64,000 bases of DNA from Armatimonadota bacterium (GTDB lineage Bacteria > Armatimonadota > UBA5829 > DSUL01), in assembly GCA_025998755.1 (NCBI GenBank), contig AP024674.1, positions 124,001 to 188,000 on the forward strand. Direction: 5' to 3'. This document shows, piece after piece, positions 1-64,000 of the stretch. Below the pieces are notes generated by a model, which was given only the letters and a program-made list of their open reading frames with translations, was not told the origin of the DNA and ran no database searches. The first letter of the stretch is position 1. Each line of letters opens with the position of its first letter. The translations under genes were made by a program, and so were the position numbers.

Positions 1-101
1 AGTCGCTTTCGCCGGCCGTGCTCAAGCCGGTGGGACTCGATGACTACAAGTGCGTCGTCATGCCCATGCAAGTGCAGGAGGCGGGTCTCTCCGATTACTG
101 A
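1..101 (+). CDS. 3' end of an unidentified gene (partial)
   Basis: An open frame enters from the left edge and ends at TGA 99-101. It gives 32 residues ending in QVQEAGLSDY. Third codon positions are almost all G or C, as in the real genes of this window, so it looks coding. It converges on plsC with 15 bp between the stops. No domain can be recognised from this short tail, and I assign no function. Confidence 0.45.
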   Translation, partial: SLSPAVLKPVGLDDYKCVVMPMQVQEAGLSDY

Positions 102-116
102 CCCTTTGCCCTTGAC

Positions 117-806
117 TCAGGGCACTGTGCGGCCGCGCCGGGCATACCACTGTTCGCGCGCGGCCTTCGCTTCTTCCACCAGGCGTTTCACCTCGGCAAA
201 GGCCCGTTCGTTGATCAGCGCCGCTGCCTGCTTTTTGTCCTCCAGCTCGTAGAGGTCGTCCAGTCCCAATGGCGGGCCGAAGTGCACCTCGATATGGCTG
301 CGCCGCAGGCGCTTGCTGTGGGGGCGAAGCATCTCGTAGGTTCCCGCGAATCCGCACGGTACCACGGGAGCCCTGCTCCGCAGCGCAATCAGCCCCAGTC
401 CCGGCTGGAACGGCTGCAGCTCACCAGTCTCGCTGCGGTGTCCTTCCGGGAAGATGCCCACCATCCACCCGCGCTCCAGGATCTCGAAGGTGGTTCTCAG
501 CGCCTCACGATCAGCGGTTCCCTGCCGCACAGGATAGGACTCCAGCTTCCTGCACACCCAGGCCAGCAGCCGGTTGCCGGTGAACAGCTCCGCCTTGCCC
601 ATATAGGCCACCGTCCGGCGGACGGCGCTGCCCATCAAAGGCGGGTCCAGGTAGCTGATATGGTTACTGATGATGATGACCGGACCTTCCGGCGGGATGT
701 GCTCCAGCCCCACGATCCGCCAGGTTCCCATCACGCGGAAGAAGAGACGGAAGAATCCGCGGATGGTCACATAGACGATGTTCGGCTCAAAGAGTCGCGT
801 CAACAT
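117..806 (-). CDS. plsC: 1-acyl-sn-glycerol-3-phosphate acyltransferase
   Basis: 229-residue PlsC-type acyltransferase. It transfers a fatty acyl group to the sn-2 position of lysophosphatidic acid to make phosphatidic acid, at the inner face of the membrane. The catalytic NHxxxxD box is NHISYLD at residues 48-54, and the acceptor-binding FPEG motif is at 119-122. A short hydrophobic N-terminus (VTIRGFFRLFF) could anchor it. Its ATG lies inside the 3' end of cmk (20 bp overlap), so it is the last gene of the hisC-tyrA-aroA-cmk-plsC operon and probably translationally coupled. Length and motifs are normal for the family. The exact acyl donor (CoA or ACP) cannot be read from sequence. Confidence 0.93.
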   Translation of the reverse strand: MLTRLFEPNIVYVTIRGFFRLFFRVMGTWRIVGLEHIPPEGPVIIISNHISYLDPPLMGSAVRRTVAYMGKAELFTGNRLLAWVCRKLESYPVRQGTADREALRTTFEILERGWMVGIFPEGHRSETGELQPFQPGLGLIALRSRAPVVPCGFAGTYEMLRPHSKRLRRSHIEVHFGPPLGLDDLYELEDKKQAAALINERAFAEVKRLVEEAKAAREQWYARRGRTVP

Positions 807-1479
807 ACCAGGCTACGATTCTGTCCACCACCTCGTCCGGTGTCAGTTGGTCGGTTTCGAGGATATATGCGTCGGGTGCGGGCTGAAGAGGTGATACGGC
901 CCGCGTGGAGTCGCGGGCGTCCCGCTCCAGGATCTCTGCCAGCACCTGCTCCTCCGATACGCTCTGGTTCTGCTTCTGGAAGTCCCGCACTCGTCTGCGG
1001 GCACGCTCCTGGGGGGAGGCTGTCAGGAAGACCTTCAAAGTGGCATTAGGGAAGACCACCGTTCCCATATCCCTCCCTTCGGCCACGGTGTTCCGGCCCT
1101 CAGCAATGCTCCTCTGCAGTTCCACCAGGCGGGCTCGGACCTCAGGCACGGCCGAGACGGGAGACGACGCCCGGGATACCTCCGGGGTACGGATGAGTTC
1201 GGTCACGTCCTCTCCATCGGCCAGAACGCGGGTGGCTCCGTCCTCTTCCCGGATCTCCACCCGGATGTCGCCGGCCAGTGCCGCCAGCGCCTGCGCGTCA
1301 TCGGGAGACACTCCTCTGCGAAGCACCGCGGCGGCGAAGGCGCGGTAGGTGCTTCCCGAATCCAGATGAAACCATCCCAGCCGTTTCGCAAGCATCCCGG
1401 CCACCGTGCTCTTGCCCGCTCCTGCGGGACCATCAATGGTGATGACGTGACAGGAGTGGTCGGGGGCGGGAGGCCTCAT
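787..1479 (-). CDS. cmk: Cytidylate kinase
   Basis: 230-residue CMP/dCMP kinase that phosphorylates CMP and dCMP with ATP to supply CDP and dCDP. The P-loop GPAGAGKS is at residues 17-24. The family signature around AEGRDMGTVVFPNA and the C-terminal ERDARDSTRAVSPL segment (NMP-binding and lid regions) are clear. The start ATG overlaps the aroA stop as ATGA. A cmk-plsC pairing downstream of aromatic amino acid genes is common in many Gram-positive-like lineages. A normal-length, intact gene. Confidence 0.95.
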   Translation of the reverse strand: MRPPAPDHSCHVITIDGPAGAGKSTVAGMLAKRLGWFHLDSGSTYRAFAAAVLRRGVSPDDAQALAALAGDIRVEIREEDGATRVLADGEDVTELIRTPEVSRASSPVSAVPEVRARLVELQRSIAEGRNTVAEGRDMGTVVFPNATLKVFLTASPQERARRRVRDFQKQNQSVSEEQVLAEILERDARDSTRAVSPLQPAPDAYILETDQLTPDEVVDRIVAWYVDATL

Positions 1480-2753
1480 CGCGTGACGCTTTCCAGCATC
1501 TCAAGGAAACCGGGGAACGACGTATTGACGCACTCCACGTCTTGCACCTCGGTCACGCCGGGAATGCAGCGGGCAGCGATGGCTGCCATCATCGCGATGC
1601 GATGGTCCCCGAATGATTGGACTGGCGCTCCTTGCAGGGCGGGCCCGCCGCGGATGATCATGCCGTCGGGAGTGCGGCGGGCCTCCGCGCCAAGCCTCGA
1701 AAGCGTCGCCGTTACAGTGGCCAGCCGGTCCGACTCCTTGACGGCCAGCTCCTGCGCGTCCCGGATCACCGTCTCGCCCTCCGCGAAGCAGGCGGCCAGG
1801 GCCAGCACCGGGACTTCGTCCACCATCCGGGGGATAAGCGACCCACCGAAGTCGCCGCCCTTCAGAGAGCTGTGCCGCACCACCAGCGTGCCTGCCGGCT
1901 CGCCCGAAACCTCGTGCTCCTCCAGGACCGAAATGTCGGCGCCCATCGCCCGGAGCGCGTGCAGCAGGCCCGTGCGGGTGGGGTTGAGGCCGACGTTGAT
2001 GATGCGCAGCTCGGAGCCGGGGCAGATCAGTGCTCCCACGATGAAAAACGCCGCAGAGGAGATGTCTCCGGGCACGTGCACAGGCTGTCCTTTCAGCCGC
2101 GAGCCCGGCTTCAGCGTGACGGTCAGATCCTCGCAGATGAGCTGCGCTCCGAACGAGCGCAACATCCTTTCGGAATGGTCGCGCGAGAGCGAGGGTTCCC
2201 TGACCACTGTCTCGCCTTCGGCGAAGAGTCCAGCCAGAAGAAGAGCGGACTTGACTTGAGCGCTGGCTACGGGGCTTTCGAATTCGATCCCCTGAAGCCC
2301 CCCTCCCCGGATGGCCAGCGGCGCGAGATCTCCTTTTCGCGCCAGAATGGTGGCTCCCATTTTGCGCAGAGGATCGCATATGCGCTTCATTGGGCGACGC
2401 CGAATACTTTCGTCGCCCGTCAGGATGCTGAGAAACGGCTGGCCGGCGCACACTCCCGCCAGCAGGCGCAGCCCGGTGCCGGAGTTGCCCGAATCCAGTA
2501 TGGTCTCCGGTTCGCTCAGGTCGCCTCCGTGGACCGTCAGCTCAGTGGCGGAGTGGGCGTCTATCCTGATGCCCATCAGCCTGAGCGAGCGCACCGTGTT
2601 CAGACAGTCTTCAGATGGCAGGAAGTTGGTGATATTGGTTTCTCCCTCTGCCAGCGCTCCCAGGATAGCCGCGCGGTGGGAGATGGACTTATCTCCCGGC
2701 GGAGCGATCTCGCCGCGAAACGGTCCCTCTCTCTGAAGAGTCCAGTTGCTCAC
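1476..2753 (-). CDS. aroA: 3-phosphoshikimate 1-carboxyvinyltransferase (EPSP synthase)
   Basis: 425-residue EPSP synthase, the sixth step of the shikimate pathway, joining shikimate-3-phosphate and PEP. Visible signatures are PPGDKSISHRAAILG near the N-terminus, NSGTGLRLLAG, the TGDESIRRRPMKR stretch, SLSRDHSERML and DEVPVLALAACF. These look closer to the class II (Bacillus/Staphylococcus-like) enzymes than to the E. coli type; that subclass call is tentative. The open frame extends upstream across tyrA, but the start is best placed at GTG 2753-2751, which overlaps the tyrA TGA as GTGA and gives the usual length. Member of the hisC-tyrA-aroA-cmk-plsC operon. Confidence 0.95.
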   Translation of the reverse strand: MSNWTLQREGPFRGEIAPPGDKSISHRAAILGALAEGETNITNFLPSEDCLNTVRSLRLMGIRIDAHSATELTVHGGDLSEPETILDSGNSGTGLRLLAGVCAGQPFLSILTGDESIRRRPMKRICDPLRKMGATILARKGDLAPLAIRGGGLQGIEFESPVASAQVKSALLLAGLFAEGETVVREPSLSRDHSERMLRSFGAQLICEDLTVTLKPGSRLKGQPVHVPGDISSAAFFIVGALICPGSELRIINVGLNPTRTGLLHALRAMGADISVLEEHEVSGEPAGTLVVRHSSLKGGDFGGSLIPRMVDEVPVLALAACFAEGETVIRDAQELAVKESDRLATVTATLSRLGAEARRTPDGMIIRGGPALQGAPVQSFGDHRIAMMAAIAARCIPGVTEVQDVECVNTSFPGFLEMLESVTR

Positions 2754-3649
2754 TCCGGTGACTCCTTTCCCGTCGCCAGGCCCGAGTTCAGACGCCGTCC
2801 GGCTTCGAACCAGCTCTCGATCTCCTCCGGCGTTCCCTCGGCGATGAGCTCCTCCGCCCGGGCAAGCGCTTCGCGGAACTGCCGGAGCGCGTCCAGAATA
2901 GGCTCCTTGTTGGCGCAGCAGATGTCCCTCCAGAGGGCAGGGGGACTGGCTGCGACGCGGGTTAGGTCCCGAAAACTGCCCGCCCGCAAATCCCGTACAC
3001 CAGGCCCTGCCGCTTCGGCTACCCGCAGAAAAGCTCCGGCTGCGATGTGCGGCAGATGACTGGTGCAGGCCACGATCCGGTCGTGCATCTCCGGGGACAT
3101 CTCCACCACACGAGAGCCAAGCGCTTCCGCGAAGCGGCGGACGAGATCCACGGCGCACGGGTCGCTGTGATCGGTCGGGGTCAGCACGTAGGTGGCACCC
3201 TCGAACAGATCCTCCCGCGCGGCCTCCACGCCGGCGTCTTCTGAGCCGGCCATGGGATGCCCGCCCACAAAGCGCATCTCCGCAGGCAGCACCTCGGCCG
3301 CCCTCACGATGGCCCCTTTGACGCTTCCCCCGTCCGTCACCACGCAGTCGTGCCCACGCAGCTGCGGAAGCTGGCGTAGCTGCTCGATGATGGTCATCAC
3401 GGGTGTGGCCAGGTAGAGCAGGTCGCAGCGGGACACGCCTTCAAGCAGGTCGGTGGTGAACTCGTCCACAGCCCCCAGGTCGCGAGCCAGACTCAGACGG
3501 GCTTCGGATCGTCCGATGCCGACCACGCGCCCCGCCAGACCGCGGGCCCGTGCGGTTATGCCCACGGATCCGCCGATCAGACCCACTCCGGCAATGCCGA
3601 GCGTCCCGACGAGAAAGCCGCTGCCGTCGTCTCCCACGTTCAGCGCCAT
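2750..3649 (-). CDS. tyrA: Prephenate dehydrogenase
   Basis: 299-residue NAD(P)-dependent prephenate/arogenate dehydrogenase, which oxidatively decarboxylates prephenate toward tyrosine. The Rossmann glycine motif GVGLIGGS is at residues 21-28. The VGGHPMAGSEDAG active-site region with its conserved His follows at mid-protein, then the all-helical C-terminal dimerisation domain. There is no C-terminal ACT domain, so feedback by tyrosine through ACT is not expected. It starts 19 bp after the hisC stop and its stop overlaps the aroA GTG start. Confidence 0.93.
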   Translation of the reverse strand: MALNVGDDGSGFLVGTLGIAGVGLIGGSVGITARARGLAGRVVGIGRSEARLSLARDLGAVDEFTTDLLEGVSRCDLLYLATPVMTIIEQLRQLPQLRGHDCVVTDGGSVKGAIVRAAEVLPAEMRFVGGHPMAGSEDAGVEAAREDLFEGATYVLTPTDHSDPCAVDLVRRFAEALGSRVVEMSPEMHDRIVACTSHLPHIAAGAFLRVAEAAGPGVRDLRAGSFRDLTRVAASPPALWRDICCANKEPILDALRQFREALARAEELIAEGTPEEIESWFEAGRRLNSGLATGKESPE

Positions 3650-3668
3650 CTCCCGCCCCGCCCGCCGC

Positions 3669-4760
3669 TCAGGCGAGGACCTCCTCCAGGGCAGCGATGA
3701 ACCGCCGGTTCTCTTCGGGCAGGCCGATCGTGACTCGTGCGCAAGTGGGAGTTCCGAAGATCTTGCCGGACCGGATGATCACGCCCTTGCGCAGCAGCGC
3801 ATCCGCCACTTCCACGGAGTCCCGCCCCAAGTCCACGAACACGAAGTTCGCCTGAGAGGGTGCGTATTTCAACCCCAGACGGTCGAACGCCTCGTAGAAC
3901 ATTTTCTTGCCCTCGTCGTTCACCCGTTTGCTGCGGAGCACCTGGTCCGGGTCCTGCAGGCTGGCCGCGGCGGCATGCTGCGCCACCGTGTTCACGTTGA
4001 AGGGTTCCCGCACCTGATCCACAGCCCGCACCACCTCCGGGGCGGCGATGCCGTATCCCACGCGCAGTCCGGCCAGGGCATAGATCTTGGAGAATGTGCG
4101 CAGAACCGCCACGTTGCGCCCCTGCCGCACGTATTCGATGGACTGAGGATAGTCCGGGTGGTCTATGTATTCGTAATAGGCCTCGTCCAGGACGCACAGC
4201 GCCCGTTCGGGCAGCTGGTCCAGCAGACGCTCCACTTCGGCCCGGGTATTCATTGTGCCGGTTGGGTTGTTCGGGTTTGCGATGAATACCAGCCGCGTGC
4301 GCTCGTTGAACCGGTCAGCCAGCGCGTCTAGGTCGTAAGTATAGTCTTTCAGCGGCACTTCGTGCAGGGTGCATCCGGCCAGAAGCGCCGCCGCCCGGTA
4401 CTGCACGAACGTCGGCGCGGCCGTCACCACTTCGTCTCCCGGATCCAAGTAAGCCAGTCCCAGACAGTGGATGAGGTCGTCCGATCCGTTCCCGAACATC
4501 AGCATATCCGGCTCCACGCCGAGATGCTTCACCAGCTCTTGCCGCAACACATAGCAGGAGCCTTCCGGATACATCCGGATGTTCTCCAGCGCCTTCCGCG
4601 CTGCTTCCAGAGCCTTCGGTGAGGGACCGAGGGGGCTTTCATTGGATGCTAGCTTGATGATGTCCGTGATGCCCAGTTCGCGCTCGACTTCCTCGATGGG
4701 CTTCCCCGCGACATAGGGGACCAGCCTCTGGACATTCTGCCTGGCAGTGATGGTCGCCAA
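3669..4760 (-). CDS. hisC: Histidinol-phosphate / aromatic aminotransferase
   Basis: Fold-type I PLP aminotransferase of the HisC family. It normally converts imidazole acetol-phosphate and glutamate to histidinol-phosphate. Next to tyrA and aroA it may equally transaminate phenylpyruvate or prephenate. Visible: KLASNESPLGPSP (substrate arm), FGNGSDD, ANPNNPTGT, LDEAYYEY (PLP-contacting Asp), and TFSKIYALAGLRVGYG with the Schiff-base Lys at about residue 225. I choose TTG 4760 as the start because AGGAGGAG sits 6 nt upstream and the protein then begins LATITARQNVQRL, as HisC usually does. An in-frame ATG at 4802 has no ribosome binding site. First gene of the operon. Confidence 0.93.
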   Translation of the reverse strand: MATITARQNVQRLVPYVAGKPIEEVERELGITDIIKLASNESPLGPSPKALEAARKALENIRMYPEGSCYVLRQELVKHLGVEPDMLMFGNGSDDLIHCLGLAYLDPGDEVVTAAPTFVQYRAAALLAGCTLHEVPLKDYTYDLDALADRFNERTRLVFIANPNNPTGTMNTRAEVERLLDQLPERALCVLDEAYYEYIDHPDYPQSIEYVRQGRNVAVLRTFSKIYALAGLRVGYGIAAPEVVRAVDQVREPFNVNTVAQHAAAASLQDPDQVLRSKRVNDEGKKMFYEAFDRLGLKYAPSQANFVFVDLGRDSVEVADALLRKGVIIRSGKIFGTPTCARVTIGLPEENRRFIAALEEVLA

Positions 4761-4861
4761 CGGCGGCTCCTCCTGAAGATAGTGCACGAGCCAGTCTAAC
4801 ATAAAGGCGCCGCGCGGGTCTACCGTCCCCCGGGCAGGCACCGTTGCAGTCGCGGGGACTG

Positions 4862-6598
4862 TCAGGGTGACACGGTGACGATGTCCTGCCCGGTCCGCGG
4901 GAGGATCACGGGACGCAACGTCCCCTCCGGCTGTTCCCAGGAACAAACGCCCGTCACCACCACGCACGCGCCTGCCGGCGGTAGAGCAGTCCCGGGACAG
5001 GACACCCGCACGCCCGGATGCCCAATACCGTCCTGCAGCCCCGACCCGTCGTCCACTGTGAAGCTGCTGCCCTGCGAGTCCCGGTGCGTCACCCGTCCTG
5101 CGATGCGGACCAGCAGGCCGGCCGGAGTTATGCCCGTGCCGGGCTGAAGGGCCTTGCCCTTGACCGCAACTGCGCGGAGAGTCCCCGACCCTTCGCGGGC
5201 GCTTGAGGTCGCCATAAGGCACGGCTCCCCCGAGCCGGTGATAGCCACCGTCCCAGAGACCGATGCCCGGTCGCCTGGTTGGAGCGTGTGCGCACTTTGC
5301 TCCACACGGATGCCGCAGGCGCGATCCTCCCGCTGAAGATAGAACACTCCACTCCACGCCGCGCTGACGATGCCCTGGATTCCTTCCGCGGGGGTCCCCG
5401 GCGGGGCCAGGCGGGCCTCCGGGATGCCGGAGACTGCCGGAAGGCCCGCGTCCAGTTCGTAAGCTCCCATGTCCACTGCCGCCCCGATTTTGCGCGTTCG
5501 GCCTTCGATGTCCGTCGCCAGAGAGGAAGCGGCCGCGTCGTCTCCCGCATCGCGGCAGGGCGACGACGGCCGGATCCGCACGTCCCCTGCGCTGAGAGCC
5601 ACGAACTGCGGGTCCGCTCGCACATCGCCTGTGCCAGGGCCTACTCCCACGTAATCCCCGCCGCTGTTCCCGTAGACGCAATTCCGCAAAAGCGCCGGAG
5701 CGTCCGCACCTGGCTGAACGGCGATGCCTGTACCGTTGAACGCCACGATGTTGTTCGTTGCGGACGCCCCGGACTCCAGCGCGAGCCCCGTTCCTTGGCT
5801 GGCGGCGATGGTATTGTTGATGAGAACAGGCGCCGAACCGTCCTGACAGGAGACTCCCGCCCCCGAGGTGCCCGTGATCACGCATCCCTGAATGACCGGA
5901 GACGAACCCAGGCACAGAATGCCGTCCGCGCCGTTGTTCCTGATGAAGCAACGATCCACAAGCGGCGCTGACTCGCCCGTGCACACCACACCCCCTCCCG
6001 CGTTGCCGGAAATGGTGCTGAACCAGAGGTGCGGCGCGGCGTAGTTCTCACACAGAACGCCTGCTCCGAGGTTGCCGGTGATTCGGCACCGGTCGACGAT
6101 GAGCGACCCCGCGTCGCAGACAAGCCCTGCGCCGGAGTTGCCGGTGATTTCGCATTCCTTGATGGTGGCAGAGCCTTCCGGCGCACGGATTCCGTCCCCT
6201 CCGCACCCGGAGATCCTGAGTCCTTCGATACGGGTGAAAACAGAGGCGCCTGCGTAGATGTAGACAGCCGGGCCGGGGCCGGGCACCGTGAGGGTGACCG
6301 GATGGGTGGCTGGGTCGCGATGATCCCGCGAACCCTCCCCACCGGCGAAGCCACAGTATACCGCCACGCCGCTTCGAAGGGAGACCGGCGTGGTGTAGAT
6401 CCCGGTCGCCACCCACACCTCGTCTCCATAGGCCGCCGCGGAAACGGCCGCCGCAATGGTGCGTTTTGCCGTGGCCCAGGAATGTCCGCCGGCAGAGTCG
6501 CTGCCCGACGGGGAGACGTAAAAGACCGCGCAAAGAGCCGGAAGCTGCCAAGCGGCGGCGAGTGCCGCGGCCAGCTGGAGCCGGAAGATGATCCGCAA
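4862..6598 (-). CDS. Secreted right-handed beta-helix protein with C-terminal double OB-like region
   Basis: About 578 residues with a signal peptide ending near LPALCA. FYVSPSGSDSAGG opens a parallel beta-helix of the pectate-lyase/NosD superfamily, seen as repeated G-x-G-V/L-x-C turns (SGCGGDGIRA, TGNSGAGLVC, TGNLGAGVLC, SGNAGGGVVC and more) over roughly residues 90-300. The GAYEL end-cap of DUF1565-like proteins follows. The last about 170 residues contain FYLQREDRACGIRV and a second strand-rich unit with DDGSG. This matches the double-OB module of the proteins at 55339 and 59795. TTG 6598 is preceded by GAGAGGGGG at 6 nt; an in-frame TTG at 6619 is an alternative. Probably a cell-surface or carbohydrate-binding protein; catalysis cannot be inferred. 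Confidence 0.8.
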   Translation of the reverse strand: MRIIFRLQLAAALAAAWQLPALCAVFYVSPSGSDSAGGHSWATAKRTIAAAVSAAAYGDEVWVATGIYTTPVSLRSGVAVYCGFAGGEGSRDHRDPATHPVTLTVPGPGPAVYIYAGASVFTRIEGLRISGCGGDGIRAPEGSATIKECEITGNSGAGLVCDAGSLIVDRCRITGNLGAGVLCENYAAPHLWFSTISGNAGGGVVCTGESAPLVDRCFIRNNGADGILCLGSSPVIQGCVITGTSGAGVSCQDGSAPVLINNTIAASQGTGLALESGASATNNIVAFNGTGIAVQPGADAPALLRNCVYGNSGGDYVGVGPGTGDVRADPQFVALSAGDVRIRPSSPCRDAGDDAAASSLATDIEGRTRKIGAAVDMGAYELDAGLPAVSGIPEARLAPPGTPAEGIQGIVSAAWSGVFYLQREDRACGIRVEQSAHTLQPGDRASVSGTVAITGSGEPCLMATSSAREGSGTLRAVAVKGKALQPGTGITPAGLLVRIAGRVTHRDSQGSSFTVDDGSGLQDGIGHPGVRVSCPGTALPPAGACVVVTGVCSWEQPEGTLRPVILPRTGQDIVTVSP

Positions 6599-6730
6599 GA
6601 GAAACCCCCTCTCCCGCAATCCGGATGCAGCATCCGCAAATTTACTGGGTGGCGCGGGAGGCTGTCCGGCGCGTCAACAGCCTCTATGCTAAGGCCTCGA
6701 AGGGACGCCGGTCAAGGGGTCAGGAGAAAA

Positions 6731-7774
6731 TCAACAGGCAAGAGAATCCGCCATCTCTGCCATGGCGATGAATGCTCGCGCCGCATTCTGGCCGTAAGTG
6801 CCGGAGGCAGTCCCTCCCAGGATGAAAGCCTTCGGGCCACCGGCCTCCAGCCTCTCCCGGGCGATAGCCAGCGACTCTTCCAGTGGCAAACTCTCCAGCA
6901 CCTCCATATCGTCCAGGTTTCCCACCAAGCAGAGCCGCTCGCCAGCCAGCAGGCGAGCCGCCCGCAGGTCCACATCACCCCACGGAGGCGCTTCCAGGGG
7001 ATCCAGGGCGTCTATGCCCAGCGACGCCAGTTGCGGCAGGAACCGCATCACCGGCCCGTGGTTGTGGTAATAGGCGATGCCCCGATAGCGATGAATGGTT
7101 TCCACCAAAGGCACGTCGAAGCGCGTCACCAGATCATCGAACGCGGACGGGCCGAGCTGCACCGTTACATACTCACCGCCGATGATCCGGAACGCCCGGA
7201 CACCCGCCCGGCAGAGATCCTCAGCCCGCTCCAGGATGCGTTCGCTCGCGGTTTCACAGAGGGTGCGGATGAGATCCGGCCGGTCCGCCCACATCAGGCA
7301 GAAATCCTGGGGCGAGAACCAGGATGCCGGAATGCAGACGGCGTTCGGGAGACCTGTCATTACCAACCCCTCCTCGCCGAACCGCTCTTGCCACTGGAAG
7401 TAGCCGGATGCCTCCACGGGGTGGGGCACGTAAGGGACGGACAGGAAGCGCTCGACGTCCTCCGGGGTCTTCACAGGGTGCTCCACCGTGGCGTGCGTGC
7501 GGGCGGTTCGGCGGTCCCGGCGCACCAGAGGGCCACGGGGGGTGTGATACGTGATGACCGTCTCGTCTCCGCGCTCATCCACCGAAGGGGTGGCCTGGGT
7601 GCCCAGAATGTCCCACGAGCCGCAGGGGGCCTCGACGATGATGTCCGTCCGGGCTACCAGCTCCCGCCCGATGTCCGAATCGGGGTCCACCCGTCCGAAC
7701 CCGAACGGAGCCACGGGCGTCCGGTCCGGTTCGCCGCCCCGCATGGCCATCAGCAACCGCTCCCGCGATGTCAC
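6731..7774 (-). CDS. Uroporphyrinogen decarboxylase (URO-D) superfamily protein
   Basis: 347-residue TIM-barrel protein of the URO-D/MtaA-CmuA methyltransferase superfamily. It starts TSRERLLMAMRGGEPDRTPVAPFG, the typical N-terminus of this group, and has the YYHNHGPVMRFLPQLASLGIDALDPLE segment (His in the methyl/metal-binding position). GNLDDMEVLES and ILGGTASG are near the C-terminus. True HemE has a different N-terminal Arg-rich substrate loop, so heme synthesis is unlikely. Members near transporters are usually methyltransferases or of unknown substrate. Start GTG 7774, 42 bp downstream of the MFS stop, so the two are probably co-transcribed. Confidence 0.8.
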   Translation of the reverse strand: MTSRERLLMAMRGGEPDRTPVAPFGFGRVDPDSDIGRELVARTDIIVEAPCGSWDILGTQATPSVDERGDETVITYHTPRGPLVRRDRRTARTHATVEHPVKTPEDVERFLSVPYVPHPVEASGYFQWQERFGEEGLVMTGLPNAVCIPASWFSPQDFCLMWADRPDLIRTLCETASERILERAEDLCRAGVRAFRIIGGEYVTVQLGPSAFDDLVTRFDVPLVETIHRYRGIAYYHNHGPVMRFLPQLASLGIDALDPLEAPPWGDVDLRAARLLAGERLCLVGNLDDMEVLESLPLEESLAIARERLEAGGPKAFILGGTASGTYGQNAARAFIAMAEMADSLAC

Positions 7775-7816
7775 GCCGTCGATGGCCTTTCTCCGCGTCT
7801 GCGAGGATCTGGCGCT

Positions 7817-9166
7817 TCATTGCCGGCGGCTAGCGGCTTTCTCTTCCTTCGCCAGCCGCGAGAGCTCCCGAGCCTCGTTGTGCTCCTCGTCATACAACGG
7901 GATGAACAACAGCGTCAGCATTCCCGGAATGGTCAGGATGCAGCAGGCGATGAAGAACTTCACGAAGCCCAGCCGCTCCAGAAGGAACCCGCTCAGGATG
8001 CCCGCGCCCATCGCCCCGAGCGCCATCAGGCCGGTGGAGATGGCGTAGTGCGACGTCTGGTAGCGGGAACCCTGCGAAGCATACATCAGGAAGACCATGT
8101 AGGCCGCAAACCCGAAACCGTAGCCGAACTGGTCTATGACCACCACGGCATAGGTTCCCGCCACCTTCAGCAGTCCAGTGGCAGTAGGAAGCTCGATGGC
8201 CGCCCAGACGTATCCCAGGCACGGCAGGTTCATGGACAGGACCATCGGCCATAGGCATTTTCTCAGTCCCCAGCGCGCGATGGCCATTCCCCCCAGGATG
8301 CCACCCACCACCAGCGCCAGGATGCCAAACGTCCCGTAGATGACTCCAAACTGCTCCGTCGTGAACCCCAAGTTGCCTTTCGGACCGGTTTCCAGCAGGA
8401 AAGGCGGAGTCATCTTGACGATCATAAACTCGCCCGCGCGATACAGCAGGATGAACGCCAGAATGGCCAGAATGCGGGGCCTTTGGAAATAGGTAACGAA
8501 CGCCTCCACGAACGGAATGGCATCTCCCTTCTGATGCCCGCCGTCTGGCACGTCGGCGGCCGGTCGTGGCATCGCCCAGAGTCCGTATAGCCAGAAGATG
8601 CCGTAAAGCGCCCCCCCCACCAGCAGGGCTATCATCCATCCTTGCGCCACGCTGAATCCGCGCTCCTCGGCCAGCCGGCCCGCCAGCACCACCAGCGCAC
8701 CGTTCCCGAAGATCATCGCCAGGCGGTACGCCGTGGAGCGGATGCCCACAAAGAACGCCTGGTCTTTCTTGTCCATCGCCAGCAGGTAGTATCCGTCCGC
8801 CGCGATGTCATGCGTCGCCGAGAGGAATGCCATGACGAAGAACACAGCGAGCGTGACGATGAAGAAGTTGGGCAGGTTCACTCCGAACGCCACGAGTATG
8901 AACCCGGCGAGAAGGAGAGCCTGCGTGATGACCACCCAGTTTCGCTTGGTGCTGATGGTGTCCACCAGCGGGCCCCAGAGCATCTTCAAAACCCACGGCC
9001 AGGTTATCAGGCTGGTCCACAGACCCATCTGCGACGCGGATATTCCCAGTGTGGTATACATGGCCGCCGAGACGTTCACAATGATGACGTAAGGAACCCC
9101 CTGCATAAAGTAGAGGGTGGGGACGAAGAGCCAAGGGCTCCGAGTGGTATTCTTCTGTTGCTCCAT
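7817..9166 (-). CDS. MFS transporter, AmpG/PAT-like
   Basis: 449 residues with about 12 hydrophobic segments and a cytoplasmic charged tail (LSRLAKEEKAASRRQ). The opening LFVPTLYFMQGVPYVIIVNVSA and the loop LWGPLVDTISTKRNWVV resemble the AmpG/peptide-acetyl-CoA transporter branch of the major facilitator superfamily, which moves muropeptides or similar solutes inward. ATHDIAADGYYLL in the fourth helix region is also characteristic. The ATG is preceded by GGAAG at 6 nt. It is followed by the URO-D-like gene. Actual substrate unknown; muropeptide uptake is one possibility only. Confidence 0.82.
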   Translation of the reverse strand: MEQQKNTTRSPWLFVPTLYFMQGVPYVIIVNVSAAMYTTLGISASQMGLWTSLITWPWVLKMLWGPLVDTISTKRNWVVITQALLLAGFILVAFGVNLPNFFIVTLAVFFVMAFLSATHDIAADGYYLLAMDKKDQAFFVGIRSTAYRLAMIFGNGALVVLAGRLAEERGFSVAQGWMIALLVGGALYGIFWLYGLWAMPRPAADVPDGGHQKGDAIPFVEAFVTYFQRPRILAILAFILLYRAGEFMIVKMTPPFLLETGPKGNLGFTTEQFGVIYGTFGILALVVGGILGGMAIARWGLRKCLWPMVLSMNLPCLGYVWAAIELPTATGLLKVAGTYAVVVIDQFGYGFGFAAYMVFLMYASQGSRYQTSHYAISTGLMALGAMGAGILSGFLLERLGFVKFFIACCILTIPGMLTLLFIPLYDEEHNEARELSRLAKEEKAASRRQ

Positions 9167-9503
9167 GGTGTGCTTCCGGTCTGCCGCCCGTCTGATCGCG
9201 GGGTGCGTGACCGGTTACTCTGATTCCACGCCGCCCGCCTGGATACCTTCCCGCCTTACGGGTTCTCCGGATGGGCGGCCACATTTGAACCGCCTGAAGC
9301 CGGGCGGACCGCCGTTCCCAAGGGTCAGAGCCTCTTGTTCTGGAGAAAGGTGCGCTTGCCGGGCATCCGGGCCGTTGGCCCAATCCGTCGCTAATAGGCG
9401 ACCCCGCCCGAGCGGCACGTTGCAGGCGCGCGTATCAAGATCCTGGCGTGAAGGTTTTGAGTTTCGACTCGCCCGCCACAGCCGGACGGCTCAACCACAG
9501 TAG
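9167..9503. other. Intergenic region between MFS gene and chemoreceptor terminator
   Basis: Non-coding on both strands as far as I can see. Reading on the minus strand it begins right after the terminator of the chemoreceptor at 9601. It holds one copy of a three-copy conserved element (9424..9500), and the remaining about 250 bp lead to the MFS start. I found no convincing -35/-10 pair in it. Confidence 0.5.
9424..9500 (-). repeat. Conserved intergenic element, copy A
   Basis: Shares three blocks with copies at 12113..12190 and 48033..48110. On the plus strand these are CGCGCGTATCAAGA, then 20-odd nt, then GTTTCGAC, then 12 nt, then GCCGGACGGCTCAA. Block spacing differs by at most 2 nt among copies. 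Read on the minus strand, GTCCG and CGGGC can pair around a 7-nt loop. Placed directly after a minus-strand terminator and upstream of the MFS gene. Could be a regulatory leader, a structured RNA, or a REP-like repeat; orientation is inferred from gene context. Confidence 0.55.
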
Positions 9504-9532
9504 AAAAGGGGCCGCTCCCCAAGGAGCGGCCC
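9504..9532 (-). terminator. Intrinsic terminator of the chemoreceptor gene at 9601
   Basis: Perfect 10-bp stem (9509-9518 with 9523-9532), loop CCAA, followed on the minus strand by C and four T (9507-9504). It lies about 70 bp after the stop of the minus-strand chemoreceptor gene. Confidence 0.8.
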
Positions 9533-9600
9533 GCTCGACAGACCAGATCGCTTTGGTGTTCCGGGAAGTTGCTCTCGGAACCTCCCAGGTTGCGCCGGCC

Positions 9601-11880
9601 TCAGGCGGCCTTCCGCGCGGAACTCCCCCGCACAGTCCGAAGCTCCACCGTCTGACCTGGACCACTCTGAGACAAGCGCTCGTCCACCTTGAACTGGTTC
9701 ACCAGCTCCTGAAGCTCCACCGCAGACCGCGCAAGCTCCTCCGCAGACGCGCTCAGCTCCTCCACCGACGCGTTCTGCTCCTGCGTCGCCGCAGACACCT
9801 CCTGCGCCGCCGCCGCGTTCGCCTCACTGATCGCAGCAACCTCCTCCGTCGAACGCAACACCTGCGAGCTGAACTCGCTCATCGTGTCCGCCGCAGCCGT
9901 CGTCTCCTCCGTCTGCGCAGACACCGTCTCGATCGCCTGGGACACCACCGCCGACGAGGAGTTCACCGTCTCAACAGCCTCCGACACCTCACGGATCTGA
10001 ACCACCACGCTCTCCACCGCCGAGGTGATCCGCTCCAGCGCCTCCCCCGCCTCCGCAGACAACTGCGTCCCGCTCTCCACCTCCCGGCTCCCAGCCTCCA
10101 TCGCCTGAACCGCCTCCTGCGTCACAGACTGGATCTGGGCGATCAGGTTGGCGATCTCCTTGGTCTCCTTGCTGGAGCGCTCCGCCAGCTTGCGCACCTC
10201 ATCGGCCACCACCGCAAAACCCTTGCCATGCTCACCAGCCCGGGCCGCCTCGATCGCCGCGTTCAATGCCAGCAGGTTGGTCTGCTCCGCAATGTCGTCA
10301 ATGGCCTCCACAATGGCCCCGATCTGCTGCGAGGAGTCTCCCAACTGACGAATCGCCTCCGCAGCAGCCGCGGTCGCCTGACGGATGCGATCCATACCCG
10401 CCACCGTCTTCTCCACGCTCTCCTGACCGGCTCGGGCCACCTGAGCCACCTCCGTCGAACTCTGTGCCACCGTCTCCGCCGTCCCCGCAACCCGCGAGAT
10501 CCCGTCCGTGATCTCACGAACACTGGCCACGGCAGACTCCACCACCTCCGCCTGCTGGCGGGCGCTGGCGGAGAGCTCAGCAATGACCCGCGAAAGCTCC
10601 TGAATGTCGGCAGACGCCTTCTCTACCTGAGTGGACTGCTCCGTGGAGCCGCGCGCCACATCCTCGATGGTCTGCGCGATCTGCTGGGAGGCACGCCCGG
10701 TCTCCTGAGCCGTGGTGCTCATCTCCTGAGCCGATGCCGCCACCCGCTGAGAGGTTCTCGCCAACTGCACAATGCTGTCGTGGATCTTGGCCACAAACGT
10801 GTTGAACCAGGTGGCCAGCTCCGCAATCTCGTCCCGGCCCGACACCTCCAGACGCTGCGTCAGATCCCCCTCTCCCTCCGCTATGTCCCTCAGAGCCGAG
10901 GTTACCTCGCGCAGAGGGCGCACAACCATGCGCTTGACCAGAGTGTTCAGGAGCACCGTCAGAAGAATCGCCGCGAACACGGCCGCACCGATCGTCGCCA
11001 TTGCAGCCCGGCGGGCCACCTTCTGGACGTCCGCCTGCGGATAGGCTGCCACGATCCGGTATCCCCACGGTTCGAACTCCTTCACGGAGACCACCCATCC
11101 GGCCGCTCCCTGGCCCCTGGCGACAACCTCCTCGATCCGGTCGTGCTCCACGTGCTTGCTGTGAAAGACCGCCTCCCCCTTGTTGTCCAGGAGAGCGGTG
11201 AAGCCGTTGTCCAGTACCCTGGAGGATGCAATGCTTTCCCCCAGAGCTCCGAGAGTGGAGATCTCGTAGCCCACATACCAGGCTCCGATGGTCCGCCCGG
11301 AGGCGTCCCGCATCGGCTCGTAGGCCGTGTAGAACGGTTTGCCCAGGATGTCCACCACACCGTAGAACGCGCGGTCCTGTCTCAGGGCGGCGATGGCCTT
11401 GCCGCTGGGGTCGAGCAGGGTGCCTACGGCCCGCTTTCCGTCGCGGATGATGTTGGTGGAGACCCGCACAAAGTCATCGCCCCTGCGCACGAACAGCGTG
11501 GCGGTGCTGCCGGTGAGCTTCTTGACCCGATCCACCAGGTCCGTGGCGTTCACCTGCGACCGGCCTCCCAGCAGCAGGTCCGGAACGCTCTCGTTGCCGA
11601 CCTGCTTCGGCGTGCCCAGAGATGCTGGCCCGTCAGACTGTCCCATATGCTGAAATACCCGCACGGCCGCCGTCACTTTGTCGTGGCACAGGCTGTCTGT
11701 GCCGGTCAGGGTTTGAACGACCTTCTCCTGACTGGCCGCCAGCGCCTCGTCCGCCTGCGACTGCACCTGACGGGTAACGTAGTTGTTGAGGATGACTCCG
11801 GCGCAGATCGCGACACCCAGAATGACAAGCGCGGCGGGTCCCAGCAGCTTCCCCGCCACGCTGGATTGAAGTTTGTTCAT
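9601..11880 (-). CDS. Methyl-accepting chemotaxis protein with periplasmic Cache domain
   Basis: 759-residue transmembrane chemoreceptor. It has an N-terminal TM ([20 protein letters not shown]) and a periplasmic Cache_3-Cache_2-like sensor (about 35-290; [44 protein letters not shown]). A second TM ([14 protein letters not shown]) is followed by HAMP and a long cytoplasmic coiled coil. The hairpin tip [22 protein letters not shown] is the CheA/CheW contact. Glutamine/glutamate-rich [19 protein letters not shown] near the C-terminus would carry methylation sites. The ATG at 11880 gives MNKLQSS; ATG 11883 and 11904 are alternatives and none has a clear ribosome binding site. No che genes are in the window. 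Confidence 0.93.
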
Positions 11881-12219
11881 CATCAATGCAGTTACACCAT
11901 ACAATCAGTTTTGCCCTTTTTCGGGGAATCAGCCGGCCCGACTCCGAAACCTCACGTTGCCGATCTTCCCCGGCGCAGGGCACGCAATGATACCACTTTC
12001 TCTTTCCACAGAATCACGCAGAAGATGAGGCACATCCGCCGAGGCTGTGGCAAGTTGTTAGGATTGTCTGGCAATAGCAATCCTGTAATGCGGCGGTCGA
12101 ACCCCACGGCGGCAGCCGCGCGTATCGAGACCACCCCGGTGTCATACTGCGGTTTCGTCCCGTCCGGCTCCGTCGGACAGCTCACCCGCCGCAGGCGAAA
12201 ACGCCAGGGTTCAAGAGGT
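11881..12219. other. Intergenic region between the two chemoreceptor genes
   Basis: No supportable gene. Reading on the minus strand it runs from the hairpin after the upstream receptor gene, through conserved element copy B (12113..12190), then about 230 bp of unassigned leader to the downstream receptor. No clear promoter hexamers were found. Confidence 0.5.
12113..12190 (-). repeat. Conserved intergenic element, copy B
   Basis: Same three-block layout as copies A and C: CCGCGCGTATCGAGACC, GTTTCGTC and GTCGGACAGCTCA on the plus strand, with the same spacings within 2 nt. On the minus strand GTCCG pairs perfectly with CGGAC around a 7-nt loop. Copy A keeps the same stem with a G-U pair, so the pairing is maintained despite base changes. 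Lies upstream of the chemoreceptor at 9601..11880. Confidence 0.55.
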
Positions 12220-12249
12220 CAGGCCCCCACCCGCCGGGGTGGGGGCCTG
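12220..12249 (-). terminator. Strong hairpin after the chemoreceptor at 12288 (weak T tail)
   Basis: Perfect 12-bp G+C-rich inverted repeat (12220-12231 with 12238-12249) with a 6-nt loop, about 40 bp after the stop of the minus-strand gene. The minus-strand sequence after it (ACCTCTTGAAC) lacks a T run. It is either a weak intrinsic terminator or an RNA 3'-end stabiliser. Confidence 0.5.
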
Positions 12250-12287
12250 TCGGCTCAGGGCGTCTCGAAGGGTGGACTGGAACCCGT

Positions 12288-14288
12288 TCACGCGGCGAGC
12301 CGCAGGGCCGCCCTGCGCTCGGAATCCCCGGCTGAAGTCCGCTCTTCTCCTGTCTTGAACCGGGCAGCAAGCTCCTGCATCTCCACGGCCACGCGGGCCA
12401 GCTCGTCTGCGGAGGCGCTCAGTTCCTCCACCGAGGCGTTCTGCTCCTGGGTCGCTGCCGAGACTTCTTCAGCTGCCGCGGCGTTCGCTTCGCTGATTGT
12501 GGCGACCTTCTCCGCGCCCGCCAACACGTTCCGGTTGGCATCGGTCATCATCTGAGCCTTGGCCGAGGTCTCCTGCGTCAGAGACGCCACTGTTTCGATG
12601 GCCTTCGCGACGTCCGCCGAGGAGCTGTTGACGGTTTGCGTGGCCGCCGACACCTCCATCACACGGTTGACGACCTCGTCCACTGCCTGCTGAATTCTCT
12701 CCAGCGATTCGCCTGCCTCGCCCGCAAGCTGAGAGCCGGCCTCCACCTCGCGGAGTCCTGCCTCCATTGCCTGCACCGCCTCCTGTGTGACGGCCTGGAT
12801 CTGCTGGATGAGCCCGGCGATCTCCTTGGTTTCCACGCCGGAGCGCTCGGCAAGCTTGCGAACCTCGTCGGCCACCACGGCGAAGCCTTTGCCGTGCTCC
12901 CCGGCTCTTGCCGCCTCGATGGCCGCGTTCAGCGCCAGCAGGTTGGTCTGCTCCGCAATGTCGTCAATGGCCTGCACGATGGTGCCGATCTGGCTGGAGG
13001 ACTCTCCCAGCTGCCGGATTGCGCGCGCCACCTGCTTGGTGGTCTCGCGGATGCGCTCCATCCCGCTGATGGTGCGGTCCACGCTATCCTTCCCGGCGCG
13101 GGCCACCTGCGCCACCTCGGTGGTGCTGGCCGCCGCGGATTCCGCCCCGCTCGCGGCAGTGGCGATGCCGTCGGTGATATCCTTGACGGAGAGCACGGCA
13201 GACTCCACGATGGATGCCTGCTGGCGCGCTGTTTCCGAAAGCTCTTCCAGGCTTGCGGCAAGATTTCGGATGTCTTCCACCGCGGCAGCCACCTGCGTGG
13301 ACTGTTCGGTCGACCCGCGGGCCACGTCCTCGATAGTTTGGGCGATCTGCTGGGCGGACTGCCCGGCCTGCTGCGCAGTGGCTGTGAGCTCTTCCGCTGA
13401 GGATGCCACGCGCTGAGCCCCGGCGTTCACCGCGCAGCAGATCTCCCTCAGGTTCAAGACCATCTGTCCAAAGGCTCGGGTCAGAACTCCCAATTCATCC
13501 TTTGCCGAAGAGTTGACATCGACCCTGAGGTCGCCCTGACTCACCGTCTCGGCGGCATCGACCAGGATGCTGACCGGCCGGATGATGCTGGTGGAGATGG
13601 CGATCCCCAGAGCCACCGCTATGACGACGGCGACGAGCACGCCTACCAGCATCTTTTTATGCGCTCTGGTGGCGACCGCCTCCGCGGAAGCCTGGGCCTC
13701 CTCGGAACTCTTCTGCAATAGGGGAATCAGTTCATCGAAGATACCCTGAATCTCTGTAAGGTGGGCGCTGATTTCCGTGCCGTAGAACTTTAACGCTTGA
13801 GCGCGGTATTCGGAGCCCTTGGCTAGCATGGCTTCCAGCTCGTGGGCGGATTCGTGAAGCTTGCGATGGGGTTCCTCGAACTTTTGCAGGATGGCCGCTG
13901 CTTCCGGATGGCGCTTCTCGAACTCCTTGCGTGCTTCGCTGCCGTACCACTCGCCGAACTTACACTTCGTCGGGTCCTTTTGGACTTCCAGATGCCTGAC
14001 CGACGCATCGTGCAGAAACCGACCAGCCTTTCGCACCCAGAGGATGTGGTCTATCTCCCGTTGGAGCATGGTGGCCGCATCCTGTTCGGCGAGAACCGCC
14101 TTCTCCATGGAATCGTGGGTGGTCGTAACACTTCCCAGCCCGACGAAGCCCACAACCACCGCCAGAGCAGCCACCAGGATGAAGCCTCCGAGCAACCGCT
14201 TCTTAATACCTATCTGCTCCAGCCGTCCGGCCCGGCGGTCCGTATGGCTGGAGCCAGTGTGGCCTGTGCCAGCCCCCCTACTGTTCAT
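12288..14288 (-). CDS. Methyl-accepting chemotaxis protein with periplasmic CZB-like zinc domain
   Basis: 666-residue chemoreceptor. TM1 ([20 protein letters not shown]) is at about 31-50, and TM2 ([19 protein letters not shown]) near 215. The extracytoplasmic part has an early His in DHILWVR, then [16 protein letters not shown], then [14 protein letters not shown]. This His-Cys-His-His pattern is that of the CZB (chemoreceptor zinc-binding) domain, better known from cytoplasmic positions. HAMP, the coiled coil and the conserved tip [18 protein letters not shown] follow. Its signalling half is close to the receptor at 9601. The ATG is preceded by GAGGAG at 10 nt. Ligand unknown; zinc or oxidant sensing is inferred from the domain only. 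Confidence 0.92.
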
Positions 14289-14612
14289 AGTCTTATGGCT
14301 CCTCAGTAGCGATCACGGGCGGGAAACCTGTCGCGGCGCTTGCGCTGGATCGAAGGTTCCCCGTGGCCCTCCATTTGATTGGAATTGTCGGTTGTGTGAC
14401 AGCGCTACTGGAGTTTCTGGGCGGGTGGTATTGAGCTTTTTCGTGGCATATGTTGATGAGCGCATCCGGAGTTGACTGCCGATGGCGTGCTCGCCTATAA
14501 TCCGGTGGCTCGCCCGGGCCACCTTCCCTCACCGACTGCAAAAGCACAGGCGTGAAGGCGCGCCGGCTACGCCGGCATGCGCCCGGCGACCCGACCGGGG
14601 AGAGTCCTGCCA
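14289..14612. other. Divergent control region between chemoreceptor and LCP gene
   Basis: Holds the 5' leader of the minus-strand chemoreceptor and the plus-strand promoter at 14472..14501. I see no coding region. A CAGGTTTCCCGCCCG stretch close to the receptor start is not a recognisable riboswitch. Confidence 0.45.
14472..14501 (+). promoter_or_regulatory. Sigma-70-like promoter for the LCP gene
   Basis: TTGACT (14472-14477), 18-bp spacer, TATAAT (14496-14501). The -10 is a perfect consensus and the -35 matches 5 of 6. Transcription would start near 14508, about 105 nt before the preferred TTG start. Confidence 0.8.
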
Positions 14613-15620
14613 TTGTCAAGACGCTATGCCGATCTTCCTGCGGCGCCGCGCCGAAGGCGCAGGCGCGTTTCGCCCCTGAGGCTCATCTTCAGGGGAGCTC
14701 TGCTGCTGGTCTTCATCCTGTTGTCCGTCTCCGCCGGCACGCTGGCTTACTGGCTGGTCTCCAGTCAACCTGCGCGCGAGGCCGCGGGCGCCGCCCTGAC
14801 CGGCGGAGTCTCGCCTTCCCGCGCCTTTCCGGGGCGTGATTCGGTCAACATCCTGCTTCTGGGCCGCGACGAGGACCGCGACCGCCGGGGACAGGTAATA
14901 GACACCCGCGGGCGGACGGATGCCATCCTGCTGGCCCACGTGGATTTCCGTGAGCGCAGAGTGGGGATGCTTTCCATCCCGCGCGATACCCTGGTACGCA
15001 TCCCGGGCTACCGCGGGCGGCATAAGATCAATGCGGCCAATCAGTACGGCGGCCCGGAACTGGTGGCGCAGGTGGTGGAGAACCTGACCGGCGTCTCGCC
15101 GGATGCCTACGTGCTGGTGGACTACCGCGTCTTTGCCCGGCTGGTAGATGAGGCAGGCGGTGTGATGGTGGACGTGGACAAAGAGCTGAACTATGATGAC
15201 AACTGGGGCAACCTGCACATCCACCTCAAGCCGGGATTACAGAGGCTGAATGGGGAACAGGCTTTGGGACTGGTGCGCTTCCGCAAGTCCAACGACGGCC
15301 ACGGAGATACGGACCAGGAGCGTATTGCCCGTCAGCAGCGGCTGCTTCACAGCCTGGCCGCTCACCTGGCCAGGCCCTCCAGCCTGGTGAAACTGCCTCG
15401 GTTGCTCGCCATCGCAACCGAGGAGTCGCAGACGAACCTTTCCACGGGACAGGCACTGTGTCTGGCGAGCTTTGTGCGGTCGGTGGGAACGGAGAACATT
15501 CGCATGGAGGTGCTCCCCTCTACCCCCACGCGCTCCGCCCTGCGGGTGGATGAGCGGGCGGCTCGCAGGGTTATTCAAGAGATCTTTTTCGCTCCGCCTG
15601 CACCGGCCGGTTCCGGATAG
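14613..15620 (+). CDS. LytR-CpsA-Psr (LCP) family envelope phosphotransferase
   Basis: 335 residues from TTG 14613; an in-frame ATG at 14577 gives 347. TTG is favoured by GGGGAGAG 8 nt upstream. A basic cytoplasmic N-terminus (PRRRRRRVSP) and one TM (LLLVFILLSVSAGTLAYWL) precede the extracellular LCP domain. The domain shows NILLLGRDEDR, the arginine/aspartate pair in RGRTDAILLAHVD, GMLSIPRDTLV, HKINAANQYGG, LVRFRKSNDGHGDTDQERIARQQ and TNLS. LCP enzymes transfer lipid-linked polymers (teichoic acid, capsule, arabinogalactan) to peptidoglycan or other acceptors. The polymer here is unknown, though the MraY-like and GT2 genes at 36081..37642 could contribute. Confidence 0.88.
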   Translation: MSRRYADLPAAPRRRRRRVSPLRLIFRGALLLVFILLSVSAGTLAYWLVSSQPAREAAGAALTGGVSPSRAFPGRDSVNILLLGRDEDRDRRGQVIDTRGRTDAILLAHVDFRERRVGMLSIPRDTLVRIPGYRGRHKINAANQYGGPELVAQVVENLTGVSPDAYVLVDYRVFARLVDEAGGVMVDVDKELNYDDNWGNLHIHLKPGLQRLNGEQALGLVRFRKSNDGHGDTDQERIARQQRLLHSLAAHLARPSSLVKLPRLLAIATEESQTNLSTGQALCLASFVRSVGTENIRMEVLPSTPTRSALRVDERAARRVIQEIFFAPPAPAGSG

Positions 15621-15671
15621 GGCTGAGCAAACCTCACGGTGTTCTGAGTTTCTTTCCAGAGGATCTGCAGG

Positions 15672-15703
15672 AAAAAGCCGGGTGGGTCTTGCGCCGCCCG
15701 GCT
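15672..15703 (-). terminator. Intrinsic terminator (minus strand; probably bidirectional)
   Basis: 10-bp stem (15676-15685 with 15694-15703, one G-U pair). On the minus strand it is followed by TTTTT (15676-15672), so it is a good terminator for the small minus-strand gene at 15775. It also lies 56 bp after the plus-strand LCP stop and could serve that gene, though its plus-strand tail is T-poor. Confidence 0.72.
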
Positions 15704-15774
15704 TGTGTCTCAATCCTTAGAGCTTGGCTGGCGTCACGGCAGACTGAATGACGTTTGCCGTCGCCTGTAGTCTG

Positions 15775-15933
15775 TCAGTCGCTTTGCTGGCTCTGGGCGC
15801 TTCGCGTGCGGGACGAGCGGGCTGCTGTCTTGCGATCCCCGCCCGCGTGCTGCTGCTGTTGCTTCATGCGCTCCTTGTAGCGGTCGCGGGCACGCTTTCG
15901 CCTCCGCCTGAGCTCTTTCTGCCGTATGAGCAA
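15775..15933 (-). CDS. Small basic hypothetical protein (52 aa)
   Basis: TTG-started frame of 52 residues, beginning LIRQKELRRRRKRARDRY, then a Gln run, ending SAQSQQSD. It has about 15 Arg/Lys in the first 25 residues and no recognisable family. Third codon positions are mostly G/C as in real genes here. Support comes from context: a promoter with 17-bp spacing 37 nt upstream (15970..15998), AAGGAGG 11 nt before the TTG, and an intrinsic terminator with a T5 tail 70 bp after the stop. The frame is open further upstream but without a usual start codon. Alternatively this is a small RNA gene. A highly basic product would suit nucleic-acid binding, which is inference. Confidence 0.45.
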   Translation of the reverse strand: MLIRQKELRRRRKRARDRYKERMKQQQQHAGGDRKTAARSSRTRSAQSQQSD

Positions 15934-15969
15934 GGGCCGTGCAACCTCCTTGGTGATTGTTCCTTGCCG

Positions 15970-15998
15970 ATTTTAGCACGCGCAGCGCTTACGGGCAA
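15970..15998 (-). promoter_or_regulatory. Sigma-70-like promoter for the small minus-strand gene
   Basis: On the minus strand TTGCCC (15998-15993), exactly 17 bp, TAAAAT (15975-15970; 5 of 6 to consensus). The start point would be near 15963, about 30 nt before the TTG at 15933. Confidence 0.6.
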
Positions 15999-16146
15999 TG
16001 CCGCTGCTTCGCTGTAGATGGTCCCGTCCCGCGCCGAAGATTTCCGTGAGACTGGGGCCAATTGCGAGGCGCTGGGCAAGATGGCGCCGAACCCGGATGG
16101 CTCCCGGGACGTCTATCAAGGGGCGCGAAAGCGCGCCCGGAGAAGT

Positions 16147-16176
16147 TTGACTGCCATTTTGCGCTGATGGTATACT
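16147..16176 (+). promoter_or_regulatory. Sigma-70-like promoter for the histidine kinase operon
   Basis: TTGACT (16147-16152), 18-bp spacer, TATACT (16171-16176); 5 of 6 matches in each hexamer. It implies a leader of about 170 nt before the kinase ATG. Confidence 0.75.
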
Positions 16177-16353
16177 CGACGCAGGAGGCGGCGGAGGGTT
16201 CCGGCCCCCGGGTTTGCCGGCATTCCTGGCCAGAGGGAGAGAACGTCTCCGCACGGTGCGCCGCTCCCACGGAGCGAAGGGCTCCACATCGTACGGGCGG
16301 CGGCAGAGCCCTGCCAGGGACGCGCAGACGCTGACCGCACTACTTGGACAACT

Positions 16354-18111
16354 ATGCCTGAAACGACAAATCCCAACGCAGTAACGGGTACGCCGCTGGA
16401 AGAACAGGTGCGCCTGCTCTCCGAGGAGCTTGAGAAGAAGCAGAAATATATCAAGATCCTGGAGGAGGCCAACAAGGAGCTGGAAACCAAGCTCCGGAGC
16501 GCGTCCGAGTCCGCCGAACCGCCAGCTCCCATAACCGAGCTGGAAGAGACCCTGAAGCGGCTGGTCATGCGGATCGCCATGATCCTGCAGGCCGAAAAGT
16601 GCGTTTTCATGCTCTACGACCGCGACGAGAACGAGCTCGTCGCCACCCGCCCGGCTCTGGGACTGACCGATGAGGAGGTCCGACGGTTCCGCGTGCCCGT
16701 GGATCAGGGCATCTCCGGGCAGGTGTTCCGCGAAAGCAAACCCGAAATCCTTTACGACGCAATCAACGACCCGCGCACCCTCAAGGAGAATGTCGCCCTT
16801 CTGAACATCCGCAACGGCTGCTGCGTGCCTTTGATCGTGGAGAAGCGCGACTCCGAGAACCGGGTCATAGACACGACCACCATCGGGGTCCTGCACGTCT
16901 TCAACAAGCGCTACGGCAACGTGTTCATCGAGGAGGACGTCCGCCTGCTGGAGCGGATGGCCAAGAACGCGGCGGCCGTGGTGGCCAGCGCCCAGATGTA
17001 CCGCGAGGTGGTCGAGGAGAAGGAAGAGCTCGAAACCATCATCGAGAGCGTCTACGCCGGGCTGCTGATGGTGGGCCGAAACGGCCGCATCATGCAGATC
17101 AACCGCACGGCGCGCGAGATGCTGGGGCTGGAGAACGCGGATCTCAACGGGCGCAACTACGAGGAGGTCATCAAGAACGAGCGGATCATAGAGGTTCTCA
17201 AGGAGTCCATCTTCGAAAACAGCGAGGTGGCCACCGAGATCGAGATCGCGAGTCCCACGGGCCAGGAGTCTCGTGTTTACCAGACGCAGACCACCCCGGT
17301 GCGCAACGAGGAAGGCACCACCATCGGGGCAGTGGCCATCTTCAACGATATCACCGAGATCCGCAGTGTGGAGCGGATGAAGACAGCCTTCGTCTCTACG
17401 GTCTCTCACGAGCTGCGAACCCCGCTGACGTCCATCAAAGGTTTCATTTCTACATTGCTGGCCGACGTGGACGGCTATTATGACCGCGAGACCACGCGCG
17501 AGTTCTATGAGATCATCGATCAGGAGTGCGACCGCCTGACGCGCCTCATCTCGGACCTGCTGAACGTTTCGCGTATTGAGGCGGGCCGCGCGCTGGATCT
17601 CAATCCCAAACCGGTGGACCTGCCCGCGCTGGTGGAGAAGGTGGTCAACGTGCAGCGCTCCTACGCCACCAATCACGAGTTGGTCATCGAGAATATGGAA
17701 GGGCTGCCGGTTGTGGTTGCGGATGAGGACAAGGTGGATCAGATCCTCACCAATCTCATCAACAACGCCATCAAGTATTCTCCGAAAGGCGGTCAGGTCA
17801 CGGTGCGCGGGTCCGTGGACGACTCGGGCCGTGTGGTGATCTCAGTGGCCGATCAAGGGGTGGGCATTCCCAAGGAGCACCTGCCCAAAGTCTTCGACCG
17901 CTTCCACCGGGTGGACAACCGCGACACCCGCGAGGTCGGTGGGACGGGTATCGGCCTGTTCCTGGTGAAGCACCTGGTGGAGGCACATGGCGGTGAGATC
18001 TGGGTGGAAAGCGAGCTGGGCAAGGGCTCCACTTTCACCTTCGCTCTTCCGCAGTGCCCGCCGCAGTTCCAGGAAGACGAAGCGGAGATCCGCGCCGGCG
18101 CTGAGAACTGA
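16354..18111 (+). CDS. Soluble GAF-PAS sensor histidine kinase
   Basis: 585 residues, no membrane segment. An N-terminal coiled coil (about 15-50) is followed by a GAF domain (about 60-215; PVDQGISGQVFRE, VPLIVEKRD). A PAS domain (about 225-335; ESVYAGLLMVGRNGRIMQINRTAREMLG) and a HisKA domain with phospho-acceptor His352 in VSHELRTPLTS come next. The HATPase_c domain shows N box NLINNAIKYSP, G1 DQGVGIP, F box FDRFHRV and G2 GGTGIGLFLVKHLVE. It autophosphorylates in response to an unknown cytoplasmic cue. No response regulator is adjacent, so its partner lies elsewhere. The ATG lacks a clear ribosome binding site. dut follows 72 bp downstream and may be co-transcribed. Confidence 0.94.
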   Translation: MPETTNPNAVTGTPLEEQVRLLSEELEKKQKYIKILEEANKELETKLRSASESAEPPAPITELEETLKRLVMRIAMILQAEKCVFMLYDRDENELVATRPALGLTDEEVRRFRVPVDQGISGQVFRESKPEILYDAINDPRTLKENVALLNIRNGCCVPLIVEKRDSENRVIDTTTIGVLHVFNKRYGNVFIEEDVRLLERMAKNAAAVVASAQMYREVVEEKEELETIIESVYAGLLMVGRNGRIMQINRTAREMLGLENADLNGRNYEEVIKNERIIEVLKESIFENSEVATEIEIASPTGQESRVYQTQTTPVRNEEGTTIGAVAIFNDITEIRSVERMKTAFVSTVSHELRTPLTSIKGFISTLLADVDGYYDRETTREFYEIIDQECDRLTRLISDLLNVSRIEAGRALDLNPKPVDLPALVEKVVNVQRSYATNHELVIENMEGLPVVVADEDKVDQILTNLINNAIKYSPKGGQVTVRGSVDDSGRVVISVADQGVGIPKEHLPKVFDRFHRVDNRDTREVGGTGIGLFLVKHLVEAHGGEIWVESELGKGSTFTFALPQCPPQFQEDEAEIRAGAEN

Positions 18112-18182
18112 GATTCTACAGGCCGGCCTGCTCGCCGCGGAAATGAGTCCGGCCATTGGTGGGGAAGGGGGATGGCGCAGGG

Positions 18183-18638
18183 ATGGATTTCAACCGGGTC
18201 CCGGTGACGGTCAGCCGCGTCGAGGGCGCGGAGGATCTGCCGCTTCCCTCCTACGCCACTCCGCATTCCAGCGGCCTGGACCTTGCCGCCGCCGTGCAAG
18301 AGCCGCTGGTCCTGCAGCCGGGCCAGCGCGCCCTGGTGCCCACCGGTTTCCGTTTTGAGATCCCCCCCGGCTACGAAGGTCAGGTGCGTCCCCGCAGCGG
18401 TCTTGCCCTGCGTTCCGGAATATCCATGGTAAACTCTCCCGGGACCATTGACGCCGACTACCGCGGAGAGTTGAAGGTGATCCTCATCAACCTTGGAGAG
18501 GAGCCTTTCGTCGTCAACCGGGGGGACCGGATCGCGCAACTGGTCATCGCTCCGGTGGCGCGGGCCGAGTTGCGGGAAAGAGCGTCACTGGCGGAGACCG
18601 CGCGGGGAGACGGCGGCTTCGGACATACGGGGGTGTGA
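18183..18638 (+). CDS. dut: Deoxyuridine 5'-triphosphate nucleotidohydrolase
   Basis: 151-residue trimeric dUTPase. It hydrolyses dUTP to dUMP and pyrophosphate, keeping uracil out of DNA and supplying dUMP for thymidylate. All five motifs are present: [14 protein letters not shown] (1), [11 protein letters not shown] (2), [19 protein letters not shown] (3, catalytic Asp in DADYRG), [10 protein letters not shown] (4) and a C-terminal [10 protein letters not shown] (5). I use ATG 18183; a TTG at 18156 is in frame but adds a glycine-rich tail with no homology feel. The TGA stop overlaps the next gene as GTGA. Confidence 0.95.
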
Positions 18639-19804
18639 GTCCATTGCAGAGCGGTCAAGCGCATACCTGCGCCTCCTGTGGGGGCGAGATCCATGGGGAC
18701 CCTTCCTACTGCCCTTCGTGCGGGGCGGTGGCGCCGGAAGTCGGAGGGGACGGCGGCAAGGAGGGTGTCGACAAGCAGCTTGCGGCAGCCAACCTTGCGC
18801 GCATTCGGAAACAATGGGAAGAGGCCACCAGGCTTTGCCTGCAGGCTCTTGCTGCAGATCCCGACAATGCAAGCGCGCACGCGCTGCTGGGTGATATCTA
18901 CCACGATCAGAACAGAGTGGAGGAGGCGGCCGTCTGGTACCAGATGGCGCTGGACCTGGAACCCGCCAACGCTTCACTGCGCGCAAAGCTGGAGCGTGAG
19001 AAGGCAGTGCTGAAGGCGCGGGGCGCGAAGCCCTCGACGCCGCCTCCGGATGACTCCGCCGACAGTGAGTCCCGCCTCGACAAGTTCGTTAGAGGGGAGG
19101 GCTACCGTTCGCTGGTCAACATCATCACCATGGTGCTGGGCGGCCTGGTTCTCATCGTCCTGATCGCGTTGGTGATCCGGCAACTCAGCGGGGACGGTGC
19201 TGTGGAACCGACGGACACCTCGCCCGCGCCCTATGCTGCCACCCCCCAGCAGGGACGCTCCACGCAAAGCGGCGGTACGGCTCAGCAGCCTCCGGTCCCA
19301 TACACGCCGCCTCGCACCGAATCACCAGCCGCCCCGCGGCCGCAGCAAACGCAATCTTCCACGTTTCCTCTTCCTCCGGGGACTGCCCGGCCCGAACAGG
19401 GTTTCCTGGAGCGTCTGCGTGGCCAGAACGACATCTGGCTGGGAGGCCGACCAGACGCCGCGTGGGCGGATCCAAGGATTCAGAGCGTCACCATCACGGT
19501 CACCTGGCAGGGGGCGGCGACATCCGCCGACCGCGTGCGGATTCTTCGGCAGGCCAAGGAAGTGGCTCGGGCGGCGTTTGCTGTCGAGCCGCAGGCAGCC
19601 CTTGTCACAGTGCGGGTGCTGGCGGATCTGCCAGACTTCACAGGAGCTTCCACTTCCCGTCAGGTCGCTTTTGTGGGTGACATCACGCCGTCCGAGGCGA
19701 ACCGCGGAATGGACGAGAACGCGGACGTGGATACCTGGGAGCGACTGTTTAGCCGGGTGCACTGGCACCCTTCCCTGCGCGGCGGGGCAGTGCCGTCACG
19801 TTAG
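18635..19804 (+). CDS. Zinc-ribbon, TPR and single-TM protein
   Basis: 389 residues from GTG 18635, overlapping the dut stop by 4 bp. The N-terminus has a zinc ribbon with two CxxC knuckles (CASCGG and CPSCGA, about residues 12-31). Two tetratricopeptide units follow ([38 protein letters not shown]-like), then one TM ([19 protein letters not shown], about 170). A Pro/Gln/Ser-rich linker leads to a C-terminal alpha/beta domain of about 120 residues ([18 protein letters not shown]...). With the zinc ribbon inside and the C-terminal domain outside it may scaffold at the membrane. No function is assigned. Confidence 0.75.
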
Positions 19805-19824
19805 CCGCGCCGCCCCGGCATGAT

Positions 19825-20760
19825 TCAGTTGACTGTGATCTGAGCCTTTGTACTGGCCGGCTGCTTGATGCCGTCCGGGTCCCGGACTGTCAGGGTTACT
19901 GTGTAGGTCCCGTTGCGGCGGTAGACCACCTGCACCACCCGCCCGCGGGCATCGTCCTGAATGCCGTCCTTATCGTCGAAGTCCCAGAAGTACAACAGGG
20001 AGGTGATACCCGCCTCGGCGGACCCCACCAGCACGATGACGTCCTGCGTTCCCACGTCCTGATCGTCCAGAGAGTCTACGTAGATGGGCGCATCGTCCGT
20101 GGTGATGCGGATCTCCCCGATCCAGATCTTGTCTTCGATATCTGCGCTGATGGCCATCCGGCGCAGGGGGAAGCCGTTGGACTGGGCCGTTAGCCCGAAC
20201 CCGGCCAGCGGCAGCGCCACTGCAAACCAGCCGTCCTCGTCCGTGGTCTTTTGGACCACCGGCACAGAATGGGAGACTGCGCGTCCGTCTTCGGAATACA
20301 GGATCACCCTGATCCTGCGGACTCTGGGCACAATCGGCAGATCCTCGCCGAAATAGTTGCCGTAATAGTCCAGTGGGAGAGGGCGATAGTCACCCTTGAT
20401 GTTCGGAGCCAGATTGGGCTCCTCGATACCCAGGCGGGTGGTCTGGTTGAACCTCAAACGCAGCAGTAGATAATCGAAGCGAGAGATGGCGGAAGGGCTG
20501 GCTATCTCAACGGGGTTTTTCCAGGTGAGAAATGCTCCGGAAAAGAGCCCTTTGGTGTTGAACTCGATGCTGCGGGTGCCGGTGACTCCAGGCTCCTGGC
20601 TTTCGCGGGCGGATCCGTCGCCCCAGGCGGAGACCTCCAAGCCGGCAACATCAAGGGGATCGCCCCGGTAGAGGAACACTTCACGAGCTTGTCCTGCTCC
20701 GGATGCTCCCAGGAGCAGTAAGAAGACCGTCGCCCGCGCCACATACTGTCTCAAGTTCAC
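19825..20760 (-). CDS. Secreted PKD-domain protein
   Basis: 311 residues from GTG 20760 with a signal peptide (TVFLLLLGASGAGQA). Residues about 25-215 form a beta-rich domain resembling a carbohydrate-binding jelly roll (LLLRLRFNQTT, KIWIGEIRITTDD). The C-terminal about 90 residues are a PKD domain: YFWDFDDKDGIQDD and YRRNGTYTVTLTVRDPDG. Such proteins act on the cell surface or on polysaccharide. No catalytic motif is visible. It converges with the zinc-ribbon/TPR gene, with 20 bp between stops, and lies downstream of ymdB with a 113-bp gap. Confidence 0.75.
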   Translation of the reverse strand: MNLRQYVARATVFLLLLGASGAGQAREVFLYRGDPLDVAGLEVSAWGDGSARESQEPGVTGTRSIEFNTKGLFSGAFLTWKNPVEIASPSAISRFDYLLLRLRFNQTTRLGIEEPNLAPNIKGDYRPLPLDYYGNYFGEDLPIVPRVRRIRVILYSEDGRAVSHSVPVVQKTTDEDGWFAVALPLAGFGLTAQSNGFPLRRMAISADIEDKIWIGEIRITTDDAPIYVDSLDDQDVGTQDVIVLVGSAEAGITSLLYFWDFDDKDGIQDDARGRVVQVVYRRNGTYTVTLTVRDPDGIKQPASTKAQITVN

Positions 20761-20873
20761 GACTCTCGTTGTCCCTTCCGATGCCGTCTCAAGAGCGCCC
20801 CGCGCCCTTCCGCGGCATTGTCATTCATACCCTTTGACTCCGTCAAGGGGAAGCCCTGTTCCGTAAGATGCCT

Positions 20874-21653
20874 TTAGTCCTGCGTCAGCCGTATGCGCTC
20901 GACGGCTGTGGCGGCGCCGGTCGCCTCGTCGGCATCCACAAGAATGCCGTGCAGGGCGGCTTTTCCCCGGGCCACCTCGAAGCGCACCGGCAGGCCTGTC
21001 AGGAAACGCTCGATGATGGCCTTTGGCTGCATCCCGATGATGGAATCCACCGGCCCCGTCATTCCCACGTCCGTGATATAGGCCGTCCCGCCGGGCAGGA
21101 TGCATTCATCGGCGGTGGGCACGTGGGTATGAGTCCCGAAGACGCACGTGACCGTACCGTCCAGGAAGCGCGCCAGAGCCATCTTCTCCGAAGTTGCTTC
21201 CGCGTGCATGTCCACGAAGATGATCCGGCAGTCGTTCCGGAGCTGTTCCACCAGCCGCTGTGCTGTTCGGAACGGATCCTCCAGCGCCTGCATGAAGGTG
21301 CGTCCCTGAACATTGACCACCCCCACGCGTTCCCCCAGGACTTGATAGACCCCGGCGCCTCGTCCAGGCGCGCCGTCCGGGAAGTTAGCCGGGCGCAGAA
21401 GGCGCTCCTCCCGGTCCACAAAGCCGAACGCCTCACGCTGGCCCCAAACATGGTTGCCGGTAGTCAGAACATGCGCGCCGGCCTCGAACAGCTCTCGGGC
21501 GGTTGGCTCGGTAATGCCGCTTCCCCCCGCGGCGTTCTCGGCGTTTACGATGATGAACTGGACTTCACGCTCCTCAACGATGCGGGGCAACAGGGAGCGG
21601 ACGGCGCTGCGGCCGGGCCGGCCGACCACATCGCCTACCACGAGCACTCTCAC
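20874..21653 (-). CDS. ymdB: YmdB-family metallophosphoesterase
   Basis: 259-residue TIGR00282/YmdB phosphodiesterase, which in Bacillus hydrolyses 2',3'-cAMP and affects biofilm and motility decisions. Metal ligands are visible: GDVVGRPGR with Asp, VNAENAAGG with Asn-Glu-Asn, TTGNHVWGQ, VDMHAEATSEK and FGTHTHVPTAD. GTG 21653 is preceded by GGGAGG at 6 nt. It follows rny with a 21-bp gap; the rny-ymdB pair is conserved in many bacteria, which supports the identification. Confidence 0.92.
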   Translation of the reverse strand: MRVLVVGDVVGRPGRSAVRSLLPRIVEEREVQFIIVNAENAAGGSGITEPTARELFEAGAHVLTTGNHVWGQREAFGFVDREERLLRPANFPDGAPGRGAGVYQVLGERVGVVNVQGRTFMQALEDPFRTAQRLVEQLRNDCRIIFVDMHAEATSEKMALARFLDGTVTCVFGTHTHVPTADECILPGGTAYITDVGMTGPVDSIIGMQPKAIIERFLTGLPVRFEVARGKAALHGILVDADEATGAATAVERIRLTQD

Positions 21654-21674
21654 AGGCCGCCTCCCGCCGCCATC

Positions 21675-23219
21675 CTACTTCGCATAGTCCACTGCTCGCG
21701 TCTCCCGTATCACCGTCACTTTGATCTGTCCGGGATACTGGACCTCCTGCTCGATGCGCCGGGCCGTCTCCCGTGCCAGGATGGCCGCCGTCTCGTCATC
21801 CACCTGCTCCGGCTTCACCATCACCCGGATCTCACGACCGGCCTGAATGGCAAAGGTCTTCTCGACACCGGAGAAGGACTCCGCGATGGTCTCGATCTGC
21901 TGCAGACGCTTGACATAAGACTCCAGCGACTCCCTCCGGGCGCCGGGCCGCGAAGCCGAGATAGCGTCAGCCGCCTGCACCAGCACCGCCTCGATACTGG
22001 CGGGCTCGATGTCGTTATGGTGCGCGGCCACGCAGTGGATCACCGCCTCCTTCTCGCCGGCCTTCTTCAAAAGCTCCAGTCCGATGAGCGCGTGCGGCCC
22101 GTCCATCTCGGAGTCCATGCTCTTGCCTATGTCGTGCAGCAGCCCGGCCCGCCGCGCCAAGGCGGCATTGGCCTTCAATTCGGCGGCCATATAACCCGCC
22201 AGACGGGCGACCTCCACACTGTGGCGCAGGCAGTTTTGCCCGTAACTGGTTCGGAAGCGCAGCCGTCCCAGATAACGGATCAGGTCGCTGCCCATCCCCA
22301 CCACACCGGCGTCGAGGATGGCCGCTTCGGCTGCTTCCAGCATCTGGGCATCCACCTCACTGCGAGCCTTTTCGATGGCCTCCTCGATGCGTGCCGGATG
22401 GATCCGCCCATCCTCAACCAGGTCCACCAGTGCCAGGCGTGCGATCTCCCGGCGCACCGGGTCGAATGCGGAAAGGACCACTGCTTCCGGCGTGTCGTCA
22501 ATGATGACGTCCACTCCGGTGAGGGTTTCGAATGCGCGGATGTTGCGCCCTTCCCGCCCGATGATCCGGCCCTTCATCTCGTCGGAGGGCAAAGGCACTA
22601 CGGAGACGGTCGTCTCCGCGGCCTGGTCAACGGCACAGCGGTTGATGGCCAGGGCGATGATGTTCCGGGCCTTCCGTTCGGCCTCCTCGGCGGCTTTCTG
22701 CTCCATATCCCGGAGCATGCGGCCGATGTCCCGTTCGGCCTCCTCGCGGGCCCGGCGAAGGAGCTCCTCCCGCGCCTCCTGGGCGCTCATTCCGGAGATG
22801 CGTTCCAACAGTCTGGTATGCTGTTCCCAGGCCTGGTCCAGTTCGCGCCGGCGGGCTTCGTCTTCGGCGATGCGGGCGGCCAGCGCGCGCTCCTGTTGCG
22901 CCACCGCCTCCGCCCGTTTGTCCAGCAGATCTTCTTTCTGCGCCAGACGCTCCTCCGCCCGGCTTATCTCCAGGCGTTCCTGACGGTTCTCGGCGTCTAT
23001 CTGTTGCTTTAGCCGGAGGGCTTCGTCTTTTGCTTCAAGCAGCGCCTCCCGCTTGCGGGTCTCGATGTCGCGTTCTGCGAGTTCGCGTGCTTTTTCGGCT
23101 TCTGCCAGCAGTTCCGCCGCGCGCTGCCTCGCAGCACGGGTGGTTATGATGAAGGCCAAGACAGCGGCGACCGCTGCGGCCAGGAGCGTGCCCACGACGG
23201 GCCAGAACCAGCTAGGCAT
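21675..23219 (-). CDS. rny: Ribonuclease Y
   Basis: 514-residue membrane-anchored endoribonuclease that initiates mRNA decay. It has an N-terminal TM ([19 protein letters not shown]) and a long charged coiled coil (about 30-200). The KH domain shows [21 protein letters not shown], the HD domain shows [12 protein letters not shown] with the metal-binding His-Asp, and a C-terminal domain ends [13 protein letters not shown] 23219 (MPSWFWPV) gives the family-standard length and N-terminal anchor; the upstream open frame looks non-coding. A 225-bp gap from recA holds only weak hairpins and no recX. Confidence 0.95.
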
Positions 23220-23444
23220 TGCTCCGCTCGTCCTTCCGTTTTTATGCTCAGCCTGCCCTGGTGGCAGGACATTCGGGAAAAGCTCGCCTCTCCGGCGGAT
23301 GTTCCGCTGGATGGCGCTTCCAGTCTTGCCCCGGGGGAAAGCGCCGGCCTTCCCTCTCCGCATCGGCATCGGCGCCACAACCGGCGCCCAAGGGAGACTT
23401 ACCGGTCTTGATCACAACGGCGCGGAGCGTTCGCTGCGCCAGCT

Positions 23445-24494
23445 TCACTCCTCCGCGCCGACCAGTTCGTCTATCTCTTCGTCTGCAATGGGCTCCGCGA
23501 GCGTTGTGGCTGCTTCGGCTCCCGCCTCCTTCCGGATGCGCTCCTCAAGTTCAGTGCACAGCTCGGGATGCTCTTCCAGATACTTCCGGGCGTTGTCGCG
23601 GCCCTGGCCCAGCCTAACGTCGCCGTAGTTGAACCAGGTGCCGGTCTTCGTGATGATGCCCAGCTCAGCGGCCACGTCCAGCACGGAGCCTTCGCGGGAG
23701 ATGCCTTTGTTGAAGAAGACATCGAACTCCGCCTGCTTGAACGGCGCCGCCACCTTGTTCTTTACGATTTTAACACGGACGCGGTTGCCGATGGGCTCCT
23801 GCCCGGATTTCAGTGTCTCCACGCGGCGCACTTCCATCCGTACGGACGCCCAGAACTTCAGCGCCCGGCCTCCCGGTGTGGTCTCCGGGTTGCCGAACAT
23901 CACGCCGATCTTCTCGCGGATCTGGTTGATGAAGATAGCCGCAGTATTGGTCTTGGATGCTGAGCCCCCGATCTTGCGCAGCGCCTGCGACATCAACCTG
24001 GCCTGCAGCCCAACGTGGGAATCGCCCATCTCGCCCTCGATCTCCGCCTTGGGCACCAGGGCGGCTACTGAATCCAGCACAACCACATCCACCGCGCCGC
24101 TGCGCACCAGCGCGTCCACGATCTCCAGTGCCTGCTCCCCTGTGTCGGGCTGGCTGATCAGTAGGTTGTCTATGTCCACGCCCAGATTCCTGGCGTAAAG
24201 AGGATCCACCGCATGCTCCGCGTCCACGAAGGCCGCGATCCCTCCCCGTTTCTGCGCCTCGGCGATCACGTGCAGAGCCAGTGTGGTCTTCCCTGAAGAC
24301 TCCTGCCCGTAGATCTCGATGACCCGCCCCCGGGGGATGCCTCCGACGCCCAGCGCAAGATCCAGCGCCAGCGAGCCGGTCGGGATGGAGTCCACCTTGA
24401 GCTGCGGGCGCTGCCCGAGCTTCATCACGGAACCCCGCCCGAACTGCCGTTCTATCTGTGTGATCGCAAGCTCAAGAGCTTTCTCTTTGTCCAT
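23445..24494 (-). CDS. recA: Recombinase RecA
   Basis: 349-residue RecA, the ATP-dependent strand-exchange and SOS co-protease protein. The Walker A box reads GQESSGKTT where the usual form is [31 protein letters not shown] (Walker B and L1 region), [46 protein letters not shown] (L2) and the C-terminal acidic tail are all standard. ATG 24494 has AGGAG 5 nt upstream and sits 1 bp after the thpR stop. The cinA-thpR-recA-rny-ymdB order recalls Firmicutes-type arrangements. No LexA box was found upstream; expression probably comes from the cinA side. Confidence 0.97.
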
Positions 24495-24495
24495 C

Positions 24496-25110
24496 TCACT
24501 CCTCAGCGCCCCTCCCGGAGCGCGTCTCTGCTCCTGACCCCAGCGCAAACTCCGCCAGCGCCTCGTAGCGGGGCCCGGCCGGCGTCAGCGTGCTCTTCAT
24601 CAGCCAGAAACTCTCCACCCGCACCTTCAGCGGCTCCATCCGCTCCTGCGCGGACCATTCGCGGAACCAGAGCGCCGGTTCCGGCCGGCGTAGCCTACCG
24701 AGCGTGATGTGCCCGCTGAAGCGTTCCTCATTCCCAAAGCCCAGCGGCCTGAGGGTCCCTTCCACTGCGGCGGCCAGCGACTCCAGCTTGCGCGCGCCCT
24801 CCGCGATTCCGGCCCACAGCACACGGGGCCGCCCGGCGGACGGGAAGGCTCCCAGACCTTGCACCGTCACGTGGAAGGCGTCCCTCTGGGCCGCCGTCTC
24901 CTTCAGACTCTCTATCAGATGCGGGATACCGTCTCGCCGGACATCCCCCAGGAACTTCAACGTGATGTGGAGGTTTTCCTTGCGGGTCCAGCGAACATCT
25001 GTTCCTTTTTGTTTGCCGCGCTCGATCAACTCTCCCAGCGCCTCCCGGACGCCGGCGGGCAGCAGCACGGCCACGAAAAGCCTGTCGCTCGCCTCAGCGC
25101 CCGCCGCCAT
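24496..25110 (-). CDS. thpR: RNA 2',3'-cyclic phosphodiesterase (LigT/ThpR family)
   Basis: 204-residue 2H phosphoesterase that opens 2',3'-cyclic phosphates on RNA ends. The two catalytic HxTL motifs are [10 protein letters not shown] and [13 protein letters not shown] 25110 lies 17 bp inside the 3' end of cinA and the stop is 1 bp from the recA start, so the three genes are tightly coupled. Substrate in vivo is unknown for most members. Normal length. Confidence 0.9.
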
Positions 25111-26356
25111 GTCCGGATTCCTCCCGGATGGTCTTGAGCAGCAGCGCAAGAGCCGCCTGAGACGCACGCAGCTTGACGGTGGCCCGGTCTCCTGCAAACA
25201 GATTCTGCTCCGCCCTCGCGCCCTTTGTGCTGGCGATGCCGATCCACACCAGGCCAACGGGCTTCTCGGGCGTTCCTCCCGATGGTCCTGCAATGCCGGT
25301 GTCCGAAACGGCGATGTCCGCTCCCGACCGCCGCCGGGCGCCCTCGGCCATCGCGATGGCCACCTCCTCGCTCACCGCTCCGTGTGCGGCGATCATCTCC
25401 GGGGGGACGCCCAGAATCTCAGTCTTGGCTTCGTTGGAGTAGCACACCGCGCCCAGCAGAAACGCTCCGGAACTGCCAGGCACGTCTGTGATCCTGGAAG
25501 AGATCAGTCCTCCCGTGCAGGATTCAGCCGTCGCCAGTGTGACGCCACGCTCCAGCGCCTGCCGCACCACCACCGTTTCCAGTGTCTCGTCGTCCACGCC
25601 ATACAGCCACTCGCCCGCCCGCTCGCGGACCGCGCGCTCCATCTCCGCGATCATCGCCAGAGCCGACTCCTCGTCCGGCGCCTTGGCAGTGATGCGCAGG
25701 TGCACCTCGCCGGTCTTGGCGTAGGGGGCCAGGGTGGGATTGGAGCTTGCCATCAGATCCCGGACCTTCGGCTCCAGCAGCGACTCACCGATCCCCACGA
25801 ACCGGAGCACCCGGGAGCGCAGCACCTCCGAGGGTGTAAACCCGCGTGCGGCGAGCCAGGGGACGGCCTCGTTCAGCCACATCGGCCGCAGTTCGGCGGG
25901 AGGGCCGGGCAGACAGATAATGGAGCGGTCGCCGCAGTCGAAGACGCATCCCGGCGCGGTGCCGTTCGGGTTCTTCAGGTTGGTTCCGTGTTCGGGCCGG
26001 AGGGCCTGCTTGAGATTCGCTTCGTTGAAGGGAACTCCCCGCCGGGCGAAGAAATCGCGGATAGCCTGTTCGGATTCAGGATCCGGCACAAGAGGGATGC
26101 CTGTGGCCGCGGAGCAGGCCTCTTTCGTAAGGTCGTCCTGAGTGGGTCCCAGTCCCCCGATGGTGATGACGATGTCCGCGCGGGAGAGCGCCAGACGCAG
26201 GGCCGCCTCCAGGCGTTCCATATTGTCGCCGACGGTGCTGCGGTGAAGCACGTCAATGCCTCGCGCGGCCAGGTCCTGCGACAGGAAGACGGCGTTGGTA
26301 TCGGTGATCTGGCCAAGCAGGAGCTCGGTGCCGACGGAAACGATCTCAGCGCGCAC
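25094..26356 (-). CDS. cinA: CinA-like nicotinamide-nucleotide amidohydrolase
   Basis: 420-residue CinA with an N-terminal MoCF/COG1058 domain (EIVSVGTELLLGQITDTNA, ITIGGLGPTQDDLTKEA; ADP-ribose pyrophosphatase-type) and a C-terminal PncC domain. The PncC domain has ATAESCTGGLISSRITDVPGSS with the catalytic Ser, GAVSEEVA and DTGIAGPSGGTPEKPVGLVWIG, and deamidates nicotinamide mononucleotide for NAD salvage. GTG 26356 is chosen because GGAGG lies 11 nt upstream and the protein then starts RAEIVSVGTE as usual. It heads the cinA-thpR-recA unit, as in competent Firmicutes, and is divergent from the polyphosphate kinase. Confidence 0.93.
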   Translation of the reverse strand: MRAEIVSVGTELLLGQITDTNAVFLSQDLAARGIDVLHRSTVGDNMERLEAALRLALSRADIVITIGGLGPTQDDLTKEACSAATGIPLVPDPESEQAIRDFFARRGVPFNEANLKQALRPEHGTNLKNPNGTAPGCVFDCGDRSIICLPGPPAELRPMWLNEAVPWLAARGFTPSEVLRSRVLRFVGIGESLLEPKVRDLMASSNPTLAPYAKTGEVHLRITAKAPDEESALAMIAEMERAVRERAGEWLYGVDDETLETVVVRQALERGVTLATAESCTGGLISSRITDVPGSSGAFLLGAVCYSNEAKTEILGVPPEMIAAHGAVSEEVAIAMAEGARRRSGADIAVSDTGIAGPSGGTPEKPVGLVWIGIASTKGARAEQNLFAGDRATVKLRASQAALALLLKTIREESGHGGGR

Positions 26357-26445
26357 GGGCGGGTAATCCTCCGGGAGCAAAAACACTGTATGATACCACA
26401 CCCTGCGGCGTCTCCGGGGCGTCGTCCGGTGTGGAAGGAGGAGAG

Positions 26446-27303
26446 ATGGCGTATTCAAAGCTTGTGAAACCCGGTCAGCGCATCCGGCTGGATGATCTGG
26501 ATACAGCGGAAGACGGCGGGCTTAGCAAGGAAGAGGGAAAGCAGCTTACCGCTGAGCTGAGCACCTGTCTCGGGGAGCTGCAGGAGCTCATGTTCGCCGC
26601 AGGAGAGACCGCCTTGCTGGTGGTGCTTCAGGGGAGGGACACCGGCGGAAAAGACGGCGCGGCCAAGTGTCTGATGCGCGCCATGCACGCTCCCAGTTGC
26701 CGAGTGGTGTCCTTTAAGGCTCCCACTCCGGATGAGTTGGCCCGCGATTTTCTGTGGAGAGTGCATCAAGAAGTTCCGGCAAAAGGGTTCTGCACCATCT
26801 TCAACCGTTCCCACTATGAAGATGTGCTGGTTGTGCGGGTTCGCCGCCTGGCCCCGGAGAAGGTGTGGCGCCCTCGCTATGACCGCATCAACGACTTCGA
26901 GCGGCTGCTTGTCGAAAACGGCACCATTGTCCTGAAGTTCTTCCTGCACATTAGCCGGGAAGAGCAGGAAAAGCGTCTGCTGGACCGCGAGCAAGACCCG
27001 GTGAAAGCCTGGAAGCTGAGCGTGGAGGACTGGAAGGACCGCAGTCTGTGGGACAGTTACACAAAGGCTTACGAGGAGGCGCTGAGGCGATGCAGCACAG
27101 AGCATGCTCCCTGGCGCGTCGTTCCGGCGGACCGGAAGTGGTTTCGGGATCTTGCCATCGTGGAGGCTGTCGGGGACGCGCTGGAGCCGTTCCGGGATCG
27201 CTGGATGGATCGTCTGGAGCGGATGAGCCGCCAGGCGCGCCGCGAGTTGGAGGAGTACCGGCGCAGCATAGGCCGGAAGGCGCAGGAAAGCGCCGCCGTT
27301 TGA
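26446..27303 (+). CDS. Polyphosphate kinase 2 family protein
   Basis: 285-residue PPK2 nucleotide kinase, using polyphosphate to phosphorylate AMP, ADP or other NDPs. The Walker A is LQGRDTGGKDGAAK. Next come the TPDELARDFLWRVHQEVP and FNRSHYEDVLVVRV segments, the lid KRLLDREQDPVKAWKLS, and HAPWRVVPADRKWFRDLAI. The ATG is preceded by AAGGAGGAG at 4-5 nt; an upstream in-frame ATG at 26431 includes the ribosome site and is not used. A TATGAT -10-like hexamer lies at 26389. Class and preferred acceptor cannot be told from sequence by eye. Confidence 0.92.
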   Translation: MAYSKLVKPGQRIRLDDLDTAEDGGLSKEEGKQLTAELSTCLGELQELMFAAGETALLVVLQGRDTGGKDGAAKCLMRAMHAPSCRVVSFKAPTPDELARDFLWRVHQEVPAKGFCTIFNRSHYEDVLVVRVRRLAPEKVWRPRYDRINDFERLLVENGTIVLKFFLHISREEQEKRLLDREQDPVKAWKLSVEDWKDRSLWDSYTKAYEEALRRCSTEHAPWRVVPADRKWFRDLAIVEAVGDALEPFRDRWMDRLERMSRQARRELEEYRRSIGRKAQESAAV

Positions 27304-27306
27304 CAT

Positions 27307-27335
27307 TTGACAAAGGACGAGCGCGCAGGTACGAT
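27307..27335 (+). promoter_or_regulatory. Sigma-70-like promoter before the P-loop/DRTGG gene
   Basis: Perfect TTGACA (27307-27312), 17-bp spacer, TACGAT (27330-27335; 4 of 6). It lies right after the polyphosphate kinase stop and probably drives the long folC-nadK-recN-steA run. Confidence 0.65.
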
Positions 27336-27397
27336 TCATCCGCCTGGCCCCGGCACACAATACGGGGACTCCAGCCTGAGCCGCTGAAAGGACGGAA

Positions 27398-28540
27398 TTG
27401 AGGAAGAAGACCACCCTTGTCAGACCGGACCGGCTTCGCCGGAACGGGCCGGCGCGCATCTTTGTGGCCGCCACCCGCCAGAACGATGGAAAGACCACTA
27501 CCAGTCTGGGGCTTATCCACTCGCTGAAGCAGCGTTTCGACCGCGTCGGATACATCAAGCCCGTGGGCCAGCGGTACACGGAGCTGGACGGGCATAAGAT
27601 CGATGAAGACGCTCTGCTCATCCGCGAGACCTGCGATCTTCAGGGCAATCTGGCGGACATGTCCCCCATTGCCATTCCGCGCGGCTTCACCGAGTCCTAC
27701 ATCTTCTCTCCCGATCGTGAGAAGCTCGAAAGAGAGGTGCTGGAAAGCTTCTCGCATGTGGCCACCGAATCCGATGTTGTGGTCATCGAAGGCACAGGTC
27801 ACGCTGGCGTGGGTTCCGTGTTCGACATGTCCAACGCCGATGTGGCCCGTCTGCTGGAGTCGCAGGTGCTGCTCGTCGCATCCGGCGGCATCGGGCGTCC
27901 CATCGACGAGGTGATGCTGAACAAAGCGCTGTTCGATACCCGCGGGGTGGAGATTCTGGGCGTCATCATCAATAAGGTGGAGGTGGACAAATACGAGAAG
28001 GTCAACCGCACGGTCCGCAAGGGTCTGGAGCGCCTGGGGCTTGAGTGCGTGGGTGTGGTGCCTTACCGCAAGGTCCTCTCCAGCCCCACGATGGAGCAGA
28101 TTCTGGAGGATCTAGGAGGCAAGCTTCTCTCTGGCAAGTCTGGCCTGAAGAATACGGTGGGGCGGATGGTCATCGGCGCCATGGCCCCTCACGAGGCCAT
28201 GGATTACTTTGCCCGCGAGGTGCTACTCATCACGCCGGGCACGCGCGAAGATCTTGTCATCGCCGCCATGAGCTCCTGCGTTGTGGGAATCGGGAAGACT
28301 CACTGTGTGAGCGGCATCGTTATCACTGGCGGCATCGAGCCCCATAGAAACATTATGGAGCTGATCAGCCGCACGTTCATCCCGGTCATCTCCGTCCCGG
28401 AAGACACCTTTACGGTGGCTAGCAAGGTCAACAAACTCATCGTCAAGGTGCGCCCGGGAGACTCCGAAAAGGTCCGCACGGCCGAGGAGCTGTTCGAGGA
28501 GTTCGTGGATCTGGACCGCATTCTGGAGAAGATGGCCTGA
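27398..28540 (+). CDS. P-loop (dethiobiotin-synthetase-like) and DRTGG domain protein
   Basis: 380 residues from TTG 27398, with AAAGGA about 7 nt upstream. The N-terminal half is an AAA_26/BioD-like P-loop ATPase: IFVAATRQNDGKTTTSLGL (Walker A-like), VVVIEGTGHAGVGSVFDMSNADVARLL, and LLVASGGIGRPIDEV. The C-terminal half is a DRTGG-type domain (VIGAMAPHEAMDYF, GIVITGGIEPHRNIMEL, PVISVPEDTFTVASKVN). This is the architecture of the N-terminal regulatory part of long phosphotransacetylases (Pta), but no acetyltransferase domain follows. Possibly a stand-alone sensor of nucleotide or acyl-CoA state. Followed by folC at 6 bp. Confidence 0.8.
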   Translation: MRKKTTLVRPDRLRRNGPARIFVAATRQNDGKTTTSLGLIHSLKQRFDRVGYIKPVGQRYTELDGHKIDEDALLIRETCDLQGNLADMSPIAIPRGFTESYIFSPDREKLEREVLESFSHVATESDVVVIEGTGHAGVGSVFDMSNADVARLLESQVLLVASGGIGRPIDEVMLNKALFDTRGVEILGVIINKVEVDKYEKVNRTVRKGLERLGLECVGVVPYRKVLSSPTMEQILEDLGGKLLSGKSGLKNTVGRMVIGAMAPHEAMDYFAREVLLITPGTREDLVIAAMSSCVVGIGKTHCVSGIVITGGIEPHRNIMELISRTFIPVISVPEDTFTVASKVNKLIVKVRPGDSEKVRTAEELFEEFVDLDRILEKMA

Positions 28541-28546
28541 TTCGTC

Positions 28547-29881
28547 ATGGACTTTCAGGAGAGTGTCGCGTGGCTCTCCGGGCTGCGCCGCTTGGGAATC
28601 AAGCTGGGGCTGGAACGGTTCCTGAAAGTGCTGGAGCTGGCGGGCAACCCTCACCGGGCCTTCCGCTCCGCTCACATCGCCGGCACGAACGGCAAGGGTT
28701 CCACGGCGGCCATGATCGCCGCCGTTATGTGCAAAACCGGTGTGCGGACGGGTCTTTATCTATCGCCGTACGTCTTCGATATCCGGGAACGCATTCAGGT
28801 GGACGGGAAAATGGTGACGCGCCGGCGCTTCGCCCGGCTGGCCACGGAGGCGCGGGCCCTGGTGGAGGAGGCCGTCTCTCGCGGATGGGGAACACTGACA
28901 GAGTTCGAGGCGAAGACTCTGATGGGGTTCCTGTGCTTCGCGCAGGACGGTGTGGATTTCGCTTCGGTGGAAGTGGGACTGGGGGGGCGGCTGGACGCGA
29001 CGAACGTGATCGTGCCGGACGTGTCCGTCATCACCAACGTGGCGATGGACCATATGGAGTATCTGGGTGAGAGCCTGGCGCAGATCGCGGCGGAGAAGGC
29101 CGGAATCATCAAGCGGGGTGTGCCGGTGGTTTGCGGCTCTACGGATTCCATCGTATCGGATGTCGTAATGCGCAGGGCGAAGGAGTCCGGCTCCCCAGTT
29201 GCATGGGCCCTGCCGGAGGGGCAACAGCCGCAGGAAGGGGTGCAGGGATGCGTCACTTATCGCGTGGCAGTGGGCGTGGATCCGCTCGAAGTGGATGTCC
29301 GCGGGCGGCGGTGGATGCTGGAGGGGTTGAAGCCGGCTCTTCAGGGCGAGTTCCAGGCCGCAAACGCCGCCTGCGCTGTGGGCGCTCTCGAAGCACTGGC
29401 GGACGCCGGATTCCCGCTGGATGAGGAGTTCGTCCGGCAGGGGCTGGAGGAGGCATGGCTGCCGGGGAGGCTGCAGGTACTTAGAAGGCGGCCGCTGGTC
29501 ATTGCGGACGGAGCCCACAACCCGGCCGCCGCGGAGGAGCTGGCCCGCTATCTGGAACCGCGGCTCGGAGGACGGCCGCTCGCGCTGGTTGTGGGTATGA
29601 TGTCTTCGCACGAGCCGGAGGAGGTGCTCTCCCGGTTGGCCCCATTGGCGCGATGGGTCATCGCAACGGAGACAGGGGAAGCGGGAACACGTCCCTGCAG
29701 AGAAATCGTCCAAAGTGCAGAACGCTACTGTGCTGATGTGTCGGCGTGCCCGGAGGTGAATGATGCGATCTCCCGGGCGTGCGCTCTTGCCGGACGTGAT
29801 GGCGTGGTGTGTGTCACGGGTTCGTTTTATCTGCTGGGGCACATCAGGAGGCCGCTTCGCGTCACATCCGGCGCGGCGTGA
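28547..29881 (+). CDS. folC: Folylpolyglutamate / dihydrofolate synthase
   Basis: 444-residue Mur-ligase-family enzyme that adds glutamate to folates and possibly to dihydropteroate. The ATP loop is HIAGTNGKGSTAAM, and the folate signature LYLSPYVFDIRERIQVDG follows. TEFEAKTLMGFLCFA and VEVGLGGRLDATNVI are catalytic and Mg-binding, NVAMDHMEYLG includes the conserved His, and the C-terminal domain has IADGAHNPAAAEEL. The ATG is 6 bp after the previous stop. Confidence 0.95.
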   Translation: MDFQESVAWLSGLRRLGIKLGLERFLKVLELAGNPHRAFRSAHIAGTNGKGSTAAMIAAVMCKTGVRTGLYLSPYVFDIRERIQVDGKMVTRRRFARLATEARALVEEAVSRGWGTLTEFEAKTLMGFLCFAQDGVDFASVEVGLGGRLDATNVIVPDVSVITNVAMDHMEYLGESLAQIAAEKAGIIKRGVPVVCGSTDSIVSDVVMRRAKESGSPVAWALPEGQQPQEGVQGCVTYRVAVGVDPLEVDVRGRRWMLEGLKPALQGEFQAANAACAVGALEALADAGFPLDEEFVRQGLEEAWLPGRLQVLRRRPLVIADGAHNPAAAEELARYLEPRLGGRPLALVVGMMSSHEPEEVLSRLAPLARWVIATETGEAGTRPCREIVQSAERYCADVSACPEVNDAISRACALAGRDGVVCVTGSFYLLGHIRRPLRVTSGAA

Positions 29882-29940
29882 GCGAATCGGGCAAAGAAGG
29901 GTTGGGTATGCTCCCGACACGATGTTGAGGGGTGCCAGTG

Positions 29941-31389
29941 ATGAGACTCTGCGTTAGAAGGTGGTTCTGGATGGTCGCGCTGGTGGCGGCTGTGGGCGGG
30001 GCCGCGGTGGCGGCGCCGGGCGACGACGCCGTCCGGGAGGCGATTGCGCTTTTCAACTCTGGCAAGCCGGCCGAAGCCATCCAGAAGTTGGAAGATGCCC
30101 GGCCGTCGGCGCAGGACAATATCCTCCTTCACAACTGGCTGGGATATCTGTATCTCAAGACCGGTCAGGCGGCACAGGCTATCTCGCCTCTGGAGCGGGC
30201 CCGCGAACTGGATCCCGCCAATGAGGAGGCGCTGCGAAACCTGGGGAATGCGTGCCTTGAAACCGGTGATCTGGACAAGGCCCGCGCCTGTTTCGAGGAG
30301 CTCACTCGGCGTCAGCCGAAGTCGGCGGATGCGTTCTACAGCATTGGCAATGTGTATCTTCGCCAGGAGGAGTATGCCAAGGCGGCTGCGGCTTACCGTT
30401 CTGCGCTTGAACTGGATCCCAATGACGCCCGCGTACACAACAATCTGGGCGTGGCGCTGCAGAACTCCGGCCAGGTTATCCCGGCGGTGGGCGCATACAA
30501 GCGGGCAACGGATCTGGCACCGCAGGAGGCGCTCTACTGGACGAATTACGGTCTGGCTTTGAAGGAGAGTCGCCAGTCTGCACTTGCGCTGGAGGCCCTC
30601 AGGAAGGCGGTGGCGATCAACCGCGATGACTACGCCGCCCATATGTCGCTCGCGGAGATCTACGCTGGGCAGGGCAAGCTGACACTGGCCATTGAGGCGC
30701 TGACGCAGGCGGCGCGCATCCAGCCGGATGAGTATCTGGCTCACCTGAATCTGGGTGTCCTCCAGGGCAAGGCAGGGCAGAATGCAGCCGCGGAGCGCTC
30801 GTATCTGAGGGCGCTGGAGCTGCGTCCGGGAGATCCCGAGGCGCTGAACAACCTGGGCTGGCTGTATTACACTCAGGGCAATATGGACTGGGCCATCGAG
30901 CGGTTCGAGGCTGCCTTGGCTTCGGATCCGAAGTTCTCGCCCGCCCGGCAGAATCTGGCTGCGGCGTATCAGGCGGCGGGCCAGATGGAGAAGGCCATCT
31001 CCCTCTGGGAGCAGGCGGCGGCCGAGCGCCCGGATGATCCGGCTCCGCGTCTGGCTCTTGGCAATCTCTATCTCAAGCAGAAGGAGTACGAAAAGGCGCG
31101 TCAGGCCTATCAGGCCACGCTGAAAGGCGGACCGGGCGACGTTCCCGGGCTGATCGGTGTGGCGCTGGTGCTGGAGCGGACGGGCAAGCTGGCTGAGGCG
31201 GAGGCCGAACTGCGCAAGGCGCTGAAGCTGGACCCGAACTCCGCGACCGCGCACAACAATCTCGGGTCGGTTCTGGAGCGCGCGGGCAGGAAAGATGAAG
31301 CCCGCAGGCACTACGAGAGGGCGGTCCAGCTGGAACCTGGGCATCCGGACGCGATGAAGAACCTGGCGCGTCTGGGCATCCGGAGCTGA
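29941..31389 (+). CDS. Secreted tetratricopeptide-repeat protein
   Basis: About 482 residues with a signal peptide (FWMVALVAAVGGAAVAAPG), followed by 12-13 consecutive TPR units filling the rest. Examples are NWLGYLYLKTGQAAQAISPL, RNLGNACLETGDLDKARACF, NNLGWLYYTQGNMDWAIERF and NNLGSVLERAGRKDEARRHY. Start ATG 29941; GTG 29932 and 29938 are in-frame alternatives. It sits in the run between folC and nadK. As a periplasmic or surface TPR solenoid it would mediate protein contacts; no enzymatic part exists. Confidence 0.87.
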   Translation: MRLCVRRWFWMVALVAAVGGAAVAAPGDDAVREAIALFNSGKPAEAIQKLEDARPSAQDNILLHNWLGYLYLKTGQAAQAISPLERARELDPANEEALRNLGNACLETGDLDKARACFEELTRRQPKSADAFYSIGNVYLRQEEYAKAAAAYRSALELDPNDARVHNNLGVALQNSGQVIPAVGAYKRATDLAPQEALYWTNYGLALKESRQSALALEALRKAVAINRDDYAAHMSLAEIYAGQGKLTLAIEALTQAARIQPDEYLAHLNLGVLQGKAGQNAAAERSYLRALELRPGDPEALNNLGWLYYTQGNMDWAIERFEAALASDPKFSPARQNLAAAYQAAGQMEKAISLWEQAAAERPDDPAPRLALGNLYLKQKEYEKARQAYQATLKGGPGDVPGLIGVALVLERTGKLAEAEAELRKALKLDPNSATAHNNLGSVLERAGRKDEARRHYERAVQLEPGHPDAMKNLARLGIRS

Positions 31390-31417
31390 TCTGGATTCCT
31401 TTACCGGTCCTGCGGCA

Positions 31418-32275
31418 TTGGACTGCATCGGCCTTGTCGTAAATCCCAGTAAGCCGGACGCCTTTCCCCTGGGCGCCCGGCTAGCGGAGCGCGCGCGGGC
31501 CGCTTCGTGCCGGGTCCTCATCGAAAGTCCCGCCCCCTTCGCGTGCGCTGCGGAGGAGGCTTCGCTGTCGGAGCTGGTGGGGCGCTCGGACCTGCTGGTG
31601 GTGCTGGGCGGTGATGGATCTCTTTTGCGGGTGGCGCGGGAAGCCGCCCCGGCAGGCAAGCCCATGCTCGGCATCCAGTTCGGGCATTACGGCTTCATCA
31701 TGGAGACCGAGCCGGACGAGGCGCTGGAAGCCCTGGAGCGCGTTCTGGAAGGCCGCTTTACCCTCAGCCGTCGCATGATGCTGCAGACGGAGTTACTTCG
31801 CGGTGGAGAGGTGGCAGGGCGGCATCTCGCGCTGAACGATGTGGTCGTCGGCCGGGGGGAGGTTTCGCGGCTGCTGCGCCTGAGCGTGGTGGTGGGTTCG
31901 CACGAGGTGGTGCGCTACAGCGCCGATGGCCTTATTATCGCGACTCCAACCGGTTCCACCGCGTATTCCCTCTCTGCGGGTGGGCCGGTGGTCCATCCGG
32001 ACCTTGACGTGGTGACGCTCACCCCCATCGCGCCCCATACCCTCAGCGCGCGGGCTCTGGTCATTCCGGCGGAGGAGGAGATAAAGGTCTCGACGGGGGA
32101 TCCGGGCAACTCCACTGTCACAGTGGATGGCCAGCATTTCGAGCGGCTGGGCGAGGGTGACCTGGTGCGCATCGTCCGGGCGCCTGTCACCGCGGATCTG
32201 GTCCAGATCAGCAGCACCGCGTTTTACAAGCAACTGGACAGCCGGCTGGGTTTTGGTGAAAGATTCGAGCGGTAG
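31418..32275 (+). CDS. nadK: NAD kinase
   Basis: 285-residue ATP/polyphosphate-NAD kinase that makes NADP. The catalytic GGDGS is at residues 64-68, NE/D motif LALNDVVVGRG lies mid-protein, and the glycine-rich DGLIIATPTGSTAYSLSAGGPVVHP region is clear. TTG 31418 is used; no ATG or GTG is nearby and the N-terminus CIGLVVNPSK is standard. The gene precedes recN, steA-like and mctB-like genes, as in mycobacteria. Confidence 0.94.
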   Translation: MDCIGLVVNPSKPDAFPLGARLAERARAASCRVLIESPAPFACAAEEASLSELVGRSDLLVVLGGDGSLLRVAREAAPAGKPMLGIQFGHYGFIMETEPDEALEALERVLEGRFTLSRRMMLQTELLRGGEVAGRHLALNDVVVGRGEVSRLLRLSVVVGSHEVVRYSADGLIIATPTGSTAYSLSAGGPVVHPDLDVVTLTPIAPHTLSARALVIPAEEEIKVSTGDPGNSTVTVDGQHFERLGEGDLVRIVRAPVTADLVQISSTAFYKQLDSRLGFGERFER

Positions 32276-32320
32276 CTCCCCGGCCGGCGCATGCCCGGCC
32301 GGGCCTGACCCGGGGGAGCG

Positions 32321-34012
32321 ATGCTCACAGAACTGCACGTCGAGAACTTCGCCCTCATAGATCGCCTGGATGTCCGGTTCGGGGAGGGGCTTACTGTCCT
32401 CACGGGAGAGACTGGCGCGGGCAAGTCCATCATCGTGGATGCCCTCAATGCCGTGCTGGGCGAGCGAACCGATCCGGATTGCGTCCGGAGCGGGTGTGAC
32501 CGCGCACTGGTGCAGGCGGCCTTCGATCTGAGCGGTTCCCTGGAGGTGCGGTCGCAGCTTGAGGAGGCCGGCCTGGGCGGGGAGGAGATACTGATCGTCT
32601 CCCGTGAGGTGACCGCGCAGGGGCGATCGCAATGCCGGGTGAACGGCCGGTTGACCACCCTTGGGCTCCTGCGCGAACTGACGGCCCTCCTTGCGGATGT
32701 GCACGGACAGCACGAGCACCAGTTGCTGCTTTCGCCCGCGTGGCAACTGGAGCTTCTGGACGCATTCGCGGGAGATGCGGCGATCGAGCTGCGTTCGCGC
32801 TACTCCTCAGAATGGGGCGCTTTTCAAAAAGCTGCGACCGAGCTTGAGAGTCTGGTCTCCGACGAACGGGAGCGGTCGCGCCTGGCGGATCTTTACCGCT
32901 TCCAGGTGGGTGAGATCGAAGCCGCCGGACTGCAACCGGGAGAGGAGGAAGAGCTCCGTCAAGAGGCGGTGCGGCTGGCCAATCTGGAGAAGCTTTTCGT
33001 GGCGGCAGCGCAGTGCGCGGAGCTGCTTTCCGGAGACGAGTCCGACTACCCGGGCGCTGTGTCGGCTGCCGGACAGGCAATGAAAGCTCTGGAGTCCGTG
33101 GCGTCCTACGATTCCGGGATCGCACAGCTTCAATCGCTGCTGGAATCGGCAGTCGTGTCGCTGGAGGAGGCGCTTTCGGGGATCCGGCGCTGGCGTGACG
33201 GTCTGGATGTCAGCCCGGAGCGCATAGACCAGGTTCAGTCGCGTCTGGCTCTCATCGCGTCCCTGAAGCGCAAGTATGGCGACACCGTGGAAGATGTGCT
33301 TGCCTATCGTGACCGCGTGGCCGCGGAGTTGGACGGGCTGGAGCGCTCGGACGAACGGCGGCGGGATCTTGAAGCGGAGCGGGACAGGGCCCGCCGAGAG
33401 GTGGAAGACCTCGGTCGGCAGCTTTCTGCTGTGCGCAGAGCAGCAGCGGAGACGCTGGGCCGCCGGGTCCAGGGTGAGCTTCAGGAGCTGGGGATGCAGG
33501 GCTCGCGCTTCCACGTTGCGGTGGAACAGGTGCAGTACGGCCCCCGCGGACAGGACAGGGTGGAGTTCCTCATCTCGGCGAATCCCGGCGAACCTCTGAA
33601 GCCGCTGGCTCGAGTGGCTAGTGGCGGGGAGGCATCGCGGACCATGCTGGCCTTAAAGGTGGCGGCCATAGAGTGCGACCCTGTGAAGACACTCGTGTTC
33701 GACGAGATAGACGCCGGCATCGGGGGGCGCACCGCGAACACGGTGGGGGAGAAGCTCCGGGCAATCAGCCGGGGCAGACAGGTTCTCTGCGTCACGCACC
33801 TGCCGCAGATCGCCCGGTTTGCGGACCATCATCTGAAGGTGGAGAAAGGGGGAGAGACCTCGGGCAGCGAAAGGACTGTCATCAGCGTGCGGGCTCTTGA
33901 AGGGGAAGAGCGCGTGGGCGAACTGGCCCGCATGCTCGGCGGAAGCGAGGAAAGCGAGGCGGCTGTTCGGCATGCGCGGGAACTTCTTGGCATCGAGCCC
34001 CGCACGCACTAG
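32321..34012 (+). CDS. recN: DNA repair protein RecN
   Basis: 563-residue SMC-like ATPase acting in double-strand break repair. It starts LTELHVENFALIDRLDV with Walker A GETGAGKS at residues 29-36. A central coiled coil (about 150-390) is followed by the signature ARVASGGEASRTMLALKV and Walker B TLVFDEIDAGIGGRTA, then VLCVTHLPQIARFADHHL. The ribosome site GGGGGAG lies near 32314. Its 3' end overlaps the next gene by 41 bp in another frame. Confidence 0.95.
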   Translation: MLTELHVENFALIDRLDVRFGEGLTVLTGETGAGKSIIVDALNAVLGERTDPDCVRSGCDRALVQAAFDLSGSLEVRSQLEEAGLGGEEILIVSREVTAQGRSQCRVNGRLTTLGLLRELTALLADVHGQHEHQLLLSPAWQLELLDAFAGDAAIELRSRYSSEWGAFQKAATELESLVSDERERSRLADLYRFQVGEIEAAGLQPGEEEELRQEAVRLANLEKLFVAAAQCAELLSGDESDYPGAVSAAGQAMKALESVASYDSGIAQLQSLLESAVVSLEEALSGIRRWRDGLDVSPERIDQVQSRLALIASLKRKYGDTVEDVLAYRDRVAAELDGLERSDERRRDLEAERDRARREVEDLGRQLSAVRRAAAETLGRRVQGELQELGMQGSRFHVAVEQVQYGPRGQDRVEFLISANPGEPLKPLARVASGGEASRTMLALKVAAIECDPVKTLVFDEIDAGIGGRTANTVGEKLRAISRGRQVLCVTHLPQIARFADHHLKVEKGGETSGSERTVISVRALEGEERVGELARMLGGSEESEAAVRHARELLGIEPRTH

Positions 34013-35168
34013 CAGGTCGCGCGGCCCCAGAGTGGCCGGCCCGGCAAAGTGCGGTCGGCGCACGAAGGATCTGGCGAAGCGCCTCAAGCGCGGCGACATC
34101 GCCATCATAGACCATAAAGACCTGGACAGTGTCGCAGCGCAAATGCTGGTCGAGGCCGGGGTGTCCGGGGTGGTGAATCTGGCGCCGTCCATCTCCGGGC
34201 GCTACCCCAACCGCGGACCCTCCGTGCTGCTGGAGGCTGGCATCCCCCTTCTGGACGTGCCGGATCCGTCGCTGATGGACCGCATCCGCGAGGGCACGAT
34301 TGCCGAGATCGCGGAAGGCAGTCTGCGGTTGGACGGGGCGCGAGTGGCTGATGGAGAGCTCCAGACCGCCGAGGTGGTGGAGGGCAAACTGGAGGAGAGT
34401 CGCCGGAACCTGGACGAAGAGCTCCAGCGCTTCGCTCAGAACACGCTGGAGCGCGCGTCGAAGGAGCTGAGCGTCCTTCTGGCTTCGGTGAAGCCTCCGC
34501 CCACCCAAGTACCCATCCAGGGACGTCACGCGCTCATCGTGGTGCGCGGGGAGAGTTACAAGCAGGATCTCCAGATCATCCGCGGTTATCTTCTGGATGT
34601 GCGCCCGGTGCTGATCGGGGTGGACGGGGGAGCCGACGCGCTGCTGGAGATGGGGCTGCGGCCCGATGTCATCATCGGGGACATGGATAGCGTCTCGGAC
34701 GCGGCTCTGCGCTGCGGAGCCGAGATCGTGGTCCACACCTATGCTGACGGCCGTCCTGCGCTGGGGGAGGAGCGCGTACGGGAGATGGGGCTGGAATACA
34801 GCACCTTCGCTGTGCCGGGCACCAGTGAGGACGCGGCCATGCTGTTCGCCTATGAGCACGGCGCCGAGCTCATTGTGGCGGTGGGGACGCACTCCAATCT
34901 CTTCGATTTTTTGGAAAAGGGCAGGGGAGGGATGGCCAGCACTCTGCTGGTGCGGATGCGCATCGGGTCGCGGCTGGTGGACGCGAGAGGAGTCAGCAAG
35001 CTTTACCCGGCTCGACGTCCGCTCACGGAGATGCTGCTTCTGCTCCTCGGCGCTTTGATGCTGGTGACCATCATCTTGCAGCAGAGTGAACCGGCGCGGG
35101 CGTGGCTGGAGATGCTGGGGAACGCAATCCGGCTGAAGCTGCTGGAGTGGCGTATACTGGGGCAGTGA
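33972..35168 (+). CDS. steA: SteA-like protein with thiamin-pyrophosphokinase-like fold and C-terminal TM
   Basis: About 398 residues from ATG 33972. The first about 80 residues match the SteA N-terminal region (AIIDHKDLDSVAAQMLVEAGVSGVVN, SISGRYPNRGPSVLLEAG). A coiled segment precedes a TPK-catalytic-like Rossmann domain (LIGVDGGADALLEMGLRPDVIIGDMDSVS). The C-terminal TM is MLLLLLGALMLVTIILQ. In Corynebacterium and Mycobacterium SteA is a cytokinetic-ring protein acting with SteB/MctB-type partners in cell separation. The adjacent mctB-like gene supports that reading. The start is uncertain: a GTG near 34032 is possible, and the frame overlaps recN. Confidence 0.82.
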   Translation: MRGNFLASSPARTSRSRGPRVAGPAKCGRRTKDLAKRLKRGDIAIIDHKDLDSVAAQMLVEAGVSGVVNLAPSISGRYPNRGPSVLLEAGIPLLDVPDPSLMDRIREGTIAEIAEGSLRLDGARVADGELQTAEVVEGKLEESRRNLDEELQRFAQNTLERASKELSVLLASVKPPPTQVPIQGRHALIVVRGESYKQDLQIIRGYLLDVRPVLIGVDGGADALLEMGLRPDVIIGDMDSVSDAALRCGAEIVVHTYADGRPALGEERVREMGLEYSTFAVPGTSEDAAMLFAYEHGAELIVAVGTHSNLFDFLEKGRGGMASTLLVRMRIGSRLVDARGVSKLYPARRPLTEMLLLLLGALMLVTIILQQSEPARAWLEMLGNAIRLKLLEWRILGQ

Positions 35169-35190
35169 CTCAGGGAGGTCATCGGGCGCT

Positions 35191-36084
35191 TTGATCGATC
35201 TCAAATATCACGTCTACAGCCTTGTTGCGGTGTTTCTGGCACTGGCGATCGGTATTCTTATCGGCGCGTCTATCAGCGGCGGCCTGACTGGTAACGAAGC
35301 CATCAGCCGGCAGAGCCGAGCCATTGAGCGGCTCAACAGGGAGTTTCAGGCGCATCAGGCCACACTGGCGGAGAAGCAGTCCGCGCTGGACGCCGCCATG
35401 CGTCAGCTCAGGCAGGCAGACAGTCTGGTGGCCGGTCTTTACGGCCCGCTGCTGCAAGGACGGCTTGCCGGACGCGGGATCGCCGTTGTGCAGATGGGGC
35501 AGGGCGAGGAGGTTGCGGCCTCCGTGAAGTCGGCTCTGCAGCAGGCCGGGGCGGTGGTCAACTCTGTTACGAGGCTGGATACAGATTTCGGCTTCGGCGA
35601 TCCGGAGAAGATGAAGAAGGCTGCGCAGGCGCTTCCTCTTGAGTTCCAGGCGGCGGGCAAGGAGCCGTATCAGCAGATCTGGGGATATGTGGCCACGGTT
35701 CTTTCTGCCGGCCGGCCTGAAAAGCCGTTCGAGACGCTTGCCTCCGTGGGGTTGCTGCAGGGAGAGGGTGACTATTCCCGCCCGAACAGGTTCGTGGTGA
35801 TCGTCTTCCCGAAGGGATCGGACCCGGTTGGCCTGAGGGATCTTGTTGTGCAGCCGCTGCTTGGCAAGTTGAAGGGAGCCGGCCTCTCGGCGGCTGTGGC
35901 CAGCGCAGGGGCAGGCAGTCAGACGCCCCCGGACTTCTGGGCGCAATTCGACGTCCCTACTGTCAGCCATGCGGACATGGCCTTCGGCCGCCTGTGTCTG
36001 GTGGAGGCGCTTGTCCGGGGTGAGGGGCACTACGGACTGGGACCGTCCGAGGAGTTCCTGCCTGCGCGTCTGACGGCACGGTGA
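35191..36084 (+). CDS. MctB-like (copper transporter family, DUF3186) protein
   Basis: 297 residues from TTG 35191; GGGAGG lies 12 nt upstream. The N-terminal IDLKYHVYSLVAVFLALAIGILIGASI is diagnostic: one TM followed by a coiled coil (about 45-85) and an alpha/beta extracytoplasmic domain. The M. tuberculosis homologue MctB (Rv1698) was described as a copper-related outer-membrane protein, and the coryneform one (SteB) as a SteA partner in cell division. Placement directly after a steA-like gene favours the division/envelope role here. Its stop overlaps the next start as GTGA. Confidence 0.8.
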   Translation: MIDLKYHVYSLVAVFLALAIGILIGASISGGLTGNEAISRQSRAIERLNREFQAHQATLAEKQSALDAAMRQLRQADSLVAGLYGPLLQGRLAGRGIAVVQMGQGEEVAASVKSALQQAGAVVNSVTRLDTDFGFGDPEKMKKAAQALPLEFQAAGKEPYQQIWGYVATVLSAGRPEKPFETLASVGLLQGEGDYSRPNRFVVIVFPKGSDPVGLRDLVVQPLLGKLKGAGLSAAVASAGAGSQTPPDFWAQFDVPTVSHADMAFGRLCLVEALVRGEGHYGLGPSEEFLPARLTAR

Positions 36085-36788
36085 GGCAGGCCAGCCTACT
36101 GATTCCCGCGTTCAACGAGGAAGACCGCATCGCGGCCACGGTGCGGGCGGCGTCGCGGTTGCGGGGAGTCTCCGAGGTCATCGTCATAGACGACGGCAGC
36201 GCGGACGGGACCTCCGCGGCTGCCGCTAGGGCAGGAGCGTCGCGGGTGCTCAGGTTGCCACGCAACCGCGGCAAAGGAGCGGCTCTCGACGCGGGACTGC
36301 GCGAGGCGCGGGAACCTGTGATCCTGATGCTGGATGGCGATCTGGGCGAAAGCGCAGGCCTCGCTCAGCAGCTTCTGGATCCGGTGCTGGCGGACGAGGC
36401 GGACATGACAGTGGCCGTGTTTCCGGAGCTCGTCTCTCGTCAAGGAGGAGGGGGGTTGGGACTGGCCCTGCGGCTGGCGAGATGGGGCATCCGGGTCCTG
36501 ACGGGAGTGGAACTCGTCGCGCCGCTTTCCGGGCAGCGCGCGCTGGAGAGGCGCATCGTGGAGACGATGGGAGGGTTTGGCCGCGGGTTCGGCGTCGAGA
36601 CGGCCCTTTCCGGCTGGGCGGCCGCCGGAGGGTGGAGAGTCGTCGAGGTGCCGCTCCCGATGAGCCACCGCAGGACCGGTCGGGATCTGCGCGGGTTCCT
36701 GCACAGGGGACGCCAGCTCATTCACATCGCGCGGGCGCTGATCTGGCTGATATTTTCCCGCAGGCGCGCCCGGAGCTCACGATCATGA
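36081..36788 (+). CDS. Glycosyltransferase family 2
   Basis: 235-residue GT-A fold transferase. It has SLLIPAFNEEDRIAATVRAA, VIVIDDGSADGTSAAA (nucleotide-sugar Asp), RNRGKGAALDAGLREAR, and ILMLDGDLGES, a DxD-like metal site. It resembles the dolichyl-phosphate/undecaprenyl-phosphate glucosyl- or mannosyl-transferase subgroup, lacks TM segments except a hydrophobic tail (IARALIWLIF), and would act on the cytoplasmic face. GTG start overlaps the mctB-like stop; the stop overlaps the next gene as ATGA. Confidence 0.85.
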   Translation: MRQASLLIPAFNEEDRIAATVRAASRLRGVSEVIVIDDGSADGTSAAAARAGASRVLRLPRNRGKGAALDAGLREAREPVILMLDGDLGESAGLAQQLLDPVLADEADMTVAVFPELVSRQGGGGLGLALRLARWGIRVLTGVELVAPLSGQRALERRIVETMGGFGRGFGVETALSGWAAAGGWRVVEVPLPMSHRRTGRDLRGFLHRGRQLIHIARALIWLIFSRRRARSSRS

Positions 36789-37642
36789 CTCCCCAGGCCG
36801 CCCTTTTAGCGTTGGTCTGGGGGGCAGTCCTTACACTATTCTGCCGTATCGCGCTTGGCCGCTTCGGGCGCAGGGTCACCAATTTCCGGGGAGATTGTGT
36901 CCCCTCCGGATACGGGGTGTATGTGGCGGCGTGGGGATGCGCCTTGCCGCTGGGAGTGCTTGCCTCAGGAGATCACAGCATCAAACCCGGCATTACGCTG
37001 GCATTCCTGGTGACGGCCGGGAGTCTGGGATTGCTCGGTTTCCTGGATGATGCCTTCGGTGAGCACGGCTCGGGAGGATTCGGGGGGCATCTGCGGACGC
37101 TTGTGCGGCATGGCAGGGTGACTACCGGCCTCCTCAAGGCAGCCGGGGGAGGGCTCGCCAGCCTGGGGGCGGCCTGGCTTCTGGGAGGGGGAACGGCCGC
37201 GCCGCACCTGGTTGTCCTGGATGGCCTGCTGATCGCCCTTTCCGCGAACTTCATCAACCTGTTGGACCTGCGCCCGGGACGCGCGGGCTGGACCTTTCTG
37301 TTCCTCTGGGCTGCTTTGTGCGGAGTGGGTCTGGCCGCTGCCCTGCCGGGACCGCCTGTCGTCCGGGACTATGCATTGCTGACGCTTCCTGCTGCTGTCT
37401 GCCTGCTGGTCCTGCTGCCGGGTGACTCGCGGGGACGGCGGATCATGGGCGATGGGGGCGCAAATCCGCTGGGCGGTGTGCTGGGACTGGGCGTCTGCCT
37501 GCTCTGGCCGCTGTGGGCGAGGGTGGTCTGGCTCGGTCTGCTCGTCACGATCCACGTCTTTGCGGAGCGGAGCTCACTGTCCGCGCTCATAGAGTCCGTC
37601 CCCCTCCTGCGAGCCCTGGATCGGAGGTTAGGGGTCCGCTAG
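36785..37642 (+). CDS. MraY/WecA-like prenyl-phosphate sugar-1-phosphate transferase
   Basis: 285 residues with about 9 hydrophobic segments. The polyprenyl-phosphate N-acetylhexosamine-1-phosphate transferase family is shown by GLLGFLDDAFGEHG (metal-binding DD), NFINLLDLRPGRAG (in place of NxxNxxDG) and RRIMGDGGANPLGG near the C-terminus. The early DDK-like region is reduced, so substrate may differ from MraY. ATG 36785 overlaps the GT2 stop. Together with GT2 and the LCP enzyme at 14613 it may build a lipid-linked envelope glycan; that link is inference. Confidence 0.82.
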   Translation: MTPQAALLALVWGAVLTLFCRIALGRFGRRVTNFRGDCVPSGYGVYVAAWGCALPLGVLASGDHSIKPGITLAFLVTAGSLGLLGFLDDAFGEHGSGGFGGHLRTLVRHGRVTTGLLKAAGGGLASLGAAWLLGGGTAAPHLVVLDGLLIALSANFINLLDLRPGRAGWTFLFLWAALCGVGLAAALPGPPVVRDYALLTLPAAVCLLVLLPGDSRGRRIMGDGGANPLGGVLGLGVCLLWPLWARVVWLGLLVTIHVFAERSSLSALIESVPLLRALDRRLGVR

Positions 37643-37653
37643 GTGGAAGGTCA

Positions 37654-38058
37654 TCAGCGGCGCTCTTCTTCCGGGATGTCCAGCACGATGATGGACGGAT
37701 CTCCGAACACGTCCTCCATATCCGTTGAGAGGTCCTTGAACGCTCCGTTGAACCACATCAGCAGACGTTTCCCATCCGGCGTGATGTCCACGGAGTATGT
37801 GCCCGAGGCTGTATAGCCGTAGCGCTCGTAAAGGAAAGGATGCAGGAACGCCAGCGCTTTGCGCCTCCCGTTCCGCAGGTCGTACTGCACCACGGGTGTT
37901 CCCAGCCGGTGCGCGCGTCCGTGGGCTGCGGGCGCGTCATACACGAAGCGGCCATCCGGTCTGATCGCGATGCTCGTGGTGTAAAGCTCCGCGTTGGAGG
38001 CGGGCCAGCATTTGCCCAGGCTTTCCACCCGGTCTTCTACCAGCCGGAAGGGGAACAT
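37654..38058 (-). pseudogene. Probable remnant: C-terminal piece of a beta-propeller-like protein
   Basis: 134 residues from ATG 38058 without a signal peptide. TTSIAIRPDGRFVYDAP and TYSVDITPDGKRLLMWFNGAFKD look like two propeller blades, and the ending DPSIIVLDIPEEERR looks like a natural C-terminus. A whole propeller would need two to three times this length. The frame stays open upstream of the ATG, then runs into the control region of the radical SAM gene. I read it as a truncated gene, but a small genuine hypothetical protein cannot be excluded. It converges with the MraY-like gene. Confidence 0.5.
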
Positions 38059-38181
38059 CGCTTGCCGTTCCTGCCTTCCGGCCTTGCCTGCGCTCCGCTT
38101 GCCCGGCCCTCGATGGTCTCCCTGCCTGTCGCGAGAGGAGCGCGCAGACGGCTATACTGATTTCAGGAAAGAGGAGACCCT

Positions 38182-39321
38182 ATGACCGGCCATCCCCGTT
38201 CTAATGCTTCGTATTCCGCATCGCCATCGGAAGAGCGCTTCGTGCCGCGCCTGATCTTCTGGGAGACCACGGCGGCCTGCAACCTCAAATGCATCCATTG
38301 CCGCGCTTCGGCCACGGATTTCGCGTCCCCGGATGATCTCTCCACGGAGGAGGCGTTGGCTATGATCGAGGCCATCCGAGAGGTGAGTGCGCCCATTCTG
38401 GTGCTCTCTGGAGGCGAGCCGCTGGTGCGGGATGACATCTTCAAGATCTCACGCTTCGCAACGGATCGGGGTCTGAAGGTGGCCCTCGCCACCAATGGGA
38501 CGATGGTCACGGAGGAGGTGGCGCTCCGCGCAAAACAGGCCGGTGTGGAGCGCGCCAGCGTCTCCCTTGACGGACCCGATCCCCAGACGCACGACACTTT
38601 CCGTCAAATGCCTGGCTCTTTCGAGGCTGCGCTTCGGGGCATCGCGGCGTTCCGCAGCGCCGGAGTGCCGTTCCAGGTGAACACTTCGGTGGCCAATCAC
38701 AACAAGGATCACCTGCCTCAGATTCTGGATCTGGCGGTGCGGCTGGGGGCGGTGGCCTTTCATCTGTTCCTGCTGGTGCCGGTGGGGTGCGGTCTGGAGA
38801 TCTCCGAAGAAGAGCAGATCTCCCCGCAGGAGTACGAAGACATCCTGAACTGGTTCTACGACGCTTCCCGGCAGGTCCCCATCAGTCTCAAGGCGACCTG
38901 CGCGCCCCATTATTATCGCATCCTGCGTCAGAGGGCGGCGCAGGAGGGTGTCCGGGTAACGCGAGAGACGCACGGGATGGACGCTGTGACCCGCGGCTGC
39001 CTGGCCGGCACGGCTGTTTGCTTCGTCTCACACCGTGGGGATGTGTATCCCTGCGGGTATCTTCCTGTCAGCGCGGGGAATGTTCGGATCCAGCGGTTTG
39101 CGGACATCTGGAGGCAGGCCCCGGTGTTCCGGGAGATGCGCGATTACGATTGCCTGAAGGGCAAGTGCGGCGTTTGCGAGTTCCGGGGAGTCTGCGGAGG
39201 ATGTCGCGCGCGGGCATTCGGGGAAACGGGAGACTATCTGGGGGAGGAGCCTTACTGCGTGTATGAGCCACGCTCCCCGGGCGCAGGGAGACCCCGGCCA
39301 CAGTGTGGAACAAACTCTTGA
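38182..39321 (+). CDS. Radical SAM/SPASM protein, AhbC/AhbD/NirJ-like
   Basis: 379 residues. The radical SAM cluster motif is CNLKCIHC in IFWETTAACNLKCIHCRAS, and SGGEPLVRDDIF and SVSLDGPDP follow. The C-terminal SPASM cluster region has DVYPCGYLPVSAGNV and CLKGKCGVCEFRGVCGGCRARAF. This combination is typical of enzymes of the alternative (siroheme-dependent) heme pathway and of NirJ in heme d1 synthesis. Which step it performs cannot be told, and no other ahb/nir genes are in the window. The ATG is preceded by GGAAAGAGGAG, and a TATACT -10 at 38153 lies only about 30 nt upstream. Confidence 0.83.
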   Translation: MTGHPRSNASYSASPSEERFVPRLIFWETTAACNLKCIHCRASATDFASPDDLSTEEALAMIEAIREVSAPILVLSGGEPLVRDDIFKISRFATDRGLKVALATNGTMVTEEVALRAKQAGVERASVSLDGPDPQTHDTFRQMPGSFEAALRGIAAFRSAGVPFQVNTSVANHNKDHLPQILDLAVRLGAVAFHLFLLVPVGCGLEISEEEQISPQEYEDILNWFYDASRQVPISLKATCAPHYYRILRQRAAQEGVRVTRETHGMDAVTRGCLAGTAVCFVSHRGDVYPCGYLPVSAGNVRIQRFADIWRQAPVFREMRDYDCLKGKCGVCEFRGVCGGCRARAFGETGDYLGEEPYCVYEPRSPGAGRPRPQCGTNS

Positions 39322-39367
39322 CGGACCCTGAGCGGGTCATTCCGAGCGGAGGGAGAGTCGTCAGTAG

Positions 39368-40396
39368 ATGATCGTCGCCATGCAGTCCGGCGCAACGCGC
39401 GAAGAGATCCGCGTGGTTTGCGAGGTCATCCAGCAGAGCGGAATGAAGGCGGTCGAGATTCCCGGAGGCGACCGGGTGGCCGTGGGGGTGGCAAGCGCCA
39501 TCCCGCCGGATCTACGTCCTGTTCTGACCGAGCGTCTCTCCGCCCTTCCAGGCGTTGACAGAGTCACACAGGTCAGCCGCGCCTACAAGCTGGCCAGCCG
39601 AGAGTTCCACCCTACGGATACGGTGGTGGAATGCCGCGGAGTGCGCATCGGGGGTCGGGAAGTGGTGCTGATCGCCGGACCGTGCGCGGTCGAGAACCCC
39701 GATCAGATGGCCAGGGCCGCCCGCGCCGTGCGGGAAGGAGGGGCGCGCATTATGCGGGGAGGCCCCTTCAAGCCGCGCACCTCGCCCTATTCTTTCCAGG
39801 GGTTGGGGGAAGAGGGTGTCCGGCTTCTGGTGGATGCGGCCCGCGCGGAAGGATTGCTGACCATCTGCGAGGTGATGGACGAAGGCGACGTGGAGAAATG
39901 CGCCGAGGTGGACATCCTGCAGATCGGCGCCCGCAACATGCAGAACTTCCGCCTGCTGATGGCTGTAGGGCGATCAGGCAAGCCGGTCCTGCTGAAGCGG
40001 GGTCCCGTGGCCACCATAGACGAGTGGCTGCTCTCTGCCGAATACATCCTCTGCCAGGATAATCCCAATGTCGTGCTCTGCGAACGGGGCGTGCACCCTG
40101 TGGACCGCACCTACACCCGTTACACCCTGGACGTCGCGGCCGTGCAGGTTGCCAAACACCTGAGTCATCTGCCGGTCGTGGTGGATCCCTCGCACGCCGC
40201 CGGCGACTGGCGTTACGTTTCAGCCCTTGCAAGGGCGGGAGTGGCGGTGGGCGCAGACGCGATTATGGTGGAGGTGCACCCCGACCCTGCCAAGGCGCTC
40301 TGTGACGGGCCTCAGGCGCTCCGGCCCGAAATGTTCCATCGGCTTGCGGATGAGCTGCGGGCCGTGGCGGAGGCGGTGGGACGGTCCATCCTCTAG
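39368..40396 (+). CDS. aroF: 3-deoxy-7-phosphoheptulonate (DAHP) synthase, type I beta
   Basis: 342-residue DAHP synthase, first step of the shikimate pathway (PEP plus erythrose-4-phosphate). Residues about 1-70 form the ferredoxin-like regulatory domain found in Thermotoga-type enzymes. The barrel shows VVLIAGPCAVENPDQM, GARIMRGGPFKPRTSPYSFQGLG, VLLKRGPVATIDEWL, CERGVHP and VVVDPSHAAGDW. The N-terminal domain suggests feedback by an aromatic amino acid. Separate from the aroA-tyrA operon at 1476. Confidence 0.95.
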   Translation: MIVAMQSGATREEIRVVCEVIQQSGMKAVEIPGGDRVAVGVASAIPPDLRPVLTERLSALPGVDRVTQVSRAYKLASREFHPTDTVVECRGVRIGGREVVLIAGPCAVENPDQMARAARAVREGGARIMRGGPFKPRTSPYSFQGLGEEGVRLLVDAARAEGLLTICEVMDEGDVEKCAEVDILQIGARNMQNFRLLMAVGRSGKPVLLKRGPVATIDEWLLSAEYILCQDNPNVVLCERGVHPVDRTYTRYTLDVAAVQVAKHLSHLPVVVDPSHAAGDWRYVSALARAGVAVGADAIMVEVHPDPAKALCDGPQALRPEMFHRLADELRAVAEAVGRSIL

Positions 40397-40420
40397 GACG
40401 CGGTTCCGCAAAAGCCCCCT

Positions 40421-41242
40421 TCAGCTCAGGTTGCTCAGACCAAGAAGCCGCGCGCCGTTTTTCCATGCCACCAGCTCCAGCTCCTCGGGCTCCAGCGGAA
40501 GCGAGAGGAGATGCTCCTTCTGCGCCAGCACGCTGCCGGCTGGCCCGTCGCTGCCGAACAGAACGCGGTCCGCGCCGTGCTTCCGGATCAGGCGCGCCAG
40601 CTCCTCTCCCGGCATATACTCCGGCCCGCAAAAGGAGATGTCCAGATAAAGATCGCGCCCGATGAGCAGCTCCTCGGCGCGATCCCACATCAGAAAGCCG
40701 CCCATATGGGCGGCGATCATTGTAAGTCCCGGAAATCTTTCATGCACTCGGGCCAGAGTCTCCGGTGTGGAAAGTAGCGGAATGTCCTGCCGCAGCTCTC
40801 CTCCGCAGTGGAAACAAATGATCAGGCGTCCCTCGCAGGCCTGGTAGATCCGGTCCATACGCTCTTCATCCGGAGCGAACCCCTGCCATCCGGGCTGCAG
40901 TTTGATCCCTCGGATGCCCATCGAGAGCATCCGTTCGACCTCTTCCTCGATCGGCCCATAATCCGGATGCAGGCTGCCGAAGACGATTATCCGCTCCGAG
41001 GCCGTGCGTGCCGCCCAGTCGTTGATGGAACGCACCTGGTCGGGCCTCATGGCGACGGGCAGAATGACCGACACGTCCACGCCCGCCCGGTCCATGAGTT
41101 GAACTAGCCCTCCCACCGTGGCGTCATAGAAAGGTTCCCGGCCGTAATCACGGGCGAGCGATCCCTGCGCTTTCTCCGCCACTTTTTCGGGGAAGGCATG
41201 GGTGTGGCAATCTACCAGATGCGCAAGGATCTGAGCCTCCAC
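40421..41242 (-). CDS. Amidohydrolase family (Amidohydro_2) protein
   Basis: 273-residue TIM-barrel metal-dependent hydrolase of the ACMSD/TatD-like amidohydrolase_2 family. It has LVDCHTHAFP (HxH metal site), IKLQPGWQGFAP, IICFHCGGEL, LTMIAAHMGGFLMWD and DRVLFGSDGPAG (final Asp). Such enzymes hydrolyse or decarboxylate small aromatic or lactone substrates; the substrate is unknown here. GTG 41242 is 2 bp after the pseudopilin stop, with GAGG 6 nt upstream, so the two are probably co-transcribed. Confidence 0.85.
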   Translation of the reverse strand: MEAQILAHLVDCHTHAFPEKVAEKAQGSLARDYGREPFYDATVGGLVQLMDRAGVDVSVILPVAMRPDQVRSINDWAARTASERIIVFGSLHPDYGPIEEEVERMLSMGIRGIKLQPGWQGFAPDEERMDRIYQACEGRLIICFHCGGELRQDIPLLSTPETLARVHERFPGLTMIAAHMGGFLMWDRAEELLIGRDLYLDISFCGPEYMPGEELARLIRKHGADRVLFGSDGPAGSVLAQKEHLLSLPLEPEELELVAWKNGARLLGLSNLS

Positions 41243-41244
41243 GT

Positions 41245-41949
41245 CTACCTCACGGGCGGACCGATGAAGATCAGAGTGTTGTCCGGCCACGGCCACCGGG
41301 CACTGTCCCACTGCGCGCCGCCGGGGAGCATCCCCACGTGCCCGTCCAGAAAGAATCCGGTAGCCTTTCCGCTGTGACGGTCCGTGGTCTTGTCCCGGTC
41401 AACGAAATTCGGGTCGTTCAGAATGGGATCCTGGTCTCCCTGCCGCACTTTTCTTTCGTCCACCAGGTAGACTGTGCGCGAGGGGTCCGAATATGCGGAC
41501 ATCGGCATCCCCTGATCGCGGAGCGGCGAAGGAGTGGTCCTGTCGAAGTAGCCCCCTGCTCCCATATAGATCATGTAGCCGTTGATGCTGTAGCTCCAGG
41601 GGGGCGGAGCTTCACGTTCCCGCCGCGTCAGAGACGGGCACTGGTCAATCTTGCGGTTCTTCGTGTAGGTGATGATGACTCCCGGTTCCCAGCTTCCGCG
41701 GAAGTTGTTGAAGTAGGCTGTGGAGGGCGCAAGGCGGCCCTTGTGGTCGTCGGCGTACATCAGGAACGCCGTCCCAAGCTGTTTGAGGTTGTTCAGACAG
41801 GCGGTCTCCCGCGCCTTCTCCCGCGCGCGGGCGAATACAGGGAACAGCACCGCCGCCAGTATTGCGATGATGGCGATCACCACCAGCAGCTCGATGAGGG
41901 TGAACGCCCGGATGGTCCCACGATGAAACGAACCCCTGTCGATAGGCAT
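41245..41949 (-). CDS. Type II-secretion/type IV pseudopilin-like protein
   Basis: About 234 residues. The prepilin cleavage/methylation motif is [26 protein letters not shown] (cleavage before Phe, Glu at position 5 of the mature protein), followed by [20 protein letters not shown]. The C-terminal H-x-DG signature [16 protein letters not shown] is present. This form (prepilin N-terminus plus H-X9-DG) is expanded in Planctomycetes, Lentisphaerae and Armatimonadota and is usually of unknown function, likely exported by a pseudopilus system. ATG 41949 or 41952 are equivalent starts. Confidence 0.88.
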
Positions 41950-41955
41950 CAAGAG

Positions 41956-42447
41956 CTAACCTTTCCGGAACACCAATCGGCAGCGGGGAGTCCCCTCGCT
42001 GAGGCGCGAGGTGAAAACGCATCCCGCGCAACCAAACTGCTCCGCCCAAAGTCCCATCTCCGGTTCGCAGATACGCCCGCAAATATCAGCGGCTATGCTC
42101 TCCCGCCCGCTCCGGCGGATCGCCTCCAGCCACGGACACTCGGTCACCTCGATCCAGAGCTCCGTACCGGTCAGCGATGTCTCGAAGGAATGTCCCTCCG
42201 CAGTGAGCTTCAGTCCCAGCGCCTGCGACAGCGGCTCCAGGCCACTCCCTTCCAGCCCCAGCAGCTCCCGCGCCCAGCGCGCCTGCAGACGCGGCATCGT
42301 GCGCCAGACAAGCTCATCCAGCCGAAGAGCTTCCCCATAGCCAAGCTCCTCCTCGCACCTCAAAAACCAGAGTCCGTCCGCCGCAAGATAAGAGCGGCGG
42401 ACGAACTCCCAGAGCATTCCGGCCGGATAGTCAGGGAGGCCGTTCAC
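41956..42447 (-). CDS. DUF6125 / ATC-hydrolase-like protein
   Basis: 163 residues from GTG 42447, overlapping the TIM-barrel gene stop as GTGA. The N-terminal WFLRCEEELGYGEALRLDELVWR and C-terminal TECPWLEAIRR, CGRICEPEMG, FGCAGCVF segments, with conserved cysteines, resemble DUF6125 and the L-2-amino-thiazoline-4-carboxylate hydrolase group. These are small helical proteins of mostly unknown function. The Cys pattern could bind a metal. Confidence in the exact family is moderate. Confidence 0.6.
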   Translation of the reverse strand: MNGLPDYPAGMLWEFVRRSYLAADGLWFLRCEEELGYGEALRLDELVWRTMPRLQARWARELLGLEGSGLEPLSQALGLKLTAEGHSFETSLTGTELWIEVTECPWLEAIRRSGRESIAADICGRICEPEMGLWAEQFGCAGCVFTSRLSEGTPRCRLVFRKG

Positions 42448-43337
42448 ACCTGCGCCATTTCCCACTGCTCGCGGAGGAACTTGACGGACTTCGGAATCTC
42501 CACGTCCCTGTCCCCTTCCACGCCGCATTCGAAGCTGCAGTAGTCCTGGTAGCCGATCATCTTCAGCCCCTTGAACCCCTCCACGAAGGAGCGTTCATCC
42601 TGTCCGGGGAGCTTCCGTGTGCGGGAGGCAAGATGCACATGGTGGAGATACTTCCCAGCCGAGATAAATGCGCCCAGGTCGCTGGTCTCTTCCTTCGCCA
42701 TATGGTAGAAGTCGCCCATCATCATCACGCCGGGATGGCCCACGTCGCGGCAGATCGCCGCTGCGTCCGCCAGAAGCCGCAGGAACCAGGCTTCTCCTCT
42801 GTTGAGGGGCTCCAGCAGAATGCGGGTCTTGTGTTGGACGGCGAACTCGCCCAGCTCTGGCAGGAGATCCACAAGCACCTTTCTGCCCTCAACGTGCCCC
42901 AGCTCGGTCTGCCCGTTGAACGCCGGCACCACGATCAGACCGGTTGAGCCAAGCTCGCCTGCTGCCGCGAGGATCTCCTTGGCGCTTGCGACGAACTCCT
43001 TCCGTACCGCCTCGTCTTGCGATATGGGCACTCCACGGAAGCCGGCACAGATGGCGCTCACGCGGACATTCGAGTTTTTCAGCGCGTTCTGGATCTCGCT
43101 CACGCGGCCCGGCAGTCCGCCGCCGCCCACCTCCAGCCCTTCGATTCCCCAGGCCTCCATTTTGGCCAGCTTCTCGGAAAGATCCCTTCCGGGGATGACT
43201 CCCTCCTGGCTGGATATCTTCAGCACGGCTTTTGGCTCCTTTTTCGCTTTCTCTGCTGCGTTTGTGGGCATTCCGGCCACCAGTCCGGCTCCAGCGACAG
43301 CTCCTCCTGCCAGAAACTCTCGTCTGCTTATGCTCAC
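42444..43337 (-). CDS. Tat-exported sugar phosphate isomerase/epimerase-like protein
   Basis: 297 residues from GTG 43337, with AAGGAGG exactly 6 nt upstream. The N-terminal ISRREFLAGGAVAGAGLVAG is a twin-arginine signal. The rest is a xylose-isomerase/AP-endonuclease-2 TIM barrel: IEGLEVGGGGLPGR, LIVVPAFNGQT, RILLEPLNRGEAWFLRLLADA (metal Glu), MMMGDFYHMAKEE, YLHHVHLASRTRKLPGQDE and GYQDYCSFECG. It probably isomerises or oxidises a sugar or cyclitol derivative outside the cytoplasm. The nearby Tat-tagged Gfo/Idh protein suggests a common pathway. Confidence 0.85.
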   Translation of the reverse strand: MSISRREFLAGGAVAGAGLVAGMPTNAAEKAKKEPKAVLKISSQEGVIPGRDLSEKLAKMEAWGIEGLEVGGGGLPGRVSEIQNALKNSNVRVSAICAGFRGVPISQDEAVRKEFVASAKEILAAAGELGSTGLIVVPAFNGQTELGHVEGRKVLVDLLPELGEFAVQHKTRILLEPLNRGEAWFLRLLADAAAICRDVGHPGVMMMGDFYHMAKEETSDLGAFISAGKYLHHVHLASRTRKLPGQDERSFVEGFKGLKMIGYQDYCSFECGVEGDRDVEIPKSVKFLREQWEMAQV

Positions 43338-43393
43338 GATAGACCTCCTTAGCTCATCATCGCTACGTCGTTGCTCCCCGGAAGCCGTTTGCC

Positions 43394-44191
43394 TCAAAAG
43401 TAGACTCGGCCTTCCACTCTTTCCAGGGGATCAGCGGACAGCTTCGGCCAGGCTCGCCCCGTGGCGTACGCGCACAGAACAGCATCCAGCGCATTACCGC
43501 CGCCGTCGTCCAGAGCCCGCCTCCGCAGCTCCGGTGATGCGAAGCGCACCCGGCAGTATCTCTCCAGCCACTCCAGGATCATCCGCCGCGCCTCCCGCCG
43601 ACTTACGCGGTCAGCCGGACCGCTCTCTTTGTATGAAATGTACAGTCCCGCCATCTTCAGGGTGCAGGCAGGGCAGACTTCGTAGATCTGGGGCTTGCGC
43701 CGATCCGGCTCCTGCATGGGAATGGCGCGCGCCAGGTCAGCGCGGACCAGCGGAGCAAGGACGTCGCGTATCCCGTAATAGGTCTGGCGGTAGAGTCGCA
43801 GGTTCCAGGCGCACATCGGTGCGCCTGCCTCGATGTCGGTGCGGCGCATCTTCTCCTGGCCCCCCGAAGTCTGGCGGCACCAATCGCGGAAGGCTTCCGC
43901 ATCGGGGAAGCGCTTGCCCAGGGAAACCGCCCACTGCGTCCAGTCATCACCCACCATCTCCGAAGGCAGGCTGAAGGGGAAGTCCAGCCCGACCTTGCAG
44001 GCTTGGGAGCCCGCGATGAGATAGCTCAGCGATCTCAGGCTGTCCTCACGCGCCGGAGAGGAGCCGGGCAGATCGCGGGCGGGGGCGAGATAGTCCAGCC
44101 GCAGATGTCCAAGGCGCGTCTTTCCAGCCGCCACCCAGATGCCTTCGCCTGCATCCCTGGCGCCGCTGAAGTCTATGCCGTAGATGAGCAT
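43394..44191 (-). CDS. DUF429 (predicted RNase H-fold) protein
   Basis: 265 residues. The N-terminal IYGIDFSGARDAG and VGLDFPFSLP strands with acidic ends fit the DUF429 RNase H-like nuclease superfamily, as does the C-terminal DDGGGNALDAVLCAYATGRAW. The ATG is preceded by AGGAGGG at about 8 nt. It lies 56 bp upstream of the TIM-barrel gene. Biochemical role of the family is not established. Confidence 0.72.
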   Translation of the reverse strand: MLIYGIDFSGARDAGEGIWVAAGKTRLGHLRLDYLAPARDLPGSSPAREDSLRSLSYLIAGSQACKVGLDFPFSLPSEMVGDDWTQWAVSLGKRFPDAEAFRDWCRQTSGGQEKMRRTDIEAGAPMCAWNLRLYRQTYYGIRDVLAPLVRADLARAIPMQEPDRRKPQIYEVCPACTLKMAGLYISYKESGPADRVSRREARRMILEWLERYCRVRFASPELRRRALDDGGGNALDAVLCAYATGRAWPKLSADPLERVEGRVYF

Positions 44192-44285
44192 TTCGGAATC
44201 CCTCCTGCCTCCAGAAACGCACCCGGCGCCTGGTGTTGCCGCCTGCGATCTGTCGCTCCCGCCTCTTGACGCGCGATGCTAGACT

Positions 44286-45590
44286 CTAGACGAATTTCGT
44301 CTTCCCCGGCATCGCCACGGGGGGCACCGGAAGCGGACCGAACTCCAGCTTCGGCGGCATCAGATCCTCCTGCGAGTTCAGCGCCTGCTCCCAGGTGATG
44401 ACCTGGCCAGTGTAGGCGGCCATCCGGCCCATGATGGCGGTCAGACAGCTCTCCGCGATCTGAACGCCCTCGTTCAGCGGCTGCCCTTCCTTGATGCTGA
44501 GGATCAAATCCTTGTGCTCGTCGTCATAAGGACTGTTGTTCGGCCCCTCGTATTTCCACTCAACGGCGCCCCGGATCATCCCGCTACAGTTGGATGTGCC
44601 TCGCGTGCCGACCACGCGTTCGGAGACGTTGTTCGCGCACCCGTCAATCTGCCGGCACATGCTCATGACACGCGCACCGTTCGGATACTCGAACTCGATG
44701 CAGAAATGGTCGTAGATATGACCGTATGCCGGGTCGGTGCGCACCTGACGACCGCCCATACCCATCGCCTTTTCGGGGTGGGTCTGCATGGCCCAGTTGA
44801 TGACGTCGATGTTGTGGACGTGCTGCTCCACGATATGGTCGCCCGACAGCCAGGTGAAGTAGATCCAGTTGCGCACCTGCCACTCCATGTCCGTCCACTC
44901 GGGACGGCGTTCGTGCATCCACAGCCCGCCCTGGTTCCAGTAGCACTGAGCCGCCACGATCTCGCCAATATCTCCTGCGTGGATGCGCTCCATTGTGGCA
45001 CGGTAGCTGTTCTGGTGCCTGCGCTGCGTTCCGGCGACGATGCCCAGGTTCTTTTTCCGCGCGATCTCGGAGGACTCCAGCACAGATCGGATGCCTGGAG
45101 CGTCCACCGCCACCGGTTTCTCCATGAAGACGTGTTTGCCTGCCTCCACCGCCGCTCGCAGATGCGCCGGCCGGAACGCGGGAGGCGTGGCCAGGATGAC
45201 GATGTCTATCCCGCTGTCAATGACTTGCTGGTAGGCGTTCCATCCAACAAAGCAGCGCTCCGGCGTCACTTTGAACTTCTTTGCATGGTCGGCGTTTTTC
45301 TCTGCGTCGGATTTCAGAGTGGCCAGAGCGCTGTCCAGACGGTCCTTGAACAGGTCCCCCAGCGCCACCACCTCTACGTCCGGATGTGCGTTCATCGCGT
45401 TCAGGGCGGCGCCAGTGCCGCGTCCTCCGCAGCCCACTACGCCCACGCGCAGTTTACCGTTCCCCTGCGCGAAAGAGTAACCTCCCGCCGCCATTAGCGC
45501 CGCGCTCGTCGCCGAGATGGCGGAAGCCTTCAGGAAATCGCGGCGGCTCAGTGCCGCCCTGCCGCTCGTTGTTCTGATTACGTCATCCAC
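44286..45590 (-). CDS. Tat-exported Gfo/Idh/MocA family oxidoreductase
   Basis: 434 residues from GTG 45590, with AGGAGGG upstream. The Tat signal is ALSRRDFLKASAISATSAALMAAGG. The Rossmann domain starts KLRVGVVGCGGRGTGAA, with IDIVILATPPAFRPAHLRAAVEAGKHVFMEKPVAVD (catalytic EKP Lys). The C-terminal domain has WIYFTWLSGDHIVEQHVHNIDVINW. Such exported NAD(P)-dependent enzymes act on sugars or cyclitols, binding the cofactor before export. It probably works with the TIM-barrel protein at 42444. Confidence 0.92.
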   Translation of the reverse strand: MDDVIRTTSGRAALSRRDFLKASAISATSAALMAAGGYSFAQGNGKLRVGVVGCGGRGTGAALNAMNAHPDVEVVALGDLFKDRLDSALATLKSDAEKNADHAKKFKVTPERCFVGWNAYQQVIDSGIDIVILATPPAFRPAHLRAAVEAGKHVFMEKPVAVDAPGIRSVLESSEIARKKNLGIVAGTQRRHQNSYRATMERIHAGDIGEIVAAQCYWNQGGLWMHERRPEWTDMEWQVRNWIYFTWLSGDHIVEQHVHNIDVINWAMQTHPEKAMGMGGRQVRTDPAYGHIYDHFCIEFEYPNGARVMSMCRQIDGCANNVSERVVGTRGTSNCSGMIRGAVEWKYEGPNNSPYDDEHKDLILSIKEGQPLNEGVQIAESCLTAIMGRMAAYTGQVITWEQALNSQEDLMPPKLEFGPLPVPPVAMPGKTKFV

Positions 45591-45653
45591 TTCGATCAGC
45601 TCCCTCCTGACAGGGGTCTTTGCTCAACGCGGGGCATCGCTTTTGCCTCGCCG

Positions 45654-46520
45654 TCACTCAGCAGGTTCCCTCACAATGCGGAACCCGGCGAATGGTCCGT
45701 CTGACAGCCACCATTTGCTTTTCGGGTTCTGCGGGTCGGTGACGTTCCAGTCTGGAGTCTGATACATCCGAACTGACGGTCCAACCTTCTTTGCAGTGCT
45801 GTCGTAAGTCCCGCCGCACAGCACGGGCTTGCCTTCGAAATCCCGGCACCATTCCCCCACGTTGCCCGCCATATCGTGCAGCCCCCAGGCGTTCGGCTTC
45901 TTCTTCCCGGCAGGATGGGGGGTCTCCTGCCAGAACCAAGCGTATTCCGACAGGCGCTCCGCAGGAATCTCCTCGCCGCCTGCCCGGCAGGCCCATTCCC
46001 ACTCCCATTCGGTGGGGAGGCGGTACTTCTGCCCTGTCAACGCCGATAGCCACTTGCAGTACTCTTCGGCCGCGTGGAAACTGAGACTGATGGCTGGATA
46101 ACCTTTGTGTCCGAACCCCCGGTCCGGCGCGCCGTACGGTTTGCTGGGACGCGAGACAGCGTCCGCAGTCTGGCCGGCGGGGCGCTCCTCAAGCCCCAGC
46201 AAAAAGACGTCGTACTCGTCCCAGGTCACCTCGGTCTTCCCGAACCAGAGGGGCTTGATCTCGACGCGCACCTCGCGGGATGGGTCGCGCGGGTCCTTCG
46301 TCACCAGTGTGCCGCCCGGGATCCGGATCAGCTCGAACTCCACCGTCGTCCCCGGGATTCGCACCGTCTCGCGTGGCAGGGAAGGGGTTTTCGTCCCGGT
46401 GTCAGCCATAATGGGAGCGGCCAGGATTGCTGTCAGAGCCGCCAGCGACAAGATGGCCGACACGCGCCTCAGTGCCGCGCGGGAAAGGAACGGAACGGAG
46501 TTGTCAGCGTTCAGAATCAT
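45654..46520 (-). CDS. SUMF1/FGE-like exported protein lacking the FGE cysteine pair
   Basis: 288 residues. A signal-like N-terminus (VSAILSLAALTAILAAPIMA) precedes a formylglycine-generating-enzyme-like fold: FELIRIPGGTLV, FGKTEVTWDEYDVFL, AISLSFHAAEEYCKWLSALTGQKYRLPTEWEWEWACRAG, GLHDMAGNVGEWCRD and GPFAGFRIVRE. In real FGE an RGGSW-Cx4C region carries the active cysteines. Here it reads LCGGTYDSTAKKVGPSVRM with no Cx4C, so oxidation of sulfatase cysteines is unlikely. The likely role is binding or another C-type-lectin-like function. ATG 46520 makes its 5' end overlap the divergent apbE start by 20 bp. Confidence 0.8.
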   Translation of the reverse strand: MILNADNSVPFLSRAALRRVSAILSLAALTAILAAPIMADTGTKTPSLPRETVRIPGTTVEFELIRIPGGTLVTKDPRDPSREVRVEIKPLWFGKTEVTWDEYDVFLLGLEERPAGQTADAVSRPSKPYGAPDRGFGHKGYPAISLSFHAAEEYCKWLSALTGQKYRLPTEWEWEWACRAGGEEIPAERLSEYAWFWQETPHPAGKKKPNAWGLHDMAGNVGEWCRDFEGKPVLCGGTYDSTAKKVGPSVRMYQTPDWNVTDPQNPKSKWWLSDGPFAGFRIVREPAE

Positions 46521-47469
46521 CGCGTTCTGTATCTTCCTTGTGGGGGTGCCTGCAGAGTCCACCAGGCCCGCCATCGCCGGGTGTGACCGGCAGCCGGTGC
46601 GGTTTCAGTATACGGAACTGCACATGGGCGTGCAAGCGCGCATCACCCTTTATGCCCGAGACGAGGCTGCTGCACTGTCCGCCGCCCGCGCCGCGTTCGC
46701 CCGCATCGCGGAGCTGGAGGAGATCTTCAGCGACTACCGTCCCGGAAGCGAGCTGATGCGCCTGTGCGCGGGGGCCGGCGGCGCGCCCCGCCACGTGAGC
46801 CGGGAGCTATTCGAGGTCCTCGAATTCGCTCAGCGGCTCTCCCGCTTGAGCGGCGGAGCGTTCGACGTGACCTGCGGCCCGGCAGTTAGACTGTGGAGAG
46901 AGGCCCGCAAGTCACAATCGTTTCCGGCTTTGAGCGATCTGCGCCGGGCCCGTGCGCTGGTGGACTGGCGCGCCGTGAAGCTTTTCCCGGAGACGCGGGA
47001 GGTCCGCCTGCGCAAGGAAGGGATGCTGCTGGACCTCGGCGGCATCGCGAAAGGGTATGCCTGCGATGAGGCCATCCGAGTACTGCGGAGACGCGGCATC
47101 CGAAGTGCCCTGATTGAGATGGGTGGCGATATCGTCGCATCCGGGCCGCCTCCCGGTCAGCCGGGATGGCGCATCGAACTGCCGAATGCGCCGGATGCGG
47201 AGCGCGTGATGATCCTGGTCGACGGAGCTGTGTCCTCCTCCGGGGATACGGAGCAATTCGTCGAGCTTGACGGGAAACGCTTCTCCCACATAGTAGACCC
47301 CCGCTCCGCCCTCGCGCTCACCAGCCGGATCGCGGTGACTGTGCAGGCCCCACGAGGAATGCTGTCGGATGCGCTTTCAACTGCGGTCAGCGTGCTGGGA
47401 GCAGAGGATGGACGGATGCTCCTGCGCCACTTTCCGGGGACTCGGCTCTGGGTGACGACCGCCCTCTGA
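46501..47469 (+). CDS. apbE: FAD:protein FMN transferase (ApbE)
   Basis: 322 residues from TTG 46501, with AAAGGAACGGA upstream. The start is chosen because it yields a signal-like segment (FRIIAFCIFLVGVPA) and a lipobox-like IAGC, as usual for this periplasmic lipoprotein. ATG 46624 would lack it. ApbE attaches FMN to Thr residues of electron-transfer proteins such as NqrB/C or RnfG. Motifs: YTELHMGVQARITLYA, GGAFDVTCGPAVRLWR, GMLLDLGGIAKGYACDEA, SALIEMGGDIVASG, AVSSSGDTEQFVELDGKRFSHIVDPRS (Asp/His metal and flavin site) and ALSTAVSVLG. No flavin-accepting target is in the window. Confidence 0.92.
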   Translation: MSAFRIIAFCIFLVGVPAESTRPAIAGCDRQPVRFQYTELHMGVQARITLYARDEAAALSAARAAFARIAELEEIFSDYRPGSELMRLCAGAGGAPRHVSRELFEVLEFAQRLSRLSGGAFDVTCGPAVRLWREARKSQSFPALSDLRRARALVDWRAVKLFPETREVRLRKEGMLLDLGGIAKGYACDEAIRVLRRRGIRSALIEMGGDIVASGPPPGQPGWRIELPNAPDAERVMILVDGAVSSSGDTEQFVELDGKRFSHIVDPRSALALTSRIAVTVQAPRGMLSDALSTAVSVLGAEDGRMLLRHFPGTRLWVTTAL

Positions 47470-47478
47470 AGCCATAGT

Positions 47479-47913
47479 CTAAGGGGTGGCCAGCAGACCC
47501 GCGAAGATGATGAAGTTGGTGGCGTGGCCCAGGTAGCAGAACCAGCAGTGCACTTGGAGCCGGAAGCGCAGGCTCCAGATCAGGTAGATGCCCACCACCA
47601 CGGTCAGGGCACTCAGGGCGAGCAGCGCCGGGCGCCAGGGCAGCGACCCGGTCCCGAGCGCCGCGGCTGCAAGAGAGCCCGCGAGCAGATACCAGACCAC
47701 GCCGAGCACACTGTTCGGGACACCGAACAGGCGCGCCCGAGGACTTGTGATCACTTTTCGGCAGTCCCCGGAATCCACCCGGCAGACCCGGGTCAGGAGA
47801 GGTGAATCCAGCGCCAGCCAGCCGTATATCATGGCTGTAAACAGCGCCGCATTCACCAGGCCCACAATCGCCGCCGCAAGGATCAGGCTGTACCAGATAG
47901 CGATCTGCTCCAT
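47479..47913 (-). CDS. Vitamin K epoxide reductase (VKOR) family protein
   Basis: 144 residues, four or more TMs. The loop cysteines CRVDSGDC precede ITSPRARLFGVPNSVLGVVWYLL (conserved Ser). The active CxxC is CWFC in LQVHCWFCYLGHATNF. Bacterial VKORs reoxidise a DsbA-like thioredoxin partner using quinone. Here no thioredoxin domain is fused, so a separate partner is expected. It converges with apbE, with 9 bp between stops. Conserved element copy C lies about 120 bp upstream of its ATG. Confidence 0.9.
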   Translation of the reverse strand: MEQIAIWYSLILAAAIVGLVNAALFTAMIYGWLALDSPLLTRVCRVDSGDCRKVITSPRARLFGVPNSVLGVVWYLLAGSLAAAALGTGSLPWRPALLALSALTVVVGIYLIWSLRFRLQVHCWFCYLGHATNFIIFAGLLATP

Positions 47914-48234
47914 AGCTTCGTGTCAAAGGTTGGAACGCCGCCACACTTCGGAGCGTTCCTTGCCGGATCCTGCCGCTCACCTCAATGTCCACTCCAAGAT
48001 GCCTTCCCTTGCGCTGGTCCAGCATCGCGCCGCAAGCGCGCGTATCAAGACCACGCATTGCGCGGAGAGGTTTCGACACATCCGGGCTGTGCCGGACGGT
48101 TCAAATGGCCTGCGTTGCGGTGAGACCAGCGTTCGGGGTGATCTGCAAGGTTGTCGCGCGCTGCCCGAGCACTGGGCAACCTGCCCTGTAAGCTTCGTGG
48201 GGTAAGCCAGGTTCAAAGCCCTTGCGGTGCACAC
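47914..48234. other. Intergenic region upstream of the VKOR gene
   Basis: No supportable gene. It contains conserved element copy C at 48033..48110 and begins, in minus-strand order, after the terminator of the PEP-CTERM gene. No good promoter pair was seen. Confidence 0.45.
48033..48110 (-). repeat. Conserved intergenic element, copy C
   Basis: Plus-strand blocks AGCGCGCGTATCAAGACC, GGTTTCGAC and GCCGGACGGTTCAA, spaced as in copies A and B within 2 nt. On the minus strand GTCCGG pairs with CCGGAT around a 6-nt loop. It lies between the minus-strand terminator at 48235 and the VKOR gene. Confidence 0.55.
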
Positions 48235-48269
48235 AAAAGGGGACGGGCTTCGCCCGGGAAGCCCGCCCC
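48235..48269 (-). terminator. Intrinsic terminator of the PEP-CTERM propeller gene
   Basis: Stem of 12 bp with one bulge (48239-48251 with 48258-48269), 6-nt loop, then TTTT on the minus strand (48238-48235). It lies 36 bp after the stop of the minus-strand gene. Confidence 0.8.
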
Positions 48270-48304
48270 CTGTTAAGATATTGAGACGGGGATGCGAAGA
48301 TAGG

Positions 48305-49246
48305 TCAGGCTTTCTTGCGGCGCAGGAGACCTGCCATTCCAAAAAGTCCTGCGCTGAGAGCGGCCAGGCTGCCCGGTTCGGGCACCAGTTGAGTGATCCC
48401 GTAGGGGGCCGTCAGCCCGCCCGATCCGATCGGGATGAACGTGGTCTTGGCATACGGAAACACCGAGATGTCATAGTGCACGATCCCCGTGCTTCCAACC
48501 AGCAGGAAACTGGTGGGAATGGTCAGGTCCGGGATCAGCATACTGTTCATCCACTGGGGCACACCCTGCGTCTCCACGTAGGGCCCCGTCCAGTTGCCAT
48601 CAATATCCCAGCCAAGGAAATAGCCGGCATTTGCGCTATCGTTGCGAGCAGCCCGGATGGCTTCAGTGTTGCCTATCTTGACGATGGCCACACTGTTCAG
48701 GCGCGGATTCTGCACGACGCTGATCACGTTCTGCCTGTCAGAATCCCAACGAAGGATATGCCCGTTGCTCGCAACATACAGCCGATTCTGGCTGTCCAGG
48801 GCCATACCCATCGGTGTTGTCAGCGACTGGGAGCCGAGAGGCAGAACGCCAGATGTATCGTCCGGCTTGAAGTAATAAACTTTGTTCTGCTGGTTATCCG
48901 AAGCGTAGACAACTCCGTCGGCATCCACAATGGCCCCGCCGATCCAGCCCGTATTGGTGGCGTAAGTCTTGGTCAGATTGCCGTTGATGTCGAACCGGAG
49001 GAACTGGCTTGTGCCATTGGTGTAATAGGAGCCCACGTAGACATTCCCCATGGCATCGGCGTATACGGTTGTGGGCCGGTAGACGCTGGCGAAAACACCC
49101 ACGAAGTTCCCGGCGGAGTCGTAGCGCAGAACTTTGCTGCTGCCGTAGTCGGCCACCAGGAAGTCGTAAGCGGCATCTGCCGGAGTGCTCCCCAGCAAAG
49201 CAATGGCTCCGCAGATGGCCACAAGCAGCACTCTGAGTGTGCTCAT
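48305..49246 (-). CDS. Secreted beta-propeller (NHL-like) protein with PEP-CTERM sorting signal
   Basis: 313 residues with a signal peptide ending ADA. The propeller consists of blades such as LVADYGSSKVLRYDSAGNFVGVF and LTTPMGMALDSQNRLYVASNG. The C-terminus VPEPGSLAALSAGLFGMAGLLRRKKA is a PEP-CTERM signal: a PEP motif, a hydrophobic stretch and an Arg/Lys tail, processed by an exosortase. The blade GYFLGWDIDGNWTGPYVET is almost identical to the protein at 54106, so the two share a propeller but end differently. The ATG has GGAG 8 nt upstream. No exosortase gene is in the window. Ligand unknown. Confidence 0.9.
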   Translation of the reverse strand: MSTLRVLLVAICGAIALLGSTPADAAYDFLVADYGSSKVLRYDSAGNFVGVFASVYRPTTVYADAMGNVYVGSYYTNGTSQFLRFDINGNLTKTYATNTGWIGGAIVDADGVVYASDNQQNKVYYFKPDDTSGVLPLGSQSLTTPMGMALDSQNRLYVASNGHILRWDSDRQNVISVVQNPRLNSVAIVKIGNTEAIRAARNDSANAGYFLGWDIDGNWTGPYVETQGVPQWMNSMLIPDLTIPTSFLLVGSTGIVHYDISVFPYAKTTFIPIGSGGLTAPYGITQLVPEPGSLAALSAGLFGMAGLLRRKKA

Positions 49247-49476
49247 TTCCCTTTCTCCTTTTCTTTTTCGTCTCGTATGCCGTTTCTGAGTCAGAACACG
49301 GCGAGCCCTTGCGTTGGGCCCTCCGAAGGTTCTGTTCGAGCATTATTGCAGCGCGCAGCGGGACGCAGTTGCCGACGCGCAGCCTGTATGCAATTCAAGT
49401 CTAGGAGGACTCCCGAGACGCGGTCAACCGGCTTCCTGCCTTATCGGGACAAATGCCGCTTTTCCAAAGCTTCACG

Positions 49477-52458
49477 CTACGGCTGGAAACGGATCAAAAC
49501 GAAGCGCTCCGGCGGGATGGTGACCTGCAATACGTTGTTCGAGAGGGAGATGTTCGTATTCGTGAGCATATTCCGGACGGAGGGGTTGGGGAAGCCCTTC
49601 CAACGCAGACGCACCGTTGACGGTGCTCCTCCGTTAAAGCTCCTGAGGTTGGAGATCACCAGCAGGACGCGACCATTGCGCTCCCAGGTGGCGAAGACGT
49701 CCTCCCGTGCCGGTGCGGAGACCCATTCGAAGAAGGGATTTTCCCTCCAGCACGGTATGAAGTTGGCGCGCCGCACTCCGAAGCCTCGCAGCACGCCATA
49801 GATCTGCTTCACAACGTTCTGGTTCATATTCACCAGCCACGCTTGCGGCACGCCGTGAGGGAGGGCCCACGCGAAGGACATCCAGGTCTGTTTGTCGTCT
49901 GGCGGAGGATCGCCCGCCTCCGTAAGCAGTCCATTGAAAAGATAGTTGGGAACGCCGAAGGCCGTGGACAGGCAGCGGGCGCGGAACAGGTCGAGCCCCC
50001 AGCACTGAGCATAGCTGGCGGAGGTGTTCCCGTAGAGGCAACCATAGGGCTGCTCGCCCGTCAGCCATTCCGTGGCGAAGCCTATGATGGGAGGCACGAA
50101 CTCCCAGGTATGCACCCAGTAGTGGTAGCGTGGAAACCCCGGGCGCTCCGGAGCATCAAGCGGAGGAGTATACGGGCTGGTGACTGTGTCTTCCATCATC
50201 ATGGCGAACCTTTTCATCGCTTCCCGGCTCGCCAGCACGGGTACCGTGGGCTGGGTAACACCGTTGTCATCCACCCACCCGCACCCGTGATGCGAATTGC
50301 GGCAGTGGAACTGCCCTCCCAGCCACCCGTCGAAGTAGAATCCGTCCAGGGAATAGGTCTGCATGACGTTCCGCCAAGTGTGCGTCAGGAAGTCAATGTA
50401 GCTCGTTGCGGCAGAGCAGTCCGCATACTGCGGGATAGAATCCCACGTGAGCACGTCCTCGGGCAGCCTCTGCCATTCGAGGAAGAAGTCGCTGAAAGGC
50501 GTCATCGGCGGAGAGATCTTCTGCGGGCAGGAGGCCGGTCCCACGGCGGCCACTCCGCGGTCGTGATACATCCGCACCCGCTGGGTCAGCACCGTCGCGT
50601 TGAGGTGCTCCGGATCGTTCAGCCCCTGCATGATGTCCGTGTTCCATATCACCATCATGTCCATGTTGCCGGGCATGGCAAGCCAGGCCAGAGAGGAAGG
50701 CCAAGCGAACGCCCGGTCCGCCACCATGGAGTGATAGTCGGGAGGCAGGGGCTTGATGGGAGTGGCCTGGATTCCGAACTCGAAGCGCAGACCGTCCGCC
50801 GGCGTCTGAGACTCGATCAGGTTCATTCGGTAGACCGAAGCAGGCGAGCCGGGCACGAACGTGCAGAAGTTAGACAACGTTGCCGGCCTCCACTTTTCCA
50901 GGGAGGAGAATGTGAAGCCTATGCCCCGATCCTCGTTTCCAAACCAGTGGTAAAAGTTCGCCACCCATTCGTTCACCAGCCAGCCCAACTGTATGGGTGA
51001 CGTTCCGATGGCTCCGGCTCCCTCGGCTCCCGGACGGAAGGTCTGGTAAAGGCGCATCTGGGAAGCGCGCAGAGGAGCCTGTGCGCGCAGCCAGGTGAAT
51101 GTCACGTTCCGCTTAGGGTTGCTGATTCTGATCTCGAACCACAGGAAGCCATCGAAATCCGTCGTAATGCGGGCGGTGGCCTCCACGTCGCAGATGTCGC
51201 CAACGGCTTCTGCCACGGCACGGGCCGGGGTGTGGGAGAGAATCCGGAAGCTCTTGAGCCGGAATGTATGCGTCTCCGCTCCAATCCCTGCGGTCAGTGT
51301 CATCGCCGAGGCCAGAAGCTCTTCCCCGGAGCTGATGACGCTGTCCGGAAATATGCTCGTCCCCCAGGTCATAGTCCGGCCCCAGACGCTGATCTGCTTC
51401 TCCCCAGTGGTCACCGGCGTCCAAGGTTTTATGACCCGGTCAGGATCCACTCCTGTCCGGGAGGCGATCCACGGTGGCTCTTCCAGATGATTGAACGCCG
51501 CCTGTCCCTGAGCCAGCAGGACTCCCGCACGATAGGCGGAGGCCCTGCAGATGTAAGCGCCCCTAGGGAGCCCTGCGTATTCTATGCGGACGTCCCGAGG
51601 CTGGTTTGCCTGCATGGGCACCTCCCGGCTCAGGACCACGGCATTGTTCTGATCCAGAACCTCAAGTGTGCAAGAGATTGTCCCTGTGCCCAGTCCCGCA
51701 GGCAGCAGCCGGGCGATCAGATATTTCCGGGAGGGAACATTCAATGCTCGCACAGTCAGCCGGGCTGCTCCGGACTGGATCTCGAAGGAGAGGCGGTCCA
51801 CCTGGATGAAGTCCGCAGGCAGCCTGCATCGCTCCGCCGTCCATTCCAGACTTTGAAGCTGGCTCCACGAGGCGTTGGTCAGGGTGCCGCTGCCGGCGTC
51901 TTTGCGCCAGGATGTCCAGGGATCGCTCGTCGTGGTGGCGGCAGCGATGTCCATATCCACGACGTAAAGCGTCAAAGCGCCCGGACCGGTTGTGAACATC
52001 ACGAGATTGCGGTAGACGCTGCCGTTCGGGAAACGGGCGCGAAGGGTAACAGCGGAGACGCCGGATGAACCTTCCCCGTTGGCTTCGGCGCGCAGGTAGA
52101 ACCGCAGCGTGCTCCCTGATCCGGCTTCAGCCAGGCCGAAAGAACGCTCCAACTTGACTCCTCCGCCATTCACCCCCTGCCAGCCGTTCGCCTGGACGGC
52201 GTTTCCGGCCCAGGCATCCACCTTGGGCACGGACAGCGATGGGTTTCCCGCAGGAAGCGCCGACCAACCCGCCGCCGCAGCCTGCGCAGGAGTGTCGAAC
52301 TCCGTCCAGGCGTCAGGTGTCTGCGGGAAGGTCTGCGCGCGAACGGCGGCTGCCTCGCAGGTTAGAAGTACGGCAGTCAGTGCCGCTCTCAGGAGGACGG
52401 CGACGAGAACTCGGGACTGATTCGGTTGGAATCTGGGGCGGCTAAAGCTTTGAGGCAT
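49477..52458 (-). CDS. Large secreted glycoside-hydrolase-like protein
   Basis: About 993 residues with a signal peptide (LVAVLLRAALTAVLLTCEAAAVRA). Residues about 40-330 are beta-sandwich, concanavalin/CBM-like. The middle and C-terminal part look like a TIM barrel (about 580-880), including NMDMMVIWNTDIMQG, TYSLDGFYFDGWLGG (a candidate catalytic Asp region near residue 705) and GFATEWLTGEQPYG. A final beta-domain ends PPERFVLIRFQP. It resembles DUF6067/GH123-like proteins; this family call is moderate. ATG 52458 has AGGAG 9 nt upstream; ATG 52467 would overlap it. It faces the propeller operon and may act on the same polysaccharide-rich surface. Confidence 0.72.
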   Translation of the reverse strand: MPQSFSRPRFQPNQSRVLVAVLLRAALTAVLLTCEAAAVRAQTFPQTPDAWTEFDTPAQAAAAGWSALPAGNPSLSVPKVDAWAGNAVQANGWQGVNGGGVKLERSFGLAEAGSGSTLRFYLRAEANGEGSSGVSAVTLRARFPNGSVYRNLVMFTTGPGALTLYVVDMDIAAATTTSDPWTSWRKDAGSGTLTNASWSQLQSLEWTAERCRLPADFIQVDRLSFEIQSGAARLTVRALNVPSRKYLIARLLPAGLGTGTISCTLEVLDQNNAVVLSREVPMQANQPRDVRIEYAGLPRGAYICRASAYRAGVLLAQGQAAFNHLEEPPWIASRTGVDPDRVIKPWTPVTTGEKQISVWGRTMTWGTSIFPDSVISSGEELLASAMTLTAGIGAETHTFRLKSFRILSHTPARAVAEAVGDICDVEATARITTDFDGFLWFEIRISNPKRNVTFTWLRAQAPLRASQMRLYQTFRPGAEGAGAIGTSPIQLGWLVNEWVANFYHWFGNEDRGIGFTFSSLEKWRPATLSNFCTFVPGSPASVYRMNLIESQTPADGLRFEFGIQATPIKPLPPDYHSMVADRAFAWPSSLAWLAMPGNMDMMVIWNTDIMQGLNDPEHLNATVLTQRVRMYHDRGVAAVGPASCPQKISPPMTPFSDFFLEWQRLPEDVLTWDSIPQYADCSAATSYIDFLTHTWRNVMQTYSLDGFYFDGWLGGQFHCRNSHHGCGWVDDNGVTQPTVPVLASREAMKRFAMMMEDTVTSPYTPPLDAPERPGFPRYHYWVHTWEFVPPIIGFATEWLTGEQPYGCLYGNTSASYAQCWGLDLFRARCLSTAFGVPNYLFNGLLTEAGDPPPDDKQTWMSFAWALPHGVPQAWLVNMNQNVVKQIYGVLRGFGVRRANFIPCWRENPFFEWVSAPAREDVFATWERNGRVLLVISNLRSFNGGAPSTVRLRWKGFPNPSVRNMLTNTNISLSNNVLQVTIPPERFVLIRFQP

Positions 52459-52837
52459 CAGAAACATCTCCTGGCGGTCGGAGTCGGACACAGTAGGATT
52501 CGGAGCAGGAGCCCCGACTATCCGGCAATATCTTACCATTCCGTGCCTGTGGCTCCGCCGGGTTTGGAGCGCAAACCTTCGAAATTCGAGGCTAATCCCG
52601 ATTGTTAGAGCGCCCGAGCCAGCGGACGGCGATTCAAGAGCCGGTTTCGAAGACAAAGCATGGATTATCGTATTCACGCGGGCGTTGGCGTGCGGTATCT
52701 TTGAGTGTAGGGACCCGAGAGCCCCCGCTTGTCCGTCTGGGACTCCCGGCGTTGCGGCTTGAACAGCGGTGTTTCCGCGCCCGGGTGCCTGGCAACAACT
52801 GCCAATAGACCGCATGAGTGCGAAAGGAGGAGACGAC
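52459..52837. other. Divergent intergenic region between hydrolase-like gene and propeller operon
   Basis: 379 bp without a supportable gene. It must hold promoters for both directions, but I see only weak candidates (for example TAAGAT on the minus strand near 52533). A strong AAAGGAGGAG ribosome site precedes the plus-strand start. No repeats or RNA fold recognised. Confidence 0.45.
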
Positions 52838-54040
52838 ATGCGCTTGCTCTGGCGAATGCCCGTTTTGCTGGCGCTGGTGATGACAATGCTCCAGCTCGGG
52901 GTTCCCGCTATGGCCGACGGCCCGTACGAACTGCTGGTGGTCAGCTCCAACAACAGAGTGCTCCGCTTCGATCCGGACGGGCGGTATCGTGGGGTTTTCA
53001 CAGCGGATCCCGGGCTGATCGGTCCGCTGGGCATTGCAGTCGGGCCGGATGGGAAGGTCTACGTCAGCGCCGAAAGCTCTGGACGGGCGTCGGTCCGGCG
53101 GTATTCCAGCGACGGGACTTTCGAGCGAGAGTACTACACTTTTTCCCTGTCGAGCCCCTTCGGCGTGGCCCTGGATGCGGCGAACAACCTTTATGTCAGC
53201 AGCTACAGCGGCGACGAGGTTGTGCGCTGGCTCGCCAGTGGCGCCTACGACGGGACGTTTGCGTCAAGTGGCGGGATGGACGGCCCGGCGGGGATCTGCT
53301 TCGATTCGCAGGGCCGCCTGTATGTGGCCTGTGACATGTACGGCCAGGATCCTCCAGTCAAGGGGCGTGTGCTCAAGTTCGGACCCACCGGAGCCTTCGA
53401 ATCGCAAATCCTGATGGACAATCTTTATGTCTATCCCAGCGATGTTGCGGTGGATTCGGCGGGGGATGTCTATGTCCTGGTTACTATCGGAAAACCCAAT
53501 AACGCTGTCATCCGTTACGGTCCGGACGGATCCAACAAAGCCTATTACGCCTTCCCTGCCATCAACGCGCCTATCGGCATCGCTCTGCATCCTGACACCA
53601 ATCAAGTCTACGTAACCGGCGAGGAAGGGGTTTATCGTTGGGACCAGACGTCGGGCCAGCAACTGGTGGTGGCCAGCGGACAGTCCGGCCTGTCGCGGCC
53701 GATGGACATCGCCTTCCGCCCGCTTCAGCCGGCTGCCGGCAATACCATCACTTATCAAGGCAAACTGACCAATCCGCAAGGGCAGGCCGTCGAGGACGGG
53801 ACCTATACGCTTGTGGTGCGGTTCTACCAGGAACAAGAAGGGGGCACGCCCCTCTGGCAGTCCCTGGCCGTCAGTGTCCAGGTGAAGCAAGGCCTGTTCA
53901 CGGCCAGATTTTCCAAGGTTCCCGCTGATGTCTTTTCGGCGCGCAACGTGTGGATGGAAACTGAAGTCAACGGAGAGACCATCACGCCGCGGCGCTACAT
54001 CGGTTCGGTGCCTTTGTCCATAAGGGCTCCTGGAAACTGA
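52838..54040 (+). CDS. Secreted beta-propeller protein with C-terminal YQG/SVP beta-sandwich domain
   Basis: 400 residues with a signal peptide ending AMA. Residues about 28-295 form an NHL-like propeller: LLVVSSNNRVLRFDPDGRYRGVF, SSPFGVALDAANNLYVSSYSG and GPAGICFDSQGRLYVACD. Residues about 300-400 are a short domain starting NTITYQGKLTNPQG, with EDGTYTLVVRFYQ, GGTPLWQ, VWMETEVNGETITPR and ending near SVPLSIRA. This domain is widespread in surface and tail-fibre-like proteins ending in SVPYAFxA. ATG 52838 has AAAGGAGGAG upstream. First gene of an operon of three; paralogue of 54106, 56440, 58119 and 48305. Confidence 0.87.
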   Translation: MRLLWRMPVLLALVMTMLQLGVPAMADGPYELLVVSSNNRVLRFDPDGRYRGVFTADPGLIGPLGIAVGPDGKVYVSAESSGRASVRRYSSDGTFEREYYTFSLSSPFGVALDAANNLYVSSYSGDEVVRWLASGAYDGTFASSGGMDGPAGICFDSQGRLYVACDMYGQDPPVKGRVLKFGPTGAFESQILMDNLYVYPSDVAVDSAGDVYVLVTIGKPNNAVIRYGPDGSNKAYYAFPAINAPIGIALHPDTNQVYVTGEEGVYRWDQTSGQQLVVASGQSGLSRPMDIAFRPLQPAAGNTITYQGKLTNPQGQAVEDGTYTLVVRFYQEQEGGTPLWQSLAVSVQVKQGLFTARFSKVPADVFSARNVWMETEVNGETITPRRYIGSVPLSIRAPGN

Positions 54041-54105
54041 TGAGACATCAGGAGTCAGGTCTGGTGCATCTGTCAGACAAAGATATGGGAAGGAGAGATC
54101 AGAAT

Positions 54106-55317
54106 ATGCGACATTGGAAGCGAGCGCAGTTGCTGCTCATTTTGGCGGCGTTCTTCATGGCCGCAGTCATCTTTGCGGGGTCGCCGGCGGTGGCGGACTA
54201 CCTTGTCCTGAGCTACGGAACGGACAGGGTGCTCCGCTTCGGGGACGACGGGACCTACAAAGGGGTCTTTGCGGGCCCGGACCAGAACATCACGAAGCCG
54301 ACCGCCATAGCGCGCAGATCCGACGGCAAGATCTATGTAGCTTGCTACGTCACCCAGATCACAAGCTACATTGTCAGACTGAGCGCAACGGGAGAGTATG
54401 AGGCCCACGTCGGCACCGGCGACTATGGATTCATAGGCGGACTCATTTTCGACCAGGCGGGAAACCTGTACATCAGCGACTCAAGCGCCTGGTGGGTGAA
54501 CAAGCTGACGCCGGATGGCGTGCAGACGGTGCTGAACTCGGGATCGGAGTCTACGCCTTCACCGGCGGGCTTGGCCTTCGACGCCCAGGGCAGGCTGTAT
54601 GTGGCCTGCGGCGGCGGGAACGGGAAGATCCTTCGCTGGAATGCGGATGGCACTTTTGACCGCAAATTGCTGGACAATCCGAGGCTCGTTGATGTCACGA
54701 TTGTCACCCTGGACGGCGGTGCACAGGCCATCCGTGCTCTGCGCGCTGACGGTGCCGAATATGGTTATTTTCTCGGATGGGATATCGAGGGGAACTGGAC
54801 CGGCCCCTATGTGACGACGGAGAGTTCTCCCCAGTGGGTCAACAGCCTGTGGCAGATAGACTCGAAAAACTTCCTGATCGTCGGTTATAACGGCATCTAC
54901 CGCTACGAGTTCACAGATCAGGGTCCGGTGAAGACCCTCTGGACCGGTTTGATTGCCGGCTTGCTCAGCAGTCCGTACGGCATCGCCTGGGTTCCCGACG
55001 AGGTCGGCTCGGCGAACACTCTGAACTATCAGGGGAAGCTGGCGGACAGCTCCGGCAACCCGGTGCCGGATGGCCAGCATAGTCTGATCTTTGCGTTCTT
55101 CACCGCGGAGACCGGCGGAAGTGCCGTCTGGACCTCGGCGCCAGTCAGCGTGACCACCAAGGGCGGACTGTTCACAGCCACCATTCCCGGCGTACCGCCG
55201 GCGCTATTCGACGCAAAGGATGTCTGGCTCCAGGTGACCGTGAACGGCGAGACCCTTTCGCCGCGCATCTACGTGAGCTCTGTGCCGCTGGCAATGAAAG
55301 CCCTGAAGGCGCTCTGA
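54106..55317 (+). CDS. Secreted beta-propeller protein with C-terminal YQG/SVP beta-sandwich domain
   Basis: 403 residues with a signal peptide (LLLILAAFFMAAVIFAGSPAVA). The propeller covers about 26-300, with GYFLGWDIEGNWTGPYVTT, the blade shared with the PEP-CTERM protein at 48305. The terminal domain starts NTLNYQGKLADSSGNPVPDG and ends LSPRIYVSSVPLAMKALKAL. ATG 54106 has GGAAGGAGAG upstream; the open frame reaches back to 54040 but the earlier part has no ribosome site. Same operon as 52838 and 55339. Confidence 0.87.
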   Translation: MRHWKRAQLLLILAAFFMAAVIFAGSPAVADYLVLSYGTDRVLRFGDDGTYKGVFAGPDQNITKPTAIARRSDGKIYVACYVTQITSYIVRLSATGEYEAHVGTGDYGFIGGLIFDQAGNLYISDSSAWWVNKLTPDGVQTVLNSGSESTPSPAGLAFDAQGRLYVACGGGNGKILRWNADGTFDRKLLDNPRLVDVTIVTLDGGAQAIRALRADGAEYGYFLGWDIEGNWTGPYVTTESSPQWVNSLWQIDSKNFLIVGYNGIYRYEFTDQGPVKTLWTGLIAGLLSSPYGIAWVPDEVGSANTLNYQGKLADSSGNPVPDGQHSLIFAFFTAETGGSAVWTSAPVSVTTKGGLFTATIPGVPPALFDAKDVWLQVTVNGETLSPRIYVSSVPLAMKALKAL

Positions 55318-55338
55318 GACCGGAAAGGAGGATCTGCC

Positions 55339-56214
55339 ATGACTGTCTGGAAAGCAGTCCGGTCCGCAGCCACCATGCTGTCAGCCGTTCTGGTGGCAGC
55401 GGCGCCGTCCGTTGGCGGCCAGTTCGCCATCGACTGGGCGGTGTTGAGCGGGGGAGGCGGCGAGATGTCGTCGGCATCCTACCGGCTGAACGGCTCCCTC
55501 GGCCAGGGTTTCGCAGGCTATGCCTCCAGCGCCAGCTATCAGCACTGGGCTGGATTCTGGGTTGAACCGGGCAGCATTGCGCCTCCCCAACCCGTGGTGG
55601 TCCAAAACCTGGAGCAGGCCAAGGTGCTGGCGGATGGAACCCACGTTCAGGTGAACCGGCTTGTGGCCACAACCTGGGCAGGGGCCTTCGGCAGTAATAC
55701 CTTGGCCTACCTGGAGCAGGAGGACCGGGCGAGCGGCATCCGGGTGGTTCTTGCATCGCCCGCCGGCTGGCTTGGTGAAGGAGCGCGTGTCAGCGTGACG
55801 GGTGTGATGTCAACCACTCCGGATCAGGAGCGCCAGATCTCATCCGCCGCATTGACGCTGTTGTCTGCCGGCGCGCCGCTAGAACCGCTCAGAATGACCA
55901 ACAGGGCTCTCGGCGGTGGCGATCTCGGTGTCCCACCGCTCGGTCAGGCCGGTGTCACGGGAGGCCACGGCGTGAATAACGTGGGTCTCCTGGTGGTGGT
56001 CTGGGGAACCGTGGTCAACGATCCTTCTGCAGGCTACACCCTGTTGGATGATGGATCCGGCACGCCGGTGCGGGTCGAAACGGGTCATCTGGCCGTCCTC
56101 TGGTCGCAGGGCGACTATCTGAAAGTCACGGGGCTCAGCAGCCTGCGGAAGAACGGCGAGATTCTGGAACGGCTCATCATTCCCAGGTCCAACGCTGACG
56201 TCTCGGGAATCTAG
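55339..56214 (+). CDS. Secreted protein with GQ/GFW beta-domain and double OB-like fold
   Basis: 291 residues with a signal peptide (LSAVLVAAAPSVGGQ). Residues about 30-80 contain SSASYRLNGSLGQGFAG...HWAGFW, a small beta-domain seen in many environmental surface proteins. Two OB-like units follow: LVATTWAGAF...YLEQEDRASGIRV...GARVSVTGVM and VNNVGLLVVVWGTVV...LDDGSG...LKVTGLSSL. It ends IPRSNADVSGI. GGAAAGGAGG lies before the ATG. Paralogue of the protein at 59795; the OB part also occurs in the beta-helix protein at 4862. Third gene of its operon, followed by a terminator. Function unknown; possibly a partner of the propellers. Confidence 0.8.
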   Translation: MTVWKAVRSAATMLSAVLVAAAPSVGGQFAIDWAVLSGGGGEMSSASYRLNGSLGQGFAGYASSASYQHWAGFWVEPGSIAPPQPVVVQNLEQAKVLADGTHVQVNRLVATTWAGAFGSNTLAYLEQEDRASGIRVVLASPAGWLGEGARVSVTGVMSTTPDQERQISSAALTLLSAGAPLEPLRMTNRALGGGDLGVPPLGQAGVTGGHGVNNVGLLVVVWGTVVNDPSAGYTLLDDGSGTPVRVETGHLAVLWSQGDYLKVTGLSSLRKNGEILERLIIPRSNADVSGI

Positions 56215-56248
56215 AAGGGTTCTGGACTTCCTTCGGGATTGCAGGGGC

Positions 56249-56285
56249 GGGCCCGTCCTGCGGGGCGGGCCCCTTGTTTGTCTTT
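56249..56285 (+). terminator. Intrinsic terminator ending the first propeller operon
   Basis: 10-bp stem (56249-56258 with 56263-56272, one G-U pair), loop TGCG, tail CTTGTTTGTCTTT. It lies 35 bp after the stop of 55339. A second T7 run at 56309-56315 follows a weaker stem. Confidence 0.8.
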
Positions 56286-56439
56286 CCTGCAGCAATGCTT
56301 CGAGCGTTTTTTTGCGGGAAAGCATGCTCAATCCGATTCTCCGCTCCAAAAGGGGTGCGGTATCCTGAAATTGGTGGGTTTCAAGCGCGCGAAGCGCTGC
56401 GAGGGCCTTCTTCTCTCGAATGCAACCGCGGAGACGGAT

Positions 56440-58119
56440 ATGCGACGGATCTTGATTTCTCTTGCAACAGGCCTGGTGTGCCTTGCCATCTGCGCATCTT
56501 CTGCCGCCCAGAACCTGCTTGTTAACAGCTTCGGCAGCGACCAGACCCTGCGATTCGATGTCCATGGCATCTATCAGGGCGTCTTCGCTTCCGGTCAGGG
56601 GCTGGATGATCCGTCCTGCATCTGCGTGGGGCCGGACGGGACGGTGTTCATCGGGGTGAAGGATGCTCAGGGACAGGGTAAGGTGCAGAAACGCTCCGCC
56701 ACGGGCGCGCTGCTTGCGGAATTTTCCGCTCCGGGCCTCTCGACGGTTGGTGGCGTCGCGCTCGATGCGGCTGGGAACCTGTTTGTCAGCGACACCGCTG
56801 CCCACCGGGTTCTCCGATGGAATGCCGCAGGGAGCTTTCAAGGCGTCTTTGCAGCCGGCAATGGGCTCAGCCGTCCGCTGGGTCTGGCCGTGGATGGCCA
56901 AGGAAGGTTGCTCGTCGCTTCTGCAGATTCCGGAGAGATCTTGAGGTGGAACGCGGGCGGCTCTTTCGACGGGGTGTTTGCGTCTGTGGCCTCACCTGTG
57001 GATGTGGAGTGCGGCTCTGACGGAAGAGTCTACGTTCTCCACGGCTCCGGTGGCGGAGGGGTGCTGGAACTGTACTCGGACGGGTCCGTCCGCTGCGCAA
57101 GGTCTGGGGGGGTGAGCACGTCTTCTCCGACGGGTCTGGCTCTCCGTCCGGGAGATGAGGCGCTTTTCGTGACGGACGCGCAGAAAGGGGTCCTGTTCTG
57201 GGAAAACTCCAGCGGGTGGCATCTGCTTGTTTCCCAGGGACAGAGTGGACTGCAAGGAGCACGGGGCCTCGCGTTCCAGACCGCAGCCGCCCTTTCCCGG
57301 AACTCGATCAACTATCAGGGCTTTCTTGCAGATTCCACCGGTGCGCCGCTGCCGGACGGCCAGTACAGCGTGACTTTCGCTCTGTATTCTTCCCATGAGG
57401 GCGGGCAGCCGCTGTGGGTCTCAGCTCCCCAGACGGTGACAACTGTATCCGGGGTGTTCACCACGCTTATTCCCGGCGTTCCGGAAACGCTGTTCGAATC
57501 CTCGGACGTGTGGCTCGAGGTGCGCGCCGGATCTGTCGTTATGGCTCCGCGCCAGAGGTTCTCCGCTGTGCCCTATGCTTTCCACGCCCGGTACGCCTCT
57601 GCTCTTGCGACGGAGAGCGCTCCGATCATCTGTTCCATTGGGAATGTCACCGCGCTTCGCCTCGGCGCGGACTCCAGCTTCTGGGCGCGGGCGAGCGGCG
57701 GCGCCACGTTTGTGACCGGCTTCGACGAAAACGGACTGCCGGCATCCGGTGTCACATTGGCTCCTGGAAGCGGATCGTGGTCCTCTCTCAGCGACCGCGC
57801 CGCCAAGACAGACTTTCAAACGGCGGATCCGGAGGAAATCCTGCAGAAAATCCGGGAACTGCCCGTGGGTTACTGGAGCTACAGGACTCAAGATCCGGGC
57901 ATCCGTCACATTGGTCCGACTGCTCAGGATTTCCGGTCGGCGTTCGGGGTGGGAGAGGATGACAGGCATATCAGCACGGTGGATGCGGATGGCGTGATCC
58001 TGGCGGCAATTCAGGGATTGCTCCGAAGGGTCGAGCAAAATGATTCCCGCATCCGTGATCTGGAGCGCCGCCTGCGCGGACTGGCGCAGGCGACTGCGCT
58101 GGGAGCGGAGGGGCGGTAA
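56440..58119 (+). CDS. Secreted beta-propeller, YQG/SVP domain and S74-type intramolecular chaperone
   Basis: 559 residues with a signal peptide ending SSAAQ. The propeller covers about 24-285 (LLVNSFGSDQTLRFDVHGIYQGVF, SRPLGLAVDGQGRLLVASADSG). The YQG/SVP domain runs about 288-385 (NSINYQGFLADSTG to SAVPYAFHARYAS). A beta-rich spacer follows, then a peptidase S74 endosialidase-type chaperone domain from about 447: LSDRAAKTDFQTADPEEILQKIRELP, WSYRTQDPGIRHIGPTAQDF and VDADGVILAAIQGLLRRVE. The S74 hallmark Ser451-Asp452 and Lys456 are intact, so trimerisation-linked self-cleavage before the chaperone is plausible. GGAG lies 6 nt before the ATG. Stop overlaps the next start (TAATG). Confidence 0.87.
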   Translation: MRRILISLATGLVCLAICASSAAQNLLVNSFGSDQTLRFDVHGIYQGVFASGQGLDDPSCICVGPDGTVFIGVKDAQGQGKVQKRSATGALLAEFSAPGLSTVGGVALDAAGNLFVSDTAAHRVLRWNAAGSFQGVFAAGNGLSRPLGLAVDGQGRLLVASADSGEILRWNAGGSFDGVFASVASPVDVECGSDGRVYVLHGSGGGGVLELYSDGSVRCARSGGVSTSSPTGLALRPGDEALFVTDAQKGVLFWENSSGWHLLVSQGQSGLQGARGLAFQTAAALSRNSINYQGFLADSTGAPLPDGQYSVTFALYSSHEGGQPLWVSAPQTVTTVSGVFTTLIPGVPETLFESSDVWLEVRAGSVVMAPRQRFSAVPYAFHARYASALATESAPIICSIGNVTALRLGADSSFWARASGGATFVTGFDENGLPASGVTLAPGSGSWSSLSDRAAKTDFQTADPEEILQKIRELPVGYWSYRTQDPGIRHIGPTAQDFRSAFGVGEDDRHISTVDADGVILAAIQGLLRRVEQNDSRIRDLERRLRGLAQATALGAEGR

Positions 58120-59798
58120 TGGCCATCATGGCGCGGTTCCTGACGGCACTGCTCCTTCTGCTGGCAAGCACGCTGGTCCCGGCGGGATGTCAGGAGATGC
58201 TCGTCGCCAGCCGCGGCAGCGACCGCATCCTGAGGTTTGATGCCGAGGGCAACTATGCCGGAGTGTTTGCCTCGGGAGCGCTTGCGCCTTCTCCCTCCTG
58301 TCTGGCGGTCGGCCCGGACGGGAGGCTGTATGCCGGAGTGCGCGAGTCATCGGGGCTGCGGGGGGTGGCCTGCTGGGATCGTGGAGGGGCATACCGGTTC
58401 CGGTTGACGGCTACCGGGCTTGGTGACCTGTCGGGAGTGGCCGTTGACGCATCAGGAAACGTCTACGCCAGCTCGACCGGTGACGTGGTCCGCTGGAATC
58501 AGGACCGGTCGTTCTTCGGCACTTTCTCTTACGGTAGCGGCCTGGCGGAGCCTGCCGGTCTGGTCTTTTCCGCGGACGGCAAGCTCTTCATTGCCAGCGC
58601 CGGCAGCGGACAGGTGCTGATATGGAACGCGGACGGCACTTTCAACCGCGTGTTCCGGTCGTTCGGGGCCAGTGCCCGGCCTTTGGACGTTGCCCTGTCC
58701 CATGATGGCTCTGTCTACGTTCTGCTCCGTCTGAGCGGAGGACAGACAGGGGTTGGCGTTTACAGCTCCAGCGGATCATTTGTCCGTTTTCATTCCGGCG
58801 GGGCGTTGATGCCCTCGCCGACAGGGCTTGCACTGCGCCCTTCAGATGACGCGGTGTTCGTCACCGACTCCACCACCGGTCTCTTGCGGCTGGGCGCGGA
58901 TGGGTTGTTCCGGGTGGTGGTTCCCGCGGGTGCCCATGGGCTTTCGCAGGCATCGGCTGTGCGTTTCCGGACGGATCTCCAGGTGTCGGATAACTCTCTT
59001 CTGGTACAGGGGCTGCTTTCGACGGCTGACGGCAATCCTGTTCCAGACGGCGTTTATCAGCTCAGATTCCGGTTCTACGCCCAACCTTCAGGCGGCGGTG
59101 TGCTCTGGTCGTCCCCGGATCTTCCGACTCAGACCCAGTCAGGGGTGTTCATGGCGAGACTGGAACAGGTCCCCGCCAGCGTGTTTGTTCGCGGATCGGT
59201 CTGGATGGAAACTGTGCTGGGCGGAGTGACTCTCTCTCCGCGGCAGCTGCTGGGGGCGCAGGGGCTCGCCATCCGAACAGCCTCTGCGGCCGGCCTTCGG
59301 ACTGCATCGGGAGGGGTGGCCACCTTTCGCGCAGGCAGCCGCCCGGCGCTGACGATGACTGCCGATGCTTCCTTCACGGCGGTCGCGTCCGGCGGCGCGC
59401 TTTTCGCCACGGCTTTCGACTCAGCAGGCCAAGCCTCGGCGGGTCCACGGTTGGCTCCGGGGGCGGGCGCGTGGTCCACGCTTTCCGATGCGTCTCTCAA
59501 AGTGTGGCACGGCGCGGTTGAGCCGGAGGACATCCTGTCTCGCCTCCAAAATCTTCCTGTCTTCTTCTGGAGATACCGGACCCAGGGGACAGGGACTCTT
59601 CATATCGGTCCAATGGCGCATGACTTTCACTCGGTTTTCGGGGTAGGTGAGATGCCTGGAGCCATCTCGACGGTTGATCCCGACGGCGTGGCAATGGCGG
59701 CAGTGCAGGGCTTGTTGCGAAGGATCGAGCAACAGGAGACGACCATCCGGCGCCTTGAGGAGCAGATCAGGCGCACGCAGGAGAGGGCAGCGCGATGA
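58119..59798 (+). CDS. Secreted beta-propeller, YQG/SVP-like domain and S74-type intramolecular chaperone
   Basis: 559 residues, same length and order as its upstream neighbour, a tandem paralogue. The signal peptide ends VPAGC and may be a lipoprotein signal, though the -3 Pro is unusual. The propeller covers about 27-290 (LVASRGSDRILRFDAEGNYAGVF). The YQG/SVP-like domain is diverged (SLLVQGLLSTADGNPVPDG). The S74 domain has LSDASLKVWHGAVEPEDILSRLQNLP, FWRYRTQGTGTLHIGPMAHDF and VDPDGVAMAAVQGLLRRIEQ, with Ser456-Asp457 and Lys461. A C-terminal coiled coil follows. ATG overlaps the previous TAA; the stop overlaps the next ATG (ATGA). The pair could form homo- or hetero-trimers. Confidence 0.86.
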   Translation: MAIMARFLTALLLLLASTLVPAGCQEMLVASRGSDRILRFDAEGNYAGVFASGALAPSPSCLAVGPDGRLYAGVRESSGLRGVACWDRGGAYRFRLTATGLGDLSGVAVDASGNVYASSTGDVVRWNQDRSFFGTFSYGSGLAEPAGLVFSADGKLFIASAGSGQVLIWNADGTFNRVFRSFGASARPLDVALSHDGSVYVLLRLSGGQTGVGVYSSSGSFVRFHSGGALMPSPTGLALRPSDDAVFVTDSTTGLLRLGADGLFRVVVPAGAHGLSQASAVRFRTDLQVSDNSLLVQGLLSTADGNPVPDGVYQLRFRFYAQPSGGGVLWSSPDLPTQTQSGVFMARLEQVPASVFVRGSVWMETVLGGVTLSPRQLLGAQGLAIRTASAAGLRTASGGVATFRAGSRPALTMTADASFTAVASGGALFATAFDSAGQASAGPRLAPGAGAWSTLSDASLKVWHGAVEPEDILSRLQNLPVFFWRYRTQGTGTLHIGPMAHDFHSVFGVGEMPGAISTVDPDGVAMAAVQGLLRRIEQQETTIRRLEEQIRRTQERAAR

Positions 59799-60640
59799 GA
59801 TCCCTTCTGACACCAGCCTTGCTAATGCTCGCGATCGCCGTTCCCTGTTTTGCTCAGGGAGTCACTCTCCAGCGGCTGGTCGTTCCTGCGGTGGCGGGTG
59901 TTGCATCCACCTCTGATGTTGCTCTGCAGGCCACAGGGGGCCAGCCCGTGGCGGGGCGGGTTCAGGCTGTCGGCGTGCGGCACTGGATCGGTTTCTGGCT
60001 TCCGGACTCAGTTGGGCACCCCCCCTTGTTGCCAGATAGCCTTGCCCTCGCGAAGCTTTTGCCGGACGGGGCCAGAGTTTCGCTGACCGGCCTCGTCGCC
60101 ACAACCGGTCTGCTGCAACCCGGTGGATTCTTCTATGTCGGCCGTCCGGACCGGGCGAGTGGCATCCGCATCCTGCCCCTCACCGACGCCAAGAACATCG
60201 TCCCCGGCACGTTGCTGTCCGTTATCGGGACTATGGAAACCACCGCCGATGGGGAACGGCAGATCTCCGCGGCATTGCTTTCGGTGCTTGGTTTTCGGGA
60301 TCCTCTTGAACCTCTTGCAATAGCGGGCCGGCATCTTGGCGGCGGGGCTTTCGGAGAGGCTCCCTGGTTTCAACCCGGAGCGGGCGCTGCGGTGGGTGTC
60401 AACAATGTCGGACTGTTTGCCCGCACGTGGGGAACGGTAACCGGTTGGGAGGGCCGGATGCTGAGGCTGGAAGATGCCTCAGGTGTGACCGTCGCAATAA
60501 TGCTGGACAATGCTCCGGCGGACCCTGCCCCGGGCTCTCTTCTGGAAGTCAAAGGTCCGGTCAGTCTCTACCGCGCCGGGCAGCAAGTGCGGGCTCTGTT
60601 GATTCCACGCTCGCCTGCGGATGTACGGCCGCTGAACTAG
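59795..60640 (+). CDS. Secreted protein with GQ/GFW beta-domain and double OB-like fold
   Basis: 281 residues with a signal peptide (LLMLAIAVPCFAQ). VALQATGGQPVAG...HWIGFWLPD matches the small beta-domain of the protein at 55339. Two OB-like units follow: VSLTGLVATTG, FYVGRPDRASGIRILPL, SVIGTMETTADGERQI, then VNNVGLFARTWGTVTG and LEVKGPVSLY, ending IPRSPADVRPLN. It is a clear paralogue of 55339 and, like it, the last gene of a propeller operon. It converges with the symporter gene; the stops overlap by 4 bp. Confidence 0.8.
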   Translation: MRSLLTPALLMLAIAVPCFAQGVTLQRLVVPAVAGVASTSDVALQATGGQPVAGRVQAVGVRHWIGFWLPDSVGHPPLLPDSLALAKLLPDGARVSLTGLVATTGLLQPGGFFYVGRPDRASGIRILPLTDAKNIVPGTLLSVIGTMETTADGERQISAALLSVLGFRDPLEPLAIAGRHLGGGAFGEAPWFQPGAGAAVGVNNVGLFARTWGTVTGWEGRMLRLEDASGVTVAIMLDNAPADPAPGSLLEVKGPVSLYRAGQQVRALLIPRSPADVRPLN

Positions 60641-62679
60641 GGCCGGTCCGACTCTCCCGGGTCCGTCGCGGCCGTGACTGTTGCCGTTGTGCCTGCGCCC
60701 GGGGACAATCCTGGCGTCGTGGCAATCGGCTCCCGGACCGTCCCGTCGTCGTTGGCATCCCTGGGAAGAGTCTTCAATGTCTGGAACAGACGCCGGATGT
60801 CCAGCACTCCCCCTATGGTGAACCAGACGATTGCAGGAATGCTGATGGCCAGTTTCAGCCGGATGTCGAACCACCAGTATTTGAGCCAGACAGCATCGCT
60901 GACCGGGTAGACGATATTGATCAGGCTGAAGACCAGGAACCACAGGAAGTAGGTGCCATGATAGGCCACCAGCGCGACCGCAAGGATGCGGTCCGTCCGG
61001 CTGAACTCCGGGGTGATACCGGTGATCTTGAGCCAGAGGCTTTTCGGCGCCTCATAGACCTCGCGCTCATCGCCGGGGAGGCGGTAAGGCCCCCTGTGCA
61101 GCATCTTCTCAAGGTTGAAAGGAGGCTTGCCCCGGCCTGTGACAAGGGAGACTCCCACATAGACCGCGATCGCGCTGAGCATCGCAATGAACCACAGGAC
61201 CTGTCCATTGATGGGGAATGGCCGGCCGTAATGCGCCTGCCAGAATTGCGGCACGACAAGTCCGGCCACACCCAGCACTGCCCCTACGGTCAGGGCGCAG
61301 TAAGCCCCGGCCGTGGTGCCTCGCCGCCAGTACAGCCCCCCTATGATGACCGCACCCGAGCCTCCGAGCCAGATGGTTCCGGTGATGGCGAAGAAGAAGA
61401 GGATCTTCTGCCCCATCGGATACCACAGGCTGAACAGAAATGCGAACACCGCCACCCCGATGACCGAAGCCCGCAGCAGGCGGATGTGCTGCTCCGGCGT
61501 AAGGGATTTTTTGCGCAGGGGCATCACAACGTCCTGAATGAATATGCTGCCCCAGGAGTGCAAATAGGTGTCATGGGTGGTGAAGGACACGAAGAGCATC
61601 GTAGCCGCCAGCAGCCCCTTGATTCCGATCGGCAGAATCTGAGCCATCGCCAGAGGGACCCGCATCTGCCCTTGTACGTATTCGTTGGGGATGGTTTTCA
61701 GGCTCTGGTTGACGGCCTCCGCCTGAGCGGCGAACTCCGGAAGCTTCATGATCGCCAGCGCAGCAAGCGGCATAATGAGCATCACCAACGCCTGGGGGAT
61801 CCATCGCCAGACCCCGATGATGCCGCCCATCTTCTGCTCATGGGGGGATTTCGCCGAGCTGAAAAAGCCCTGTGACCCCTGCCAGGACATATAGCCGTAA
61901 AAGCTCCCGAAGACGGCGATTGCGAAATAGAAGAAGTTGAAGTCCTCCACCTGGCTGGTTTTGAACGGGTGGATCATGGAAGCCTTTTCCGGGGCCATGG
62001 CAAGGGCCTGGGCCATCTGATCCCAGCTGACCAGGAGGACCAGACTCGCGGAAACCACCACAAACGCGATGGCGCAGAAGATGCCCTGAACGCAGTCGGT
62101 CACCATCACTGAGACCTGCCCACCCATCGTCACGAACGACACGGACAGCCCCAGATCGAACACCATCAGTGCGGGGAAAGTCGGAATCTGGAACGGCAGT
62201 CCCGGGATGGAGAACGCCTCCGGGAGGCCGCAGAAATACATAATGAAGCGGGCGGAGACCGCCGGAAAGATGCCGAAATTCAGGATCCCAGATATCCAGC
62301 ACAGGATGCCCGCGAATACACGGAAGTTGCGGGAATACCGCATCTCGAAGAACTGCGCCATCGTCATGGCGCGCGTCTCGCGGAAGCGATAGTAGACCCA
62401 GCCTGTCAGCAGGATGATCACACCGCTCGGGATGCCCATCAGCTCCCACCATTTCGGAGGAAGTCCGGCTGAGTAGGTCATCTCGAACGCGCCGACGAAG
62501 GTGACGACTCCCACGCCTCCCATCTGGGTGGCTATGGTCAGTAGGTAGCGCCCTGCCGAGCGGTTGGCTGAAAGGAAATCCGCCACGCCCTGCATGTAGC
62601 GCTTCGTGCTCAGGCTGAAGATCCGGAGCGCAATAATCGCCAGGGCGACAATGCCCCAATCGATAAGGCTGAGGTTCAC
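60637..62679 (-). CDS. Sodium:solute symporter family transporter
   Basis: 680 residues from GTG 62679 with 13-15 hydrophobic segments. The SSS fold is shown by SANRSAGRYLLTIATQMGGVGVVTFVGAFEMTYSAG, the early helix with small residues lining the sodium site. GYMSWQGSQGFFSSAKSPHEQKMGG and GLLAATMLFVSFTTHDTYLHSWGSIFIQDVV are also typical. A hydrophilic Thr/Ala-rich C-terminal tail ends the protein. It imports a sugar, amino acid or similar solute with sodium. The AraC-type and LacI-type regulators just upstream suggest an inducible sugar transporter; substrate unknown. Confidence 0.9.
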   Translation of the reverse strand: MNLSLIDWGIVALAIIALRIFSLSTKRYMQGVADFLSANRSAGRYLLTIATQMGGVGVVTFVGAFEMTYSAGLPPKWWELMGIPSGVIILLTGWVYYRFRETRAMTMAQFFEMRYSRNFRVFAGILCWISGILNFGIFPAVSARFIMYFCGLPEAFSIPGLPFQIPTFPALMVFDLGLSVSFVTMGGQVSVMVTDCVQGIFCAIAFVVVSASLVLLVSWDQMAQALAMAPEKASMIHPFKTSQVEDFNFFYFAIAVFGSFYGYMSWQGSQGFFSSAKSPHEQKMGGIIGVWRWIPQALVMLIMPLAALAIMKLPEFAAQAEAVNQSLKTIPNEYVQGQMRVPLAMAQILPIGIKGLLAATMLFVSFTTHDTYLHSWGSIFIQDVVMPLRKKSLTPEQHIRLLRASVIGVAVFAFLFSLWYPMGQKILFFFAITGTIWLGGSGAVIIGGLYWRRGTTAGAYCALTVGAVLGVAGLVVPQFWQAHYGRPFPINGQVLWFIAMLSAIAVYVGVSLVTGRGKPPFNLEKMLHRGPYRLPGDEREVYEAPKSLWLKITGITPEFSRTDRILAVALVAYHGTYFLWFLVFSLINIVYPVSDAVWLKYWWFDIRLKLAISIPAIVWFTIGGVLDIRRLFQTLKTLPRDANDDGTVREPIATTPGLSPGAGTTATVTAATDPGESDRP

Positions 62680-62728
62680 TCCTGCGAAGCTCCTGCGATA
62701 ACCCTACAGGATGCCTTAGTGGTCCGTC

Positions 62729-63601
62729 TCACGGGGTCGAAATCCTCGTGTTACGGTATTGACCCGGCCGCATCCCTGTCACTTCCAGGAAGACCTGGCT
62801 GAAGTAGTTCTCGTCCTCGAAGCCCACGCGCTGTGCTATCTCCGAAAGGTTCAGGGAGGGATCGCGCATCAACTCCTTGGCCTTGGCCACGCGGACCATC
62901 CGCAGGTAGGTCCGGAACGAAACCCCACAAACCGCCTTGAAGAGCGGGCCCAGGTAGCTTGCGCTGAGTCGGACGTGGTCTGCCGCCGTCTGCAGGGAGA
63001 TATCTTCGTGGTAATGGGCGTCAACGTAGCGCCGCACCGCCTGCGCGATCTGAAAACTGCGGGTCCGCGCCCGGTGAGCAGCCGCCGGCGAGGTCTGGAA
63101 GGGCGGCTGCCCTATGAGCCTCTCCAACACTTGCCGCTCACGCTCATGAACGCGGATACACCGCAGGGTGGACACAGCCTTGTGCAGGGCCTGGTCCAGT
63201 TCCTGTTCGGCGAGGGGCTTCGCAAGGAGATCCACGGCCCCAAGCTGAACGGCCAGGCGCGCGAGCTCGAAACAGGGGTTGGTGGCAACACAGATAAAAA
63301 GAGGGTTCCTGTCCAGCAGACCCTGCAGTTGGCGACCCAGCGGGGCGTCGCTCAGTGAAGACATTCCAAGGTTCAGGACCACAATCTCGGGCTGGAGGCG
63401 TAAAGAGAGGTCGATCGCGTCCGTTGCTGCCCTTGCCTCCCCCGCCAGGTGCAGGGGCAGCCGTGTCCGACTTATCGCCTGCTGCAAAGCCGCGCGTGTG
63501 TCTTCGTCAGAGTCCACACACAGGATTGTGATTTCTCGATTGATGGTGTTGGAATCTGCCGAGGTCATCTTGACCCCTTCTGCATCGCGTGTCGGGATCA
63601 T
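62729..63601 (-). CDS. AraC-family regulator with receiver-like domain lacking phospho-Asp
   Basis: 290 residues from ATG 63601, overlapping the LacI-type stop as ATGA, with AAGGAG 6 nt upstream; ATG 63568 is a secondary candidate. The N-terminal half resembles a CheY-like receiver: ITILCVDSDEDTRAAL, PEIVVLNLGMSS and VDLLAKPLAEQEL. The phospho-acceptor position is Asn77 instead of Asp, while Lys128 is kept. The C-terminal AraC/XylS double helix-turn-helix is standard: ISLQTAADHVRLSASYLGPLFKAVCGVSFRTYLRMVR and LSEIAQRVGFEDENYFSQVFLEVTGMRPGQYR. It probably regulates the adjacent symporter without phosphorylation; effector unknown. Confidence 0.9.
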   Translation of the reverse strand: MIPTRDAEGVKMTSADSNTINREITILCVDSDEDTRAALQQAISRTRLPLHLAGEARAATDAIDLSLRLQPEIVVLNLGMSSLSDAPLGRQLQGLLDRNPLFICVATNPCFELARLAVQLGAVDLLAKPLAEQELDQALHKAVSTLRCIRVHERERQVLERLIGQPPFQTSPAAAHRARTRSFQIAQAVRRYVDAHYHEDISLQTAADHVRLSASYLGPLFKAVCGVSFRTYLRMVRVAKAKELMRDPSLNLSEIAQRVGFEDENYFSQVFLEVTGMRPGQYRNTRISTP

Positions 63602-64000
63602 CGGATGCTCCTTGTTGATGCCCTCACGACAAGCTGCGGCGGTACAAAGGCCCGCAGCGTGCCGTTCAGCCCGGTCCCGGAGATGAGGGACTGACAGCCG
63701 ATCCTCCCCACTTCGAAGAGGTTTTGTCTGATGACGGTCAGCGGCGCGAGCATGTGCTCTGCCAGCTCGATATCGTCGAACGCCACGATCGAGATGTCCC
63801 GGGGCCACTCGATGGCCATCTCCCTGAGCTGGTTCAGGGTGTGCCGCGTGGAGCTGTAGCCGTCGGTCAGTATCGCGGAGAACTCCGGGCCTCCTCGGCG
63901 GGCCTTCAGCTCTTCTGCTGGAACGGCATACCCTTCGGTGGGGAGTCGCAGCGTACTGGCGTGGTCCAGAAACGCCCGGTAGCGCTCTCGGCCCGAATGG
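63598..64000 (-). CDS. LacI/GalR-type regulator, C-terminal sensor domain (5' end outside window)
   Basis: 134 codons before the stop, open to the right edge. The frame reads HSGRERYRAFLDHAS, FSAILTDGYSSTRHTLNQL, ISIVAFDDIELAEHMLAPLTVIRQNLFEVGRIGCQSLIS and VPPQLVVRAST. This is the periplasmic-binding-protein-like sugar sensor of LacI/GalR regulators (or of a GntR-LacI hybrid); the helix-turn-helix would lie beyond position 64000. ATGA overlap with the AraC-type gene means the two regulators are co-translated. Confidence 0.87.
   Translation of the reverse strand, partial: HSGRERYRAFLDHASTLRLPTEGYAVPAEELKARRGGPEFSAILTDGYSSTRHTLNQLREMAIEWPRDISIVAFDDIELAEHMLAPLTVIRQNLFEVGRIGCQSLISGTGLNGTLRAFVPPQLVVRASTRSIR

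Follow-up and report, generated by a model that had tools for sequence, protein, structure and literature searches.

The described systems closest to this locus each share some of its parts. The mosaic adhesive trimers (MAT) of Bdellovibrio (NF053851; PMC10769870) are secreted and carry a beta-sandwich base domain straight after the signal peptide, followed by a long trimeric fibre with a variable C-terminal tip; some of them end in an S74 domain with an SDxxxK motif, and modules swap within the family. In one member, Bd3182, this motif self-cleaves, and a Ser-to-Ala substitution abolishes cleavage (PMC10769870). The same paper reports no PDB homologue for the MAT N-domain and states that the surface structure to which the base domain attaches has yet to be found (PMC10769870). 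ScyF-type proteins (NF035926; PMC4870267) join an NHL propeller to a PEP-CTERM tail, and PEP-CTERM proteins in general have been tied to exopolysaccharide (Haft et al.; PMC1569441). The S74 (ICA) chaperones of phage endosialidases and tail fibres and of MYRF have a serine and a lysine five residues apart, preceded by a short Gly-rich stalk; the Ser/Lys dyad is conserved at the same spacing in MYRF, and cleavage in the endosialidases and MYRF is thought to depend on trimerisation (PMC3742443). The six-blade NHL fold is also found in PknD, in TRIM/Brat proteins and in the designed Pizza proteins.

The cluster described here lies in a window of 64,000 nucleotides (the whole stretch of DNA analysed) on a single 3.29-Mb contig that is 98.95% complete. 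Four of its secreted proteins have a sandwich related to the MAT base domain and two of these end in S74, but all four carry a propeller in front of the sandwich and lack a long fibre, and in the other two the sandwich is the C-terminus. The protein resembling ScyF (P0001) has no scytonemin cluster beside it, and its paralogues carry the sandwich without PEP-CTERM. Unlike the phage and MYRF chaperones, the S74 proteins of the locus are cellular, secreted and joined to a propeller and a sandwich, with no depolymerase or long beta-helix, and the likeness of the heads to PknD, TRIM/Brat and Pizza is one of fold only, the domain partners being different. We read the locus as a conserved surface-display cluster (adhesin or binding) of one bacterial family, in which one scaffold would meet three C-terminal fates, and give this reading a probability of about 0.6. 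The earlier note knew of no described system combining such parts; this is too broad, as propeller plus PEP-CTERM (ScyF) and base domain plus S74 (MAT) have each been described, but the propeller joined to the base domain, the same combination with S74, and the conserved cluster as a whole were not found described in the literature searched, and this looks like a new arrangement.

Layout of the cluster

The features are given below by position in the window; signal peptides were judged by eye, and SAND denotes the MAT_N-like beta-sandwich. Comparisons are with one genome of the same genus (G001), one of another genus (G003) and one of a third genus (G002).

48305..49246, minus strand: PEP (P0001); signal peptide, NHL propeller, PEP-CTERM tail; orthologues in G001, G002 and G003
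48311..48385, minus strand: PEP-CTERM signal of PEP, VPEP...LLRRKKA; TIGR02595 25-29.7 bits against a cut-off of 16
49477..52458, minus strand: GH123_N-like secreted protein (P0008); PF19543 44.4 bits against a cut-off of 22; start codon uncertain
52640..52706, plus strand: promoter/operator-like element 1, AAAGCATG-N4-ATC-N2-ATTC ... TGCGGTATC
52838..54040, plus strand: NS1 (P0002); signal peptide, NHL propeller, SAND
53741..54037, plus strand: SAND of NS1
54106..55317, plus strand: NS2 (P0003); signal peptide, NHL propeller, SAND
55015..55314, plus strand: SAND of NS2
55339..56214, plus strand: OB1 (P0006); secreted, OB-like units, Pfam support for the domain identity being weak
56249..56272, plus strand: terminator-like hairpin between the half-operons
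56304..56371, plus strand: promoter/operator-like element 2
56440..58119, plus strand: S74a (P0004); signal peptide, NHL propeller, SAND, short stalk, S74
57301..57600, plus strand: SAND of S74a
57790..57945, plus strand: S74 domain of S74a; predicted nucleophile Ser451 at 57790-57792, with Lys456
58119..59798, plus strand: S74b (P0005); signal peptide, NHL propeller, SAND, short stalk, S74; one-base overlap with S74a
58992..59288, plus strand: SAND of S74b
59484..59639, plus strand: S74 domain of S74b; predicted nucleophile Ser456, with Lys461
59795..60640, plus strand: OB2 (P0007); secreted OB-fold paralogue of OB1; four-base overlap with S74b

The five propeller genes first noted at 48305, 52838, 54106, 56440 and 58119 are all present at those positions, but the cluster is larger than was seen at first, since it also contains OB1 and OB2, the GH123-like gene and the two copies of a promoter-like element, none of which had been noted. 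PEP and the GH123_N-like gene occupy the minus strand, followed on the plus strand by NS1, NS2 and OB1 and then by S74a, S74b and OB2; the GH123_N-like gene precedes PEP on their common strand and points away from the plus-strand operon, and a symporter-like gene and then an AraC-type regulator gene lie downstream of the cluster. The domain calls of the earlier note were confirmed by profile searches. NHL repeats (PF01436) score above the cut-off in all five proteins (21.4-47.9 bits against 20), PEP-CTERM is found on the first protein only (Pfam 21.1 against 20.7; TIGR02595 25 against 16), the YQG/SVP sandwich is present on NS1, NS2, S74a and S74b and absent from PEP, and S74 is restricted to S74a and S74b, both by the Peptidase_S74 profile and by an intact Ser-Asp-x3-Lys motif. 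The idea that different tails would lead to different sorting or assembly is supported by the exosortases encoded in the genome, the intact Ser/Lys pair of S74 and the similarity of the sandwich to a fibre base domain.

PEP has an apparent signal peptide, read by eye as MSTLRVLLVAICGAIALLGSTPADA, and ends in a C-terminal PEP motif, a hydrophobic helix and a basic tail, these three C-terminal features being kept in G001 and G003. Because the genome has three exosortase genes (PF09721 above the cut-off) and about 46 PEP-CTERM proteins, PEP is predicted to be an ordinary exosortase substrate in its own genome.

The propeller heads

The heads are clearly related to each other. In pairwise phmmer comparisons, the best pairs are S74a-S74b (187 bits), PEP-NS2 (182 bits) and NS1-S74a (144 bits), against at most 82 bits for the NHL proteins compared from elsewhere than the locus, and 15 heads from three genomes form a single clade with respect to the sampled outgroups (support 88/99). 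The alignment and tree proposed in the earlier note thus find kinship beyond chance, though similarity between the groups {PEP, NS2} and {NS1, S74a, S74b} is just 35-91 bits, and NS1 scores no better against the PEP and NS2 heads than against NHL-PEP-CTERM proteins elsewhere in the phylum. Within the clade, the tree resolves five groups of orthologues; four have starred support and the NS2 group has 81/89. PEP and NS2 are sister groups, as are S74a and S74b.

The heads had been described as recent paralogues, and this does not hold: the five orthologous groups are common to the genera, and a second genus has the same set in the same order. Orthologous heads from another genus are 61-73% identical and paralogues 22-46%, so the duplications are older than the genus split and the heads are old paralogues. 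The blade GYFLGWDI-GNWTGPYV, singled out as a sign of recent duplication, is indeed nearly identical in PEP and NS2, but the orthologues compared keep it too, and constraint explains its conservation better than recency does. Two NHL-like repeat genes outside the window, at about 202-206 kb and 235-238 kb of contig C1 of G000 (L028-L033), lie about 33 kb apart with 99% DNA identity, and are built of numerous internal repeat units, each of about 126 bp, that resemble one another.

The model of S74a contains a 24-strand propeller (pLDDT about 90 across most of residues 30-280) with PDB matches to NHL domains and a six-blade fold; its stalk and S74 domain are of low confidence, mostly below 60, and this monomer model is informative for the propeller only. 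In the alignment of the five heads, the invariant residues are mostly Gly, Pro and hydrophobic, together with one Arg, one Asp and one Ser; His, Glu, Lys and Cys are not among them. Because the five share no invariant His, Glu, Lys or Cys, unlike a conserved enzyme, the propeller is favoured as a probable binding scaffold rather than as one shared enzyme.

The propellers could also be secreted enzymes (a lactonase, a lyase or a ScyE-like protein), or accessories of a polysaccharide pathway acting with the GH123-like gene and the symporter, their tails fixing no more than location. This is suggested by the matches of the heads to SGL, Vgb_lyase and ScyE-family models, ScyE being required for scytonemin production (PMC4870267), and by the neighbourhood, in which the GH123-like gene is conserved and, in G001 and G003, the next genes encode a sodium/solute-symporter-like protein and an AraC-type regulator. 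However, Vgb_lyase, ScyE (71.5 bits or less against 80) and ScyF (36.7 against 350; both NCBIfam) fall below their cut-offs and SGL passes on NS1 only, these models scoring a generic propeller, and the mostly Gly, Pro and hydrophobic character of the invariant residues also argues against catalysis. We consider this explanation unlikely, although a pathway role of the heads beside the GH123-like gene is possible. The GH123_N-like protein itself is 73-87% identical in G001, G002 and G003, and a polysaccharide may be the ligand or substrate, given the conserved position of this gene between PEP and the operon.

The sandwich domain and its candidate OB-fold partners

SAND is a beta-sandwich of about 96 residues, present in four copies at the locus. 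All 13 SAND proteins tested, NS2 included, matched NF053851 (MAT_N; best E 1.7e-9), the proteins of the window at 22 bits or less, below the curated cut-off of 60 bits; they also differ from MAT proteins in the position of the base domain and in having no long beta-helix fibre. On these matches SAND is a distant relative of the Bdellovibrio base domain. Modelled alone, SAND of NS2 is a predicted beta-sandwich (pLDDT 85.5), and no significant PDB match to SAND was found among solved structures, which agrees with the report on the MAT N-domain. Elsewhere in the class and phylum, the signal peptide leads straight into SAND, and a stalk, a phage tail-collar domain or an S74 domain comes after it; in this family, a propeller of about 265 residues stands between signal peptide and SAND in 12 of 12 copies. 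Propeller and SAND occur in one protein in this family only, among 291 genomes of the phylum with the best six candidates per genome scored, and NHL heads outside the family have PEP-CTERM or dockerin-like tails. At L074:5021-6925, SAND is joined to phage tail-collar domains in two adjacent secreted proteins. Another tail type in the phylum was read by eye at L082, L083, L085, L089 (family f8) and L096, where NHL propellers of broadly the same type have dockerin-like C-termini; in f8, the dockerin-like C-terminus comes after a further beta-rich domain.

OB1 and OB2 are 38% identical. There are 59 OB-like matches in the genome, mostly within large proteins, and the best match outside the locus (251 bits; the next has 109) adjoins the only other SAND gene of the genome. 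In other genomes, strong OB matches share a contig with a nearby SAND gene in G003 (C58), G017 (C6 and C151), G018 and G024, but have no SAND gene close by in G010, G012, G022 and two further cases in G003. About six of 11 strong OB matches outside the locus are within about 4 kb of a SAND gene, where position alone would give an estimated 1%, roughly, for each; SAND and the OB-fold proteins probably work together. Secreted OB-fold proteins linked to SAND genes are seen across the class, for example at L075:5591-6475.

The S74 domain and the question of phage origin

Peptidase_S74 matches S74a at 36.9-41.5 bits and S74b at 19.9 bits in hmmscan and 24.5 bits in the genome search, against a cut-off of 22. 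The Ser-Asp-x3-Lys motif is invariant in all six S74 proteins from three genomes, and no significant solved relative of the S74 tail was found. About 60 residues separate SAND from the predicted cleavage site, a stretch with no counterpart in NS1 and NS2; cleavage of S74a at Ser451 would leave propeller and SAND with a short stalk.

As S74 is found in phage fibres, the cluster might be a domesticated phage tail-fibre or injection-system cassette, with S74 and SAND derived from phage and the propeller serving as the receptor-binding part of a particle. At E<=1e-3, the S74 domain of P0004 matches 23 phage records, those listed being 35-42% identical across 12-17% of the protein, and a phage tail-collar domain is found on other SAND proteins of the class. 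Against this, no phage record among the matches listed covers the propeller or SAND, the S74 tail has no match in the viral contigs scanned, and the best viral fold match for SAND reaches an E of just 1.5e-3; each of the proteins carries an apparent signal peptide, and the neighbouring genes are metabolic. We find this explanation very improbable, and a phage origin of the whole proteins is unsupported by the phage-record and viral-contig searches. Spread by plasmids was also considered and set aside, the matches being at the level of NHL only.

Regulation and conservation

When the DNA preceding NS1 was aligned with that preceding S74a, a common 67-bp sequence emerged, of which a pattern search found exactly two copies in the 3.29-Mb genome, one before each half-operon. 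The element is retained in three other genomes, and a sequence model built from seven sites recovers all seven in the four genomes (E 1e-12 to 1e-15), with two strong matches in the own genome (E about 1e-15); the same model gave no further copies in the family genomes, the next candidates having an E of 0.2 or worse. A GC-rich terminator-like hairpin, which also folds in G001 and G003, lies just upstream of the second copy. With a shared element before each half-operon and a hairpin before the second, the two half-operons have the look of transcription units that run in parallel and would answer to a single regulator. An RNA element or riboswitch was rejected (no Rfam match at the gathering score, no consensus structure), and sigma-70 promoter predictions were not above those for shuffled sequences.

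The same set of genes was sought in related genomes, as the earlier note had proposed. The full set is present in G001, in the same order, and in G003, in the same order on two contigs with a break inside OB1, whereas G002 has the left half, its contig ending inside NS1; no SAND gene was found in the G002 assembly (94% complete), in which the contig of the locus ends there. All eight genes have a dN/dS of 0.06-0.20 between the own genome and G001, which indicates purifying selection.

These data bear on the suggestion that the proteins are unconnected paralogues, generic secreted NHL proteins that acquired common tails by shuffling and have no joint function. The sandwich tree groups SAND of NS2 with that of S74a and SAND of NS1 with that of S74b, with moderate support, in conflict with the head tree, and an exchange of SAND among neighbouring genes is possible; such shuffling would also fit the PEP-CTERM or dockerin-like tails of NHL heads elsewhere in the phylum. 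However, gene order is strictly kept across genera, the genes overlap and are under purifying selection, and the regulatory element is exclusive to the two half-operons, all of which makes an absence of joint function quite unlikely.

A possible mode of action and its meaning

Under the surface-display reading, one ancestral NHL six-blade propeller would have multiplied by local duplication, its copies being combined with three kinds of C-terminus. PEP would be exported by the Sec pathway and processed by an exosortase, reaching the outer surface or the exopolysaccharide. In NS1 and NS2, SAND may attach the protein to a surface partner that both have in common, for which the OB-fold proteins of the cluster are candidates. 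In S74a and S74b, S74 would drive trimerisation of the short stalk and then cleave itself at Ser451 (Ser456 in S74b), and its self-removal would leave trimers of propeller and SAND. The half-operons, each made up of two heads and an OB gene behind the shared locus-specific element, would be expressed together. A more elaborate version, which we regard as doubtful, is a dedicated, co-regulated array in which the propeller family would exist at once in three states (exosortase-sorted monomer, base-docked subunit and self-cleaved trimer) on a shared SAND-OB platform at the surface, and in which heads with SAND but no S74 may join the trimers that S74 forms.

The locus extends the MAT-type base domain of Bdellovibrio to a distant phylum, and the SAND-linked OB-fold protein is a candidate partner for this domain. 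For the family itself, the cluster would provide a natural comparison, in which the binding scaffold remains within one family and the tail varies, so that the effects of exosortase sorting, base-domain docking and S74 trimerisation on display may be directly compared.
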